Shown: piece after piece, positions 1 through 64,000 of the stretch
Layout of the letters: each line of letters starts with the position of its first letter
How positions within the stretch are numbered: the stretch's first letter is position 1
Origin: Streptomyces vinaceus
GTDB taxonomy: Bacteria; Actinomycetota; Actinomycetes; Streptomycetales; Streptomycetaceae
Length of the DNA: 64,000 nt
Direction of reading: 5' to 3'
Assembly: GCF_008704935.1 (NCBI RefSeq)
Contig: NZ_CP023692.1
Location: 4,454,001 to 4,518,000 of the forward strand
The notes under the pieces: model-generated
Seen by the model: only the letters and a program-made list of their open reading frames with translations
Databases searched by the model: none
Told to the model about the DNA's origin: nothing
Made by a program: the position numbers and the translations under genes

Positions 1-2177
1 AGTCGATGAAGATCACCTCCGGCCAGGCCCCGCGCGGCCCGACCGAGATGATGGTCGACGCCGACACCGCGAAGAAGCACCACCTGAAGCTCGGCGACGA
101 GCTGCGCACCATCGCCATCACCGGGGACGTCCGCGCGAGGATCAGCGGCATCGCGACCTTCACCGTGACCAACCCGGGCGCCGCGATCGTCTACTTCGAC
201 ACCGCCACCGCGCAGGAGAAACTGCTCGGCGGCCCCGGCCTGTTCACGCACGTCAACGTCACCGCGAAGGACGGGGTCGGCGACGACCGGCTGAAGGCGA
301 ACGTGGCGAAGGCCGTCGGCGCGGACACGTACAAGCTCCAGACCGCCAAGGAGTCCGCGGACGCCAACCGCAAGGACGTCGGCTCCTTCCTCGACGTCAT
401 GAAGTACGTGATGCTCGGCTTCGCCGGGATCGCCTTCCTCGTCGGCATCTTCCTCATCTTCAACACCTTCTCGATGCTGGTCGCCCAGCGCACCCGCGAG
501 ATCGGCCTGATGCGCGCCATCGGCGCCGACAGCGGCCAGATACTCAAGTCCGTGATCGTCGAGGCCTTCCTGCTCGGCCTGGTCGGCTCGGTCCTCGGGG
601 TCGGGGCCGGTGTGGGGCTGGCCGTCGGCCTGATGCAGCTCATGGGCCAGATGGGCATGCACCTGTCCACCGACGACCTGACCGTCGCCTGGACCACCCC
701 GGTCGTCGGCCTGGTGCTCGGCATCGTCGTCACCGTCGTCTCGGCCTTCATCCCGGCCCGCCGGGCCGGCAAGGTCTCCCCGATGGCCGCCCTGCGCGAC
801 GCCGGCACCCCCGGCGACAAGAAGGCCGGCCGGATCCGGGCCGCCGTGGGCCTGGTCCTCACCGGCATCGGCGGCGCGGGCCTCTTCCTCGCCGCGGGCG
901 CCGACAAGGCGTCGGCCGGCTCGCTCTGGCTCTGCCTGGGCGTGCTGTTCACCCTCATCGGCTTCATCGTGATCGGCCCGCTGCTCGCCGGCCTCGTGGT
1001 CCGGCTGCTGTCCGGCATCGTCCTGCGGCCCTTCGGCTCCGTCGGCCGGCTCGCCGAGCGCAACGCGCTGCGCAACCCGCGGCGCACCGGCGCCACCGCC
1101 GCCGCCCTGATGATCGGACTGGCGCTGGTCGCCTGCCTGTCGGTGGTCGGCTCCTCGATGGTGGCCTCCGCCACCGACGAGCTCGACAAGTCGGTCGGCG
1201 CGGACTACATCGTCCAGTCCCAGACGGGCCAGCCGATCATGCCGCAGGCCGAGCAGGCGCTGCGCGCCACCAAGGACCTGGACCACGTCACCGCCTACCG
1301 GGAGGTGGAGGCGAAGATCACCGCTCCCGACGGCTCCGTCAAGGACGACGGCATCAGCGTCACCGACCCGACGTACGCCCAGGACGTCCGGCGCAAGATG
1401 ATCGCCGGCGAGCACGCGGCGGCGTACGGCAAGGACGCCATCTCGGTCGGCTCGCTCTACGCGGACGAGCACCACGTCAAGGTCGGCGACGAGCTGACGG
1501 TCGCCTTCGCCGGCGGCCGGACCACCCGGCTGAAGGTCGCCGCGATCACCTCCGACGAGGGCAACCTCGACAAGGGCGTGAAGTACATCAGCACCGCCAC
1601 CGCCGAGCAGTTCCTTCCGGCCGACCGGATGCCGCGGCCGTTCATGCTGCTGGCCAAGGCCGCCGACGGGAAGGCGGACGCCGCGTACGGCGCCGTCAAG
1701 GGCGCGCTCGCCGAGTACCCCCAGTACGCGGTGCAGAACCAGACCGACTACAAGCAGACCCTCAAGGACCAGGTCGGCCAGCTGCTGAACATGGTCTACG
1801 GGCTCCTCGGCCTCGCGATCATCGTGGCGGTCCTGGGCGTCGTGAACACCCTGGCCCTCTCCGTGGTCGAGCGGACCCGCGAGATCGGCCTGATGCGCGC
1901 CATCGGCCTCTCCCGCCGCCAGCTGCGCCGCATGATCCGCCTGGAGTCGGTGGTCATCGCCCTCTTCGGCGCCCTGCTGGGCCTGGGCCTGGGCATGGGC
2001 TGGGGCGCCACCGCGCAGCAGCTGCTCGCCCTGGAGGGCCTGAAGGTGCTGGAGATCCCCTGGCCGACGATCATCGGCGTCTTCGCCGGGTCGGCCTTCG
2101 TGGGCCTGTTCGCCGCACTGGTCCCGGCCTTCCGGGCAGGGCGGATGAACGTACTGAACGCGATCGCGAGCGAGTAA
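1..2177 (+). CDS. ABC transporter permease, FtsX/MacB type (5' end outside window)
   Basis: Membrane permease of an ABC exporter of the FtsX/MacB class; these usually work with a separate ATPase to move lipids, peptides or lipoproteins, or to drive conformational signalling. The reading frame is open to the left edge (in frame from base 3), so the N-terminus, and probably the partner ATPase gene, lie upstream. Two FtsX domains are visible, each with the signature RTREIGLMRAIG (near residues 163 and 624 of the visible part). Each lies beside hydrophobic segments, with extracytoplasmic MacB-like domains between them. The C-terminus PAFRAGRMNVLNAIASE is typical. A related permease lies at 25866-28418. 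The substrate is unknown. Confidence 0.9.
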   Translation, partial: SMKITSGQAPRGPTEMMVDADTAKKHHLKLGDELRTIAITGDVRARISGIATFTVTNPGAAIVYFDTATAQEKLLGGPGLFTHVNVTAKDGVGDDRLKANVAKAVGADTYKLQTAKESADANRKDVGSFLDVMKYVMLGFAGIAFLVGIFLIFNTFSMLVAQRTREIGLMRAIGADSGQILKSVIVEAFLLGLVGSVLGVGAGVGLAVGLMQLMGQMGMHLSTDDLTVAWTTPVVGLVLGIVVTVVSAFIPARRAGKVSPMAALRDAGTPGDKKAGRIRAAVGLVLTGIGGAGLFLAAGADKASAGSLWLCLGVLFTLIGFIVIGPLLAGLVVRLLSGIVLRPFGSVGRLAERNALRNPRRTGATAAALMIGLALVACLSVVGSSMVASATDELDKSVGADYIVQSQTGQPIMPQAEQALRATKDLDHVTAYREVEAKITAPDGSVKDDGISVTDPTYAQDVRRKMIAGEHAAAYGKDAISVGSLYADEHHVKVGDELTVAFAGGRTTRLKVAAITSDEGNLDKGVKYISTATAEQFLPADRMPRPFMLLAKAADGKADAAYGAVKGALAEYPQYAVQNQTDYKQTLKDQVGQLLNMVYGLLGLAIIVAVLGVVNTLALSVVERTREIGLMRAIGLSRRQLRRMIRLESVVIALFGALLGLGLGMGWGATAQQLLALEGLKVLEIPWPTIIGVFAGSAFVGLFAALVPAFRAGRMNVLNAIASE

Positions 2178-2206
2178 CCGGCTCGGCGTTCGTTCGGGGG
2201 ACCGCC

Positions 2207-2240
2207 GGCCCCGGCCGGCCCTTCGGGGCCGTCCGGGGCC
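2207..2240 (+). terminator. Hairpin terminator after ABC permease
   Basis: Arms 2207-2221 and 2226-2240 pair over 15 positions with one mismatch around a TTCG tetraloop. It lies 30 bases after the permease stop and upstream of mfd. No long T-run follows, as is usual for Streptomyces terminators. Confidence 0.7.
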
Positions 2241-2378
2241 GACGGCCGTGTGCCGGCGCCCGCCGGGGCCGCAATCCCTCGCGCGGGGGACCGGGGCGCG
2301 TCGTAGGGTGGAAGCCCCGGCCCGTGAGACGTGTCGGGTCCTTCGCGTTGCCCCTTCACCGGACGGAAGCCTCCTTTC

Positions 2379-5912
<3,534 letters not shown>

Positions 5913-5917
5913 GACGG

Positions 5918-5951
5918 CCGCGGCCGGGGACCACGCGGTCCCCGGCCGCGG
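5918..5951. terminator. Bidirectional terminator between mfd and lipoprotein gene
   Basis: A perfect 15-bp inverted repeat (5918-5932 and 5937-5951) with loop ACGC sits between two convergent genes and could end transcripts from both sides. Confidence 0.75.
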
Positions 5952-5967
5952 CGCGGGCCGCGAAGGC

Positions 5968-6825
5968 TCAGACCGTCTCGGCCGGTCCGCCGTCGCCCAG
6001 CTTGGACAGGTCCAGGACGTCCGCGCCCTCCGGCAGGGCGGTGTCGACCGGCGTGCCGAAGTCCGAGAAGAGGACCTCCCCGGTGTCGTCCCCCGAGACG
6101 GTGGACTTGAGGACGTACGGGGTGCCCTGGGTGGCGATGTAGTCGGTCTCCGTACCTTCCTTGGCGGCCGTCACGACGGCCAGCGCCTGCTTGCCGTCGA
6201 TGGTCACCGTCTCGCCCTTGCGGGCCAGCGGGTGGGGCCGGCCGCCGCCGTCCGTCAGCTTGTTCAGATCGCACATCTGCTTCAACGCGGCGGCCTTGGC
6301 GTCGGAGACCGGCATCTTCAGCCAGCGGTCGGCGAGCATCGTGACCATCGCCTCCGCCTGCCGCTTGGGGGCGTGCTCCTTCGCGGCCGTGGCCCGCCAG
6401 TAGTCGGCGTCGCCCTTGAAGTGGACGAGGTCGGCGGACTTGATCAGGTCCACCTTGCCCATCGCGTCGTACCGGATCGACCCCTTGCAGCTGCCCTTCT
6501 TGTCGAGGGCGAGGTCGAACTCCACCCGGGTGCCCTCCTCGCGCATCTTCGCGACGACGCGGGCCGATTCGACCTTGCGCATGGCCTCGTGCGACTGGCT
6601 CAGGATCTCGGCGCCCGACAGGTCCGCGATCAGGCCGCCGCCCTTGACCGCCGCCCTGCCCTTCGCGGTCGGCGCCGGCGTGGCCCCGGCCGCGGCCGGC
6701 GCGGCGGCGCGGGCCGCCCGGCCGATGTCCGCGGCCTTGCCCCCGCCGGCCGGCGCGCAGGCCGCCGTCAGTCCGAACAAGGCCGTCGTGGTCAGCACCG
6801 ACACGCCGATGGTCCGGCTTCGCAT
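5968..6825 (-). CDS. Putative lipoprotein, unknown function
   Basis: Exported lipoprotein of 285 residues. The N-terminus has a basic start (MRSRTIG), a hydrophobic stretch and a lipobox-like TAAC at about residues 20-23, followed by a flexible Ala/Pro region to about residue 60. The remaining roughly 200 residues look like the LppX/LprAFG-like lipoprotein fold seen in many actinobacterial proteins, but that assignment is only by style. ATG 6825 was chosen over the longer frame to 7020 because it begins the signal peptide and has a GGGGGGAA ribosome site just upstream. It is divergent from the membrane-protein gene at 7039. No enzymatic motif is visible. Confidence 0.85.
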   Translation of the reverse strand: MRSRTIGVSVLTTTALFGLTAACAPAGGGKAADIGRAARAAAPAAAGATPAPTAKGRAAVKGGGLIADLSGAEILSQSHEAMRKVESARVVAKMREEGTRVEFDLALDKKGSCKGSIRYDAMGKVDLIKSADLVHFKGDADYWRATAAKEHAPKRQAEAMVTMLADRWLKMPVSDAKAAALKQMCDLNKLTDGGGRPHPLARKGETVTIDGKQALAVVTAAKEGTETDYIATQGTPYVLKSTVSGDDTGEVLFSDFGTPVDTALPEGADVLDLSKLGDGGPAETV

Positions 6826-7038
6826 CTGGATTCCCCCCTGGAACAACAACTCGACTGCCGAGGGTAGTCGCCGCCGGTCAGGGGGCGTCCGCGATTTCCG
6901 CACGCCCCGGCCGGCCCGCGCCCGCCGGGAGGTGTGCGGCGACCCTGCAACGGTTGCGCACATCCCCTCACTGACGGCCGGAAACGCTGTATACGCTCTG
7001 ACCCGAAACTTCGTCGACACGGTCCGTCAGGAGCAGCG

Positions 7039-7683
7039 ATGCACGGCCCCGGCCTCCCGCCGCAGCAAGGCCCCCAGCCCAGTACCGGGGGAGTCGTGGC
7101 ACTGCGCGTGCTGTTCGCCCTGCTGCCCGTCCTGAGCTGCGGCTTCCTGGGCTGGGCCACGATGCTGCGGCTCGCGGTCGTCACCCGCAAACCCCGCGAC
7201 TGGTGGCTGCTGGGCCTCAACTGCGTGCTCTCCGTCGGCTGGATCGCGCTGATCGGCGCCGACCCGACGCCCGAGACCGACGGCTGGCAGGGCAATACGG
7301 GCGCCTTCGGCGTCATCATCACCGGCTTCGTGACCTGCGTGTACTTCCTCGTCGCCGATATCCAGCACCACGCGGGCCGCACCGCGGCCCAGGCCGCCGC
7401 CTGGTACCCGGCGCAGCCCGCGCCGTACGTTCCGCAGCAGCCCCAGCGCCCGGCGTACGGGTACCCGCCGGTGCAGCAGCAGACGCCCACGCCCACGCCC
7501 GCGCCCGCGCCGGCCCCCGGACCGGCCAACCCGCCGCGCATCGGGCAGGTCCGCGCCGAGCTCGACGAGCTGAGCGAACTGCTGCGCAAGCAGACGCCGC
7601 ACCCCCACAACCCCCACCCCAACCCTGGCGCCGGCCCGAACCCGAACGCCCCCGGCAACGACGCTGAGGGCCAGGCCCGGTGA
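7039..7683 (+). CDS. Small membrane protein with Pro-rich tail, coupled to kinase
   Basis: 214-residue protein of unknown function. About three hydrophobic segments (residues ~15-40, 50-70, 85-105) are followed by a cytoplasmic tail rich in Pro, Gln and Ala with repeated TPTPAPAP units, then a short charged helix (RAELDELSELLRKQ). ATG 7039 is preceded by AGGAG at a good distance. Its last four bases overlap the GTG of the Ser/Thr kinase gene (gTGA), so the two are translationally coupled. Membrane-tethered partner or substrate of the kinase is an inference from that coupling only. Confidence 0.8.
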   Translation: MHGPGLPPQQGPQPSTGGVVALRVLFALLPVLSCGFLGWATMLRLAVVTRKPRDWWLLGLNCVLSVGWIALIGADPTPETDGWQGNTGAFGVIITGFVTCVYFLVADIQHHAGRTAAQAAAWYPAQPAPYVPQQPQRPAYGYPPVQQQTPTPTPAPAPAPGPANPPRIGQVRAELDELSELLRKQTPHPHNPHPNPGAGPNPNAPGNDAEGQAR

Positions 7684-9197
7684 CGGAGGACGACCGGATC
7701 ATCGGCGAGCGCTACCGCCTGGCCTCCGTCCTGGGACAGGGCGGCATGGGCCAGGTGTGGACGGCGTACGACCAGAGGCTGGACCGCCGCGTCGCCGTCA
7801 AGCTGCTGCGCCCCGACAAGGTGGCCGGCCCCGGCTCCGTCGCGGACGAGCTGCGCCGCCGCTTCGTGCGCGAATGCCGGGTCACGGCGCAGGTGGACCA
7901 CCCGGGTCTGGTCACCGTCCACGACGCGGGCAGCGACGGCGACGAGCTGTTCCTCGTCATGGGCTACGTCGAGGGCACCGACCTCGCCGACCACCTCGCC
8001 CAGCACGATCCGTACCCCTGGCCGTGGGCGGTCGCCGTGGTCGCGCAGCTGTGCGGGGTGCTGTCGGCCGTGCACGCGGTGCCGATCGTGCACCGCGACC
8101 TGAAGCCGCGCAACGTGATGGTCCGGCCGGACGGCACCGTACTGGTCCTCGACCTCGGTGTCGCCTCGGTGATGGACACCGACACCACCCGGCTCACCAG
8201 CACCGGCACCCCGATCGGCAGCCCGGCGTACATGGCGCCCGAGCAGGCGATGGGCGGCGCCGTCGGCCCGTACACCGACCTGTACGCACTCGGCGTGCTG
8301 CTGTACGAACTCCTCAGCGGCAACGTGCCGTTCGCCGGGTCCACCGCGCTCGGCGTCCTGCACCGCCACCTCTACGAGCCGCCCGTCCCGGTGCGCCGGC
8401 TGCGCCCGGAGGTCCCGCACCAGCTGGAGGCGGTCCTGCTGCACCTCCTGGCGAAGGACCCGCAGGACCGGCCGGCCTCCGCGCAGCACGTGTACGAGGC
8501 CCTCGCCCCGCTGCTGCCCAAGCAGGGCACCCCGGCGGGCACGCTCGACCCGACCCGCCCGTTCCTGCGCCCGCACGCCCCCTGGCCGGACCGCGCCGCC
8601 ACCATCCCGCCGCAGCCGACGACGCCGCCCGCGCCCCAGGCGCCGCCCAAGCCGGACATCCCGGCCGCGGTGGACGAGGCCCGCAGCCTGCTGGAGCAGG
8701 GCCGCCTCACCCAGGCCGTGGACATCCTCGGCGGGATCCTCCCGGCCGCGGAGGCCGAGCACGGCGAGCACTCCACCGTGGTCCGCTCCCTGCGCAAGCA
8801 GTACGCGGCCACGCTGATGGACGACGGGCAGTACCGCCGCGCCCTGCCCGAACTGCGCCGCCTCGCCGACGAGTTCCCGGCCGGCGACCCCCAGTCCCTG
8901 CGCTTCCGCTACGACGCGGCCCAGTGCCTGGAGCAGCTGGACGCGCCGGGGGCGGCCCTGGCCGAGTACCGCTCACTGCTCCCGCTGTTCGAGAACCACT
9001 ACGCCAACCCGGACCCGGGGCTCCCGCTGGAGGTCCGGCGCCGGATAGCCCACCTGCTGCTCTCCCTGGGCGACCGGCCGGCCGCGCACGACACCCTGGC
9101 CCGCCTCCTCTTCGACGCGGACCGCGTGCACGGTCCGAACCACCCCTTCTCCACGGAGGTGCGCCGGACCCTGCACTGGCTCAGCCAGGTCCGCTGA
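7680..9197 (+). CDS. Soluble serine/threonine protein kinase with C-terminal helical repeat region
   Basis: Hanks-type kinase, 505 residues. The kinase domain covers about residues 10-270: glycine loop LGQGGMGQVW, ATP-binding Lys near 41 (AVKLL), catalytic HRDLKPRN with Asp near 140, metal site DLG near 158 (replacing the usual DFG) and activation segment GSPAYMAPEQ. A Pro-rich linker (~290-330) leads to about 175 residues resembling tetratricopeptide helices. There is no transmembrane segment or PASTA domain, unlike PknB, so it is probably cytosolic. GTG start overlaps the stop of the membrane-protein gene. It is convergent with the YfhO gene, with only 22 bases between stops. Confidence 0.92.
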   Translation: MTEDDRIIGERYRLASVLGQGGMGQVWTAYDQRLDRRVAVKLLRPDKVAGPGSVADELRRRFVRECRVTAQVDHPGLVTVHDAGSDGDELFLVMGYVEGTDLADHLAQHDPYPWPWAVAVVAQLCGVLSAVHAVPIVHRDLKPRNVMVRPDGTVLVLDLGVASVMDTDTTRLTSTGTPIGSPAYMAPEQAMGGAVGPYTDLYALGVLLYELLSGNVPFAGSTALGVLHRHLYEPPVPVRRLRPEVPHQLEAVLLHLLAKDPQDRPASAQHVYEALAPLLPKQGTPAGTLDPTRPFLRPHAPWPDRAATIPPQPTTPPAPQAPPKPDIPAAVDEARSLLEQGRLTQAVDILGGILPAAEAEHGEHSTVVRSLRKQYAATLMDDGQYRRALPELRRLADEFPAGDPQSLRFRYDAAQCLEQLDAPGAALAEYRSLLPLFENHYANPDPGLPLEVRRRIAHLLLSLGDRPAAHDTLARLLFDADRVHGPNHPFSTEVRRTLHWLSQVR

Positions 9198-9219
9198 GCC
9201 GGGCGGGGTCGGCCGCGCC

Positions 9220-11649
9220 TCAGGCCCCGGCCGGGGCGAGTTCCGCGGTCGCGCCGGCCCGCGGGCCCTGCGGACCGGGTCCGAGCCCGGCCCGCCGCCC
9301 GCGGCGGCGCTCCACCAGCAGCAGCCCGGCCAGGACCAGCAGGGCCGCTCCCGCCGCCGCCGAGCCCGGGACGAGGCCCGGAGGGCGGAACGAGCAGCTG
9401 ATCGTGGTGGTGGCGGGGGTCAGCGGGACGGACACCAGGCCCAGGTAGGGCGTGGCCGGCCGGCCGTTGCAGGTCCAGCCCGCGATCGCCGGGGAGGAGA
9501 GGACCGCCGTCCCCGTGGTGCCCGCCGGGACCGTGGCGCCGACGGTCGAGGAGCCGACCCGCAGCCCCGTCGGCGCCGATGCCCGCAGGGCCGCCACCGC
9601 CGGGTCGAGGCGGGCGCGGTCCAGGCAGGACAGGGCCCAGCGCGGCGGCGCCGAAGCGTCGAAGACCAGCGCCGAGGATGCCCCCCGGGAGGTGCCCAGC
9701 GGCTGGAGGGCCGCCCGGTTGCGCGGCGCGTTGCCGTTCAGGCGGAAGGCGCGGCCGTCCGCGAGGCGGGCCGTCGCGTTGTACTCCGGGGCCCACAGGT
9801 AGGCCTCGGTCCCCGCGCGGCACACCCCGGGCGCGACGGGGTCCTCGTACACCCGCGTGCCCAGCAGCAGCTCCTGGTTGGCGAACGGGGGGCCGTCGAA
9901 GGGGCCGTAGGAGGGGACGGGCCCCGCCGGGCGGATCGTGATCAGCGGCGGGACGTCCCCCGCGCGGCTGACCGTTCCGTCGGGCCGCAGGCGGGCGCCG
10001 ACCGCGAAGAGCGCGTCCGTCACCGGGTTGTCGATGCTCTGCACGTTGCGCCCGCGCGAGGTCCAGCCCGCGCCGAGCGCCACCATCGTCCGCGTGAACA
10101 CGTCCGGGGTGTGGCTGCTGTAGTACGCGCCGCCCTCCCCGCCCAGCAGCAGCGGATCGTTGCCGGTCAGCGCCGGCCGGCTCGGGTCCGTGCGGTACGC
10201 GGGCCAGCCCTCGGCGCCGGCCAGGGCCTCGGAGCGCGCGGTGTGCGCCGTGCCCCAGGAGGGGTAGTCGTCCAGCCCGCCCAGCTTGCCCTTGTGCCCG
10301 AACGCGGCGGTCGCGGCCGCCTGCCCGATCAGTACGAGCGCCAGCACCCCGGCCGCCGGCAGCACCAGCCGGCGGTGGCGCAGGGACCACCAGGCCGCGG
10401 CGGCCGCCGCCAGGCCGCCGCAGAAGAGCGCGAGGCCCCAGGCCGTCGCCAGCGTGCTGGCGCTCGCCGCCACGGCCGCCGCGGCCAGCACCGCGGCCCC
10501 CGCCGCCAGCGCCCGGAGCCCGGGCAGTCCGGCCGCCAGCCCGGTCCACGCGGCGATCACGGCCACCCCGGCCAGCACGAACGTCTGCCGGTACGGGCTG
10601 CCGTTCGGGGTCGCGAAGACGTGCCAGGCCAGATGCGTCGGCGTCCACTGGAAGGAGAGCAGCACCGCCGCCGTCAGCCCCGCCCACCACAGGCGGGTGC
10701 GCAGCGGTACGGCCGTGTGGAACGGCAGGGCCGCGACCAGCAGCAGCGTCCCCGTGCCGACGAAGAGCGCCGGCGAGGAGAAGGAGTACGTCGCGGGCAG
10801 GATCCGCGCGAACAGGTCCGGCCAGGACACCGGGTCGAACTGCCGCGTCCACCCCGGGTACGCCTGCTTCGAGCTCAGGAACAGCGGCACCAGCACCGGC
10901 GCGGACACCGCGACGCCCAGCAGGGTCGTCAGGGCGCCGCGGCAGAGCACCGCCAGCCGCTCCCCGACGCCCTCGCGCGTCAGCACCACCCGTACCAGGA
11001 GCACCAGGGCCGCGCCCAGCGTCGCCATGTAGGCCGTGTAGAAGTTCGCCGTCCAGGACACCGCCACCACCAGGACGGCGAGGGCGGGCCGGCGCCCGCG
11101 CAGCGCCCATTCACCCGTCAGGCACAGGAGCGGGAAGGCGATCAGCCCGTCCAGCCACATCGGGTTGTACGAGGCCTCGATCACCGACCAGCCGCACAGC
11201 GCGTACGAGGCCCCCAGCAGGCCCGCCGCCCACCCCGGCCCGCGGCGCTGCGTGCGCAGCAGCCAGGCCATCGCCGCCGCGGCCGCGGCCGTCTTCACCA
11301 CCGTGACCACGTACACCGCGAGGTCGATGTCCTCGCGCGGGAAGAGGGCGACGAGCACCGCGAAGGGGCTGGAGAGGTAGGTGCCGAAGTCGGGCAGGAA
11401 GCTGGTGCCGAAGCCGGACTGCCAGTTGAACAGCAGCCCGCCCCGGGCCCGCCCGTGCAGCAGGTCCCACAGGTGGGCGTGGAAGGGGACGAACTGGTTG
11501 CCGAGGTCGTTGATGCTGCGGTGGCGGTGTCCGTACGGGAAGACGCGGGCGACCGCGTCCCCGGCGCAGACGGCCACCACCGTGATCAGGGCGGCGAGGG
11601 CCGAGCCGCGCAGGCTCAGGCGGCGCGGCGAGCGGTGCGGTGTCGACAT
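9220..11649 (-). CDS. YfhO-family multipass membrane protein
   Basis: 809-residue membrane protein with a dozen or so hydrophobic segments in the N-terminal two thirds, a large extracytoplasmic domain, and a last membrane helix near the C-terminus (GAALLVLAGLLLVERRR). The conserved opening (HRSINDLGNQFVPFHAHLWDL, then FNWQSGFGTSFLPDFGTYLSSPF) matches YfhO/GtrA-associated GT-C-fold glycosyltransferases that modify wall or lipid-linked polymers in Gram-positives. The substrate here is unknown. ATG 11649 is chosen because the longer frame has no membrane-protein-like start. It is divergent from the lipoprotein at 11842. Confidence 0.85.
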   Translation of the reverse strand: MSTPHRSPRRLSLRGSALAALITVVAVCAGDAVARVFPYGHRHRSINDLGNQFVPFHAHLWDLLHGRARGGLLFNWQSGFGTSFLPDFGTYLSSPFAVLVALFPREDIDLAVYVVTVVKTAAAAAAMAWLLRTQRRGPGWAAGLLGASYALCGWSVIEASYNPMWLDGLIAFPLLCLTGEWALRGRRPALAVLVVAVSWTANFYTAYMATLGAALVLLVRVVLTREGVGERLAVLCRGALTTLLGVAVSAPVLVPLFLSSKQAYPGWTRQFDPVSWPDLFARILPATYSFSSPALFVGTGTLLLVAALPFHTAVPLRTRLWWAGLTAAVLLSFQWTPTHLAWHVFATPNGSPYRQTFVLAGVAVIAAWTGLAAGLPGLRALAAGAAVLAAAAVAASASTLATAWGLALFCGGLAAAAAAWWSLRHRRLVLPAAGVLALVLIGQAAATAAFGHKGKLGGLDDYPSWGTAHTARSEALAGAEGWPAYRTDPSRPALTGNDPLLLGGEGGAYYSSHTPDVFTRTMVALGAGWTSRGRNVQSIDNPVTDALFAVGARLRPDGTVSRAGDVPPLITIRPAGPVPSYGPFDGPPFANQELLLGTRVYEDPVAPGVCRAGTEAYLWAPEYNATARLADGRAFRLNGNAPRNRAALQPLGTSRGASSALVFDASAPPRWALSCLDRARLDPAVAALRASAPTGLRVGSSTVGATVPAGTTGTAVLSSPAIAGWTCNGRPATPYLGLVSVPLTPATTTISCSFRPPGLVPGSAAAGAALLVLAGLLLVERRRGRRAGLGPGPQGPRAGATAELAPAGA

Positions 11650-11841
11650 GGTGGGCCGACTGTGGCACCGCCGGTGGACCGGAGGGTGGCCGCCGAGTGG
11701 CGGTGACATCAACAGACGCGTACCCCAACACCCCGGGAATCGTTGGTCGAACCAGTGGCTCGGACCGCTCAGACTGCATACCATCGATCACCGCACGGAC
11801 CTTGTGCACCGACGCACAATCTCCCGGCCCTGGAGGCTCCT

Positions 11842-12468
11842 TTGCACCGTCGCACTGCGCTCTCCGTCTCCGCCGTCCTGCTCGCGGCGGCCCCCCTGCT
11901 GTCCGCCTGCTCGGGCCAGGCCCGGCCCGGCACCGCGGCCGTCGTCGGCGGCGAACGCATCACCACCTCCGCGCTCCAGGCCCAGGTCAACGACGTCCGC
12001 GCGGCGCAGAACGAGACCGGCTCCACCGCCGCCCAGCTGATCCAGTCCTCGCCCGACCTGGAGCGGGTCAAGCTCAACAAGATGATCCAGACGATCGTGC
12101 TGGAACGGGCCGCCGAGGACGCGGGCGTGAGCGTCAGCGAGAAGGAGGTGCAGGACTTCCGCAAGGCCCAGCTGCAGCAGGCGGGCGGCACCGAGAAGCT
12201 CGCCGCGGCCGCCCTGGAGCAGGCCCAGCTCGCGCCCGGGCAGCTCGACGCCGACGCCCGCTTCAAGCTGCTGCGCGACAAGCTCTTCGAGAGCTACGGC
12301 AGCCAGGACAAGGCCGTCGAGAAGCTGGCTTCCGCCGCGAAGGCCCTGCACATCGAGGTGAACCCGCGCTACGGGGTCTGGGACGCGCGGCAGATCGTGC
12401 TCGGAGACCCGGAGACCCCCTGGATCGTCCAGCGGACCCGGCCCGAGCAGGCCCCCGCCGGAGCCTGA
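11842..12468 (+). CDS. SurA N-terminal domain lipoprotein (putative periplasmic-type chaperone)
   Basis: 208-residue predicted lipoprotein. Signal sequence with lipobox LSAC at about residues 18-21, then AAVVGGERITTSALQAQVN, which is the characteristic SurA/PrsA N-terminal helix pattern. The parvulin isomerase domain is absent, so a chaperone or assembly role at the membrane is more likely than prolyl isomerisation. TTG 11842 is preceded by GGAGG with a 5-base gap. The upstream ATG at 11743 would add 33 residues ahead of the signal peptide. It is followed 28 bases later by the MazG gene, suggesting co-transcription. Confidence 0.88.
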   Translation: MHRRTALSVSAVLLAAAPLLSACSGQARPGTAAVVGGERITTSALQAQVNDVRAAQNETGSTAAQLIQSSPDLERVKLNKMIQTIVLERAAEDAGVSVSEKEVQDFRKAQLQQAGGTEKLAAAALEQAQLAPGQLDADARFKLLRDKLFESYGSQDKAVEKLASAAKALHIEVNPRYGVWDARQIVLGDPETPWIVQRTRPEQAPAGA

Positions 12469-12496
12469 GCCGCCCGTCCGGAGGTAGGTTCGGAGG

Positions 12497-13558
12497 GTGA
12501 CCGACCACACCGCCGAACCCGCCCCCGCCGGACCCGCCGCCGTGCCCGCCCCGTCACCGCCCCGCCCGGCGGGCACCGACGGTACGGCCGCCGGCCGCAT
12601 CGTCCTGCTCACGGCGAGCCACCGGGTCGCCCCCGGCCTGCTGTCCTGGCCGGCCTGGCAGGCCCTGCGCGCCGCGGACCGCGTGCTGTGCGCCGACCCC
12701 GGCCACCCGCAGCTGCCGTACCTGCGCGAGGCGGGCGTCAAGGTCGCGCACGAGTCCCCCGACGCGCACGCGCTCGTCGAGGCCTGCGCCGGCGGCCGCA
12801 CCGTCGTGGTGATCCCGTCCGGCGAGGGCGACCGGCGGCTCACCGACGGGCTGGCCCGGCTGGCCGGCTCCGGCCGCGTCGACATGCCCGACCTCGAACT
12901 GCTGCCGGGCTCGTACGACCTGCCCGGCGCCCGCCTGCTCGACCTGGTCCAGGTGATGGACCGGGTCCGCCGCGAATGCCCCTGGACCTCGCGCCAGACC
13001 CACGAGGGACTGGTCAAGTACGCCACCGAGGAGGCGTACGAACTCGTCGAGGCCATCGAGGACGGCGACCGGGACGCGCTGCGCGAGGAGCTCGGCGACG
13101 TCCTGCTGCAAGTGGTCTTCCACGCACGGATCGCCGAGGAGGACGGTGACGAGCCGTTCTCCATCGACGACGTGGCCGGGGGCCTCGTCGAGAAGCTGAT
13201 CCACCGGCACCCGCACGTCTTCGGGGACGCGGACGCGCAGACCCCGGAGGACGTCAGCGCGCACTGGCAGCGCACCAAGGCGGTCGAGAAGCAGCGGGAG
13301 TCGGTCACCGACGGGATCCCGCTGGGCCAGCCCGGGCTCGCGCTCGCGGCCAAACTGGCCGGGCGGGTCCGTACGGGCGCCCTCGCCGTGGAACTGCCCC
13401 GCGGCGAGGGCATCGGGTACGAGCTGCTGGAACTGGCGGCGCGCGCCGAAGCGGCGGGCGTCGACCCCGAGACCGCGCTGCGCGCGGCGGCCCGCGCCTA
13501 CCGGGACGCGATCCGCGCCGCCGAGGGCCTCGGGAGCGGCGGGGAGCGGACGATCTAG
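12497..13558 (+). CDS. mazG: MazG-family nucleoside triphosphate pyrophosphohydrolase
   Basis: Hydrolyses NTPs or dNTPs to NMP and PPi and is linked to nucleotide-pool cleaning. 353 residues: an N-terminal ~130 residues resembling a degenerate tetrapyrrole-methylase-like domain (LLTASHRVAPGLLSWPAWQAL), then the MazG core beginning at LDLVQVMDRVRRECPW. The core carries the EExxE and ExxD metal motifs (EEAYELVEAIEDGD and REELGDVLLQVVFHARIAEE). GTG 12497 with GGAGG immediately upstream. Its TAG stop shares the palindrome CTAG with the stop of the convergent globin gene. Confidence 0.93.
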   Translation: MTDHTAEPAPAGPAAVPAPSPPRPAGTDGTAAGRIVLLTASHRVAPGLLSWPAWQALRAADRVLCADPGHPQLPYLREAGVKVAHESPDAHALVEACAGGRTVVVIPSGEGDRRLTDGLARLAGSGRVDMPDLELLPGSYDLPGARLLDLVQVMDRVRRECPWTSRQTHEGLVKYATEEAYELVEAIEDGDRDALREELGDVLLQVVFHARIAEEDGDEPFSIDDVAGGLVEKLIHRHPHVFGDADAQTPEDVSAHWQRTKAVEKQRESVTDGIPLGQPGLALAAKLAGRVRTGALAVELPRGEGIGYELLELAARAEAAGVDPETALRAAARAYRDAIRAAEGLGSGGERTI

Positions 13559-14766
13559 CGCGGCGCGCGGCCCGAGGGGTTGTGCCACTGCGGCCCGGGG
13601 CGGCCCAGGAACCACTCGCCGAAGCCCAGGGGACGGCCGCCCGGGCCGTGGCCGGTGCCCGCGGCCGGCACCGAGTCGTGGAAGATCCGGCCCGGCAGCG
13701 CGCCCAGCTCCTTCAGCACCTGCACGGTCTGCTCGACGAACGGCGGCGGCCCGCTCAGGTACACGTCCTGCTCGGGCCACATGGCCCGGTGGCCGAGCGC
13801 GGTCGCGAGGCGCCCGGTGGCCTGCTCGCGGTGTTGCCCGGGGGCGGGGGTGATGTAGGTGACGCCGAGCCGGCCGAAGGCGGCGGCGTACTCGTCGATC
13901 AGCGGGCGGTCGTACAGGTGCGCGGCGTCCCGGGCGACGACGAAGAGCCGTACGTCCTGATCGGGGGGCTGCCCGGCGAGCTCCTCCACGATGGCCCGGA
14001 CCGGCGCCCAGCCGGTGCCCGCAGCGATGAGGGTGACGGGCCGGTCGGCGCGGCGGAAGGTCAGCTGCCCGCCGGCCGCGCCGATCCGCAGCGCCTCGCC
14101 GGGCCGCACCTCACGGACCAGGGCGGTGCTGAGCCGGCCGCCCTCGATCCGGCTGACGTGCAGGTCGAGGGTGCCGTCCGGGCGCGGGGCGTTCCCGATG
14201 GAGTACGTGCGCCAGGTCCTCGGGACCCGCTCGCTGCTGACGCTCGCGTACTGGCCGGGGAGGTGGGGGAAGGGGGCGTGCGGGCGCAGGGTCAGCACCC
14301 CTATGTCCTGCCCGTACTGGAGGTGGCGCACGATCTCGGCGTCCCACCACGGCGGGTCCTCGCTCGCGGCGGCCCCGGCCATCATGGCCTCGGCGATCAC
14401 CTGGTACGCCTCGGACCAGGCCTTCTCCACGGTCGGGGTCCAGGCCTCGCCGCAGGTGCGGGCGAGTGCGGCGAGCAAGGAGGCGCCGAGGGCCGCGTAG
14501 TGCTCGGGGCCGGCGAGGAACTTGCGGTGGTCGCGGCCGAGGTCGTGGAGGTAGGGGAGCAGGCTCTCGTCGTCGAGGCGGGCGACCACGTGGGTCAGCG
14601 CGGCGAAGAGCCGGTCGCGCTGGCGTTCCATGTCCTCGGCGGAGGCCGGGAAGAGCTCGCGGATCCCGGGGTTGTGCCAGAAGAGGTGGGAGTAGAAGTA
14701 CTTGACCGCGTGCTCGGCCCTTCTCTCGACCACCGCGAAGCTGCTCCTCAAGATCCTCACATCCAC
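13555..14766 (-). CDS. Flavohaemoglobin-type protein: globin fused to FAD/NAD reductase
   Basis: About 403 residues: an N-terminal globin domain (~1-140, with DHRKFLAGPEHY containing the probable proximal His) joined to a ferredoxin-reductase-like module with RTYSIGN (FAD) and AAGTGWAPVRAIV (NAD). Such fusions detoxify nitric oxide or reduce oxygen or peroxide. The FAD domain is followed by a tail of about 30 residues (GFGEWFLGRPGPQWHN). The start is uncertain: GTG 14766 or GTG 14760 gives VDVRILRSSFAVVE; neither has a strong ribosome site. It is divergent from a P450 gene 115 bases away. The stop shares CTAG with mazG. Confidence 0.88.
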   Translation of the reverse strand: MDVRILRSSFAVVERRAEHAVKYFYSHLFWHNPGIRELFPASAEDMERQRDRLFAALTHVVARLDDESLLPYLHDLGRDHRKFLAGPEHYAALGASLLAALARTCGEAWTPTVEKAWSEAYQVIAEAMMAGAAASEDPPWWDAEIVRHLQYGQDIGVLTLRPHAPFPHLPGQYASVSSERVPRTWRTYSIGNAPRPDGTLDLHVSRIEGGRLSTALVREVRPGEALRIGAAGGQLTFRRADRPVTLIAAGTGWAPVRAIVEELAGQPPDQDVRLFVVARDAAHLYDRPLIDEYAAAFGRLGVTYITPAPGQHREQATGRLATALGHRAMWPEQDVYLSGPPPFVEQTVQVLKELGALPGRIFHDSVPAAGTGHGPGGRPLGFGEWFLGRPGPQWHNPSGRAPR

Positions 14767-14881
14767 AAGACCGAAAGTAGGAACGCCGGGGAAGGCGAGG
14801 TCAAGCGTTGGCGGATCTACGGACAGCCGCGGCGAACGACCCATATGGGATGGCGGCGGGCGCGCGGGATACGGTCAGCGG

Positions 14882-16165
14882 GTGCATGAGCCGACCCCCG
14901 CAGCCCCCGCATCCCCCCAAGACGGCACGCCTCCCCAGGGCCCGACCCTGTTCGACTGGGAGTTCGCGACCGACCCGTACCCGGCGTACGCCTGGCTGCG
15001 CGAGCACGCCCCGGTGCACCGCACGAAGCTCCCCAGCGGGGTCGAGGCCTGGCTGGTCACGCGGTACGCCGACGCCCGCCAGGCCCTCGCCGACCAGCGG
15101 CTCAGCAAGAACCCGGCGCACCACGCGGAGCCGGCGCACGCCAAGGGCAAGACCGGGATCCCGGGGGAGCGCAAGGCGGAGCTGATGACGCATCTGCTCA
15201 ACATCGACCCGCCCGACCACACGCGGCTGCGGCGGCTGGTGTCGAAGGCGTTCACCCCGCGCAGGGTGGCCGAGTTCACCCCGCGGGTGCAGGAGCTGAC
15301 CGACCACCTCATCGAGCAGTTCGCGAGCCGGGGGGAAGCGGACCTCATCCACGAGTTCGCCTTCCCCCTCCCCATCTACGCCATCTGCGAGATGCTCGGC
15401 GTACCGCGCGAGGACCAGGACGACTTCCGCGACTGGGCCGGGATGATGATCCGGCACGGCGGCGGCCCGCGCGGCGGGGTGGCCCGCTCCGTGAAGCAGA
15501 TGCGGACCTATCTCGGCGAACTCATCCACCGCAAACGGGACGATCTGGGCAATGACCTGATTTCGGACCTGATCCGCGCGAGCGACCACGGCGACCACCT
15601 GACGGAGGCCGAGGCCACCGCCATGGCCTTCATCCTGCTGTTCGCCGGATTCGAGACCACCGTCAACCTCATCGGCAACGGCGTCCACTCCCTCTTCATG
15701 AACCCCGATCAGCGCACCCGCCTCCAGGACTCCCTCGCCGCCGGCGAGAGCGCCCTGCTGGAGACCGGCATCGAGGAACTGCTGCGCTACGACGGCCCCG
15801 TGGAGCTGGCCACCTGGCGGTTCGCCACCGAGCCGCTGACCCTCGGCGGGCAGCAGGTGGCGGCGGGCGACCCGGTCCTCGTCGTCCTGGCCGCGGCCGA
15901 CCGCGACCCCGAGCGGTTCGCCGATCCGGACACGCTCGACCTCTCCCGTACCGACAACCAGCACCTCGGGTACGGGCACGGAATCCACTACTGCCTGGGT
16001 GCTCCGCTCGCACGACTTGAGGGACAGACGGCGCTTGCGACTTTGCTGACGCGTCTGCCGGATCTGGAACTCGCTGTTCCGCCCAACGAGCTTCGCTGGC
16101 GCGGGGGTCTGATCATGCGTGGCCTGCGCACCCTTCCCGTCAAGTTCACAGCCCGAAACCCCTGA
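14882..16165 (+). CDS. Cytochrome P450 (CYP107-like)
   Basis: 427-residue soluble haem monooxygenase. I-helix oxygen-binding motif FAGFETTVN, ExxR-type region near ELLRYDGP...FATEPL, and haem loop GYGHGIHYCLGAPLARLE with the thiolate Cys at about residue 371. The AGxET plus PLARLEG pattern fits CYP107/CYP105-like actinobacterial enzymes. By remembered position it may correspond to CYP107U1 of S. coelicolor, which was linked to differentiation; that is memory, not a comparison. GTG 14882 was chosen (HEPTPAAPASPQ follows). No ferredoxin gene is adjacent, although a reductase-containing globin is divergent. Confidence 0.93.
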   Translation: MHEPTPAAPASPQDGTPPQGPTLFDWEFATDPYPAYAWLREHAPVHRTKLPSGVEAWLVTRYADARQALADQRLSKNPAHHAEPAHAKGKTGIPGERKAELMTHLLNIDPPDHTRLRRLVSKAFTPRRVAEFTPRVQELTDHLIEQFASRGEADLIHEFAFPLPIYAICEMLGVPREDQDDFRDWAGMMIRHGGGPRGGVARSVKQMRTYLGELIHRKRDDLGNDLISDLIRASDHGDHLTEAEATAMAFILLFAGFETTVNLIGNGVHSLFMNPDQRTRLQDSLAAGESALLETGIEELLRYDGPVELATWRFATEPLTLGGQQVAAGDPVLVVLAAADRDPERFADPDTLDLSRTDNQHLGYGHGIHYCLGAPLARLEGQTALATLLTRLPDLELAVPPNELRWRGGLIMRGLRTLPVKFTARNP

Positions 16166-16200
16166 ACCCCCTTTGACCGTAAGTCAGCCCCCGTCGAGAG

Positions 16201-16230
16201 TTGTTACTCGCGTGCTAAGACGGCTAGGTT
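16201..16230 (+). promoter_or_regulatory. Putative promoter of first Rpf/LysM gene
   Basis: TTGTTA (16201-16206) and TAGGTT (16225-16230) with an 18-base spacer form a plausible housekeeping promoter 38 bases before the start at 16268. Confidence 0.5.
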
Positions 16231-16267
16231 CTGCCGTTACCCAGCCGTTATGCGAAAGGTGCAGCTC

Positions 16268-17311
16268 ATGCGTTCCGGGAACGGCCGCCACAGACGGCCC
16301 CGCCAGGTACCCGCGATAGTCGTCACCGCCGGAGTCACCGGTTCCGCGTTGGCCCTGCCCCTGCTCGCCGCCACCGGCGCGAGCGCGGCCGAGGCCTCCA
16401 CGTGGGACACGGTCGCCGAGTGCGAGAGCGGCGGCTCCTGGAGCGCCAACTCCGGCAGCGGTGCCTACGGCGGACTTTCGTTCACGCAGGAGCAGTGGAA
16501 CGCCTCGGGCGGCCTGGAGTTCGCCGAGCGCCCCGACCTCGCGAGCCGCTCGCAGCAGATCGCCGTCGCCGAGCGCGTGCTGGGCGCCCAGGGCCCCTCG
16601 GCCTTCGGCCACTGCTCGGAGTCGGCCGGACTGACCCAGCAGGGCCCCGCGGCGGCCGTCGACCCGGGCCTGCCCGGCACCCTCGGTCCGATCGGCGCGA
16701 GCCCCTCGCGCCCCGACGACTCCGTCCCGGCGGGCGGCTCCGGCGCGAAGCCCCAGGACTTCGGCGCCCCGACCCCGACCCCGTCCCCGGTCTTCACGCT
16801 TCCGCCGGCGCCGCTCGCGCCCAACAGCGGACTGCCCGTCATGCCCGACCCGGACGCCCCCTCCACCTCGCCGGGCGCCCCGGTGCTCCCGGGCGCCCCC
16901 GGCGACCCGACGGCCCCGGGCACCCCGACGGCGCCCTCCGACCCGACCGCCCCGGGGACCCCGACCACGCCCGGCAGCCCGGACCCGACCGCTCCGGTCA
17001 CCCCGGCCGACCCGAGCGCCCCCGCTTCCCCGTCGGCCCCGGGCACCCCGGGTGCCACGACCGACCCGGCCGGCATCCCGGACCCCTCCGGCGTCGGCAA
17101 GCACCGTGGTGCGCCCGCTCTTGAGGTGCCCGTCACATCCGACGCGGCGTCAGACCCCTCGTACACGGTCCAGGCGGGCGACAGTCTGGCGACCATCGCG
17201 TCTGCCAAGGGGGTCAAGGGCGGCTGGAACGCGCTCTACCAGGCCAATGAGCAGGTCATCGGCGATGACGCAGATCTGATCAAGCCCGGTCAGAATCTGG
17301 ATCTAAGTTGA
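16268..17311 (+). CDS. Secreted resuscitation-promoting-factor-like transglycosylase with Pro-rich linker and LysM
   Basis: Peptidoglycan-cleaving enzyme thought to help spore germination or wall turnover. 347 residues: signal peptide (to about residue 40, ending GASA-AEA), Rpf/transglycosylase-like domain (ASTWDTVAECESGGSWSANSG, with the catalytic Glu within ECESGG), a long linker of TAPGTPTAPSDP-type repeats (~residues 155-275), and a C-terminal LysM (YTVQAGDSLATIASAKGV) for wall binding. The start at 16268 is preceded by GAAAGGT with good spacing. The ATG at 16250 overlaps the ribosome-site region. It is followed by a paralogue at 17767. Confidence 0.92.
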   Translation: MRSGNGRHRRPRQVPAIVVTAGVTGSALALPLLAATGASAAEASTWDTVAECESGGSWSANSGSGAYGGLSFTQEQWNASGGLEFAERPDLASRSQQIAVAERVLGAQGPSAFGHCSESAGLTQQGPAAAVDPGLPGTLGPIGASPSRPDDSVPAGGSGAKPQDFGAPTPTPSPVFTLPPAPLAPNSGLPVMPDPDAPSTSPGAPVLPGAPGDPTAPGTPTAPSDPTAPGTPTTPGSPDPTAPVTPADPSAPASPSAPGTPGATTDPAGIPDPSGVGKHRGAPALEVPVTSDAASDPSYTVQAGDSLATIASAKGVKGGWNALYQANEQVIGDDADLIKPGQNLDLS

Positions 17312-17474
17312 AAATAGCGGCACTTCGGACACCCAGAAAAGGCTGAATGTCCGTTATCTGCAAGTGAGACATGTGTCTCTTCCGGTCAACTGGCGTGTCC
17401 CGCCTGTGACCTTCCGCAAACCCCGCCCTCACCTGCGCAAATGCCATCGGGAGGGGCGCAAGTAGGGCCCGTTT

Positions 17475-17506
17475 CTCCCCGGTGTTCCTCGTTGAACATC
17501 GGGGAG
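17475..17506 (+). promoter_or_regulatory. Inverted repeat overlapping -35 of Rpf gene
   Basis: Arms 17475-17487 and 17494-17506 pair in 12 of 13 positions around CTCGTT. The right arm covers the putative -35 (TTGAAC, 17492-17497), making it a candidate operator or RNA hairpin. Confidence 0.4.
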
Positions 17507-17519
17507 GGACCTGTCTACC
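17492..17519 (+). promoter_or_regulatory. Putative promoter ahead of ydaO riboswitch
   Basis: TTGAAC (17492-17497) and TCTACC (17514-17519) with a 16-base spacer. Transcription would begin just before the riboswitch aptamer. Confidence 0.4.
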
Positions 17520-17534
17520 TTCTGAGTCGCCCGC

Positions 17535-18462
<928 letters not shown>

Positions 18463-18511
18463 ATCCTGCAGTGACACCCGCGGCCGCCCGTGCGGCGCCG
18501 CGGCAGCCCGA

Positions 18512-18546
18512 CCGCCCGGCGCGTCGTCCCCCCACGCGCCGGGCGG
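18512..18546 (+). terminator. Hairpin terminator after rpfA
   Basis: Perfect 13-bp inverted repeat (18512-18524 and 18534-18546), 50 bases after the stop. Confidence 0.65.
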
Positions 18547-18664
18547 CGGCATGTGTGCCGGCGGTCAAGGGTCCTATGTACCGGAAGGCGGGTATTCGGG
18601 CCCTTTTTCGTCCCAGCGGGCGGGCGGTCGGCCGGCCGAGCGCCCGGAGGCGGTTAGGCTCTAG

Positions 18665-20014
<1,350 letters not shown>

Positions 20015-20043
20015 TCACGGCAGCCCTCCGGGGCTGGCCTCCG

Positions 20044-20084
20044 TACGTCCCCGCACTCGGTCCCGTACCGTGTGCGGGGACGTA
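20044..20084 (+). terminator. Hairpin between eno and the DivIC-like gene
   Basis: Perfect 13-bp inverted repeat (20044-20056 and 20072-20084). It may end eno transcripts, or act as a leader hairpin of the next gene, since it stops 33 bases before the next start. Confidence 0.55.
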
Positions 20085-20117
20085 TTGCGTAGCGCGTACA
20101 TAGGGGAGGCGGGATCA

Positions 20118-20606
20118 ATGGCCGGGAACCGGGATCGGTTCTCCACCTTCTCCACCGCGACCAGGCTCAAGCAGCTCGGTGAGCGGACCGCCGCCCACGT
20201 CTACCGCTCGCAGACGCGCCGCCAGGTCCGCCGCAGCCGGCTCACCGGACGCGCCGCGCTCCTGGTGCTCGTCCTCTGTACGCTGGTCGTCGCCCTCGCG
20301 TATCCGATGCGCCAGTACGTCTCCCAGCGCTCGGAGATCGCGGAGCAGCGGCGGGCCGCCGAGGCCGCGAGCCGGCGCCTCGAACGCCTCCGCGACGAGA
20401 AGGCCCGCTGGCAGGACAACGCGTACGCGGAACAGCAGGCGCGCAAGCACCTGCACTTCGTCCGCCCGGGCGAGATCAGCTACATCATGACCGACCCCGG
20501 GGCCGGCGCCGCCGAGCGGCACCGCACCGGAACAGCCGGCTCCGACCGGCCCTGGTACTCGAACGTCTGGGACGGGGTCGACAAGGCCGACCGCCCCGGC
20601 GAGTGA
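20118..20606 (+). CDS. divIC: FtsB/DivIC family septum protein
   Basis: 162-residue bitopic protein: basic cytoplasmic N-terminus, one transmembrane helix (AALLVLVLCTLVVALAYPM, ~52-70), then a coiled coil (SEIAEQRRAAEAASRRLERLRDEKARWQD) and the family motif ARKHLHFVRPGEI. DivIC/FtsB bridges FtsL and FtsQ in the division complex and is needed for sporulation septation in Streptomyces. ATG 20118 follows GGGAGG. A DUF501 gene starts 46 bases downstream, as is usual in actinobacteria, where the eno-divIC-DUF501-ppx order is conserved. Confidence 0.93.
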   Translation: MAGNRDRFSTFSTATRLKQLGERTAAHVYRSQTRRQVRRSRLTGRAALLVLVLCTLVVALAYPMRQYVSQRSEIAEQRRAAEAASRRLERLRDEKARWQDNAYAEQQARKHLHFVRPGEISYIMTDPGAGAAERHRTGTAGSDRPWYSNVWDGVDKADRPGE

Positions 20607-20652
20607 CGAGCACCCGCACCCACCCACGAGAACGAAGAGACTTCCTCCAGGC

Positions 20653-21201
20653 ATGCAGACGCCCCCGCCCCAGACCGACCGGACCGAGCCGACCGACGCG
20701 GACATCGACGCGTTCCAGCAGCAGCTCGGCCGCCCGCCGCGCGGGCTGCGCGCCATCGCGCACCGCTGCCCCTGCGGCCAGCCGGACGTGGTGGAGACCG
20801 CCCCGCGCCTCCCCGACGGCACGCCCTTCCCGACGCTGTACTACCTCACCTGCCCGCGCGCGGCCTCCGCCATCGGCACGCTGGAGGCCAACGGCGTGAT
20901 GAAGGAGATGCAGGCCCGGCTCGCCGAGGACCCCGAGCTCGCCGCCGCCTACCGGGCCGCGCACGAGGACTACATCCGGCGCCGCGACGCCATCGAGGTG
21001 CTCCAGGGCTTCCCGAGCGCCGGCGGGATGCCGGACCGGGTGAAGTGCCTGCACGTGCTCGTCGGCCACTCCCTGGCCGCGGGCCCCGGGGTGAACCCGT
21101 TCGGCGACGAGGCGCTGGCGATGCTGCCGGAGTGGTGGGCCAAGGGCGCCTGCGTGACGCCGTGCGCGGACAAGGGCGACGCGAAGGAGCCGGACGCGTG
21201 A
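20653..21201 (+). CDS. DUF501 domain protein
   Basis: 182-residue protein of unknown biochemistry, nearly always found between the FtsB/DivIC gene and a Ppx/GppA gene in actinobacteria. Conserved features visible: RPPRGLRAIAHRCPCGQPDVVETAPRLPDGTPFPT, YYLTCPRA, a helix with EMQARLAEDPELAAAY, and VKCLHVLVGHSLAAGPGVNPFGDEAL. Several Cys and His residues (HRCPC, LTCP, VKCLHVL, GHSL) could bind metal; this is inference. Its stop overlaps the GTG of the next gene by four bases, so the two are co-translated. Confidence 0.93.
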   Translation: MQTPPPQTDRTEPTDADIDAFQQQLGRPPRGLRAIAHRCPCGQPDVVETAPRLPDGTPFPTLYYLTCPRAASAIGTLEANGVMKEMQARLAEDPELAAAYRAAHEDYIRRRDAIEVLQGFPSAGGMPDRVKCLHVLVGHSLAAGPGVNPFGDEALAMLPEWWAKGACVTPCADKGDAKEPDA

Positions 21202-22169
21202 CGCGCGTCGCGGCCGTCGACTGCGGTACGAACTCCATCCGCCTGCTCGTCGCGGACTGCGACCCGTTCACCGGCGAGCTGGTCGAGCTGGACCGGCGGA
21301 TGACGATCGTGCGCCTGGGCCAGGGCGTGGACAAGACGGGCCGGCTGGCCCCGGAGGCGCTGGAGCGCACCTTCGCGGCCTGCCGCGAGTACGCGGAGGT
21401 CGTCAAGGAGCTGGGCGCGGAGCGCCTGCGCTTCGTGGCGACCTCGGCCTCGCGCGACGCCGAGAACCGCGAGGAGTTCGTCCAGGGGGTCCTCGCCATC
21501 CTGGGCGTCGAGCCCGAGGTGATCTCCGGTGACCAGGAGGCGGAGTTCTCCTTCACCGGCGCCACCAAGGAGTTGACGGGCGCGACCCACCTGGAGAAGC
21601 CCTTCCTGGTGGTGGACATCGGCGGCGGCTCCACCGAGTTCGTCGTCGGCGAGGAGCACGTGCGGGCGGCCCGCTCGGTCGACGTGGGCTGCGTCCGGAT
21701 GACCGAGCGTCACCTGGTCGTGGACGGGGCGGTCACCGACCCGCCGACCGCGGAGCAGGTCGCCGCCATGCGGGCCGACATCGAGGCGGCGCTGGACCTG
21801 GTCGAGCGGACGGTCCCGCTGGCCGAGGCGCGCACCCTGGTGGGCCTGGCCGGCTCGGTGACCACGGTCGCCGGGATCGCCCTCGGGCTGGCGGAGTACG
21901 ACTCCGCCGCGATCCACCACGCCCGGGTGACGTACGAACAGGTCCGCGAGATCACCGACCGCATGCTGACCTCGGTGCACGCCGAGCGCGCGGCCGTCCC
22001 GGTCATCCACCCGGGCCGGGTGGACGTGATCGGCGCGGGCACCCTGGTCCTGCTCGCCGTCATGGAGCGCACCGGCGCCCGCGAGGTCGTCGTCTCGGAG
22101 CACGACATCCTCGACGGCATCGCCTGGAAGACGGCAGAAGAGGTCGAGGCTGACGAGCAGCGGTCCTGA
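21198..22169 (+). CDS. Ppx/GppA family exopolyphosphatase / pppGpp phosphohydrolase
   Basis: 323-residue actin-fold phosphatase that releases phosphate from polyphosphate or pppGpp, linking it to stringent and phosphate responses. Visible: VAAVDCGTNSIRLLVAD (phosphate loop), RFVATSASRDAENREEF, EVISGDQEAEFSF, VVDIGGGSTEFVVG, and GLAGSVTTVAGIAL. The length is the short actinobacterial form without the C-terminal HD domain, so activity may be narrower than E. coli Ppx. GTG 21198 overlaps the DUF501 stop. The end of the operon faces a non-coding stretch. Confidence 0.93.
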   Translation: MTRVAAVDCGTNSIRLLVADCDPFTGELVELDRRMTIVRLGQGVDKTGRLAPEALERTFAACREYAEVVKELGAERLRFVATSASRDAENREEFVQGVLAILGVEPEVISGDQEAEFSFTGATKELTGATHLEKPFLVVDIGGGSTEFVVGEEHVRAARSVDVGCVRMTERHLVVDGAVTDPPTAEQVAAMRADIEAALDLVERTVPLAEARTLVGLAGSVTTVAGIALGLAEYDSAAIHHARVTYEQVREITDRMLTSVHAERAAVPVIHPGRVDVIGAGTLVLLAVMERTGAREVVVSEHDILDGIAWKTAEEVEADEQRS

Positions 22170-22235
22170 CCCGCGGGAAACGCCGGACGGCGGCGCTCCG
22201 GTCACCTGACGGGAGCGCCGCCGTAAGGGTCGCAT

Positions 22236-22350
22236 TCAGATGGTGCGGTAGCTGTCGCGGCGGTCGCCGATTCTGACGACGAGGATGACGAGCTCGCCGT
22301 CCAGGACCTGATAGGCGATCCGGTAACCGCCCAGCCGGTAGGGGCCGGAG
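22236..22350 (-). pseudogene. RelE/ParE-family toxin remnant (C-terminal fragment)
   Basis: Read on the minus strand, the frame ending at TGA 22236-22238 gives PYRLGGYRIAYQVLDGEL followed by VILVVRIGDRRDSYRTI. This matches the C-terminal beta-strand and catalytic region of RelE/ParE toxins (pattern YRLRxGDYRVxYxVDDxxxxVxVxxVGxRRDxY). Upstream the frame stays open but has no start codon or recognisable toxin N-terminus, and no antitoxin gene is present. It is interpreted as a decayed toxin-antitoxin module. Confidence 0.75.
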
Positions 22351-22761
22351 GGGCCGGTGGGTGCCGAAACGGTGGGTTCCCGCCTGAGCGAGGGCTGTTT
22401 CGAAGGTCCTGGAGGTCCCTCGGAGGGCTTTCGGAGGGGCTTACGGGGGCCTTAGGTCCCCTCCTCCACAGAAAGTTCGTGAAGTTCTTCACAAGGAAAA
22501 GAGGCCTGATGGGCCACGGGGAGGGTCCTTCGGGGCCCTCGGCGGGTCATCGGGCCTCTGTTGTCCGAGTGTTCGTGCGAAATGAGGGTGCCGTCCGGCC
22601 TCGTCGGTAGGTATCCACCAACCCGGTGGTCTACTCCGCTTTCAGGCCTGGAGGCCAGTTCAGGACGGGTGAACAACGAGTCCCGTGACACCCTGGTTCC
22701 CGTTTCGCGCCATGAGCTCCGTCACGTGGGCCGCGCAGTGTAGCAGAGGCCTTCCGGCACC

Positions 22762-22779
22762 TTGTGAAGGGGCTCACGA
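22762..22779. promoter_or_regulatory. Rex-like redox operator upstream of ndh
   Basis: TTGTGAA-GGGG-CTCACGA matches the Rex consensus TTGTGAAxxxxTTCACAA with two mismatches, both in the right half. It overlaps the expected -35 position of the ndh promoter (possible -10 GATACT at 22801-22806). Rex represses respiratory genes, including ndh in S. coelicolor, when NADH/NAD is low. Confidence 0.75.
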
Positions 22780-22812
22780 GCGTCACCCCTTGGGGTGCTG
22801 GATACTCGTTGC

Positions 22813-24198
22813 ATGAGCACCACGGAGCGTCCCAGGATCCTCGTTGTAGGAGGTGGGTACGTAGGCCTGTACGCGGCCAAGCGGATCATGAAGAAGATGC
22901 GCTATGGCGAGGCGACCGTCACGGTCGTCGACCCGCGGTCGTACATGACCTACCAGCCCTTCCTCCCCGAAGTGGCCGCAGGCAGCATCTCGCCTCGGCA
23001 CGTCGTCGTCCCGCTGCGACGCGTGCTGCCCAAGGCAGAGGTTCTCACCGGCCGGGTCACCAGCATCGACCAGGACCGCAAGGTCGCCGTCGTCACGCCG
23101 CTGGTCGGCGAGGCGTACGAGCTGCCCTTCGACTACCTGGTGATCGCGCTCGGCGCCGTCTCCCGCACCTTCCCGATCCCCGGCCTCGCCGAGCAGGGCA
23201 TCGGCATGAAGGGCGTCGAAGAGGGCATCGGCCTGCGCAACCACGTCCTTGAGCAGCTCGACAAGGCCGAGTCCACGACGGACGAGAACGTCCGCCGCAA
23301 GGCCCTCACCTTCGTCTTCGTCGGCGGCGGCTTCGCCGGTGCGGAGACGATCGGCGAGGTCGAGGACATGGCCCGCGACGCCGCGAAGTACTACACCACG
23401 ATCAAGCGCGAGGACATGCGCTTCATCCTGGTGGACGCCGCCGACAAGATCCTTCCCGAGGTCGGGCCCAAGCTGGGCACCTGGGGCAAGGAGCACCTTG
23501 AGTCCCGCGGCATCGAGATCTACCTCAACACCTCCATGGACTCCTGCGTGGACGGCCACGTGGTGCTGAAGAACGGCCTTGAGGTCGACTCCGACACCCT
23601 CGTGTGGACCGCCGGCGTCAAGCCCAACCCGGTGCTGGCCCGCTACGGCCTGCCGCTGGGCCCGCGCGGCCACGTCGACACCGCCCCGACCCTCCAGGTC
23701 CAGGGCACCGACTACATCTGGGCCGCCGGCGACAACGCCCAGGTCCCGGACGTCGCCGCCCGCAAGGCCGGCGTCGAGAACGCCTGGTGCCCGCCGAACG
23801 CACAGCACGCGCTGCGCCAGGCCAAGGTCCTCGGCGACAACGTCATCTCGGGCATGCGGGGCTTCCCGCAGGCCGAGTACTCGCACTCCAACAAGGGTGC
23901 GGTGGCGGGCCTCGGCCTCCACAAGGGCGTCGCGATGATCGTCATGGGCAAGACCAAGATCAAGCTCAAGGGCCGGCTCGCCTGGTACATGCACCGTGGC
24001 TACCACGGCATGGCCATGCCGACCTGGAACCGCAAGATCCGCGTCTTCGCCGACTGGACCCTCGCCATGTTCCTCAAGCGCGAGGTCGTCTCCCTCGGTG
24101 CGCTGGAGACCCCGCGCGAGGAGTTCTACGAGGCCGCCAAGCCGGCGCCGGCTCCGGCCGCCGCCGCTGCCCCGGCCGCGAAGGCCAAGGCCTCCTGA
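22813..24198 (+). CDS. ndh: Type II NADH dehydrogenase
   Basis: Single-subunit, non-proton-pumping NADH:quinone oxidoreductase at the membrane inner face. 461 residues. FAD-binding GGGYVGLYAA near the start and NAD-binding FVGGGFAGAETIGEVED near residue 175. Conserved VWTAGVKPNP and AAGDNAQVPD, then an amphipathic C-terminal region for membrane association and an Ala/Pro-rich tail (PAPAPAAAAAPAAKAKAS). ATG 22813 lacks a ribosome site and lies about 6 bases after a -10-like GATACT, so the mRNA may be leaderless. The Rex-like site at 22762-22779 suggests NADH/NAD-responsive control. A hairpin follows at 24232. Confidence 0.95.
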   Translation: MSTTERPRILVVGGGYVGLYAAKRIMKKMRYGEATVTVVDPRSYMTYQPFLPEVAAGSISPRHVVVPLRRVLPKAEVLTGRVTSIDQDRKVAVVTPLVGEAYELPFDYLVIALGAVSRTFPIPGLAEQGIGMKGVEEGIGLRNHVLEQLDKAESTTDENVRRKALTFVFVGGGFAGAETIGEVEDMARDAAKYYTTIKREDMRFILVDAADKILPEVGPKLGTWGKEHLESRGIEIYLNTSMDSCVDGHVVLKNGLEVDSDTLVWTAGVKPNPVLARYGLPLGPRGHVDTAPTLQVQGTDYIWAAGDNAQVPDVAARKAGVENAWCPPNAQHALRQAKVLGDNVISGMRGFPQAEYSHSNKGAVAGLGLHKGVAMIVMGKTKIKLKGRLAWYMHRGYHGMAMPTWNRKIRVFADWTLAMFLKREVVSLGALETPREEFYEAAKPAPAPAAAAAPAAKAKAS

Positions 24199-24231
24199 CC
24201 CGGGCCTGACCGGCAACACCTCCCGTACGTC

Positions 24232-24275
24232 CCGAAGGGGCCGCCCGCCATCCGTGGTGCGGGCGGCCCCTTCGG
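24232..24275 (+). terminator. Strong hairpin terminator after ndh
   Basis: Perfect 17-bp inverted repeat (24232-24248 and 24259-24275) 33 bases after the ndh stop. Confidence 0.8.
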
Positions 24276-24369
24276 CATGCCCCCGTAGGCCTGTTCGGAG
24301 GGTCGTCCGATTGAGCGCCGCCCGGAGTGGGTATGCCGTTCGGTCGGATCATTACTGGAGGTGCCTACG

Positions 24370-25764
24370 ATGACCGAAGCCGCGCCGCGGCTGGCCGCTC
24401 TCGCCGAGACCCTGCTGGGCGCCCCCCTGCCCGTCAGGATTCGTGCCTGGGACGGCAGCGAGGCCGGACCGCCCGACGGACCCACCCTGGTGCTGAACAA
24501 CCGCCGTGCCCTGCGCCGCGTGCTGTGGCGCCCCGGCGAGCTGGGCCTGGCCCGGGCCTGGGTCGCCGGGGACCTGACCGTGGACGGCGACCTGTTCGAC
24601 ATGCTGGACCGGGTGGCCGGGCTGCTCTGGGAGCGCGGGCCCGCCCCGGCCCCCGAGGTCGCGCCGGCCCTGCGCCGCTCGGGCCTCGGCAAGCTCGGCG
24701 CGGTGCACCGCCGGCTGCCGCAGCTGCCGGAGCGGGCCGCGGGCGCCGCCGAGGCCGCCGCGCTGCTGCGCGACCCCGAGGCCCGCTCCGCCCTGCGCGA
24801 CCTCGTCGCCCTGGCCCGGCCGTGGCCGGCGCCCGCCCCGCCGCCCGAGGAGGCGCCCGGCCGCCGGGGCGGTGCCATCCACAGCAAGGGCCGGGACAAG
24901 CAGGCGATCAGCCACCACTACGACGTCGGCAACGAGTTCTACGAGCACGTCCTGGGCCCCTCGATGGTGTACTCCTGCGCCTACTGGAGCCCGGGCTCCA
25001 CCCTGGAGGAGGCCCAGCGGGACAAACTCGACCTGGTCTGCCGGAAGCTGGGCCTCCAGCCCGGTCAGCGGCTCCTCGACGTCGGCTGCGGCTGGGGCTC
25101 CATGGCCCTGCACGCGGCCCGGGAGCACGGGGTCCACGTCACCGGCATCACCCTCTCGCGCGAGCAGGCCGTGTACGCCCGCAAGCGGGCCGCGGAGGAG
25201 GGCCTGGCCGACCGGCTGGACATCCGGATCCAGGACTACCGGGACGTCAAGGACGGCCCGTACGACGCGATTTCGTCCATCGGCATGGCCGAACACGTCG
25301 GCGCGGAGCGCTACCGCGAGTACGCCCGCACCCTGCACGCCCTGCTGGCCCCCGGCGGCCGGCTGCTGAACCACCAGATCGCCCGCCCGCCGGAGCCGGA
25401 CGAAGAGGCGTACCGCATCGACGAGTTCATCGACGCCTACGTCTTCCCCGACGGCGAACTCTCCCCGCTGGGCACGACGGTGGGCGAGCTGGAGCGGGCC
25501 GGGTTCGAGGTCCGCGACGTGGAGGCGCTGCGCGAGCACTACGCGCTGACGCTGCGGGCCTGGGTGGCGCGGCTGGAGGACAGCTGGGAGGAGGCCGTAC
25601 GGCTCACCTCGCCGGGGCGGGCCCGCGTCTGGCGGCTGTACATGGCGGCCTCGGCGCTGGGCTTCGAGCACGGCCGGCTCGGCGTCAACCAGGTCCTCGC
25701 GGTGAAGCCGGCCGGGGCCGGGCGCTCGGGGCTGCCGCTGCGGCTGCGCACCTGGGGCGCGTGA
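24370..25764 (+). CDS. cfa: Cyclopropane-fatty-acyl-phospholipid synthase-like methyltransferase
   Basis: SAM-dependent enzyme that methylates unsaturated acyl chains of membrane phospholipids. 464 residues: an N-terminal lipid-binding SCP2-like region (LVLNNRRALRRVLWRPGELGLARAW), the CFA hallmark HYDVGNEFYEHVLGPSMVYSCAYW, SAM-binding LLDVGCGWGSMALHAA (near 235), SSIGMAEHVG and an FIDAYVFPDG segment. ATG 24370 with GGAGGT 7 bases upstream is preferred to GTG 24361. Whether the product is a cyclopropane ring or a methyl branch cannot be told from the sequence. It is convergent with the ABC permease. Confidence 0.93.
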   Translation: MTEAAPRLAALAETLLGAPLPVRIRAWDGSEAGPPDGPTLVLNNRRALRRVLWRPGELGLARAWVAGDLTVDGDLFDMLDRVAGLLWERGPAPAPEVAPALRRSGLGKLGAVHRRLPQLPERAAGAAEAAALLRDPEARSALRDLVALARPWPAPAPPPEEAPGRRGGAIHSKGRDKQAISHHYDVGNEFYEHVLGPSMVYSCAYWSPGSTLEEAQRDKLDLVCRKLGLQPGQRLLDVGCGWGSMALHAAREHGVHVTGITLSREQAVYARKRAAEEGLADRLDIRIQDYRDVKDGPYDAISSIGMAEHVGAERYREYARTLHALLAPGGRLLNHQIARPPEPDEEAYRIDEFIDAYVFPDGELSPLGTTVGELERAGFEVRDVEALREHYALTLRAWVARLEDSWEEAVRLTSPGRARVWRLYMAASALGFEHGRLGVNQVLAVKPAGAGRSGLPLRLRTWGA

Positions 25765-25804
25765 GCCCGTGGGGCGGCCCGCGCGGCGGCCCCGTACGAC
25801 GGCG

Positions 25805-25840
25805 GGAAGGGCCCCGGGGCGTGTGCCCCGGGGCCCTTCC
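25805..25840. terminator. Bidirectional terminator between cfa and ABC permease
   Basis: Perfect 16-bp inverted repeat (25805-25820 and 25825-25840), loop GTGT, between convergent genes. Confidence 0.8.
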
Positions 25841-25865
25841 GTGTCCCTGCCGTGAACGGCGCGTC

Positions 25866-28418
25866 CTACTCCGTCTTGATGGCGGTCAGCATGTTCAGCC
25901 GGGCCGCGCTGCGGGCGGGCCACATGGCCGCCAGGACGCCGACCACGCCGGCCAGCAGGAGGAAGATGCCGATCCGGTCCCACGGGAGGACCAGGGCGTA
26001 GTTCGGGACCCCCTTCGAGATGGTGGTGCCCACGGCCCAGGCGAGGAAGATGCCGATGCCGACACCGAGCACCGCGCCGAAGAGCGAGATGACCACCGCT
26101 TCCAGGCGGATCATGTTCTTGACCCGGCTGCGGTCGAGGCCGATCGCCCGCAGCATGCCGATCTCCTGGGTCCGCTCGAAGACGGACATCGCCAGGGTGT
26201 TGACCACGCCGAGCACCGAGATGATCAGGGCCATGCCGAGCAGCCCGTACATGATGTTCAGCATCGTGTTGATGATGCCGCCCATCTCGTTGCGCATGTC
26301 CTCCTGGGTGGAGACCTTGATCGCCGGGTTCTTGCCGAGGGCGTCGACGACCGTCTGCTGAGCGGCCTTCGAGGCGCCGGCGGCGGTGTTGACGTACACC
26401 TCGCGGATGTACTGCTCCTCGCTGTGCGAGGCGAGGATCTTGTTGTCGAGCACGTACGGGGAGAGCAGGCCCTCCAGGTCCTTGTAGACCGCGCCGACCT
26501 TGAGGGTGCCCTTCTGGCCGTCGTCGTACTGGACCTCCAGCGCGGAGCCGACGGAGAGGTTCTGCTTCTTCGCCGTGGTCTCGGCGACGGCCACCTCACC
26601 CTTGGCGAGGCTGTCCATCGAGCCGCTGAGGGTGTCGATGTTCAGCATCTGGCCGATGGCGGAGGGGGTGACGCCGGAGGCGGAGCGGAACGAGCCGCCG
26701 ATCCGCAGGTAGCCGTCCGCCTGGGGGGAGACCGCCTTGATGCCGGGGGCCTTGGCCAGGGTCTCGGCGACCGACTTGTCCAGGCTCATGCCCTCGGCGG
26801 CCATGGAGACCTTGTAGTCGGCCTTCAGCTTGTCCGTGCTCATCTTGTCGACGGCGGTGCCCATGGTGATGCCGAGCACCGACAGGGTGGTGACCAGGGT
26901 CAGGCCGATCGACAGCGAGGCGGCGGTGACGGCGGTGCGGCGCGGGTTGCGCACGGCGTTCTGCGCGGCCAGCTTGCCGGGGATGCCGAACACCTTCTGC
27001 AGCGCGGGGCGTACGGCCCCGATGACCGGCTTGGAGAGCAGCGGCAGGACCACGATCAGGCCGATGAGCATGAAGAACGCGCCGGCGCCGAGGATCAGGC
27101 GGCCGTTCTGACCGCCCGTGGACACGCCGAGCAGGACCAGGCCGATGCCGCCGAGGCTGATGACCGAGCCGAGGACGTTCCGTACGACCAGGGACTTCGC
27201 GGTGGCCGGGAGGTGGGCGCTGCCCATGGCGGCGACCGGGGCGATGCGGCCGGTGCGCCAGGCGGGCAGCAGGGCCGCGAGGGTGGTGACCAGGACACCG
27301 ATGACCACGGCCGCGACCACGGTGCCCGGGGCGATCACGAGGTCGCCGGCCGGGAGCTTGGCGCCGAAGGCCTCGATCGCGGAGCGCATGCCGATCGCCA
27401 GGCCGGTGCCGGCGACGAGGCCGACGACGGCGGAGACGACGCCGACGACCAGCGCCTCGGTGAGGACCGAGCGCATGACCTGGCCGCGGTTGGCGCCGAC
27501 GGCGCGCAGCAGGGCCAGTTCCTTGGTGCGCTGGGTGACCAGCATGGTGAAGGTGTTGTAGATCAGGAAGATGCCGACGAAGAGGGCGATGCCGGCGAAC
27601 GCGAGCAGCATCTGGTTCATGTTCGACATGCCCCGCTCGACGTCCTTGGCCTGCTCGGCGGCGAGGGCGGCGCCGGTCTGGGCCTTGGTGTGCTTGGAGT
27701 CGAGCAGCGGCTTGATGTCGGTGAGCAGCTGGTCGGCGGAGGTGCCGGCCTTGGCGGCGACGGACAGCTCCTGGTAGTAGCCGGGCTTGAGGTACAGCTC
27801 CTGGGCGACGGCGGTGTCGAAGAGGACCAGGCTGCCGCCCGCGCTGACCGCGCCGTCCTCGGTGGTGAAGATCCCGGAGAGGGTGTACTCCTTCACCGGG
27901 CCGTTGGTGGCGACGCGGACCTTGTCGCCGACCTTGTACTTGCCGGTGTCGGCGGTCGCCCTGTCGAGGGCGATCTGGTCGGCCTTGGCCGGGCCGGTGC
28001 CCTGGGTGAAGGCGTAGCGCGGGTCCTTGCCGTCCTTGACGGGGGCGTAGTTGGAGCCCTTGTTGGACCAGCCGGAGCCGATCAGCTCGCCCTTCTCGTC
28101 GCCGACGCCGGCGAAGCCGGAGACGCGGCCGGAGACGGAGTCGACGCCTCCCAGCGCCTTGACCTTGTCGAGGGTCTGCTGGCTGAGGCCGACCTCGCCC
28201 TCCTTCTGGCCGTCGTCGCCCCGGCCCTGGCCGTACGAGGTCACGGAGACGGCGACGCCGTCGTAGCTCTTGGCGGACTGGCTGGAGAGGGCCTTGCTGA
28301 GGGTGTCGGTGAAGACGAGGGTGCCGGAGACGAAGGCGACGCCGAGGACGACGGCGAGCACCGTCATCAGCAGCCTGGCCTTGTGCGCGAGCACGTTGCG
28401 CAGCGCGGTACGGAACAT
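25866..28418 (-). CDS. ABC transporter permease, FtsX/MacB type
   Basis: 850-residue exporter permease paired with the ATPase at 28472. N-terminal membrane helix (LLMTVLAVVLGVAFVSGTLVF), a large extracytoplasmic MacB-like domain, a first FtsX unit (QRTKELALLRAVGANRGQVMRSV), two further helices in the middle, a second external domain, and a second FtsX unit (ERTQEIGMLRAIGLDRSRVKNMI). C-terminus ends ARLNMLTAIKTE. The internal duplication is the usual form for these proteins in actinobacteria. Similar in plan to the partial permease at the left edge. Substrate unknown; export of a lipid, peptide or antibiotic is possible. Confidence 0.93.
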   Translation of the reverse strand: MFRTALRNVLAHKARLLMTVLAVVLGVAFVSGTLVFTDTLSKALSSQSAKSYDGVAVSVTSYGQGRGDDGQKEGEVGLSQQTLDKVKALGGVDSVSGRVSGFAGVGDEKGELIGSGWSNKGSNYAPVKDGKDPRYAFTQGTGPAKADQIALDRATADTGKYKVGDKVRVATNGPVKEYTLSGIFTTEDGAVSAGGSLVLFDTAVAQELYLKPGYYQELSVAAKAGTSADQLLTDIKPLLDSKHTKAQTGAALAAEQAKDVERGMSNMNQMLLAFAGIALFVGIFLIYNTFTMLVTQRTKELALLRAVGANRGQVMRSVLTEALVVGVVSAVVGLVAGTGLAIGMRSAIEAFGAKLPAGDLVIAPGTVVAAVVIGVLVTTLAALLPAWRTGRIAPVAAMGSAHLPATAKSLVVRNVLGSVISLGGIGLVLLGVSTGGQNGRLILGAGAFFMLIGLIVVLPLLSKPVIGAVRPALQKVFGIPGKLAAQNAVRNPRRTAVTAASLSIGLTLVTTLSVLGITMGTAVDKMSTDKLKADYKVSMAAEGMSLDKSVAETLAKAPGIKAVSPQADGYLRIGGSFRSASGVTPSAIGQMLNIDTLSGSMDSLAKGEVAVAETTAKKQNLSVGSALEVQYDDGQKGTLKVGAVYKDLEGLLSPYVLDNKILASHSEEQYIREVYVNTAAGASKAAQQTVVDALGKNPAIKVSTQEDMRNEMGGIINTMLNIMYGLLGMALIISVLGVVNTLAMSVFERTQEIGMLRAIGLDRSRVKNMIRLEAVVISLFGAVLGVGIGIFLAWAVGTTISKGVPNYALVLPWDRIGIFLLLAGVVGVLAAMWPARSAARLNMLTAIKTE

Positions 28419-28471
28419 GGTGGAGGAGTCCAGGTGGTAAGGGGTCAGCGGGGACGGGGAGGGAACGTCCC

Positions 28472-29245
28472 TCAGCTGGTGCGGCCCTTGGCGTCGAAGG
28501 CCTTCATGCGGTCGAGCACCCCGTCGGCGGTGGGGCCGTGGACCTCGTCGACTATGCGGCCGTCGGCGAGGAAGATGACGCGGTCCGCGTAGGAGGCGGC
28601 GACCGGGTCGTGGGTGACCATGACGACGGTCTGGCCGAGCTCGCGGACGGAGTTGCGCAGGAAGCCGAGGACCTCGGCGCCGGAGCGGGAGTCCAGGTTT
28701 CCGGTGGGCTCGTCACCGAAGATGATCTCGGGGCGGGAGGCCAGGGCGCGGGCCACGGCCACGCGCTGCTGCTGGCCTCCGGAGAGCTGGGTCGGGCGGT
28801 GGCCGAGGCGGCCGGAGAGGCCGACCATCTCGATGACGGTGTCCAGCCACTGCTTGTCGGGCTTGCGGCCCGCGATGTCCATCGGCAGGGTGATGTTCTC
28901 CAGCGCCGTCAGCGTCGGCAGCAGGTTGAACGCCTGGAAGATGAAGCCGATCTTGTCCCGGCGCAGCTGGGTCAGCTGCTTGTCCTTGAGGGTGCCGAGC
29001 TCGGTCTCGCCGATGCGGACGGAGCCGGCGGAGAAGGTGTCCAGGCCGGCGACGCAGTGCATCAGGGTGGACTTGCCGGAGCCAGAGGGGCCCATGATCG
29101 CGGTGAACTGGCCCTGGCCGAAGTCCACGGAGACGTTGTCCAGGGCGACCACCTGGGTCTCGCCCTGGCCGTACACCTTGGAGAGGCCGGTGGCCCGGGC
29201 GGCCACGGCCTGGGTGGTGTGCGGGGCGTAGTTCATGGTGGTCAC
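28472..29245 (-). CDS. ABC transporter ATP-binding protein, MacB/LolD type
   Basis: 257-residue ATPase. Walker A GPSGSGKSTL, Q-loop FIFQAFNLLPTLTALEN, signature LSGGQQQRVAVARAL, Walker B EIIFGDEPTGNLDS, H-loop MVTHD. The PTGNLDS sequence marks the MacB/LolD/FtsE-like exporter subgroup, matching the neighbouring permease. GTG 29245 has GAGGAG eight bases upstream and is preferred to ATG 29236. The 53-base gap to the permease gene suggests one mRNA with the ATPase first. Confidence 0.95.
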   Translation of the reverse strand: MTTMNYAPHTTQAVAARATGLSKVYGQGETQVVALDNVSVDFGQGQFTAIMGPSGSGKSTLMHCVAGLDTFSAGSVRIGETELGTLKDKQLTQLRRDKIGFIFQAFNLLPTLTALENITLPMDIAGRKPDKQWLDTVIEMVGLSGRLGHRPTQLSGGQQQRVAVARALASRPEIIFGDEPTGNLDSRSGAEVLGFLRNSVRELGQTVVMVTHDPVAASYADRVIFLADGRIVDEVHGPTADGVLDRMKAFDAKGRTS

Positions 29246-29675
29246 GGAAGCGACTCCTCGGGCTGCGGACCGGCTGCGGTCTGCGGATCGGCGGGACGCT
29301 CCCATCCTCGCCGTGCGCACCCCCGGCGGGGATCAGCCGCGGTGCCCGTTCCCTGGCCCACTGGAGTCTGATCGCGGGGCGGGCCGCCTCCTCCTTTGGT
29401 ATGACGGCCGCCCCCGGGCGGTCTCGGGGGGGTGGGGTGGCCCGGGGTGGCGGGGAGGGTGGCGCGCGGGGTGGCGGAGGCCATCGAAATCCCGTCAATC
29501 CCGCGTCACGGGTGATCGCGCCCCGTAACGGGCCCACCGCGTGTTCTGCCGTCTGACGGCCTCTCAAGCGCCAATAAAATCAGACAACATCGGATAGACG
29601 GCCCACTGGTGACCAGGGTGATCCGGATAGGCTCGGCACAGCGTTCAGTGCTTTGTACGGGAGCCGCCACACCCT
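29246..29675. other. 430-base gap between ABC ATPase gene and bldA
   Basis: No credible gene is seen. It carries the divergent promoters of the ABC operon (minus) and the tRNA (plus). A -10-like TAGGCT at 29628-29633 lies 43 bases before the tRNA 5' end and is the best bldA promoter candidate. The 29380-29480 part is a G-rich low-complexity stretch. Confidence 0.45.
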
Positions 29676-29755
29676 GCCCGGATGGTGGAATGCAGACACG
29701 GCGAGCTTAAACCTCGCTGGCCTAGGCCGTGCCGGTTCAAGTCCGGCTCCGGGCA
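29676..29755 (+). tRNA. bldA: tRNA-Leu with anticodon UAA (bldA)
   Basis: A type II (long variable arm) tRNA. Acceptor arms GCCCGGA (29676-29682) and TCCGGGC (29748-29754), anticodon stem GCGAG/CTCGC with loop CTTAAAC (29706-29712) and anticodon TAA at 29708-29710, variable arm with GGCCTAGGCC, and T arm GCCGG-TTCAAGT-CCGGC. The 3' CCA is not encoded. This tRNA reads the very rare UUA codon. In Streptomyces the gene is bldA, whose loss blocks aerial growth and antibiotic production. A hairpin follows at 29790. Confidence 0.97.
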
Positions 29756-29789
29756 CGAGTTCGTTTCGCAACACGCACCGGAACATCCG

Positions 29790-29823
29790 GACGGCGGGGG
29801 CGCCCCAGGGCGCCCCCGCCGTC
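29790..29823 (+). terminator. Hairpin terminator downstream of bldA
   Basis: Inverted repeat of up to 16 bp (29790-29805 and 29808-29823); the innermost pairs must stay open to form the loop. Confidence 0.7.
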
Positions 29824-29992
29824 GTGTTTCCGGAAGCGGCTATGTGCGGAAATCATTGGAAACCTGCGGTGCGGTCGGCGTAAATACGGGCCCGGGTGTT
29901 GGGCAAAGATCCTCCCTGAGCAGTAGGGTCAGATTTTTGCTAACGCATTACTCTTGTTGCAAGGCCGCGCACGGTGGCCATGGAGGAGTGAG

Positions 29993-30844
29993 ATGAGGAG
30001 CAGTAACCCGGTCTTCTCGCGACGGGGGTTCAGCCGCGACAACGGTGGCTACGCGGGCTTCGGCGCGCCGCAGCACCAGCAGGCCGGGACCAACCCGTAC
30101 GCGACGAATCCTTACGCCACGGACGCGGCCACCGGTATGCCGCAGGCGCCCGCCCGTGCCGACGTGATGACCATGGACGACGTCGTGAGCCGTACGGCCA
30201 TGACGCTCGGTACCGTCATCCTCACGGCGACGATCGCGTGGATCGCCATGCCGGTCGACCCGGCGAACGTCAACAAGTCGTACGGCATCGCCGTGGGCGC
30301 CGCGCTCGTCGCGATGGTCCTCGGGCTCGTCCAGTCCTTCAAGCGCAAGGCCTCCCCGCCGATCATCCTCGGCTACGCGGCCTTCGAGGGCTTCTTCCTC
30401 GGCGTCATCAGCGCGGCCACCAGCACCTACTTCGGTGCCGGCGTGGTCATCCAGGCCGTGCTGGGCACGATGTGCGTCTTCGCGTCCGTGCTGTTCGCGT
30501 ACAAGATGCGCTGGATCCGCGTCACCCGCCGCTTCTACGGCTTCGTGATGGCGGCCGCCATGGGCTTCATGCTGCTCATGGTCGCGAACCTGCTGTTCTC
30601 GGTCTTCGCGGGCGGTGACGGCCTCGGCTTCCGCAGCGGCGGCCTCGGCATCCTGTTCGGCATCATCGGCGTCGTCCTCGGCGCCTGCTTCCTCGCCCTG
30701 GACTTCAAGCAGGTCGAGGACGGCATCACCTACGGCGCCCCGCGCGACGAGGCCTGGCTGGCGGCCTTCGGCCTCACGCTGACCCTGGTGTGGATCTACC
30801 TGGAGCTGCTGCGCCTGTTCCAGATCCTCTCCGGCGACGACTAG
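29993..30844 (+). CDS. Bax inhibitor-1/YccA family membrane protein
   Basis: 283-residue membrane protein. A Gly/Tyr/Gln-rich cytosolic N-terminus with two NPYAT repeats (TNPYATNPYATDAATG), then about seven hydrophobic helices from residue 65 onward, ending with a charged segment (FQILSGDD). The pattern AMTLGTVILTATIAWIAMPV with YAAFEGFFLGVISA and LDFKQVEDGITYGAP is typical of the actinobacterial BI-1-like family. Homologues affect calcium or proton leak in other organisms; the role here is unknown. ATG 29993 follows GGAGGAG by four bases. A bidirectional terminator follows. Confidence 0.92.
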   Translation: MRSSNPVFSRRGFSRDNGGYAGFGAPQHQQAGTNPYATNPYATDAATGMPQAPARADVMTMDDVVSRTAMTLGTVILTATIAWIAMPVDPANVNKSYGIAVGAALVAMVLGLVQSFKRKASPPIILGYAAFEGFFLGVISAATSTYFGAGVVIQAVLGTMCVFASVLFAYKMRWIRVTRRFYGFVMAAAMGFMLLMVANLLFSVFAGGDGLGFRSGGLGILFGIIGVVLGACFLALDFKQVEDGITYGAPRDEAWLAAFGLTLTLVWIYLELLRLFQILSGDD

Positions 30845-30871
30845 TCGTACCGGCGCCCGCGCACGGCGAGG

Positions 30872-30910
30872 GGGAAGGCCCCGCGAGCTCACCGCTCGCG
30901 GGGCCTTCCC
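30872..30910. terminator. Bidirectional terminator after BI-1 gene
   Basis: Perfect 17-bp inverted repeat (30872-30888 and 30894-30910) between convergent genes. Confidence 0.8.
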
Positions 30911-30970
30911 GCGTCTCGGAGGGGTACGGGGTCGGGGACGGGAGGGGTGGGTGTCGGGTCGGGGGCGGGC

Positions 30971-31201
30971 TCAGCCGAATTTGCGGGCCGCCCTGCGCAG
31001 GTCGTACTCGTGGATGATCGCCTTGGCCTGGCCGTACGACAGTTCGTGCGCGCCGCGCAGCCAGCTGACCTTCTCCTCGAACCGGACGAGGGAGGGGCCG
31101 TCGTCCACGGTGCGGAGCCAGTCGGACACTTCACGACCGGTCGTCAGGGGGATTCTGTCGATCATGTTGCGGTGGGTCTGCTCGGAGAACTCTACGGACA
31201 T
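30971..31201 (-). CDS. DUF4287-like small protein
   Basis: 76-residue soluble protein. The sequence TGREVSDWLRTVDDGPSLVRFEEKVSWLRGAHELSYGQAKAIIHEYDLRR matches the short DUF4287 type found across actinobacteria, with the HELSYGQAxAIIHEYD motif. Function unknown. ATG 31201 with GGAGG five bases upstream. It is divergent from the small gene at 31308. Confidence 0.85.
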   Translation of the reverse strand: MSVEFSEQTHRNMIDRIPLTTGREVSDWLRTVDDGPSLVRFEEKVSWLRGAHELSYGQAKAIIHEYDLRRAARKFG

Positions 31202-31307
31202 GGGCGCCTCCGGAGGTATCGCCGTGCTGTGCTGTTCTCTTCACGCCACCGTGCCGGAGAGTTCGCCCGTTGGCAATGGCGCCGCAGCGGCGCGTAAGGT
31301 CGGCCGG

Positions 31308-31673
31308 GTGCTTGATACTTCGCCTCTGACCGCCGCCGTGGAACGTTTCGCCGACCGGCTGCGGGCCATGCCGCAGAGCCGTCTCCAGCAGGGGGCCGCC
31401 GCCCGGGCGCTGGAGCTGGCCCGGGAGCTCTCCGTACGGGCCCAGGCGCTGGAGGCGCCGCCGGAGGGCGCGGGGGCGGCTCCGGCGCGCGAGATGCCGG
31501 ACGCGGGGGTGTTCGTGGTCGGGGACCAGGTGGCGGTGGCCGGGCTGGACCTCGCGGAGGCGCTGCGCGCCGCGGCCGCCGAGGGGGCCCCGGACACCGC
31601 GAAGGCCCCGTCCGAGATGCTGGACGAGGCCGTACGGCTGGTGGAGCGGGCGGAAGCGGGAGCGACGCGCTGA
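31308..31673 (+). CDS. Conserved small protein, unknown function
   Basis: 121-residue Ala/Glu/Arg-rich, probably helical protein (LDTSPLTAAVERFADRLRAMPQSRLQQGAAARALELARELSVRAQ). No membrane segment or known motif. GTG 31308 lies seven bases after TAAGGT (31295-31300), with TTGGCA at 31270-31275, so the message may be leaderless. It is convergent with the gene at 31705 (31 bases between stops). Confidence 0.75.
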   Translation: MLDTSPLTAAVERFADRLRAMPQSRLQQGAAARALELARELSVRAQALEAPPEGAGAAPAREMPDAGVFVVGDQVAVAGLDLAEALRAAAAEGAPDTAKAPSEMLDEAVRLVERAEAGATR

Positions 31674-31704
31674 CCGGGACACGGCCCGGTCCGCGCGCGG
31701 TGCG

Positions 31705-32550
31705 TCAGAGCGAGGCGATGACGCGGTCCGCGAGGATGTAGACGTTGTCGTCCGGGTCCTGGGCGTCGCCGCAGGAGAAGGTCAGCGCATAGGCGCCCGA
31801 GATGCCGGAGCCGCCCAGCAGGACCGGCGCGGTGCCCGAACGCAGCGCCTCGGCGAGGCGCTCCGCCGTCTCCCGGTGGCCCGGGGTCATGCACAGCGTG
31901 GTGCCGTCGGTGAACACGTACACGTCGAGGGTGCCCAGCGGCCCGGGGCGGACGTCCGCGAGGGCCGTACGGGCCTCCGCGAGCTCCTCCAGGCGCGAGA
32001 CGGTGCGCTCGTGGTCGGCGCCGGGGGCCGGAGCCTGGACCGGTACGAAGTCGGGGTGTGAGGGGTGGCGCCGGCGGGCGGCGGCCAGCTCGGCCGAGTC
32101 CTCGGGATACTCGTCGACGGCTTCGTCGCCCAGCACCGGCTCCAGACCCACCAGGTCGGCCTGGCGGGGCAGGAAGACGGCCGGGCCGTCCTCACCGAGG
32201 CCGGGCAGGCCGCCGAGCAGCGAGGTAGGGGTGTCCCCGGCGAAGCGAGGGGAAGCGTCCGCGGCGTCGCGCGCCTCCTGCGCGGCCCAGAAGGCCCGGG
32301 CCTCGGCGAGCTCGCGCTCGCGCTCCTCGGCCAGGGCCTCGGCCACGGCGGCTCGTATCTCGGCGGCGGGGGACTGGACGGCACTGCGGGCGTGCGGGAC
32401 GGTCGTGCCGCGGGTGTGGGCGGGCGTCGCCAGCTCACCGCGGAGGGCCGTCACCTGCTTGCGCAGGCCGTGTACGGCGTGCAGCGCAGCAGCGCCCACG
32501 GCCGCGGCGGCGGCCGTGGTCAGCAGCAGGGCAAGAGACATGGCGCTCAC
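31705..32550 (-). CDS. Membrane-anchored protein, unknown function
   Basis: 281 residues: one N-terminal membrane helix (LALLLTTAAAAAVGAAAL), a helical Ala/Glu-rich stretch (AEIRAAVAEALAEERERELAEARAFWAAQEARD, coiled-coil-like), then a C-terminal domain of about 120 residues ending TFSCGDAQDPDDNVYILADRVIASL. The cytosolic C-domain shows alternating beta-strand-like segments (TLDVYVFTDGTTLCMTPG, APVLLGGSGISGAYALTFSCG) but I do not recognise a family. GTG 32550 follows CAGGAG at seven bases. A long non-coding region lies upstream. Confidence 0.82.
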   Translation of the reverse strand: MSAMSLALLLTTAAAAAVGAAALHAVHGLRKQVTALRGELATPAHTRGTTVPHARSAVQSPAAEIRAAVAEALAEERERELAEARAFWAAQEARDAADASPRFAGDTPTSLLGGLPGLGEDGPAVFLPRQADLVGLEPVLGDEAVDEYPEDSAELAAARRRHPSHPDFVPVQAPAPGADHERTVSRLEELAEARTALADVRPGPLGTLDVYVFTDGTTLCMTPGHRETAERLAEALRSGTAPVLLGGSGISGAYALTFSCGDAQDPDDNVYILADRVIASL

Positions 32551-32701
32551 TGACTAACTCCTGGTTGATTCGATCCCCCGACTTCCTACATCAGAGTGTC
32601 CTGACCTGGGAATGGCGTGCAGTGCATTACGTCACGAATTGGACAGGGCTTTCGTCACACGGGGCCCCTGCAAAACTGCTCTGACCTGCGCAAATGCCGA
32701 A

Positions 32702-32730
32702 CCCCCAGGACGAAGGTCACATCCTGGGGG
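32702..32730. other. 9-bp perfect hairpin
   Basis: Arms CCCCCAGGA (32702-32710) and TCCTGGGGG (32722-32730) with an 11-base loop. Together with the hairpin at 32778 it may mark a small RNA. Confidence 0.5.
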
Positions 32731-32777
32731 AGATTCGGTCACAGGTCGGCCGCGACGGGGTTGGATCCGGCGCCGTT

Positions 32778-32812
32778 ACGCCGCAAGGGATCAAGCGGAA
32801 CCCTTGCGGCGT
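32778..32812. terminator. 12-bp perfect hairpin, possible terminator
   Basis: Arms ACGCCGCAAGGG (32778-32789) and CCCTTGCGGCGT (32801-32812), loop of 11 bases. It could end a short plus-strand transcript or the minus-strand thiolase message. Confidence 0.45.
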
Positions 32813-32841
32813 CTGGACGCCGAACGGGCTCAGCTCAGGCT

Positions 32842-33071
32842 GCTCCGGCTCAGCTCAGGCGCTCGCCTCTCTTGGTCGCGCTGATCCTCGCCACCGCTGC
32901 GGGCAGGTGCCGCCGTTCGTTCCTCACGGCGACCCCTACCCTCCGCTCCGGCTCAGCTCAGGCGCTCGCCTCTCTTGGTCGCGCTGATCCTCGCCACCGC
33001 TGCGGGCAGGTGCCGCCGTTCGTTCCTCACGGCGACCCCTACCCTCCGCTCCGGCTCAGCTCAGGCGCTCG
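32842..33071. repeat. 103-bp direct tandem repeat (two full copies and a partial third)
   Basis: Copy 1 is 32842-32944 and copy 2 is 32945-33047. They look identical by eye. A partial third copy (33048-33071, 24 bp) contains the stop and last codons of the thiolase gene. The core GGCTCAGCTCAGGC also occurs once more just upstream (about 32827). This is a recent tandem duplication that started within the thiolase 3' end. Confidence 0.9.
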
Positions 33072-34276
33072 ATGACCATCGCCATGCCCTGGCCGCCGCC
33101 CACGCACATCGTTTCGAGGCCGAACTGCTTGTCGTGGAACTGCAGGCTGTTGATCAGCGTGCCGGTGATGCGGGCGCCGGTCATGCCGAACGGGTGGCCG
33201 ACCGCGATGGCGCCGCCGTTGACGTTCAGCTTCTCCAGCGGGATCTCCAGGTCGCGGTACGACGGGATGACCTGGGCCGCGAAGGCCTCGTTGATCTCGA
33301 ACAGGTCGATGTCGCCCACGGTCAGGCCGGCGCGCTTCAGGGCCTGCTTCGACGCCTCGACCGGGCCGAGGCCCATGATCTCGGGGGAGAGGCCGGTGAC
33401 GCCGGTGGAGACGATCCGCGCCAGCGGGGTCAGGCCCAGCTCCCGCGCCTTGGTGTCGCTCATGATGACCAGCGCGGCGGCGCCGTCGTTGAGCGGGCAG
33501 CAGTTGGCGGCCGTGACCAGGCCGTCGGGGCGGAAGACGGGCTTGAGGCCCTGGACGCCCTCCAGGGTCACGCCGGCGCGCGGGCCGTCGTCGGCGGAGA
33601 CGACGGTGCCGTCCGGGGTGGTGACCGGGGTGATCTCCCGCTCCCAGAAGCCGTTCTTGATGGCGGCCTCGGCGAGGTTCTGCGAGCGGACGCCGAACTC
33701 GTCCATGTCCTGGCGGGTCACGCCCTTGACCCGGGCCAGGTTCTCGGCGGTCTGGCCCATCGCGATGTACGCGTCGGGGACGAGGCCGTCCTCGCGCGGG
33801 TCGTGCCAGGAGGAACCCTCGCTCTGCGCGACGGCGGCCGTACGGGCCTCCGCCTCGGCGAAGAGCGGGTTGTGGGTGTCGGGCCAGGAGTCGGAGTTGC
33901 CCTTGGCGAACCGCGAGACCATCTCGACGCCGGCCGAGATGAAGACGTCGCCCTCGCCGGCCTTGATGGCGTGCAGCGCCATGCGGGAGGTCTGGAGGGA
34001 GGAGGAGCAGTAGCGGGTGATCGTGGTGCCGGGCAGGTAGTCCATGCCCATCTGCACGGCCACGATGCGGGCCAGGTTGTTGCCCTGCTCGCCGCCGGGC
34101 AGGCCGCAGCCGAGCATCAGGTCGTCGATCTGGCGCGGGTCCAGCTCGGGGACCTTGGCGAGGGCGGCCTGGATGATCGTGGCGGTCAGGTCGTCCGGAC
34201 GCACGTCCTTGAGGGAGCCCTTGAAGGCGCGCCCGATGGGGGAGCGGGCGGTGGAAACGATGACTGCTTCGGGCAT
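33056..34276 (-). CDS. Acetyl-CoA C-acetyltransferase / thiolase
   Basis: 406-residue thiolase, joining two acetyl-CoA or cleaving beta-ketoacyl-CoA in fatty-acid metabolism. Nucleophilic Cys near residue 90 (RYCSSSLQTSRMA), NEAFAAQ, NVNGGAIAVGHPFGMTGAR with the catalytic His, and CVGGGQGMAMVIERLS at the C-terminus. The length is normal. ATG 34276 (MPEAVIVSTARSPIGRAFKG) is chosen over the in-frame start at 34321. The stop and last three or four codons are inside the partial 103-bp repeat, so the repeat has not altered the coding part. Confidence 0.95.
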   Translation of the reverse strand: MPEAVIVSTARSPIGRAFKGSLKDVRPDDLTATIIQAALAKVPELDPRQIDDLMLGCGLPGGEQGNNLARIVAVQMGMDYLPGTTITRYCSSSLQTSRMALHAIKAGEGDVFISAGVEMVSRFAKGNSDSWPDTHNPLFAEAEARTAAVAQSEGSSWHDPREDGLVPDAYIAMGQTAENLARVKGVTRQDMDEFGVRSQNLAEAAIKNGFWEREITPVTTPDGTVVSADDGPRAGVTLEGVQGLKPVFRPDGLVTAANCCPLNDGAAALVIMSDTKARELGLTPLARIVSTGVTGLSPEIMGLGPVEASKQALKRAGLTVGDIDLFEINEAFAAQVIPSYRDLEIPLEKLNVNGGAIAVGHPFGMTGARITGTLINSLQFHDKQFGLETMCVGGGQGMAMVIERLS

Positions 34277-34435
34277 CGGGGCTCCAAGGGGGGTGAGTTG
34301 CGGCTCGTTGCTGGACCGCAAGCGAAGTTACCGGCCCGTACGGTCGAGGTCACCGGCTCGGGCGTGTGATGCCGGTCGCTCCGCGGGTGGAACGCGCCGG
34401 GCCGGCCGTCTGTTCCGGCCCGCGGACGCGCCCCG

Positions 34436-34473
34436 GGGGCCGGGGCCGCCACCCGGGCGGCGGCCCCGGCCCC
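34436..34473 (-). terminator. Hairpin terminator after SGNH hydrolase
   Basis: Perfect 15-bp inverted repeat (34436-34450 and 34459-34473) just past the stop of the minus-strand gene at 34487. Confidence 0.7.
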
Positions 34474-34486
34474 GCGGCGGCGGACC

Positions 34487-35560
34487 TCAGCCCGGGGACG
34501 GGGTGTCGGCCCGCGGCGGGGACCCGGCCCCCGCCGGGGAGGCCGGAGCGGCCGCCAGGTCCTCGGCCGGGACCCGCCTGCGGCGGCGGTGCTTGAGCAG
34601 GGCCCACGGCCCGCGGGCCGGGGTGACCTCCGTGCCCGCCTGCCCGGCGGCGGCCGACGCCGCCTTGGCCACCGGCAGCATGTCCTCGTCCCGCGCCACC
34701 TCCAGCCGGTCCGACTCGGGCCACAGGGACAGCGCCGCGCACAGCGTGGGCAGGACGGCCATGGCCGCCGTCGCGTAGCCCTCCGCCGAGGGGTGGTACG
34801 AGTCCGGGCCGAACATCTCGCGCGGGTTCGCCGCGAACTCCGGGCCCAGCAGGTCACCCATCGAGACCGTACGGGCCCCCAGCGCGACGACCCCTATCGT
34901 CTGCGCGGCGGCCAGCTGGCGCGAGACCCGCCGGGCCAGCCAGCGCAGCGGCTGGTAGACCGGCTCGATGGTGCCCAGGTCGGGGCAGGTGCCGACCACC
35001 ACTTCGGAGCCGGCGAGCCGCAGTCTCCGTACCGCCGAGGTCAGGTGGCGCACCGACTGCGTCGGCGGCATCCGCCGCGTCACGTCGTTCGCGCCGATCA
35101 TGATCACGCATACGTGCGGCGGGGGCAGCTCCCCGTCCAGGAGCAGCCCCGCCTGCCGGTCGAGATCGTCGGACATGGCCCCCGAGACGGCCACGTTCCG
35201 CAGCTCCACCGGCCGCTCGGCCACCGCCGCCAGCCCCGAGGCGAGCAGCGCGGCCGGGGTCTGTCTGGCTCTGCGCACGCCGAGTCCCGCGGCCGTGGAG
35301 TCGCCCAGCATGCCGAGCCGCAGCGGCCCCGCGTCGGGATCCGGACCGGCGGCGAGCAGCGCCGCGAACTCGCTCCCGTACAGCCCGTCCGCCCGCGGCG
35401 GATCGCCGAGCCCGGTGCCCACCGTCCGCTTCGCGAACTGGACCTCCGCCAGCACCAGCCCCACGGCGGCGACCCCGACCAGCCCGAGCCCGCCTCCGCC
35501 GTACGCCGCGCCCGCCGCGATCCGGCGGGCCGTCCTCGCCCTGGACACCCCTCCAGCCAC
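34487..35560 (-). CDS. Membrane-anchored SGNH/GDSL-like hydrolase
   Basis: 357 residues. One N-terminal membrane helix (GGGLGLVGVAAVGLVLAEVQF), then an SGNH hydrolase fold: block I LGMLGDSTAAGLG (Ser in GDS), block III IMIGANDVTRR (GxND), and block V PDSYHPSAEGY (DxxH). It is therefore a likely esterase or lipase facing outward. The C-terminal 60 residues are Ala/Pro-rich and charged. GTG 35560 has a purine-rich GGAAGGGAAG just upstream. It is divergent from cystathionine beta-synthase. Confidence 0.9.
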   Translation of the reverse strand: MAGGVSRARTARRIAAGAAYGGGGLGLVGVAAVGLVLAEVQFAKRTVGTGLGDPPRADGLYGSEFAALLAAGPDPDAGPLRLGMLGDSTAAGLGVRRARQTPAALLASGLAAVAERPVELRNVAVSGAMSDDLDRQAGLLLDGELPPPHVCVIMIGANDVTRRMPPTQSVRHLTSAVRRLRLAGSEVVVGTCPDLGTIEPVYQPLRWLARRVSRQLAAAQTIGVVALGARTVSMGDLLGPEFAANPREMFGPDSYHPSAEGYATAAMAVLPTLCAALSLWPESDRLEVARDEDMLPVAKAASAAAGQAGTEVTPARGPWALLKHRRRRRVPAEDLAAAPASPAGAGSPPRADTPSPG

Positions 35561-35682
35561 CTTCCCTTCCTGCCGGGTCCCGATGACCTACCTGCCCCGT
35601 ACTGACGGTCGGCCAATCCCTTTCCGCATAGTCTGGCGGGACCTCCCGGAGAACCCGTGGAGTCCCCTCCCTGGAGAACATG

Positions 35683-37065
35683 GTGCAATTCCACGACTCG
35701 ATGATCAGCCTCGTCGGCAACACCCCGCTGGTGAAGCTCAACCGTGTGACCGAAGGCCTGCAGGCCACCGTCCTTGCCAAGGTCGAGTACTTCAATCCCG
35801 GTGGATCCGTTAAGGACCGGATCGCCGTCCGGATGATCGAGGCCGCCGAGCAGAGCGGTGCCCTCAAGCCCGGTGGCACCATCGTGGAGCCCACCAGCGG
35901 CAACACCGGTGTAGGACTCGCCATCGTCGCCCAGCAGAAGGGCTACAAGTGCATCTTCGTCTGCCCTGACAAGGTGTCCATGGACAAGATCAACGTGATG
36001 CGCGCGTACGGAGCCGAGGTGGTGGTCTGCCCGACCGCCGTCGACCCGGAGCACCCGGACTCGTACTACAACGTCTCCGACCGCCTCGCGCGCGAGCCCG
36101 GCGCCTGGAAGCCCGACCAGTACAGCAACCCGAACAACCCCCGTTCGCACTACGAAACCACCGGTCCCGAGCTGTGGGACCAGACGGAGGGGAAGATCAC
36201 CCACTTCGTCGCGGGCGTCGGCACCGGCGGCACGATTTCGGGTACCGGCAACTACCTCAAGGAGGTGTCCGGCGGCAAGGTCAAGGTCATCGGCGCCGAC
36301 CCCGAGGGCTCGGTCTACTCCGGCGGCTCGGGCCGGCCGTACCTGGTCGAGGGCGTCGGCGAGGACTTCTGGCCGACCGCGTACGACCCGAACGTGACGG
36401 ACGAGATCATCGCGGTGTCCGACAAGGACTCCTTCCAGATGACCCGCCGCCTCGCCAAGGAGGAGGGCCTGCTCGTCGGCGGCTCCTGCGGCATGGCGGT
36501 CGTCGCGGCGCTGAAGGCCGCCGAGGGGCTCGGCCCGGACGACGTGGTCGTCGTCCTGCTGCCGGACAGCGGCCGCGGCTACCTCAGCAAGATCTTCAGC
36601 GACGAGTGGATGGCGGGACACGGCTTCCTGGAGGAGGCCGGCCCGGCGGCCCGCATCGGCGACGTGCTGAACGACAAGGAGGGCGGCATCCCCTCCCTCG
36701 TCCACATGCACCCCGAGGAGACCGTGGGCGAGGCCATCGACGTGCTGCGCGAGTACGGCGTCTCGCAGATGCCGATCGTCAAGCCCGGCGCGGGCCACCC
36801 GGACGTGATGGCCGCCGAGGTCATCGGCTCGGTCGTGGAGAAGGAGCTGCTGGCGGCGCTGTTCGCCAAGCAGGCCTCGCTGTCCGACCCACTGGAGAAG
36901 CACATGAGCCGGCCGCTGCCGCAGGTCGGTTCGGGCGAGCCGGTCTCGGAGCTGATGTCCGTACTGGGCGAGGCGGACGCGGCGATCGTGCTGGTCGAGG
37001 GCAAGCCGACCGGCGTGGTGAGCCGTCAGGACCTGCTGGCGTTCCTCGCCAAGGGCGCGAAGTAG
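35683..37065 (+). CDS. Cystathionine beta-synthase
   Basis: PLP enzyme of transsulfuration, joining serine (or O-acetylserine) and homocysteine. About 460 residues: catalytic PLP domain with Lys near 44 (GGSVKDRIAVRM), SGNTGVG, and GTGGTISGTG, followed by a pair of CBS domains (~340-455, SLVHMHPEETVGEAIDVLREYGVSQMPIV and SVLGEADAAIVLVEGKPTGVVSRQDLLAFL). GTG 35683 is chosen over ATG 35680 because GGAG is only three bases from the ATG but six from the GTG. CBS domains may sense adenosyl ligands. No haem-binding N-terminal domain is present. Confidence 0.95.
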   Translation: MQFHDSMISLVGNTPLVKLNRVTEGLQATVLAKVEYFNPGGSVKDRIAVRMIEAAEQSGALKPGGTIVEPTSGNTGVGLAIVAQQKGYKCIFVCPDKVSMDKINVMRAYGAEVVVCPTAVDPEHPDSYYNVSDRLAREPGAWKPDQYSNPNNPRSHYETTGPELWDQTEGKITHFVAGVGTGGTISGTGNYLKEVSGGKVKVIGADPEGSVYSGGSGRPYLVEGVGEDFWPTAYDPNVTDEIIAVSDKDSFQMTRRLAKEEGLLVGGSCGMAVVAALKAAEGLGPDDVVVVLLPDSGRGYLSKIFSDEWMAGHGFLEEAGPAARIGDVLNDKEGGIPSLVHMHPEETVGEAIDVLREYGVSQMPIVKPGAGHPDVMAAEVIGSVVEKELLAALFAKQASLSDPLEKHMSRPLPQVGSGEPVSELMSVLGEADAAIVLVEGKPTGVVSRQDLLAFLAKGAK

Positions 37066-37388
37066 CCGCGAAGTGCCGGGGAGCCGTGGCGCGATGACGC
37101 CGTGCCGGGCCGTCGCACAAACGGTACGGGCCCGTCATGTGGCGGCAGCACCGGCTTAACACGGCTCCGGCACAGTGGTGGTTGTCGGCAGGGAACGCGC
37201 GAAGCTCCCGGCCGGCACCACCGAACGGCGTTGGCGTACTTCCGGAGCGGCTCCCGGACCGCGTGAACGCCACGGACGCGGACGGCCCTGACCCGGCCCG
37301 TGTCCTTCGCGGGGACCGCCGTCGTCCCGCCCCTCGCTCCGACGCGAGGGTGCGGCGGTCCCCGCGCACACCCTTGTGGTCCGGTGCG
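37066..37388. other. 323-base gap, mainly a nested terminator
   Basis: Contains a large nested hairpin at 37308-37366 and otherwise GC-rich sequence with no gene and no clear promoter. Confidence 0.6.
37308..37366. terminator. Large nested bidirectional terminator
   Basis: Outer arms 37308-37321 and 37353-37366 form a perfect 14-bp stem. Inside is a second perfect 7-bp stem (37331-37337 and 37344-37350). It lies between the convergent CBS gene and the membrane-protein gene at 37389. Confidence 0.75.
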
Positions 37389-37766
37389 TCACTCGGCCTT
37401 GTCGCGCAGGCGCAGGCGCAGGTGCTTCCTCGCGTGGATGAAGTTCACGCCGAGTACGCCCGCCCAGGCGACCAGCAGGCCGCTGAGCCCCGCCTGCGCG
37501 GCGCCGATCGCCGACAGCGGGATCGCGAGGACCAGCGTGACGACGGCGAAGCCGAAGCGCTCGCCGAAACCGCCGTCCAGCGGGGCCGGCCGGCCGGCCG
37601 GGCCGCCGCGGGCGGCGGCCAGGCGCTCCTCGGCCAGCCTGCGCCGGACCTGGGTGTCGACCTTCTCCACGAAGGAGTCCACGAGCGCGGCCTCGTAGTC
37701 CGGCCCCAGCTCGCGCCGGGCGTCCAACGTCGCGTCGAGTTCCTTCTTCAGCTCCTGGGACTCCAT
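37389..37766 (-). CDS. Small integral membrane protein, unknown function
   Basis: 125 residues: a charged helical N-terminal half (ESQELKKELDATLDARRELGPDYEAALVDSFVEKVDTQVRRRLAEE), two hydrophobic segments (GFAVVTLVLAIPLSAIGAAQAGLSGLLVAWAGVLGVNFIH) and a basic C-terminus. This matches a short conserved actinobacterial membrane protein type but no function is known. ATG 37766 has no ribosome site and lies 6 bases after TACGCT on the minus strand, suggesting a leaderless mRNA. The much longer frame to 38525 runs antisense through the next gene and is not used. Confidence 0.82.
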   Translation of the reverse strand: MESQELKKELDATLDARRELGPDYEAALVDSFVEKVDTQVRRRLAEERLAAARGGPAGRPAPLDGGFGERFGFAVVTLVLAIPLSAIGAAQAGLSGLLVAWAGVLGVNFIHARKHLRLRLRDKAE

Positions 37767-37893
37767 GCGCCCAGCGTAGGAACGGCCGGCGGCCCGGACA
37801 CTGGGGTTAGCCCCCGTATCCCCGCCCGGCACGTCTCGCGGAGCGGTCCGCGGCTTGCCGTGCTGCATAAGCGCATGCAGAGTGCTCGATGAC

Positions 37894-37903
37894 TGAATAT
37901 TCA
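37894..37903. promoter_or_regulatory. Palindrome TGAATATTCA upstream of RpiR regulator
   Basis: Perfect 10-bp palindrome, 19 bases before the RpiR start. A close variant (CTGAAT-CT-ATTCAG) lies before hutU. Candidate autoregulatory operator. Confidence 0.55.
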
Positions 37904-37922
37904 CGGGGACGGAGGGGTCGGG

Positions 37923-38768
37923 ATGAGCGACAGCCCGGCAGCGCGGCTGCAGAAGCTGTTCGAGGGGCACCGGCTGACGCCCACCCAGCGGCGGATCGCC
38001 CACTGCATGGTGCGCGGGGCGGCCGACGTGCCGTTCCTGTCGAGCGTCGAGCTCGCCGACCTGGCCGGGGTGAGCCAGCCGTCCGTGACCCGCTTCGCGG
38101 TGGCGCTCGGCTTCGACGGCTATCCGGCGCTGCGCCGGCACCTGCGCGAGGTGGCTCCCGCCGAGCGCGCCGCGGCCGCCGCGCAGGAGGACGCGTACAA
38201 CGAGTACCAGCAGGCCGTCCAGGGCGAGATCGAGAACCTGCGGCAGCTGTCGGCGATGCTCGCCGATCCTTCGCCGGTCGAGGAGGCGGGCCGGGTGCTG
38301 GCCGGGTCCCGTCCGCTGCCCGTACTGGGACTGCGCGCCGCGTCCTCGCAGGCGCGCGGGTTCGCGTACTTCGCCGCCAAGGTGCATCCGGACGTACGGC
38401 TGCTCGACGAGGGCGGCTCGATGCTCGCCGACCGGATCGACGCGGCGGCGGGGGCGGGGGCCTCGGCCCTGTTGTGCTTCGCGCTGCCGCGTCATCCGCG
38501 GGAGGTGGCGGAGGCGCTGGACCACGCGCGCGAGGCGGGGCTGAAGGTGGTGACGGTCGCCGATTCGGCCTTCGCTCCGGTGGCCCGCTCCTCGGACCTG
38601 CTGATCCCGGCGCCGGTCGGCACGGGCCTCGCCTTCGACACGGCCTGCGCGCCGATGCTGCTGGGCCGGGTCCTCCTGGAGGCGATGGCCGACGCCCTCC
38701 CCGACGCCCAGGCCCGCCTGGAGGCCTTCGACGCCCGGGCGGCGGCGCGGGGCCTGTTCGTGGAGTGA
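37923..38768 (+). CDS. MurR/RpiR-family transcriptional regulator
   Basis: 281 residues: N-terminal winged-helix (LTPTQRRIAHCMVRGAADVPFLSSVELADLAGVSQPSVTRFAVALGFDGYPALRRHL, with SQPSVTRFA as the recognition helix) and a C-terminal SIS domain that senses a sugar phosphate or similar ligand. It is 1.5 kb from the hut operon and shares a palindrome type with the hutU upstream region, suggesting histidine or another hut compound as the signal. RpiR-type HutR proteins are known to control hut genes in other bacteria. ATG 37923 follows GGAGGGG. Confidence 0.92.
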   Translation: MSDSPAARLQKLFEGHRLTPTQRRIAHCMVRGAADVPFLSSVELADLAGVSQPSVTRFAVALGFDGYPALRRHLREVAPAERAAAAAQEDAYNEYQQAVQGEIENLRQLSAMLADPSPVEEAGRVLAGSRPLPVLGLRAASSQARGFAYFAAKVHPDVRLLDEGGSMLADRIDAAAGAGASALLCFALPRHPREVAEALDHAREAGLKVVTVADSAFAPVARSSDLLIPAPVGTGLAFDTACAPMLLGRVLLEAMADALPDAQARLEAFDARAAARGLFVE

Positions 38769-38798
38769 CCCCCGGGCCCCGGACCCCCGGCCCCCGGG

Positions 38799-40151
38799 CT
38801 ACAGCAGCGCGTCGCGCAGGGGGCCGCCGGATTCGGCGACGATCTCCGCGAGGGACTGGGCGGGGCGGACCTCCGCGAAGCGGACCCCGCCCTCCGGGGT
38901 GACCGTGAAGCCGTGCACCGCCGGGCGCGGGAGGCTGTTGTAGCCGTAGTGGGCGGTGAAGAAGTACGCGCCGGTGTCCGGGACGCCGATCAGGTCGCCC
39001 GGGGCCAGCGGCGGCAGCTCCCGGGCCGTCGCCAGGAGGTCCCCCGCGAAGCAGGCCGGACCGGCCACGTCCTGGGCCACCGGGTCGCCGTCCTTCGGGG
39101 CCCCCTTGGCGTCGTACGGCAGGATCCGCAGCGGCCACTGGGCCGGGGCGTAGACCGTCCGGGTCGCCAGCTGCACCCCCGCGTGGGTGAGCGCGATCGG
39201 CCGGGCCCCCGTGCTCTTGGTGTACTCGACCCGGGCCAGCACCAGCCCGTGCTTGGCCAGCAGCGACCGGCCGAACTCCGTCACCAGCCCGTACCCGCCG
39301 TCGAAGAGCGCGGGCACCGCCTCGCGCAGCGCGCCGACGTACTGCGCGTACGTCGGCGCCCGCTCGTCCGAGGCGAAGTTCACGGGCAGGCCGCCCCCGA
39401 TGTCGAGGGTGTCGACCTGGCGCCGGCCGGCCGCCGCGTTGATCTCCTCGGCGAGGTCGTGGAGGTCCCGCACCCCTTGCGCGATCAGGGGGAGGGGGAC
39501 GCCCTGGGAGCCCGAGTGGACGTGCAGCCGGGTCAGCCACGGGCGGTCGAGGTAGGCGCGGACCAGCCGGTCACGGGCTCCGGGGTCGCGCAGGGCGACG
39601 CCGAACTTCGAGGTCGCCGTGGCCGTGGACAGGGCGCCGATGGTGCCGGCCCCGGTCTGGGGGTTGATCCGCACGCCGATCGGGGACCGGACCGGTCCCG
39701 CGCCGACCAGGGCGTCGAGCCGTTCCAGTTCCTGGAGGTTGTCGGCGTTGACGGCGACGCCCAGCGCCAGGGCCTCGCGCAGCTCGGCCGCCGTCTTGGC
39801 GGGGGAGTCCAGCACGGTCCGGGCGGCCGGTACCCCGGCCGCCCGGGCCAGCGCCAGCTCGCCGGGGCCGGCCACCTCGCAGCCGATCCCGGCCTCCGCC
39901 AGCAGCCGCAGCACCGGCACCAGCGGGCAGGCCTTCACCGCGAAGGCGTGCAAGGCGGGGGTGCCGGGCGCCAGCGCGGCCTCGAAGGCATCCTTCAGGG
40001 CGGCGGCGGAGGCCCGGATCCCGGCCGTGTCCAGCAGGCAGACCAGCGGCGGCGCCTCGTCTGTCCCGCCCACCAGGCCCTGCTCCACCGCGGCCCGTAC
40101 GGCCAGGTCCCGGCGCGCGGCGGCGCGCTGTGTGTGCATCTCGGCAGCCAT
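38799..40151 (-). CDS. PLP-dependent group III decarboxylase (diaminopimelate/ornithine-type)
   Basis: 450 residues. TIM-barrel decarboxylase of the alanine-racemase fold: PLP Lys near residue 73 (HAFAVKACP), HSGSQG, DIGGGLPVNF, EFGRSLLAKHG, and active-site CFAGDLLA with DTGAYFFTAHYGYN. It resembles DAP decarboxylase LysA in the C-terminal EFGR/GAYF region, but CFAGD replaces the usual CESGD, so specificity may differ. It could act on another basic or amino-dicarboxylic substrate. ATG 40151. It is divergent from hutU and shares its 104-base upstream region, so it may be regulated with hut. Confidence 0.85.
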   Translation of the reverse strand: MAAEMHTQRAAARRDLAVRAAVEQGLVGGTDEAPPLVCLLDTAGIRASAAALKDAFEAALAPGTPALHAFAVKACPLVPVLRLLAEAGIGCEVAGPGELALARAAGVPAARTVLDSPAKTAAELREALALGVAVNADNLQELERLDALVGAGPVRSPIGVRINPQTGAGTIGALSTATATSKFGVALRDPGARDRLVRAYLDRPWLTRLHVHSGSQGVPLPLIAQGVRDLHDLAEEINAAAGRRQVDTLDIGGGLPVNFASDERAPTYAQYVGALREAVPALFDGGYGLVTEFGRSLLAKHGLVLARVEYTKSTGARPIALTHAGVQLATRTVYAPAQWPLRILPYDAKGAPKDGDPVAQDVAGPACFAGDLLATARELPPLAPGDLIGVPDTGAYFFTAHYGYNSLPRPAVHGFTVTPEGGVRFAEVRPAQSLAEIVAESGGPLRDALL

Positions 40152-40190
40152 GTCCGCCAGCCAATCATCCGGCGGGTCGGCCCGCAGCTG

Positions 40191-40219
40191 TTGACTGAAT
40201 CTATTCAGGGAGCCAGGAT
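40191..40219 (+). promoter_or_regulatory. hutU promoter with overlapping operator
   Basis: TTGACT (40191-40196) and CAGGAT (40214-40219), 17-base spacer. The palindrome CTGAAT-CT-ATTCAG (40195-40208) covers the -35/spacer. A second half-site-like TGAATAGATT lies at 40221-40230. Probable repressor site for the RpiR protein at 37923. Confidence 0.55.
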
Positions 40220-40255
40220 GTGAATAGATTGCCCAACACCGGAGGAGGCACCGCC

Positions 40256-41916
<1,661 letters not shown>

Positions 41917-41920
<4 letters not shown>

Positions 41921-43146
41921 GCGACAACCCCGCCGGGGCGGCCTCGTTCCACACGATGTGGAACGAGCTCGCCCCCATCGGCCGCCACGCCGAGTCCGGC
42001 GGCTACCGGCGCTACGCGTGGACCGGCGCCGACGCCGACTGCCGGACCTGGTTCCAGGCCCAGGCCGAGGCCCGCGGCCTCACGTACGAGACCGACCGCA
42101 ACGGCAACCAGTGGGCCTGGCTCGGCGACCCGCTCGCCGGTGACGCCGTCGTCACCGGCTCCCACCTGGACTCCGTGCCCGACGGCGGCGCCTTCGACGG
42201 CCCCCTCGGCGTGGTGTCCTCCTTCGCGGCCCTGGACGAACTCCGCAGGAGGGGCGCGGAGTTCGCCAGGCCACTGGCCATCACCAACTTCGGTGACGAG
42301 GAAGGGGCCCGCTTCGGCCTCGCCTGCGTCGGCTCCCGGCTGACCGCCGGACAGCTGACCAAGGAGAAGGCGTACGAGCTGCGCGACGCCGACGGGATCA
42401 GCCTGCCGCAGGCCATGGAGGCCGCCGGGTACGACCCCTCGGCCATCGGCGCCGACCCGCAGCGCCTCGCCCGCATCGGCGCGTTCGTCGAGCTGCACGT
42501 CGAGCAGGGCCGGGCGCTGGACCTCTCCGGCGACCGCGTCGGCATCGCGTCCGCGATCTGGCCGCACGGCCGCTGGAGGTTCGACTTCCGCGGCGAGGCC
42601 AACCACGCCGGGACCACCCGCCTCGTGGACCGCCGCGACCCGATGCTCACGTACGCGTCGACCGTGCTGGCCGCCCGTACCGAGGCGGCCCTCGCCGGCG
42701 CCGTCGCGACCTTCGGCAAGATCGCCGTCGAGCCGAACGGGGTCAACGCCATCCCCTCGCTGGTGCGCGGCTGGCTCGACTCCCGCGCCGCCGACCAGGC
42801 GACGCTGGACACCGTGGTCACCGCCATCGAGAAGGCCGCCCGCGAGCGTGCCGACCAGGACGGCATCGATCTGGCCGTCGTACGGGAGTCCTTCACCCCG
42901 GTCGTCGAGTTCGAGCACGCGCTGCGCGACGAGATGGACCGGATCCTCGGCGGCTCCGTCCCCGTCCTCGGCACGGGGGCGGGACACGACGCCGGAATCC
43001 TCTCCGCCGCCGTCCCGACCGCGATGCTGTTCGTACGGAACCCGACCGGGGTCTCCCACTCCCCGCGGGAGTTCGCCGCCGAGGACGACTGCGTGGCCGG
43101 TGTCCTCGCGCTGGCCGACGTACTGGAAGGACTGGCCTGCCGGTGA
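41917..43146 (+). CDS. M20-family amidohydrolase (annotated family: allantoate amidohydrolase), candidate formylglutamate deformylase
   Basis: 409 residues. Peptidase-M20/amidase fold with metal ligands in [32 protein letters not shown], and SHSPREF. The nearest named family is allantoate amidohydrolase/N-carbamoyl amino acid amidase. It overlaps hutU by four bases and the next gene hutF by four bases, so it is part of the hut operon. HutF makes N-formylglutamate, and a deformylase would be the next enzyme; no classical hutG is present, so this protein is the candidate. That role is inferred, and earlier biochemical studies reported a formylglutamate route in S. coelicolor (from memory). Confidence 0.9.
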
Positions 43147-44501
43147 AGACGTACTGGTTGGAACACGCCTGGCTCGGCACGCACGTGGAGCCGGGCGTGG
43201 CCCTGACCGTGTCCGGCGGCGACTGTGCCGCGGGGGGCGCCGACGGGCGGATCGCGGACCTGCGGACCGGGGTCGAGGCCCCGCCGCCGGGGGCCGAGGT
43301 GCTGCGGGGCCTGACCCTGCCCGGGCTGGCCAACGCGCACTCCCACGCCTTCCACCGGGCGCTGCGCTCGCTGGTGCAGGTGGGCTCCGGGACCTTCTGG
43401 ACCTGGCGCGAGTTCATGTACCAGGTCGCCCAGAACCTCACCCCCGACACGTACTTCGCGCTCGCGCGCGCCGTGTACGCGGAGATGGCGCTGGCCGGCA
43501 TCACCAACGTCGGCGAGTTCCACTACGTGCACCACGCGCCGGGCGGCGCCCCCTACGCCGACCCCAACGCGATGGGCGAGGCGCTGATCGAGGCGGCCGC
43601 CGCGGCGGGCATCCGGATCACGCTGCTGGACACGGCGTACCTCTCCTCCGGCTTCGGCCAGGCCCCCAACCGCCATCAGCTGCGGTTCTCCGACGGCACG
43701 GCCGAGGCCTGGGCGGAGCGGGTCTCGGCCCTCAAGCCGCGCGAGCACGCGCGGATCGGGGCCGCGATCCACTCCGTGCGCGCCGTACCGGCCGGGCAGC
43801 TGGGCACCGTCGCCCGCTGGGCCGAGGAGCGGCATGCCCCGCTGCACGTCCACCTCTCGGAGCAGACGGCCGAGAACGAGGCCTGCCAGGCCGCGCACGG
43901 GCGCACCCCGACCCAGCTGCTGGCCGACCACGGGGTTCTCGGTCCCCGGACCGTCGGCGTCCACAACACGCACCTGACGGACGGGGACATCGCCCTGCTG
44001 GGCGGGACGACCACCGGCACGTGCATGTGCCCCACCACCGAACGCGACCTCGCGGACGGCATCGGCCCGGCGACCCGCCTCCAGCACGCGGGCAGCCCGC
44101 TCTCGCTCGGCAGCGACAGCCACGCGGTGATCGACCTCCTGGAGGAGGCCCGCGCGATGGAGCTCAACGAGCGGCTGCGCAGCCGCACCCGCGGGCACTG
44201 GACGGCGAACTCGCTGCTCACCGCCGCCACCGAGGACGGCCACGCCGCCCTCGGGCTGCCGGACGCGGGCCGCCTGGAGGCGGGGGCGCTCGCGGACTTC
44301 ACCACGATCGCCCTGGACTCCGTCCGTACGGCAGGCCCGCTGTCGCGGCTGGGCGCGGAGACGGCCGTCTTCGCGGCGTCCGCCGCCGACGTCCGCCACA
44401 CGGTGGTCGCAGGCCGCCACATCGTCCGCGACGGCGCCCACACGCTGGTCCCGGACGTCCCGTCCGCCCTGGCCGAGTCCATCGCAGCCGTCCGCGGCTG
44501 A
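43143..44501 (+). CDS. hutF: Formimidoylglutamate deiminase
   Basis: 452 residues. Amidohydrolase superfamily enzyme that releases ammonia from N-formimidoyl-glutamate to give N-formylglutamate. Metal site LANAHSHAFHRAL, HVHLSEQTAEN, HNTHLTDGD, and SLGSDSHAVIDL, consistent with mononuclear zinc. It starts GTG 43143, overlapping the upstream M20 gene by four bases, and a 30-base gap precedes hutI. HutF marks the five-step histidine route through formylglutamate rather than the direct formiminoglutamase route. Confidence 0.96.
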   Translation: MKTYWLEHAWLGTHVEPGVALTVSGGDCAAGGADGRIADLRTGVEAPPPGAEVLRGLTLPGLANAHSHAFHRALRSLVQVGSGTFWTWREFMYQVAQNLTPDTYFALARAVYAEMALAGITNVGEFHYVHHAPGGAPYADPNAMGEALIEAAAAAGIRITLLDTAYLSSGFGQAPNRHQLRFSDGTAEAWAERVSALKPREHARIGAAIHSVRAVPAGQLGTVARWAEERHAPLHVHLSEQTAENEACQAAHGRTPTQLLADHGVLGPRTVGVHNTHLTDGDIALLGGTTTGTCMCPTTERDLADGIGPATRLQHAGSPLSLGSDSHAVIDLLEEARAMELNERLRSRTRGHWTANSLLTAATEDGHAALGLPDAGRLEAGALADFTTIALDSVRTAGPLSRLGAETAVFAASAADVRHTVVAGRHIVRDGAHTLVPDVPSALAESIAAVRG

Positions 44502-44531
44502 CGCCCCGGGAGAACGAACCCGAAGGGAACC

Positions 44532-45710
44532 ATGACCACCACGCTCGTCACCAACATCGGCAGCCTCGTCACCAACGACCCCGCCCCCGGCGACGGGTCA
44601 CCCCTCGGCCTGATCGAGAACGCGGCCGTCGTCATCGACGGCGGGACCATCGCCTGGGTCGGCCCCGCCGGCCAGGCCCCGGCGGCCGACTCCGCCTTCG
44701 ACGCGCACGGCCGCGCCGTCATCCCGGGCTTCGTCGACTCCCACTCCCACCTCGTCTTCGCCGGTGACCGCACCGCCGAGTTCAACGCCCGCATGTCCGG
44801 GCGGAGCTACTCCGCCGGCGGCATCCGGACCACGGTGGCCGCCACCCGCGCCGCCACCGACGCCGAGCTCGAAGCCAATCTCGTCCGCCACCTCGACGAG
44901 GCCCGCCGCCAGGGCACCACCACCTTCGAGACCAAGTCCGGCTACGGCCTCACCGTCGAGGACGAGGCCCGCGCGCTGCGCATCGCCGCCGCGCACACCG
45001 AGGAGGTCACCTACCTCGGCGCGCACATCGTCTCCCCCGACTACGCCGAGGACCCGGCCGGCTACGTCGCCCTCGTCACCGGCGAGATGCTGACGGCCTG
45101 CGCCCCGTACGCCCGCTGGGTCGACGTGTTCTGCGAGAAGGGCGCCTTCGACGGCGACCAGGCCCGCGCGATCCTCACCGCCGGCGCCGCCGCCGGCCTG
45201 ATCCCGCGCGTCCACGCCAACCAGCTCTCCTACGGGCCCGGTGTGCAGCTCGCCGTGGAGCTGGAGGCCGCCTCCGCCGACCACTGCACCCACCTCACCG
45301 ACTCCGACGTCGACGCCCTCGCCCAAGCCGCGGACACCACCGTCGCCACGCTGCTGCCCGGCGCCGAGTTCTCCACCCGCGCCCAGTGGCCCGACGCCCG
45401 CCGCCTGATCGACGCGGGCGCCACCGTCGCGCTGTCCACGGACTGCAACCCCGGCTCCTCGTACACGAGCTCTATGCCCTTCTGCATCGCCCTCGCCGTA
45501 CGCGACATGGGGATGACCCCGGACGAGGCGCTCTGGGCGGCCACCGCCGGCGGCGCCCGCGCCCTGCGGCGCACCGACATCGGCCGGATCGCCCCCGGGG
45601 CCCGCGCCGACCTGGCGCTCCTGGAGGCGCCGAGCCACGTCCACCTGGCCTACCGGCCGGGCGTTCCGCTGGTTTCGGCGGTCTGGCAGAAGGGCGTTCG
45701 CGCGCACTGA
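44532..45710 (+). CDS. hutI: Imidazolonepropionase
   Basis: 392 residues. Opens the imidazolone ring to give formimidoyl-glutamate. Amidohydrolase motifs [39 protein letters not shown], and [17 protein letters not shown] with the metal Asp. Last gene of the hut operon, ATG 44532 with AAGGGAACC before it. The operon order hutU-M20-hutF-hutI puts steps 2, 5, 4, 3 of the pathway together. Confidence 0.97.
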
Positions 45711-45780
45711 CGAACGGTCGATCCGGGCCTGTCCTTTGTCTTCCCTCCGTAAGGCCCCGGGCGTACCTTGAGCCACCGAT

Positions 45781-45795
45781 CTGATGTGCCGTCAG
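45781..45795. promoter_or_regulatory. Imperfect inverted repeat upstream of surface operon
   Basis: CTGATGTGCCGTCAG has six paired positions (one wobble) around its centre, 43 bases before the first surface gene. TTGAGC at 45768-45773 could be its -35. Candidate operator; a related GGCGGTCAG follows. Confidence 0.35.
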
Positions 45796-45838
45796 GAAAC
45801 TGGCGGTCAGGAACCCGTGGCCCGAGGGGAAGACGAAG

Positions 45839-46510
45839 GTGTCCGACCGGAAACGCTCCACCGCGCTCGCGCTGGCCTCCGCGCTGGGCGCGGCGGCGGT
45901 CCTGCTGGCCGCCCCCGCGGCCCACGCCGACGTCGTCGACGTCGCGTACGACTGCAAGACCCCCATCGGGGACAAGTCGGCGGTCTCGCCCATCGACATC
46001 AAGGCCGTCAAGGAAGGCGGCGGGTACAAGCTGACGATGTCCTTCCAGAAGGGCGTCTCCTCCAGCCCCGTCGAACTCGGCAAGGGCGCCATGAGCCCCA
46101 GCGCCGTCGTCCTCGTCGGCGGCGCGGAGAAGGCGTCCGTGCCGGTCTCGGGAGCGTCCAATCCCGAGGCCGTGCCCGCCAACACCCCCATCAAGATCAC
46201 CGACCTCTCGGGCACCTACACCCCCAAGAAGAGCGGCAAGGTCACCTTCACCGCGGGCGTGCTCACCATCAAGGCGCTGGGGACCACCACCACCTGCACC
46301 CCCGGCAACAGCCCCAAGCCCTCCCTGGAGCTGGACGTGACGGGCGCCGGATCGTCCGGGGGCTCCGGCGGCGCTGAGGAGGACACCCTCCCGCAGACCG
46401 GACCCACCGACTCCGCGCTCGCCCTCGGCACCCTCGGCGCCACCGTGTTCCTCACCGGCGCCGCCGGCGTGCTCTGGCTGACCCGGCGCGGCCAGCGGGC
46501 CCGGTCCTGA
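45839..46510 (+). CDS. Secreted LPQTG-anchored surface protein
   Basis: 223 residues. Signal peptide (cleavage near AHA-DV, residue 30), one 140-residue beta-rich domain with a Cys pair (C39, C153), an Ser/Gly-rich spacer, then the sorting tail EDTLPQTG (LPQTG at 184-188), a hydrophobic helix (LGTLGATVFLTGAAGVLWL) and a basic end. Sortase would link it to the wall. The domain (VAYDC...GGxYxLTM...ITDLSGTYTPKKSGKVTFTAG) recurs in the gene at 48683. GTG 45839 with AGGGGAA upstream. First gene of a four-gene operon; no known family assigned. Confidence 0.9.
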   Translation: MSDRKRSTALALASALGAAAVLLAAPAAHADVVDVAYDCKTPIGDKSAVSPIDIKAVKEGGGYKLTMSFQKGVSSSPVELGKGAMSPSAVVLVGGAEKASVPVSGASNPEAVPANTPIKITDLSGTYTPKKSGKVTFTAGVLTIKALGTTTTCTPGNSPKPSLELDVTGAGSSGGSGGAEEDTLPQTGPTDSALALGTLGATVFLTGAAGVLWLTRRGQRARS

Positions 46511-46527
46511 ACGGAGCGCCCCCGGCC

Positions 46528-47586
46528 ATGCCCGTGCTCCACACCCCCGCGCTCCCCGCCGGCCGGCGCCCGCTCACCGCCCTGCTCACCGCGGCCCTGT
46601 TGCTCGGGGCCGCGGTCGGCACCGCCGCCGCCACCCCCGCCACCGCCGCCGCCACCGCCGCCCACGCCGACGAGCCCGGCTGGACCGCCGAGCCCGCCGC
46701 GGGCAGCGCCGGCCCGGCCCGCCCGTACTTCTACCTCTCGGGCCCCGCCGGCACCGTCCTGGAGGACCGGCTGGCCCTGACCAACAGCTCCGACCGCGAG
46801 CGCACCGTCACCCTGCGCGGGGCCGACGCCTACAACACGGCCGACGGCGCCCTCGCCGTACGCCCGGCGGAGCCCCCGGCGGCGCAGGGGCGCGGCGGCA
46901 CGGGCCGGGGCGCCGGCTCCTGGATCAGCTTCGGGACGGCCACCACCGTGCGGATCCCGCCCCGCACCCGCGCGGTGGTCCCCTTCACCGTCACCCTCCC
47001 GCCCGCCTCCCCGCCCGGCGACCACCCGGCCGCCGTGATCGCAGCCGAGGACGGCCGCGAGGCGGGCGTACGGGTCCACCTGCGCGTCGCGGGCCCGACG
47101 CTGGCCGCCCTCACGGTCGAGGACGTCTCCGTACGCGGCGAGGGCGCCCGCGCGGTCGTCGCGTACACCCTGGTCAACCGGGGCAACGTGGCCCTCGTCC
47201 CCGAACTGGCGCTGCGCGCCGAGGGGCTCTTCGGCGAGGTCCCGGGCCGTACCGCCCGCGCCCTGCCCATGGAACTGCTGCCCGGCCAGCGGGTGTCGCT
47301 GACCGAGCCCTGGCCCGGGGCCCCGGTCCTCGACGACGTCGACCTGACCCTCACGGTCACCGCCCCCGGCGCGGCCCCGGCCACCGCGAGCACCTCGGCG
47401 TGGTTCGTCCCCTGGGGGATCGCGGCCCGGACCGGCGCCGGGCTGCTCGGCCTCGGCGGGGTCGCCCTGGCCGCGCTTCTCCTCGTACGCAGGCGGCGGA
47501 CCCGCGGCGGGGGACCGGCGGACGAGGAGCCCGTACCCGGGGGGAAGCGGGCACCGGAACACGAGCTGACGGGAGCATCCAGGTGA
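46528..47586 (+). CDS. DUF916/WxL-interacting-like exported membrane protein
   Basis: 352 residues. Signal peptide ending near AHA-DEP (residue ~48). Two Ig-like external domains follow: YFYLSGPAGTVLEDRLALTNSSDRERTVTLRGADAYNTADG, then FVVPFTVTLPPASPPGDHPAAVIAAEDG and VRVHLRVAGPTLAALTVEDVS. One C-terminal membrane helix (AGLLGLGGVALAALLLV) and a short basic cytosolic tail come last. The first domain pattern (GTVLEDRLALTNSSD) resembles DUF916 proteins, which in Firmicutes bind WxL surface proteins. The match is by eye. It starts 17 bases after the first gene and overlaps the next by four bases. Confidence 0.85.
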   Translation: MPVLHTPALPAGRRPLTALLTAALLLGAAVGTAAATPATAAATAAHADEPGWTAEPAAGSAGPARPYFYLSGPAGTVLEDRLALTNSSDRERTVTLRGADAYNTADGALAVRPAEPPAAQGRGGTGRGAGSWISFGTATTVRIPPRTRAVVPFTVTLPPASPPGDHPAAVIAAEDGREAGVRVHLRVAGPTLAALTVEDVSVRGEGARAVVAYTLVNRGNVALVPELALRAEGLFGEVPGRTARALPMELLPGQRVSLTEPWPGAPVLDDVDLTLTVTAPGAAPATASTSAWFVPWGIAARTGAGLLGLGGVALAALLLVRRRRTRGGGPADEEPVPGGKRAPEHELTGASR

Positions 47587-48686
47587 GCGCAAGGGTCGGC
47601 GGGACGGCAGCCGGAGCGGTCGGCGCCGCGGTCGTGGCGTGCCTGGCGACGGGGCTGGCGCTGTGCGCCCTGGTCCTGTTCCCGGCCCCGGCGGCCCGCG
47701 CCGCCGACGGCAAGCCCGCCGTGGCGCTCTCGCTCCAGGAGGCCGCCAAGGGCACCGAGATCACCGTCACCGGTACCGGCTGGCAGGCCAAGACCCTGGT
47801 GATGCTGCTGGTCTGCGGGCAGAACATGATCGGCGGCACCAACAGCTGCGCCAACGCCGACGGGGCCGCGGTCTCGGTCGGCGACGACGGCCGCTTCGCC
47901 GCCCAGCTGGCCGTGGCGGCGCCGCCCAAACCCTGCCCCTGCGTCGTCAACGTGACCTCCGTGGGCGGGGACCAGGCCACCGTCGCCGCCCCGCTGAAGA
48001 TCACCGACCACCCGGTGGCCGAGCTGCCCGCCGAGTCCGGCTCGGCGCGCCTGGCCATGCTCAGCGGGGTCCGGCTGGAGGGCGAGGACGGGGTGCTGAC
48101 CTGGTTCGGGGCCCCGCCCGCCCGCACGTTCACGGTCACCGTCGGCAACCTCGGCTCGGCCCCGGTCAAGGACCCCGTCTTCCAGCTCGGCACCGCCCAC
48201 GGGGTGTTCGCGCCGCAGTGGGACGAGGCCCGGTGGAAGGGCACGATCCCACCGGGCGGCAAGGCGGAGGTCCGGCTGGGCGTCAGCCTGGCGGCGGGGG
48301 CGCACGGGGACTACACCGTCTCCCTCAAGTACGGGGACACGGTGGTGGCCACGCAGCCCTGGGGCGTGGACCGCCCGTACGGGGTGCTGCTGTTCTGGGG
48401 CCTGCTCCTGCTGGTGATCCCGGCCGGAGTCTTCCGTATCGGCATGGCCGTCGTGGACAGGGTCCGGCCGCGTTCGGCGGCGCCGGGCGGTGGCCGCCAC
48501 CGAGGCGCGAAGGCGCCGTTCCCGGAGCAGGAGGCCGCCCAGGGGGCCGCGCCGGTCTCCCCCCAAGCCACCACGGCGGTACTGCCGTGGTTCACCCCGG
48601 ACAGCGCGCCGGGGCCGAGTGACCCACACGTACCACAGGCGTCCGCACCGTCTGAGAACAGTCCGACGACGAAAGGACCTTTGTGA
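47583..48686 (+). CDS. Exported single-pass membrane protein with Ig-like domains
   Basis: 367 residues. Signal segment (AAVVACLATGLALCALVLFPAPAARA), one Ig-like domain (KPAVALSLQEAAKGTEITVTGTGWQAKTLVMLLVCGQNMIGG) containing several Cys (VCGQN, SCAN, PCPC), a second domain (FTVTVGNLGSAPVKDPVFQLGTAHG), a C-terminal membrane helix (LLFWGLLLLVIPAGVFRIGMAVV), then about 80 cytosolic residues rich in Pro, Ala and Gln. GTG 47583 overlaps the previous stop. A tail facing the cytosol could signal or anchor. No catalytic motif is visible. Confidence 0.85.
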   Translation: MSARVGGTAAGAVGAAVVACLATGLALCALVLFPAPAARAADGKPAVALSLQEAAKGTEITVTGTGWQAKTLVMLLVCGQNMIGGTNSCANADGAAVSVGDDGRFAAQLAVAAPPKPCPCVVNVTSVGGDQATVAAPLKITDHPVAELPAESGSARLAMLSGVRLEGEDGVLTWFGAPPARTFTVTVGNLGSAPVKDPVFQLGTAHGVFAPQWDEARWKGTIPPGGKAEVRLGVSLAAGAHGDYTVSLKYGDTVVATQPWGVDRPYGVLLFWGLLLLVIPAGVFRIGMAVVDRVRPRSAAPGGGRHRGAKAPFPEQEAAQGAAPVSPQATTAVLPWFTPDSAPGPSDPHVPQASAPSENSPTTKGPL

Positions 48687-50026
48687 AGACCCAACGGAGG
48701 GTGAGCGCGGCCGTGATCGCGCTGCTGCTCGGCGGCGCCGGCATCGCGATCGGGGCGAGCCCCGCCCAGGCGGCCGAGACCAAGTTCAACGTCAAGTGCG
48801 TGCCGCCGGCGGGCGGCGGCGACCCGGTGGAGGGCGAGACCACCGCCAAGGTCAGCGCCCCGGCGTCGGCGAAGGTCGGGGACGAGGTCGAGGTGTCCTG
48901 GGAGACCGTCAAGCCGGCCTCGAACAACACGGACCTGATGGACATCCCGCAGGACTCGGTCCAGCCCACCGGCTGGATCACGGTGGGCGGCGGGGGCGGC
49001 GAGCTGAAGGTCGTCGGGGAGAAGAAGAACCCGCCGATCCCCAAGAAGGCGCCCATGCAGATGTCGACGATGAAGGGGAAGCTGAAGCTCACCAAGGCGG
49101 GCAAGATCACGCTGACCCCCGGCAAGTACGACGTCGCGGTCACCTTCTCCTTCGGCACGTTCGTCACCAAGTGCGCACCCACCGGTGCCGTGGGCGTCGG
49201 CGCCACCATCGACGTGTCGGCCGGCACCAGCGGCGGCACGACCTCCGGTACGACGTCCGGCACGACCAGCGGCACGACCTCCGGCACCACCGCCGGTACG
49301 ACCAGCGGCACCACGTCCGGGACGACCAGCGGTACGACCTCCGGCACCACCGCTGGGACCACCGCCGGGAGCACCGCCGGTGGCGGTGGCGGCCAGACCG
49401 ACTTCCCCGGCAAGCCCGTCGAGGTCGCCTTCGACTGCGGGCCGGTCGTCCCCGGCGGCATCAAGACCCCGGTCACGATCAACGCCAAGAAGAACGGCGG
49501 CAGCTACGACCTGACCGTCAAGACCGCCAAGGGCGCCATGGCCAGCCCGATGGCCCTGCCCGCGGGCGCCCTCAAGCCCTCGATGAACATCAAGCTCGGC
49601 GGCGCCGACAGCGGCATGGTCAAGGTCTCCGGACCGGCCAACGCCGAGCCGATCCCGGACAAGGCCCCGGTCAGCCTCAGCGACATGACCGGCAGCTACA
49701 AGCCCGGCAAGACCGGCAAGGTCACGCTGAGCCCGGACCAGCTGACGATCGACGTCACGATGGCCCCGGGCGCCACGCCGATCAACGTGCCCTGCAAGGC
49801 GGCCAGCAGCGGCGTCTCGCTGGAGCTCGACACCACCGCCCAGGAGGGCGGTTCCGGCTCACCGGCCACCACCGGCTCCACCTCCGCCTCGGGCGGCCTC
49901 GCCGAGACGGGCGCCGAGGACGAGGGCGGCATCAAGGCCCTCGCCCTGGTCGCCGGCACGGTGATCCTGCTCGGGGGCGCGGTCTTCACGTTCACGCCAT
50001 GGCGCCGCCTGCGCGGCCCCCGCTGA
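48683..50026 (+). CDS. Secreted LAETG-anchored protein with two Cys-pair domains and TTSG repeats
   Basis: 447 residues. Signal peptide (to about residue 31), a first domain with Cys pair (VKCVPP, TKCAPT), a repeat linker of TTSG/TTAG units (about residues 181-233), a second domain with VEVAFDCGP and NVPCKA, a Gly/Ser spacer, then LAETG (406-410), a helix (ALVAGTVILLGGAVFTF) and WRRLRGPR. LAxTG is the substrate motif of class E sortases, common in Streptomyces. Both domains resemble that of the first operon gene. GTG 48683 overlaps the previous gene by four bases and is preceded by AAAGGA. Confidence 0.9.
   Translation: MKTQRRVSAAVIALLLGGAGIAIGASPAQAAETKFNVKCVPPAGGGDPVEGETTAKVSAPASAKVGDEVEVSWETVKPASNNTDLMDIPQDSVQPTGWITVGGGGGELKVVGEKKNPPIPKKAPMQMSTMKGKLKLTKAGKITLTPGKYDVAVTFSFGTFVTKCAPTGAVGVGATIDVSAGTSGGTTSGTTSGTTSGTTSGTTAGTTSGTTSGTTSGTTSGTTAGTTAGSTAGGGGGQTDFPGKPVEVAFDCGPVVPGGIKTPVTINAKKNGGSYDLTVKTAKGAMASPMALPAGALKPSMNIKLGGADSGMVKVSGPANAEPIPDKAPVSLSDMTGSYKPGKTGKVTLSPDQLTIDVTMAPGATPINVPCKAASSGVSLELDTTAQEGGSGSPATTGSTSASGGLAETGAEDEGGIKALALVAGTVILLGGAVFTFTPWRRLRGPR
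49220..49384 (+). repeat. Coding tandem repeat of TTSG/TTAG tetrapeptides
   Basis: About 165 bases of 12-base units (variants of GGCACGACCAGC) encode a Thr/Ser/Gly spacer inside the LAETG protein. Copy number is likely to vary between strains. Confidence 0.85.
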
Positions 50027-50041
50027 CCGGCCGCTCCCCCC

Positions 50042-50082
50042 GCCGCGCGCCCCTCCCCCCAGGAAGGGCGCGCGGCCCTTTT
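50042..50082 (+). terminator. Terminator after the surface operon
   Basis: Stem 50042-50052 and 50066-50076 (11 bp, GC-rich), followed by CCTTTT. Confidence 0.75.
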
Positions 50083-50142
50083 CGTGCCAGGCTCCGGGAG
50101 TCGATCGATACGTCCGGTCCACAGGGACAGCGGGGAAGAAAC

Positions 50143-50484
50143 ATGACATTCAAGTACGCCGCGGTCGGGCTCGTCGCCCTCTGCGTGCTGGGGGCTCTCG
50201 GTACGCCTTCCGCGTCGGCCGCGCACCACAGCGGGAAGTGCAGGACCACGGCCGACATGGACGGCTTCGGGCGGCCGAACGCCACCTCCCGCTGCACGGG
50301 CGGCTTCCCTTCCGGCGCCAGGCACCGCGCGGTCATCACCTGCGACACCGTGCAGGGGGTCCGCGAGCACGTGGTGCGCCGCACCTACCGCAGTGCGTGG
50401 GCGAAGACGGGATCGCCCGCCAAGGTCGGCTGCGGATTCAAATCGTTCCTGGTCGGATTCGCGTCGGAGACGCGCGGCAACTGA
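50143..50484 (+). CDS. Small secreted four-Cys protein
   Basis: 113 residues. Signal peptide (YAAVGLVALCVLGALGTPSASA), mature part of about 87 residues with Cys in GKCRTT, SRCTGG, ITCDTV and VGCGFK, probably two disulphides, and many basic residues (RREHVVRRTYRSAWAK-like pattern). No family recognised. It has its own leader and its own terminator and lies just after the surface operon, so a link to it is possible but not shown. ATG 50143 with GGGGAAG upstream. Confidence 0.8.
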   Translation: MTFKYAAVGLVALCVLGALGTPSASAAHHSGKCRTTADMDGFGRPNATSRCTGGFPSGARHRAVITCDTVQGVREHVVRRTYRSAWAKTGSPAKVGCGFKSFLVGFASETRGN

Positions 50485-50522
50485 CGTCCGCCGGGGCACT
50501 CACCCCTTCGGGGGAAACAAAA

Positions 50523-50562
50523 GGGGCGGCTCGGCACACCTTCCGGTGTGCCGAGCCGCCCC
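50523..50562. terminator. Bidirectional terminator between small secreted gene and POT transporter
   Basis: Perfect 18-bp inverted repeat (50523-50540 and 50545-50562), loop TTCC, between convergent genes. Confidence 0.85.
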
Positions 50563-50578
50563 GCGCGCGGGTGGTGCG

Positions 50579-52108
50579 TCAGCGCACGTCGCCCATGAGC
50601 GTCTTGACCTTCTTGCGGTACATGAACACCGCGGCCGCGGCCAGGACGGCCAGGGTGGCCTCGATGGCCACCGCGGAGGTGCCGTTGAGGTCGATGCCGA
50701 AGACGGCCGGGTCGGACAGCAGGCTGGTGATGGAGTCGCCCGCGGTGACCGCGAGGAACCACACGCCCATCATCTGCGAGGCGTACTTGGCCGGTGCCAT
50801 CTTCGTGGTGACCGACAGGCCGACCGGGGAGAGGCAGAGCTCGCCGACGGTCTGGATCAGGTAGATGCCGACGAGCCACATCGGGCTCACCGCCTGGCCG
50901 TTCGCGGCCAGACCGATCGGGACCAGGAAGAAGAAGAACGACACGCCGACGAAGAACAGGCCCGCGGCGAACTTGCCGACCGTGGACGGCTCGCTGCCCT
51001 TGCGGTTCAGCCACACCCAGATCCAGGCGAAGACCGGGGCCAGGGCCATGATGAAGACCGGGTTCAGGGACTGGTACCAGGACGAGGGGAACTCGAAGCC
51101 GAGCAGCGCCCCGGAGGCCTTGGTCTCACCGAAGGACTGGACGGTCGAGGCACCCTGGTCGTAGATCATCCAGAAGACGGCCGCGGCGACGAAGAACCAG
51201 ATGTAGCCGGTCATCTTCGACTGCTCGTCGCGGTTGAGGTCCTTGTCCCGCTTGATGCGGATCAGCACGCCGGCCGGAACGATCAGACCGATCAGGGTCA
51301 GCGGGATGGTCGCCCACGCCTTGGTGAACATGCCGGACATGCCCACGGCGGTGTAGAACACCGCGACGGCGGCGAGCACGGCGACGATCTTGCGGATCCA
51401 GGAGGTGCGCTCCTCGGCCGACAGCGGCTTCGGGACGACCGAGCTGACCGGGTTCAGGTTTTTGGTGCCCAGCAGGAAGGCGACGAGGCCGATGCCCATG
51501 CCGACCGCGGCGAGCGCGAAGCCGAGGTGCCAGTTGACCTTCTGGCCGACGGTGCCGATGATCAGCGGCGCGAAGAAGGCACCGGCGTTGATGCCCATGT
51601 AGAAGATGGTGAAGCCGCCGTCACGACGCGGGTCGTTCGCGTCCTTGTACAGCTGGCCGACCATCGTGGAGATGTTGGCCTTGAGCAGACCCGAGCCGAG
51701 GGCCACGAGGGCCAGGCCGACGAAGAACGTCGCGCCGCCCGGCAGGGCGAGGATGATGTGACCGGACATGATCGTCACGGCCGCGATCGTCACCGTCTTG
51801 CGGGGGCCCCAGACGCGGTCGCCGAGCCATCCGCCGGGCAGCGCGAGCAGGTAGACCATGGAGACGTAGATGGAGAACACGGTGATCGCCGTGCCCTCGT
51901 CCATCCCGATGCCGCCGGCCAGGCTGCCCTTCTTGGCATCCGGGCCACCGGAGAGCAGGTAGACGAGGAGGAGGGCCTTCATGCCGTAGAAGCTGAACCG
52001 CTCCCACATCTCGGTCATGAAGAGAGTGGCCAGGCCACGGGGGTGTCCGAAGAAGGTCTTCTCGTCGGCAGGAGTCGCCGCCGGATCCTTCGTCAGGCTG
52101 GAAGCCAT
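50579..52108 (-). CDS. POT/PTR family proton-coupled oligopeptide transporter
   Basis: 509 residues with about 14 membrane helices. Family features: FFGHPRGLATLFMTEMWERFSFYGMKALLLVYLL (E-R-F-S-[FY]-Y-G signature of the PTR family), GGWLGDRVWGPRK, and FTIFYMGINAGAFFAPL. Imports di- and tripeptides with protons. ATG 52108, with AAGGAT upstream, is chosen because the longer frame to 52309 is a low-complexity extension. It is divergent from a response regulator. Confidence 0.95.
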   Translation of the reverse strand: MASSLTKDPAATPADEKTFFGHPRGLATLFMTEMWERFSFYGMKALLLVYLLSGGPDAKKGSLAGGIGMDEGTAITVFSIYVSMVYLLALPGGWLGDRVWGPRKTVTIAAVTIMSGHIILALPGGATFFVGLALVALGSGLLKANISTMVGQLYKDANDPRRDGGFTIFYMGINAGAFFAPLIIGTVGQKVNWHLGFALAAVGMGIGLVAFLLGTKNLNPVSSVVPKPLSAEERTSWIRKIVAVLAAVAVFYTAVGMSGMFTKAWATIPLTLIGLIVPAGVLIRIKRDKDLNRDEQSKMTGYIWFFVAAAVFWMIYDQGASTVQSFGETKASGALLGFEFPSSWYQSLNPVFIMALAPVFAWIWVWLNRKGSEPSTVGKFAAGLFFVGVSFFFFLVPIGLAANGQAVSPMWLVGIYLIQTVGELCLSPVGLSVTTKMAPAKYASQMMGVWFLAVTAGDSITSLLSDPAVFGIDLNGTSAVAIEATLAVLAAAAVFMYRKKVKTLMGDVR

Positions 52109-52582
52109 GGTCGATCCTTGCTTGCTCGGGACGCTTCGCTTCGTGAGCGGAACAGCGCCCGGTGGGGGGTGGCCGGCACCGGCGACGGGTGTCCCACCCC
52201 ACGCCCAGGGGTCTGCCCCCGTCCTTGAGGAGGGGGGCAGGGAACATCCGTAACCGGGATCCACGCCCCGTCGCGCACCTTCGCGCGAGGGGCCCGGCCC
52301 ACAGGTCATTCACTGTCATCTGGGCCGGTTGAAACCGACCAGAGCAGAATTTGAGGTCCTCGGCTCGCTTTTCGGCACAAAGGTCCCCTGGGTAGTGCAT
52401 CAGGCGTCTCGCCACCATACGACAGGACACTGCGGCATATGGAAGGACTTGAGATATGGATCACAGGATTCCGGGGAACCGTTTGATCGTATTCGAAGGC
52501 CGTTAGTAGTTCATGAGCCCAGATCGGAAGGGGTCCCCGGGCACGCCCCTGCGCACACCCGCCGCGGACTACCATCACCCAC
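52109..52582. other. 474-base gap, divergent promoters
   Basis: No gene is supported. The left part is the leader of the POT transporter. The right part is AT-richer; TTGATC (52483-52488) and AGTAGT (52505-52510) form a weak promoter candidate for the response regulator. An imperfect GGCCC/GGGCC repeat lies near 52290-52325. Confidence 0.45.
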
Positions 52583-53260
52583 ATGACGCGTGTACTGCTC
52601 GCCGAGGACGACGCTTCCATCTCGGAGCCCCTGGCCCGCGCCCTGCGCCGGGAGGGGTACGAGGTCGAGGTCCGCGAGGACGGCCCCACGGCCCTGGACG
52701 CGGGACTTCAGGGCGGCGTCGACCTCGTCGTCCTGGATCTGGGCCTGCCGGGCATGGACGGCCTCGAAGTCGCCCGCCGGCTGCGCGCCGAGGGCCACGG
52801 CTTCCCCATCCTCGTACTCACCGCCCGCGCGGACGAGGTCGACACGGTCGTCGGCCTGGACGCCGGCGCCGACGACTACGTGACCAAGCCCTTCCGCCTC
52901 GCCGAACTGCTGGCCCGGGTCCGGGCCCTGCTGCGGCGCGGGGCCAACGAGGCCACCCAGGCCCCCGCGACCCACGGCGTGCGGATCGACGTCGAGTCGC
53001 ACCGCGCGTGGATGGGCGAGGAGGAGCTCCAGCTCACGGCCAAGGAGTTCGACCTGCTGCGGGTCCTGGTCCGCGACGCCGGCCGGGTCGTCACCCGCGA
53101 CCAGCTGATGCGCGAGGTCTGGGACACCACCTGGTGGTCCTCCACCAAGACCCTGGACATGCACATCTCCTGGCTGCGCAAGAAGCTCGGCGACGACGCC
53201 GCCAACCCGCGCTACATCGCCACGGTCCGCGGGGTCGGCTTCCGCTTCGAGAAGAGCTGA
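52583..53260 (+). CDS. OmpR-family response regulator
   Basis: 225 residues. Receiver domain with acidic pocket (AEDDASISEP), phospho-acceptor Asp near residue 52 (VVLDLGLPGMDG), conserved Thr and Lys (LTARA, TKPFR), and a C-terminal winged helix (LTAKEFDLLRVLVRDAGRVVTRDQLMREVWDTTWWSSTKTLDMHISWLRKKLG). It is followed 16 bases later by its sensor kinase. The target genes are not evident. ATG 52583. Confidence 0.96.
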   Translation: MTRVLLAEDDASISEPLARALRREGYEVEVREDGPTALDAGLQGGVDLVVLDLGLPGMDGLEVARRLRAEGHGFPILVLTARADEVDTVVGLDAGADDYVTKPFRLAELLARVRALLRRGANEATQAPATHGVRIDVESHRAWMGEEELQLTAKEFDLLRVLVRDAGRVVTRDQLMREVWDTTWWSSTKTLDMHISWLRKKLGDDAANPRYIATVRGVGFRFEKS

Positions 53261-53276
53261 GCGGCCTCCCGGGACC

Positions 53277-54542
53277 ATGCGCCGCCGCCTGATCAACTCC
53301 ACGCTCGCCGTGGTGCTCGTCGTCATCGCCGTGTTCGGGGTCTCCCTGGTGATCGTGGAGACCCGGACGATCACCAGCAGCGCCCAGGACCGCATCGAGT
53401 CCGAGGCGCTGCGGCTGGTCGGCATGGTCGAGTCGAGCGTCCTGGAGCGCAAGCCCATCGACGCCCACGCCCTCGCCGAACAGCTCGACATGGGCGGGTA
53501 CGCCCGCATCACCGTCCCCGGGCAGCCGCCCGTGGAGGTCGGCGACAAGATCCCCGACAGCGTCATCCGCGGCACCGCCAAGGGCGAGCAGGGCGAGACC
53601 GTCGTCGTCGAGGAGTCCCGCTCCACGGTGACCCGGGAGGTCGGGCGGACCCTGGCCGTGGTCGGAGCGGTGGCGCTGCTCGCCGTCGTGGCGGCCGTAC
53701 TGCTCGCCGTACGGCAGGCCAACCGGCTGGCCTCGCCGCTCACGGACCTGGCCGAGACGGCCGAGCGGCTGGGGTCGGGCGACCCGCGGCCGCGGCACAA
53801 GCGGTACGGGGTCCCCGAGCTGGACCGGGTCGCGGACGTACTGGACTCCAGCGCGGAGCGGATCGCGCGGATGCTGACCGCCGAGCGGCGGCTGGCCGCG
53901 GACGCCTCCCACCAGCTGCGCACCCCGCTCACGGCCCTGTCGATGCGGCTGGAGGAGATCACGGTCACCGACGACCTGGAGACCGTACGGGAAGAGGCGA
54001 CGATCGCCCTGACCCAGGTGGAGCGGCTCACGGACGTGGTCGAGCGGCTGCTGACGAACTCGCGGGACCCGCGGACGGGCTCGGCGGTCCCCTTCGACCT
54101 GGACGAGGTCGTCAAACAGCAGGTGGAGGAGTGGCGGCCCGCCTACCGCAGCGCCGGGCGGGCCATCGTGCGCTCCGGGAAGACGGGCATGCGGGCCGTC
54201 GGCACCCCGGGCGCGGTCTCGCAGGTGCTGGCGACGCTCGTGGAGAACGCGCTGATGCACGGCGGCGGCACCGTCGCGCTGCGTACCCGGGTGATCGGTA
54301 ACCAGGCGGTGCTGGAGGTCACGGACGAGGGGCCGGGGGTCCCGCCGGACCTGGGCAACCGGATCTTCGAGCGGGCGATCAGCGGGCGCAATTCCACCGG
54401 GATCGGCCTGGCGGTGGCCCGGGACCTCGCGGAGGCCGACGGGGGGCGCCTGGAGCTGCTGCAGACGCAGCCGCCCGTGTTCGCGCTGTTCCTGAGCCGG
54501 ACGGCCCCGGAGCGGCCGGCGCCGGAGCAGACGGTGCGCTGA
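53277..54542 (+). CDS. Sensor histidine kinase
   Basis: 421 residues. Two membrane helices (LAVVLVVIAVFGVSLVIV near 10-27, and LAVVGAVALLAVVAAVLLAV near 124-143) frame a small external sensor of about 95 residues. A HAMP segment, HisKA box with the phospho-His near residue 212 (ADASHQLRTPLTALSMRLEE), and HATPase (LVENALMHGGG, DEGPGVPP, GIGLAVARDLAEADGG) follow. The external part is short, so it may sense the envelope or a small ligand. Co-transcribed with the regulator upstream and convergent with the GtrA gene. Confidence 0.96.
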   Translation: MRRRLINSTLAVVLVVIAVFGVSLVIVETRTITSSAQDRIESEALRLVGMVESSVLERKPIDAHALAEQLDMGGYARITVPGQPPVEVGDKIPDSVIRGTAKGEQGETVVVEESRSTVTREVGRTLAVVGAVALLAVVAAVLLAVRQANRLASPLTDLAETAERLGSGDPRPRHKRYGVPELDRVADVLDSSAERIARMLTAERRLAADASHQLRTPLTALSMRLEEITVTDDLETVREEATIALTQVERLTDVVERLLTNSRDPRTGSAVPFDLDEVVKQQVEEWRPAYRSAGRAIVRSGKTGMRAVGTPGAVSQVLATLVENALMHGGGTVALRTRVIGNQAVLEVTDEGPGVPPDLGNRIFERAISGRNSTGIGLAVARDLAEADGGRLELLQTQPPVFALFLSRTAPERPAPEQTVR

Positions 54543-54588
54543 GCGGGCCGGCGCGCGAGTCACGCGCAGGTGGCGCGCGGGCGATGCG

Positions 54589-55134
54589 CTACTTGGCGGC
54601 GTGCTCGGGGGCCCGGGTGGTGCCGGTCGTGCCGGCGGCGTCGCCGCGCGGCGAGGAGACCACGGCCGCGACCTCGACGGGCTCCGGCCGCGGCTCCGGC
54701 AGGGCCTTGAAGACCCAGGTCCGGTACGACCAGAAGCGGAAGACGGTGGCGGTGCCGATGCCGATGAACTTGAACACGTTCGTGGCGAGCGGGCCGTCCC
54801 AGCCGAACCCGTAGGTGGCGGTGTACAGCACGCCGTTCTCGATCACCAGGCCGATCACGCTGAAGGCCACGAACAGCGGCAGCTCGCGGGAGCCGCCGGC
54901 GCGGGCGCGGTCACGGTAGGTGAAGTACCGGAAGCCCAGGTAGTTCGTGATGATGGCCACGACGGTGGCTATGACGCTGGCCCGGACCACCTGGAGGTCG
55001 GTGGTGTGGCGGATCAGGTTGAAGACTCCGAGGTTGACGAGCACACCGACGCCGCCGACGGCCCCGAACTTCGCGACCTCGCGGGCGAGGCCCCGTACGC
55101 GTTCGAGCGCGGAACCCTGCTGCGGCGTGCTCAT
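54589..55134 (-). CDS. GtrA-family membrane protein
   Basis: 181 residues with four membrane helices (FGAVGGVGVLVNLGVFNLI, ASVIATVVAIITNYLGFRYFTY, LFVAFSVIGLVIENGVLYTA, FIGIGTATVFRFWSYRTWVF), the standard GtrA layout, and a Pro/Ala-rich tail. GtrA proteins are thought to flip undecaprenyl-linked sugars for wall polysaccharide decoration. ATG 55134 (STPQQGS) is preferred to GTG 55158. It is divergent from purK. Confidence 0.93.
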   Translation of the reverse strand: MSTPQQGSALERVRGLAREVAKFGAVGGVGVLVNLGVFNLIRHTTDLQVVRASVIATVVAIITNYLGFRYFTYRDRARAGGSRELPLFVAFSVIGLVIENGVLYTATYGFGWDGPLATNVFKFIGIGTATVFRFWSYRTWVFKALPEPRPEPVEVAAVVSSPRGDAAGTTGTTRAPEHAAK

Positions 55135-55368
55135 GTGATGGATCAGTCCTGTCGTCACCGCCCCGCTCGGGGGCGTCCGTGGAGGCGTCTGCCGCCTTCG
55201 GTCAACCCGCCCATGCTAAGTGTCGCCCCGCAGGCCCGTCTGTGCCTTCGCACACCGTGCGACGCACGGCACACGGCACGGCACACGGGGCGCGAATGCT
55301 ACGCGCGTCGACCAGAACGGGCCAGGGTCACGTCCGGATGGCGGAATACCGGCGGATACCCTGGAGAG

Positions 55369-56508
55369 GTGACGTTCCCGGTAGTCGGCATGGTCGGCGG
55401 CGGTCAGCTCGCCCGCATGACCCACGAGGCGGGCATCCCCCTCGGCATCAGATTCAAGCTCCTCAGTGACACCCCGCAGGACTCGGCGGCCCAGGTCGTG
55501 AGCGATGTCGTCATCGGCGACTATCGCGACCTGGAGACGTTGCGCGCCTTCGCGCGCGGCTGCGACGTGATCACCTTCGACCACGAGCACGTGCCCATCG
55601 AGCACCTGCGGGCCCTGGAAGCGGACGGCATCGCCGTCCGCCCGGGGCCCGACGCGTTGATGCACGCCGCCGACAAGGGGGTGATGCGCGCGAAGCTCGA
55701 CGAGATCGGCGCCCCGAGCCCCCGCCACCGGATCGTCAGCGATCCGGCGGACGCGGCGGCCTTCGCGGCCGAGGTGGGCGGCTTCCCGGTCATCCTCAAG
55801 ACCGTGCGCGGCGGCTACGACGGCAAGGGCGTGTGGTTCGTCCGCACTCCCGAGGACGCCGAGGCCCCGTTCAAGGCGGGCGTGCCGGTCCTCGCGGAGG
55901 AGAAGGTCGACTTCGCCCGCGAGCTCGCGGCCAACATCGTCCGCTCCCCGCACGGCCAGGCGGTGGCCTATCCGGTGGTCGAGTCCATCCAGGTCGACGG
56001 CGTGTGCGACACGGTGATCGCCCCCGCCCCGAACCTCTCCGAGGCCCTCGCGGGCGAGGCCCAGGCCCTCGCCCTGCGCATCGCCAAGGAGCTGGGCGTG
56101 ACCGGCCACCTGGCCGTGGAGCTGTTCGAGACCACGGACGGCCGGATCCTCGTCAACGAGCTGGCGATGCGCCCCCACAACAGCGGTCACTGGACCCAGG
56201 ACGGCGCGATCACCTCCCAGTTCGCCAACCACGTACGGGCGGTCCTGGACCTCCCCCTGGGCGACCCGCGCCCGCGGGCCCGCTGGACGGTCATGGCGAA
56301 CGTGCTCGGCGGGGACTACCCCGACATGTACGCGGCGTACCTGCACTGCATGGCCCACGACCCGCAGCTCAAGATCCACATGTACGGCAAGGACGTGAAG
56401 CACGGCCGCAAGGTCGGTCACGTCAACACCTACGGCGACGACCTGGACGATGTGCTGGAACGCGCACGCCACGCAGCCGGCTACCTCAGGGGAACGATCA
56501 CCGCATGA
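55369..56508 (+). CDS. purK: N5-carboxyaminoimidazole ribonucleotide synthase
   Basis: 379-residue ATP-grasp enzyme of purine synthesis. It carboxylates AIR with bicarbonate and ATP. N-terminal [44 protein letters not shown] (ATP), [23 protein letters not shown] 55369 lies eight bases after GATACC (-10-like) and has only a close GGAG, so translation may be leaderless. Its stop overlaps purE's start by four bases. Confidence 0.96.
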
Positions 56509-57041
56509 GCACCTCCACCGCAGGTCCCGTCATCGGCATCGTCATGGGCTCGGACTCCGACTGGCCCGTCATGGAGGCCGCCGCCCAGGCCCTCGACGAG
56601 TTCGAGATCCCCTACGAGGTCGACGTGGTCTCGGCGCACCGGATGCCGCGCGAGATGGTCGCGTACGGGGAGCGGGCCGCCGGGCGCGGCCTCAAGGCGA
56701 TCATCGCGGGGGCCGGCGGCGCCGCCCACCTCCCCGGCATGCTCGCCTCCGTCACCCCGCTGCCGGTCATCGGCGTACCGGTGCCCCTGAAGTACCTCGA
56801 CGGCATGGACTCCCTGCTGTCGATCGTCCAGATGCCCGCCGGGGTTCCCGTCGCCACCGTCTCCGTCGCGGGAGCGCGCAACGCCGGGCTGCTGGCCGTA
56901 CGGATGCTGGCCGCCCACGACCCGGAGCTGCTCGCCCGCATGAAGGAGTTCCAGCAGGAGCTGAACGACCAGGCCACCGAGAAGGGCAAGCGGCTGCGGA
57001 CGAAGGTCGCGGGCGCCGACTCCTTCGGATTCGGCAAGTGA
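56505..57041 (+). CDS. purE: N5-carboxyaminoimidazole ribonucleotide mutase
   Basis: 178 residues. Moves the carboxyl from N5 to C4 of the imidazole ring. Class I PurE signature: [44 protein letters not shown], and [47 protein letters not shown] 56505 overlaps the purK stop (ATGA). GTG of the dipeptidase gene overlaps its own stop. Confidence 0.97.
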
Positions 57042-58216
57042 GCGCCGCGCAGCGCCTGGGCGAGGCGCGGGAGCTGCTCGCCGAGCACCCGGTCGTCGAC
57101 GGTCACAACGACCTGCCGTGGGCGCTGCGCCAGCAGGTGCGCTACGACCTGGCGCAGCGCGACCTCGCCGACGACCAGCGCGACCACCTGCACACCGACA
57201 TCCCGCGGCTGCGGGCCGGCGGCGTCGGCGCGCAGTTCTGGTCGGTGTACGTACGCTCCGACTACGCGGGCGACACGGCGGTCAGCGCCACCCTGGAGCA
57301 GATCGACGCCGTCGCCCAGCTGATCGACCGTTACCCGGCCGACCTGGTACGGGCGCTGACGGCCGACGACATGGAGGCGGCCCGGGCCGAGGGCCGGATC
57401 GCCTCGCTGATGGGCGCCGAGGGCGGCCACTCCATCAACAACTCGCTCGCCACGCTGCGCGCCCTGCACCGCCTGGGCGTGCGGTACATGACGCTCACGC
57501 ACAACGACACCATCGACTGGGCGGACTCGGCGACCGACGAGCCGCGCCACGGCGGTCTGAGCGACTTCGGCCGCGAGGTCGTCCGCGAGATGAACCGCAT
57601 CGGCATGCTCGTCGACCTCTCGCACGTCGCCGCGACCACGATGCGCGACGCGCTCGACGTCTCCGCCGCACCGGTGATCTTCTCGCACTCCTCCTCGCTG
57701 GCGGTCTGCGAGCACCCGCGCAACGTCCCGGACGACGTACTGGAGCGGCTGGCCGCCAACGGCGGCGTCGCGATGGCCACGTTCGTACCGAAGTTCATCC
57801 TCCCGGCAGCCGTCGAGTGGACCCTGGCCGCGGACGAGAACCTGCGCGCGCACGGCTTCCACCACCTCGACACCACCCCCGAGGCGATGGCCCTGCACCG
57901 GGCCTTCGAGGCCGGGCGCCCGCGCCCGGTGGCCACGGCCGCCACGGTCGCCGACCACCTGGACCACATGCGCGAGGTGGCCGGCGTCGACCACATCGGC
58001 ATCGGCGGCGACTACGACGGCACGGCCTTCACCCCCACCGGGCTGGACGACGTGGCGGGCTACCCGAACCTGATCGCGGAGCTGCTCGCGCGCGGCTGGT
58101 CGCGGGCCGACCTGGCCAAGCTGACCTGGTCCAACGCCGTACGGGCGCTGCGCGACGCGGAGGCGGTGGCGCGCGAGCTCTCGGCGTCCCGAGGCCCCTC
58201 CAACGCGGTGCTCTAG
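57038..58216 (+). CDS. M19 membrane-dipeptidase-family zinc dipeptidase
   Basis: 392 residues. All expected di-zinc ligands are visible: HxD in DGHNDLPW, Glu in MGAEGGHS, His in [10 protein letters not shown], His in FSHSSSLAV, and Asp in IGGDYDGT. Cleaves dipeptides, possibly D-amino acid containing ones; no signal peptide, so probably intracellular. GTG 57038 overlaps purE by four bases, linking it to the purine operon. A degenerate paralogue follows at 58366. Confidence 0.95.
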
Positions 58217-58242
58217 CGGCGGGGGCCCCACCGGCCGGGTCC

Positions 58243-58280
58243 GGCGTTCGGGTGTGACCCGCGGGCGACACCCGAACGCC
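58243..58280 (+). terminator. Hairpin after the dipeptidase gene
   Basis: Perfect 13-bp inverted repeat (58243-58255 and 58268-58280), 27 bases after the dipeptidase stop. Confidence 0.65.
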
Positions 58281-58365
58281 ACATCCGCCGGGCGGCCCGG
58301 CCGCCCCGCGTGTCACCGTGGCAGCATCTCTCTCCCTGCTGCCGCCGAGACCGGAGCCGAACGCC

Positions 58366-59478
58366 ATGGCCGACCTGCAGGATGAACCGCACACCGACTA
58401 CGCGGCGCCCACCGCGTACACCGCGTACACCGCCGACCCGGTCCCCGCGGGACCCGGCACCGCCGGTGCCGAGGACACGTCCGCCCCGGCGGCGGGCAGC
58501 GCCCTGGAGCGGGCCGTCGCGCTGCTGTCCGTACATCCCGTCACGGACGGGCACAACACCCTCGTCTGGACGCTGCGCCAGAGCCCGTACCACGACATCG
58601 ACACCCCCGACAGCGGTGTCGACACCGACATCCCGCGGCTGCGCGCCGGCGGGGTCGGCGCCCAGTTCTGGTCGCTGCTGCTGCCGCAGGAGGCCGCGGC
58701 CCCCGACCAGGTGCTGTCCGACACCCTCGACCAGATCGACGTCGCGCTGGCCCTGATGCGCCGCTACCCCGACGGCCTGTGCCTCGCGCTGACCGCCGAC
58801 GACATGGCCGACGCCCGCAACCGGGGCCGTATCGCCTCGTTCCTGGGCCCCGTCACCGGCCGTACGCTGACCGATTCGCTGGGCGCGCTGCGCGCCTTCC
58901 ACGCGCTGGGCGTACGGATCCTCGCGCCCGCGGGAGCGCCCTGGGCCCGGGACGAACTGACCCCCTTCGGCCACGAGGTGGTCAAGGAGATGAACCGCCT
59001 GTCGATGCTGGTGGACCTGACCGGCTGCACGCCGGAGGTGGCCTGTCAGCTCGCGGGGGCCTCCAAGGCCCCGGTGATCGTCTCGCACACCGCCGCGGCG
59101 GCGCTGAAGCCGCATCCGGGGAACGTCACGGACGAGGTGCTGCTGGCCCTGCGGGCCGCGCAGGGGCTGGCGATGGTCACGTTCGACGCGGCGCAGACCG
59201 GCGACTCCCTCCACGCGGTCGCCGACCACGTGGAACACGTACGGGCCGTGGCGGGCCCGGACTGCGTCGGTCTCGGAGCCACCTTCGGCACCGAGCCGGG
59301 CGTCCCCCGGCCGGCGGGCCTGACCGACCCCTCGGGCTATCCGCGGCTCGTCGCGGAACTGCTGGAGCGGGGCTGGTCGGAAACCGACCTGGCCCTGCTG
59401 ACCTGGGGCAACGCCCAGCGTGTGCTGCGCGACGCCGAGTTCACGGCCCGCGCCGCCCAGCACCGCAGACCGGCATGA
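58366..59478 (+). CDS. M19 dipeptidase-like protein lacking metal ligands (putative pseudoenzyme)
   Basis: 370 residues, clearly homologous to the neighbour at 57038: [79 protein letters not shown]. The zinc positions are changed: DGHNTL (Asp to Thr), LGPVTG (Glu to Val), DLTGCTP (His lost), VSHTAA (His kept), and GLGATFGT (Asp lost). Metal binding and peptidase activity are therefore unlikely. It has a longer, Ala/Thr-rich N-terminus. ATG 58366 with GGAG ten bases upstream; GTG 58318 is possible. It could be a regulator or binding protein derived by duplication. Confidence 0.88.
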   Translation: MADLQDEPHTDYAAPTAYTAYTADPVPAGPGTAGAEDTSAPAAGSALERAVALLSVHPVTDGHNTLVWTLRQSPYHDIDTPDSGVDTDIPRLRAGGVGAQFWSLLLPQEAAAPDQVLSDTLDQIDVALALMRRYPDGLCLALTADDMADARNRGRIASFLGPVTGRTLTDSLGALRAFHALGVRILAPAGAPWARDELTPFGHEVVKEMNRLSMLVDLTGCTPEVACQLAGASKAPVIVSHTAAAALKPHPGNVTDEVLLALRAAQGLAMVTFDAAQTGDSLHAVADHVEHVRAVAGPDCVGLGATFGTEPGVPRPAGLTDPSGYPRLVAELLERGWSETDLALLTWGNAQRVLRDAEFTARAAQHRRPA

Positions 59479-59484
59479 GCTCAG

Positions 59485-59562
59485 GCCCGGCCCGGAGCCC
59501 CGCTCGGAGCCCGGCCCGGAGCCCGGCCCGGAGCCCGGCTCGGAGCCCGGAGCCCCGCCCGG
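59485..59562. repeat. 12-bp CCCGGAGCCCGG tandem repeat
   Basis: About six to seven near copies of a 12-base GC unit between the converging stops of the dipeptidase-like gene (59478) and the dehydrogenase gene (59573). Low-complexity, slippage-prone. It may also form hairpins. Confidence 0.75.
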
Positions 59563-59572
59563 CATCCGGCGC

Positions 59573-60916
59573 TCAGGCGCGCGGGCGGCCCATCGCGCGG
59601 TAGGTCCAGCCGGCCGCGCGCCAGCGGTCGGTGTCCAGGGCGTTGCGGCCGTCGAGGATCAGCCGGTCGGTGACGACCGCGCCCAGCGCCACCGGGTCGA
59701 GGTCGCGGAACTCGCGCCACTCGGTGAGGTGCAGGACGACCTCCGCGCCGCGGGCCGCCTCCAGCGCCGAGTCCGCGTACCCGAGCGTCGGGAAGACGCG
59801 GCGGGCGTTGTCCATGCCCTTCGGGTCGTAGACGGTGACCTGGCCGCCCTGGAGGTGGATCTGCCCGGCCACGTTCAGCGCGGGGGAGTCGCGGACGTCG
59901 TCGGAGTCCGGCTTGAAGGTGGCGCCGAGCACCGCGACCCGCTTGCCGAGGAAGGACCCGCCCACGGCCTCGCGGGCCAGCTCGACCATGTGGCCGCGGC
60001 GGCGCATGTTGATCGAGTCGACCTCGCGCAGGAAGGTCAGCGCCTGGTCCGCGCCGAGCTCGCCGGCGCGCGCCATGAAGGCCCGGATGTCCTTGGGCAG
60101 GCAGCCGCCGCCGAAACCGATGCCGGCGCGCAGGAACTTCTTGCCGATGCGGTCGTCGTGGCCGATGGCCTCGGCCAGCTTGACCACGTCGCCGCCGGCC
60201 GCCTCGCAGACCTCCGCCATCGCGTTGATGAACGAGATCTTGGTGGCGAGGAAGGAGTTGGCGGCGGTCTTGACGAGCTCGGCGGTCGGGAAGTCGGTCA
60301 CCACCAGCGGGCTGCCCTCCGCCATCGGCGTGCCGTACACCTCGCGCAGTACCTTCTCGCCGCGCTCGCCGTGGACGCCGATCACGATCCGGTCGGGGTG
60401 CAGGGTGTCCTGCACGGCGAAGCCCTCGCGCAGGAACTCCGGGTTCCACGCCAGCTCGACCTCGTCGCCCGCGGGGGCCAGCTCGGCCAGCTTCGCGGCG
60501 AGCCGCTCCGCCGAGCCCACCGGCACGGTGGACTTGCCGACGACCAGGACCGGGCGGGTCAGGTGCGGGGCGAGGGACTCGATCGCGGAGTCGACGTAAC
60601 TCATGTCGCAGGCGTACTCGCCGTGCTTCTGCGGGGTGTTGACGCAGACGAAGTGGACGTCACCGAAGGCGCCGACCTCCTCCCAGGACTGCGTGAAGCG
60701 CAGCCGCCCGGTGGAGCCCGGCAGGCCCTCGACGTGCGCGGCGAGGAGCTCCTCCAGCCCGGGCTCGTACATCGGCACCCGGCCCGCGGACAGCATCTCG
60801 ATCTTCTCCGACACCACGTCCAGCCCGAGCACCTCGAAGCCCAGCTCCGCCATCGCCGCGGCGTGGGTGGCGCCGAGGTAGCCGGTGCCGATCACAGTGA
60901 TCCTGAGGGGGGCCAT
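59573..60916 (-). CDS. UDP-glucose/GDP-mannose 6-dehydrogenase family
   Basis: 447 residues. Two-step NAD-dependent oxidation of a nucleotide sugar to the uronic acid. N-terminal Rossmann site (ITVIGTGYLGATHAAAMAELG), KSTVPVG, AWNPEFLREGFAV, the catalytic Cys near residue 272 (GIGFGGGCLPKDIRAF), and GATFKPDSDDVRDSPAL. Glucose is the more common substrate in this subgroup, but the sugar is not certain. ATG 60916 with CTGGAG six bases upstream. It is divergent from the acyl-CoA dehydrogenase and could feed wall or capsule polysaccharide. Confidence 0.94.
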   Translation of the reverse strand: MAPLRITVIGTGYLGATHAAAMAELGFEVLGLDVVSEKIEMLSAGRVPMYEPGLEELLAAHVEGLPGSTGRLRFTQSWEEVGAFGDVHFVCVNTPQKHGEYACDMSYVDSAIESLAPHLTRPVLVVGKSTVPVGSAERLAAKLAELAPAGDEVELAWNPEFLREGFAVQDTLHPDRIVIGVHGERGEKVLREVYGTPMAEGSPLVVTDFPTAELVKTAANSFLATKISFINAMAEVCEAAGGDVVKLAEAIGHDDRIGKKFLRAGIGFGGGCLPKDIRAFMARAGELGADQALTFLREVDSINMRRRGHMVELAREAVGGSFLGKRVAVLGATFKPDSDDVRDSPALNVAGQIHLQGGQVTVYDPKGMDNARRVFPTLGYADSALEAARGAEVVLHLTEWREFRDLDPVALGAVVTDRLILDGRNALDTDRWRAAGWTYRAMGRPRA

Positions 60917-61050
60917 GGGTGCTCCAGAGGTGCGGGGCCGTTTGCGGCCACTGAGCATAGTCGGGCCGCTCAGGGGGGACGTTCCCCAGGAGACCCGGCT
61001 GTCACGCAGCTCACGTACTCCGTACATATCGCTGCCGGGACGCCGGACAC

Positions 61051-61080
61051 TAAGATTTGGGTTACTTAACGGTAGTTAGC
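61051..61080 (+). promoter_or_regulatory. Putative promoter and palindrome of acyl-CoA dehydrogenase gene
   Basis: A -10-like TAAGAT at 61051-61056 is followed by TTACTTAACGGTAGTTAG (61062-61079) containing TAAC-GGTA-GTTA. This resembles the short palindromes used by TetR-type fatty-acid repressors. Suggestive only. Confidence 0.35.
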
Positions 61081-61110
61081 ATCACGCATCACACTTGGGG
61101 AGTGAGAGTC

Positions 61111-62268
61111 TTGGCGGGTTCTGCCGACTTCGACCTGTACCGCCCGGCCGAGGAGCACGACATGCTCCGCGAGTCCGTCCGCTCGCTCGCCGAGGCGAAG
61201 ATCCTGCCGTTCGCCGCCGCGGTCGACGAGGAGGCCCGCTTCCCGCAGGAGGCGCACGACGCGCTCGTCGCCAACGACCTGCACGCCGTCCACGTCCCGG
61301 AGACCTACGGCGGCGCGGGCGCGGACGCGCTGGCCACCGTGATCGTGATCGAGGAAGTGGCCCGCGTCTGCGCGTCGTCCTCCCTGATCCCGGCCGTGAA
61401 CAAGCTCGGTTCGCTCCCGGTGATCCTCTCCGGCTCCGAGGACCTGAAGAAGAAGTACCTCGGCCCGCTGGCCAAGGGCGACGGCATGTTCTCGTACTGC
61501 CTCTCCGAGCCCGACGCGGGCTCGGACGCGGCCGGCATGAAGACCCGCGCGGTGCGCGACGGTGACTTCTGGGTGCTCAACGGCGTCAAGCGCTGGATCA
61601 CCAACGCGGGCGTCTCCGAGTACTACACGGTCATGGCCGTGACGGACCCGGAGAAGCGCTCGAAGGGCATCTCGGCCTTCGTCGTGGAGAAGTCCGACGA
61701 GGGCGTCTCCTTCGGCGCCCCGGAGAAGAAGCTCGGCATCAAGGGCTCCCCGACCCGCGAGGTCTACCTCGACAACGTGCGGATCCCGGCCGACCGCATG
61801 ATCGGCGCCGAGGGCACCGGATTCGCCACCGCGATGAAGACCCTGGACCACACCCGCATCACCATCGCGGCCCAGGCGCTCGGCATCGCCCAGGGCGCCC
61901 TGGACTACGCCAAGGGCTACGTCCAGGAGCGCAAGCAGTTCGGCAAGCCGATCGGCGACTTCCAGGGCGTGCAGTTCATGCTCGCCGACATGGCCATGAA
62001 GGTCTCGGCCGCCCGCGCCCTGACCTACCAGGCCGCAGCCGCCTCCGAGCGCGGTGACGCCGACCTGACGTACCTCGGCGCGGCGGCCAAGTGCTTCGCC
62101 TCCGACATCGCCATGGAGGTCACCACGGACGCCGTCCAGCTCCTCGGCGGCTACGGCTACACCCGCGACTACCCGGTGGAGCGCATGATGCGCGACGCCA
62201 AGATCACCCAGATCTACGAGGGCACGAACCAGGTCCAGCGGATCGTCATGGCCCGCAACCTCCCGTAG
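61111..62268 (+). CDS. Acyl-CoA dehydrogenase
   Basis: 385 residues. FAD enzyme of fatty-acid or branched amino-acid beta-oxidation. YCLSEPDAGSDAAGM, WITNAG, LGIKGSPTREVYLDNVRIPADRMIG, and the C-terminal catalytic Glu near residue 370 (IYEGTNQVQRIVMARNL). TTG 61111 is chosen because GGGGAG lies eight bases upstream, and in-frame GTG 61102 overlaps that ribosome site. A hairpin follows. Acyl chain preference cannot be read from the sequence. Confidence 0.94.
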   Translation: MAGSADFDLYRPAEEHDMLRESVRSLAEAKILPFAAAVDEEARFPQEAHDALVANDLHAVHVPETYGGAGADALATVIVIEEVARVCASSSLIPAVNKLGSLPVILSGSEDLKKKYLGPLAKGDGMFSYCLSEPDAGSDAAGMKTRAVRDGDFWVLNGVKRWITNAGVSEYYTVMAVTDPEKRSKGISAFVVEKSDEGVSFGAPEKKLGIKGSPTREVYLDNVRIPADRMIGAEGTGFATAMKTLDHTRITIAAQALGIAQGALDYAKGYVQERKQFGKPIGDFQGVQFMLADMAMKVSAARALTYQAAAASERGDADLTYLGAAAKCFASDIAMEVTTDAVQLLGGYGYTRDYPVERMMRDAKITQIYEGTNQVQRIVMARNLP

Positions 62269-62283
62269 CGGCCCGCACCGCGA

Positions 62284-62317
62284 CGAACGGCCCCCGGCGT
62301 GTGCCGGGGGCCGTTCG
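62284..62317 (+). terminator. Terminator after acyl-CoA dehydrogenase
   Basis: Perfect 15-bp inverted repeat (62284-62298 and 62303-62317), loop GTGT. Confidence 0.8.
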
Positions 62318-62473
62318 CGTGCGGTGGGCGGGCGGCGCGTGCGATCTGTCACCCGGATGGGTCTAGACAGGGGCCCGCCCCCGGGCCGCCGGGGTGGGGG
62401 CGGGGCACGATCGGCTGGGGCCGTGGTTTCGGTCGTACGGCCCGCACGCGTGAGGTGAGGGGACGGAACGCCA

Positions 62474-63691
62474 GTGACGGACAGCGCAGGCATACCGGGC
62501 GGCCCCGAAGCCGCCGGAGGCTCCTCGAAGCCTCCGCGCGGCCGTCGGCGCCGTCTGCTGCGCTGGATCGCCCTCGGGCTGGCCCTGCTGGTCCTGTGCG
62601 GGGCGGCGGTCGGCTGGTGGATCTACCGCAAGCTCGACGGGAACATCACCGAGGACACCTCGGCCGCCGCCGAGCTGGAGCGCTACGAGCGCGAGCGCCC
62701 CACCCACTCCGTGGGCGGCTCGCAGAACATCCTGCTCATCGGCTCGGACTCGCGCTCCGGCAAGGAGAACGCCCGCTACGGCCGGGACCGCGGCACCGAG
62801 CGCTCGGACACCGCGATCCTGCTGCACCTGCCCGCGGACCGCAGGAGCGCGACGGCGGTCTCGATACCCCGGGACCTGATGACGCCGATCCCCGCCTGCC
62901 TGACGGCCGACGGCAGCCGCACCGCCGAGCGGCTCGCCCAGTTCAACTGGGCCTACGAGTGGGGCGGGGCCGCCTGCACGATCCGTACGGTGGAGAAACT
63001 CACCGGAATCCGGATCGACCACCACATGGTGGTCGATTTCGGCGGGTTCAAGAAGATGGTCGACGCGGTCGGCGGGGTGGAGATCTGCCTCAAGCAGCCG
63101 ATGAAGGACTCCGAGGCGAAGCTCAAGCTCCCGGCCGGCCGGCAGACCCTGCACGGCGAGCAGGCCCTCGGGTTCGTCCGCGCCCGCTACAGCCTCGGCA
63201 ACGGCAGCGACACCGAACGGATGGAGCGCCAGCAGCAGTTCCTCGGCTCGCTGGTCAAGAAGGTGCAGAGCAACGGGGTGCTGCTGAACCCGGGCCGCCT
63301 CTACCCGCTGCTGGACGCCGCCACCTCCTCGGTGACCACCGACCCCGGGCTGGCCTCGCTGCGCGGCCTGTACGAACTGGTACGGGGCGTGCGGGACATA
63401 CCCGCGGAGCAGGTCAAGTTCCTCACCGTGCCCCGCCGCCCGTACGCCGCCGACCCGAACCGGGACGAGCTGGTGCAGCCGGAGGCGGCGCAACTCTTCG
63501 AGCGCCTGCGGACGGACAAGCCGCTCACGGTGACCCCGCCGAGCCCGGCGGCGGCCGAAACCGAACAGGCCCCGCAGAGCTCCCGCGACGGCGAAACGGA
63601 GCCCTCCGCGCCCCCCGAGGGAACCGCGACCGCCCCCGTTCCCGTCCCCACCTTCACGGGAACCACGGCGGGCGCGGCCGATTGCCGGTAA
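62474..63691 (+). CDS. LytR-CpsA-Psr (LCP) family cell-wall ligase
   Basis: 405 residues. N-terminal cytosolic basic stretch (KPPRGRRRRLLRW), one membrane helix (IALGLALLVLCGAAVGWWIY), and an external LCP domain (SQNILLIGSDSRSGKENARYGRDRGTERSDTAILLHLPADRR, VSIPRDLMTPIPAC, FVRARYSLGNGSDTERMERQQQFLGSL). Attaches polymers such as teichoic acids or capsule from lipid carriers to peptidoglycan. A Thr/Ala/Pro-rich C-terminal tail ends GAADCR. GTG 62474. Another LCP-like gene starts at 63918. Confidence 0.93.
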   Translation: MTDSAGIPGGPEAAGGSSKPPRGRRRRLLRWIALGLALLVLCGAAVGWWIYRKLDGNITEDTSAAAELERYERERPTHSVGGSQNILLIGSDSRSGKENARYGRDRGTERSDTAILLHLPADRRSATAVSIPRDLMTPIPACLTADGSRTAERLAQFNWAYEWGGAACTIRTVEKLTGIRIDHHMVVDFGGFKKMVDAVGGVEICLKQPMKDSEAKLKLPAGRQTLHGEQALGFVRARYSLGNGSDTERMERQQQFLGSLVKKVQSNGVLLNPGRLYPLLDAATSSVTTDPGLASLRGLYELVRGVRDIPAEQVKFLTVPRRPYAADPNRDELVQPEAAQLFERLRTDKPLTVTPPSPAAAETEQAPQSSRDGETEPSAPPEGTATAPVPVPTFTGTTAGAADCR

Positions 63692-63917
63692 AGCAATCCC
63701 AAAAGGCGGTGCCCGAACCGAAGGCCTTGGGTGGTTTGGCCCGTTATAAGGGGAGTGGAATTTGTCACCACCATGGTTTGCGGTCAACTGGGGCGGATAA
63801 GGTGAGCGATCCGGTGCCCAGGTCAGACCAGAGAGGCCGTGCACCAGCAGCCGGATCGTTGACCGAGCGTCTTGGGGGAGACGCGTCGCGAGGCACCGAC
63901 GGAGGATTCGAGCAACC

Positions 63918-64000
63918 GTGGATGCGCAAAGCCGTGGGCGGGCGGAAGAAATCGACCCCGCAGACCAGTGGGTGCTCAACCCCCGCACTGGCAACTACGA
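63918..64000 (+). CDS. Start of a second LCP-family gene (3' part outside window)
   Basis: GTG 63918, with GGAGGA 11 bases upstream, opens a frame MDAQSRGRAEEIDPADQWVLNPRTGNYE that runs off the window. The phrase DPADQWVLNPRTGNYEL is typical of the N-terminus of a long Streptomyces LytR/LCP protein, from memory of the family. Only 27 residues are visible, so the assignment is tentative. Confidence 0.6.
   Translation, partial: MDAQSRGRAEEIDPADQWVLNPRTGNY

Follow-up and report, generated by a model that had tools for sequence, protein, structure and literature searches.

Does the four-gene locus at 45839-50026 of a Streptomyces vinaceus window (the whole stretch of DNA analysed, 64,000 nt of NZ_CP023692.1, positions 4,454,001 to 4,518,000) encode a surface complex of the WxL type? 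WxL surface complexes are best known from gut bacteria, and a first-pass annotation had read the locus as a possible Streptomyces counterpart. The reading favoured here, given about an even chance of being right, is that the operon is related to an actinobacterial WxL-WxLIP surface complex, and probably descends from one, but is anchored by sortase: proteins A and D are linked to the wall, B and C lie in the membrane, and the envelope layers are held or sensed between them.

The four-gene locus

All four genes for exported proteins (A to D) lie at the positions first annotated. Signal peptides and most helices were judged by eye or with a simple hydropathy script rather than a dedicated predictor. 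The features are as follows, in window coordinates.

45839-46510, + strand: gene A, 223 aa exported protein in which an unnamed beta-sandwich domain occurs once (residues 31-170), with LPQTG at 46388-46402
46528-47586, + strand: gene B, 352 aa WxLIP-like protein with a PGBD-like domain, an HBD-like Ig domain, one C-terminal membrane helix and a short basic tail
47017-47094, + strand: hairpin of B, shortened to 26 residues (164-189)
47583-48686, + strand: gene C, 367 aa membrane protein with a neocarzinostatin-like domain with conserved cysteines, a second ectodomain, one hydrophobic helix and a cytosolic tail
48582-48602, + strand: LPWFTPD motif in the cytosolic tail of C, conserved across loci
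48683-50026, + strand: gene D, 447 aa exported protein in which the A domain occurs twice (48764-49219 and 49403-49837), with a Thr/Gly-rich linker and LAETG at 49898-49912
50027-50095, + strand: likely operon terminator, a stable GC-rich hairpin, then CCCTTTTC

The spacings A-B, B-C and C-D are 17, -4 and -4 bases. Translational coupling had been proposed for all four genes; overlaps of 4 bases are confined to B-C and C-D, and 17 bp separate A and B. The RNA hairpin 3' of D has a stability of -37.3 kcal/mol (z -3.7), equalled by 1 of 200 shuffles; a consensus scan did not pick it up, and gave no sigma-70-like promoter either. The spacing and the hairpin after D fit a single operon.

Distribution and gene content across Streptomyces

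Of 121 Streptomyces genomes sampled, 87 have an orthologue of C. Two sets of loci were compared: 79 loci, which take in all but 8 of the other 86 genomes with C, and 80 named loci, the best 80 of 529 relatives, a set outside which S. coelicolor falls. The named loci and the 121-genome sample overlap in part, so that their counts are not independent. All four genes are present in 67 of the 79 loci and in 70 of the 80 named loci, and the same convergent transporter gene adjoins the operon in 74/79. The named loci with the full set include those of S. griseus (L250) and S. lavendulae (L205). Some loci have sigma I-like genes as neighbours. The 4-base overlap recurs at B-C in 50/71 loci and at C-D in 47/72, with gene starts set by a simple rule. 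In one locus (L034) B and C form a single fused frame, and the alignment around the fusion placed B rows on the C part.

The first-pass annotation had supposed the genes to have been inserted between hut and the transporter genes. Given how widespread the operon is, and the constancy of its transporter neighbour, that idea finds no support, and a strain-specific insertion is rejected.

A and C form a near-constant core, while B and D are more easily lost. A is present in 77/79 C-bearing loci and in none of 34 genomes without C; as a positive control, the same A search recovered 10/10 C-bearing genomes and 0/2 without C. Of 77 assessable loci, 7 have lost B but retain A and C (the B/D tally excludes L104 and L117, which lie at contig ends). 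Co-loss of B and D, placed on the C tree, amounts to only two independent pairs on supported branches.

Protein B is related to WxLIP

A family profile of B, built from 46 relatives and compared with all PDB sequences, retrieved EfmWxLIP1, a WxLIP of E. faecium with a solved structure, at E 4e-8, the next entry standing at E 0.065. The predicted structure (pLDDT 82.5) matched 9i25_C, a WxLIP bound to a long WxL protein, with a Foldseek E of 6.7e-12 and with Z 17.5 over 232 residues (rmsd 5.2), spanning model residues 49-295; the best match outside WxLIP reached Z 11.7. A single C-terminal helix follows at residues 296-324. Three B homologues were found in the genome, and a paralogue 48% identical to B passed the Pfam WxLIP_PGBD cut-off with 43.1 bits.

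B alone scored 16.3 bits against WxLIP_PGBD (cut-off 27.3) and had no Pfam match to DUF3324. Single-sequence PDB searches matched no structure with B, did not retrieve WxLIP with its paralogue, and gave no convincing match with L185. Weak matches to PF06030 occurred in 9/14 control genomes, two of these above cut-off.

Judged by family profile and predicted fold, B is a homologue of WxLIP (DUF916, DUF3324 and a transmembrane segment) over both Ig-like domains and the membrane helix. It had been annotated as DUF916-like with one membrane helix, and HMM and structure comparison with DUF916 had been named beforehand as the place where this could fail; profile and fold both uphold the relationship.

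Proteins A and D share a domain and carry sorting signals

A has a signal-peptide-like start, about 150 residues ahead of LPQTG, a hydrophobic stretch and a basic tail. Its anchor scored 18.2 bits with TIGR01167 (cut-off 15.9), in line with the LPQTG-anchored protein first annotated, and fell below the cut-off of the Pfam anchor model PF00746. D carries the A domain twice, hmmsearch against a small local set giving 1e-6 for copy one and 7e-30 for copy two, and agrees with its earlier description as a two-domain protein with LAETG. No anchor model matched D, and its sorting signal was identified by reading.

The motifs are strongly conserved: LP[QKR]TG in A in 77/77 loci, LA[EADQN]TG in D in 72/72, and a sorting motif in 72/72 A and 79/80 D of the named loci. 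From their motifs, A and D are predicted to be wall-linked. The genome encodes class E and class F sortases (10 of 12 sortase matches were assigned to a class), and the difference between the two motifs suggests that A and D are anchored by two different sortase classes. A is a candidate LPXTG substrate for class F, and D a candidate substrate for class E.

The A ectodomain was modelled with pLDDT mostly above 90. Its best structural match is 3lso (Z 9.4, 136 residues, rmsd 3.6, 19% identity), followed by an entry at Z 7.0, and no WxL entry is among the 50 structural matches listed. The top Foldseek match is an entry other than 3lso (E 0.038), and an A-domain profile had no convincing match among PDB sequences, 3lso included. 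A text search of the literature for 3lso gave nothing on that protein, returning another subject instead. With identity this low, no match in sequence and a different Foldseek favourite, kinship of A with 3lso is not established.

The layout of D, two domains around a Thr/Gly linker, is common among proteins that reach outward, and raises the alternative of an adhesion or aggregation set, in which A and D would be ligand-binding surface proteins, and B and C would aid their folding or handover to sortase in the manner of pilus chaperones. The B model does match the periplasmic pilus chaperones CfaA and CupB2 (Z about 11), but well under WxLIP and level with many unrelated Ig-like proteins. A, for its part, differs from most adhesins in being short and in its good conservation, with a median identity of 75% where B has 53%. 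An adhesion set is unlikely.

WxL partners and the shortened hairpin of B

Descent from a WxL-WxLIP complex draws on what surrounds B homologues elsewhere. Of 25 such homologues outside the operon (L080_8, a C protein that also matches B, being left out), 17 have a WxL neighbour, and WxLIP homologues adjoin WxL-like proteins in five actinobacterial families. An HMM made from A alone, run on 497 called proteins, found L047_2 (3.6e-10), L181_6 (6.5e-10), L048_3 (1.8e-9) and L183_8 (4.9e-7), each of which is also hit by the WxL-like profile and has a B homologue as neighbour. In such proteins of other Streptomyces loci, with WxLIP genes adjoining, the A domain precedes a C-terminal WxL-like domain. 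Of 10 partner proteins scanned with the Pfam WxL model, 6 gave a match, all below the cut-off of 25 bits (best 23.3), and no WxL structure in the PDB was retrieved by the actinobacterial WxL profile.

The operon itself is different. No WxL domain was found in the 79 operon loci or the 80 named loci (WxL profile at E 1e-3, frames of at least 60 codons), and a complete WxL cluster is rejected. The hairpin of B is 26 residues long in the window and 23-32 in all 70 measurable operon B (L147, a truncated B, is left out), against 33-42 in 18 WxL-partnered B. The latter include L182_6, which is not among the 17 above since its called frame overruns the neighbouring gene, and which is kept as WxL-partnered, in the tree as well, because the A/D-domain search put such a domain just upstream. 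Six B homologues without a WxL neighbour also have a long hairpin (34-39 residues), so the shortening marks the operon clade, as one event, rather than WxL partnership. EfmWxLIP1 has two extra PGBD loops, a buttressing loop and a WxL-docking hairpin, either of which may correspond to the short hairpin of B; the other PGBD loop has a median length of 15 in operon B against 33, though 42 in the window's B. The proposed counterpart of a WxL complex accordingly stands in part: B is homologous to WxLIP and the A/D domain occurs in WxL-like proteins, but, with no WxL domain found in the 79 loci and the hairpin shortened, the operon is not itself a WxL-type complex.

Could B instead dock a WxL protein encoded elsewhere, as in a Firmicute-like cluster acting in trans, with A and D as additional wall-linked partners? 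The genome does encode two WxL-like domains, both outside the window, and that at 4991284-4991733 has an A/D-type domain upstream and is near none of the three B homologues. The other, however, already adjoins its own WxLIP, the B paralogue, and the hairpin is short in every measurable operon B but long in each of the other 24 B homologues for which its length was determined. Docking in trans is decidedly unlikely.

The B tree, which took in 23 of 71 operon B, is compatible with an operon derived from a WxL-type ancestor. The 23 form one clade (SH-aLRT 99), nested in a 30-row set (SH-aLRT 99) whose other seven rows comprise six WxL-partnered B and one without a WxL neighbour. The outgroup does not fall cleanly on one side of a branch, so the direction of the anchor switch depends on an assumed root.

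Protein C and its cytosolic tail

C had been described as an Ig-like membrane protein with a long cytosolic tail. The tail (about 75 aa, after one hydrophobic stretch) is borne out, while the ectodomain is not merely Ig-like: its first domain scored 25.9 bits with the neocarzinostatin family PF00960, just reaching the cut-off of 25. The C homologue of L048 remained below it (12.7 bits), and a C profile had no convincing match among PDB sequences. Within the tail, LPWFTPD is exact in 59/79 loci, and takes a PWF variant in 17, neither form being present in 3.

Against the enediyne chromoprotein model NF040680, C scored 30.8 bits (E 2e-7), below the curated cut-off of 86, and C as an enediyne apoprotein is rejected. 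Binding of small molecules by C and its relatives, as by neocarzinostatin, with the operon as a surface receptor or storage system, would accord with the family score and this E value but not with the unmet chromoprotein cut-off, and the neocarzinostatin fold is of a common Ig-like type; this explanation is very improbable.

A proposed anchor switch and wall-membrane link

For the sortase-anchored relative of a WxL-WxLIP complex, the following course is envisaged. In a single ancestor of the Streptomyces operon, sorting signals on A and D would have taken the place of non-covalent wall anchoring by WxL; one switch from WxL to sortase anchoring is the best reading of the sequence comparisons. 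A, with its LPXTG motif, and D, with LAXTG, would then be joined to peptidoglycan, probably not by the same sortase, and B and C would remain in the membrane. Between membrane and wall, the wall-linked domains would meet the ectodomains of C and B, and a complex so placed could hold the envelope layers together or sense their spacing, with the conserved motif in the C tail perhaps reporting to a cytosolic partner. A wall-membrane bridge formed by A-D would be a plausible role, and is the likeliest.

A bolder proposal is that the anchor-swapped WxL complex is a core envelope structure, in which peptidoglycan and membrane are physically joined by A and C, along with B and D, by way of two different sortase pathways, and the conserved LPWFTPD tail of C passes the state of the wall to the cytoplasm; it is tentative, and on balance doubtful.

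The operon can be tested as a candidate for linking the cell wall to the membrane. As a widespread form that keeps a WxLIP yet bears sortase signals, it would also offer a natural experiment on WxLIP without WxL.

Comparison with known systems

In the available text of a survey, more than 91% of 938 WxL sequences were from Firmicutes (PMC9772566), a dominance to which the actinobacterial pairs of WxLIP homologues and WxL-like proteins may be set in contrast. The WxLIP proteins (CscA) of Enterococcus, Listeria and Lactobacillus share with B two Ig-like domains and one C-terminal helix; B differs in its shortened PGBD-like hairpin and in the lack of a WxL protein found in its operon. Where the relevant sections of two papers treat the membrane concerned, Siezen et al. 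(PMC1534035) took CscA as membrane-anchored, and Hassan et al. (PMC10599100) held it very unlikely that the WxLIP helix lies in the bacterium's own membrane and proposed a host membrane. For B, with its basic tail and its occurrence in Streptomyces, the bacterium's own membrane would fit better.

As far as the sections of PMC1534035 and PMC10599100 on the Firmicute WxL/csc clusters (CscA-D) go, these too are small clusters for exported proteins, including one membrane protein of WxLIP type and an LPXTG protein. In them the WxL domain is common to the small and the large WxL proteins, much as a single domain occurs once in A and twice in D. The operon departs from them: a WxL protein was not found, A and D both bear sorting signals, and there is a second membrane protein, C; moreover, CscD has 40-60 residues before LPXTG, where A has about 150.

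What C has in common with the neocarzinostatin family is its first ectodomain, barely over the Pfam cut-off; it differs in its further ectodomain, its place in the membrane and its tail in the cytosol, and it does not reach the chromoprotein cut-off. The entry 3lso, a putative membrane anchored protein of Corynebacterium diphtheriae, is the top structural match of A, though at low identity.

The actinobacterial WxL-type loci L048, L047, L181, L183, L066, L080 and L083 all carry a B homologue. A homologue of C is present in L048, L080 and L083, and the A/D domain in L047, L048, L181 and L183. The partner protein in these loci ends in a WxL-like domain, whereas A and D of the operon end in a sorting signal.

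Gene organisation and neighbourhood

Four genes (A to D) on the + strand encode exported proteins and lie between hutI on one side and a convergent transporter gene on the other. The identities of both neighbours are presumed, partly following the first-pass annotation.

Features of the region
44532-45710, hutI (presumed)
45839-50026, + strand, operon genes A, B, C and D
50143-50484, + strand, gene for a small exported protein with cysteines (113 aa)
from 50579 onward, - strand, POT-type transporter gene (presumed), convergent

A and B are separated by 17 bp, and 4-base overlaps join B to C and C to D; with gene starts placed by a simple rule, the same overlap occurs in related loci at B-C (50/71) and C-D (47/72). 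A stable hairpin lies 3′ of D, and a simple scan for sigma-70-like promoters between 45600 and 50300, which carries little weight for Streptomyces, found none. The C-terminal ends of A and D carry the sorting signals LPQTG and LAETG. Proteins B and C each have a single membrane helix near the C-terminal end followed by a tail, short and basic in B and about 75 residues long in C, the protein with a neocarzinostatin-like domain. The 113 aa protein, encoded beyond the operon and hairpin, has no Pfam match at E 0.01, and frames resembling it are found in 8 of 79 loci, the window counted.

The transporter gene is 3′ of the operon in 74/79 loci. Upstream are genes for a sigma factor (65/79), a STAS-domain protein (68/79) and an ATPase-domain protein (68/79), each assigned by Pfam on one example. 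These three are absent from the window (45711-45838) and its near relatives, so that hutI abuts the operon. By gene order and family they may correspond to SCO3066-SCO3068. In an excerpt of PMC9739823, SCO3066-SCO3068 are called the sigma I system, and SigI expression is given as induced by OsS, taken here as osmotic stress. An envelope role of the operon is compatible with this neighbourhood.

Conservation across Streptomyces

Of 121 genomes sampled across the genus, 87 contain an orthologue of C, and all but one of the best 80 of the 529 relatives of C are from Streptomyces (79/80; the other is Actinobacteria bacterium OV450). A was found in none of the 34 genomes without C (0/34); in the control for this search it was found in 10/10 C-bearing genomes and 0/2 without C. 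Seventy-nine loci were read (the window and 78 of the 86 others), including two at contig ends (L104 and L117). Of these, 67 contain A-B-C-D, five A-C only, three A-C-D, two A-B-C and two B-C-D, the A-C-D tally including L034, where one frame holds B and C. That frame (L034:5331-7379, - strand) has no intervening stop and retains the signal-like stretch of C in its middle. The complete set is present in 70 of the 80 named loci. A is the most conserved protein (median identity to the window 75%), followed by C (59%), D (56%) and B (53%). The tail of C has the motif LPWFTPD in 59/79 loci and a variant of it in 17; the other three have neither.

The sorting signals are likewise maintained: LP[QKR]TG in 77/77 A and LA[EADQN]TG in 72/72 D. 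In the named loci, 72/72 A carry LP[QKR]TG and 79/80 D carry LA[x]TG (one being LAHTG), while no sorting motif was found in the remaining D. The window's genome encodes at least four class E and at least four class F sortases by cut-off (10 of 12 sortase matches classified). According to PMC5148588, class E sortases prefer LAXTG. A may therefore be a substrate of class F. An excerpt of PMC10924467 describes Tat-exported sortase substrates, and the A-D proteins are not named in it.

B is a WxLIP homologue

The first-pass annotation had likened B to DUF916 proteins, and this was right, since a paralogue, the B-family profile and the B model all match WxLIP. By itself B stays below the Pfam WxLIP_PGBD cut-off (16.3 versus 27.3 bits), and a single-sequence search of PDB sequences with B found no match. 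The window's genome also encodes a paralogue (48% identity to B) that scores 43.1 bits, above the cut-off; controls in its search gave matches in 9/14 genomes, two above cut-off. A profile of 46 B relatives, searched against all PDB sequences, placed two entries of the E. faecium WxLIP EfmWxLIP1 at the top (E 4e-8; next 0.065). The AlphaFold2 model of B (pLDDT 82.5) matches 9i25_C, a WxLIP bound to a long WxL, by Foldseek (E 6.7e-12) and by structural alignment (Z 17.5, 232 residues, rmsd 5.2; best non-WxLIP match Z 11.7).

The A/D domain and its link to WxL proteins

A contains one copy, and D two, of a domain with no Pfam name when A and D are the queries. The A ectodomain model is confident, and among known structures 3lso from C. 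diphtheriae ranks first (Z 9.4, 136 residues; next 7.0); we claim no kinship, since neither Foldseek nor sequence searches support this match. Cys39 and Cys153 are invariant across 88 aligned copies from A, D and WxL-linked proteins. In L106 (4140-5435, - strand) the first domain of D comes close to an A domain, scoring 258 bits where the window's D scores about 24; this suggests domain exchange within the operon.

An HMM built from A proteins alone, searched against 497 called proteins, matched four beyond A and D: L047_2 (3.6e-10), L181_6 (6.5e-10), L048_3 (1.8e-9) and L183_8 (4.9e-7). Each has a C-terminal WxL-like domain and adjoins a B homologue, and in L048 a C homologue comes next. Of 10 partner proteins scanned with the Pfam WxL model (one scan reporting matches only to E 0.01), six match, none above the 25-bit cut-off, with E values of 7.5e-5 for L047_2 and 1.6e-4 for L048_3. 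Because a profile built on 13 actinobacterial partners is in part circular, a second was made from five of them; with it, 11 of the others were recovered, each at E 1e-11 or better. Among the 25 B homologues located outside the operon, 17 are neighboured by a WxL-like protein and three by C. At the operon itself, no frame of at least 60 codons in the 79 loci and 80 named loci matches a WxL profile at E 1e-3.

Proposed anchoring of a putative complex

The operon probably encodes a complex linking wall to membrane, in which A and D would have gained covalent anchors in place of WxL, with the A-D proteins binding one another and sortases attaching A and D. The homologies, the missing WxL domain, the shortened hairpin, the anchor motifs and the pairing of A with C are observed; mutual binding, use of sortases, direction of the switch and function are inferred. 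When 45 B proteins were placed in a quick tree, the operon B (23 of 71 used) form a single clade (SH-aLRT 99) nested in a set of 30 (SH-aLRT 99), of which the other seven are Streptomyces B, six WxL-partnered and one without. One clade inside mostly WxL-partnered Streptomyces B suggests that sortase anchoring replaced WxL once; the root is assumed, as the outgroup does not fall cleanly on one side of a branch.

A hairpin in the PGBD-like domain spans 23-32 residues in the 70 operon B measured, a truncated one being excluded, and 33-42 in 18 WxL-partnered B. It is likewise long (34-39) in six B homologues without a WxL neighbour, so the short hairpin is a mark of the operon clade and fits lost WxL docking without proving the loss. 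The median length of a second loop is 15 residues in operon B versus 33, the loop in the window's own B being long (42). Hassan et al. (PMC10599100, in part) describe in WxLIP a buttressing loop and a hairpin inserted into WxL by AlphaFold2; either may correspond to the B hairpin or second loop.

One rival reading is WxL docking in trans: two WxL-like domains are encoded in the window's genome, neither at the operon, and the short operon hairpin sits better with lost docking. One of the two is in a protein (L184, 4990519-4991733 of the window's genome) that also has an A/D-type domain; its gene lies away from all three B homologues found there. An adhesion or chaperone set is a further rival, as is a small-molecule receptor.

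Comparison with known systems

The operon was not described in the open-licence PMC titles and abstract starts among the matches listed for DUF916, WxL/WxLIP, Streptomyces sortases and wall-anchored neocarzinostatin. In L068 (4634-6142, + strand) an HtaA domain, a type known from haem uptake, is fused to a WxL-like domain and adjoins a B homologue, so the functions displayed by WxL domains of actinobacteria appear to vary. At locus L186 of a Streptomyces genome (3810-5822, + strand), a purple acid phosphatase/metallophosphatase with a WxL-like domain adjoins a B homologue. This is consistent with an excerpt of PMC12537917, in which metallophosphatase genes and Ang-2 metal-binding domains are reported close to DUF916 genes.
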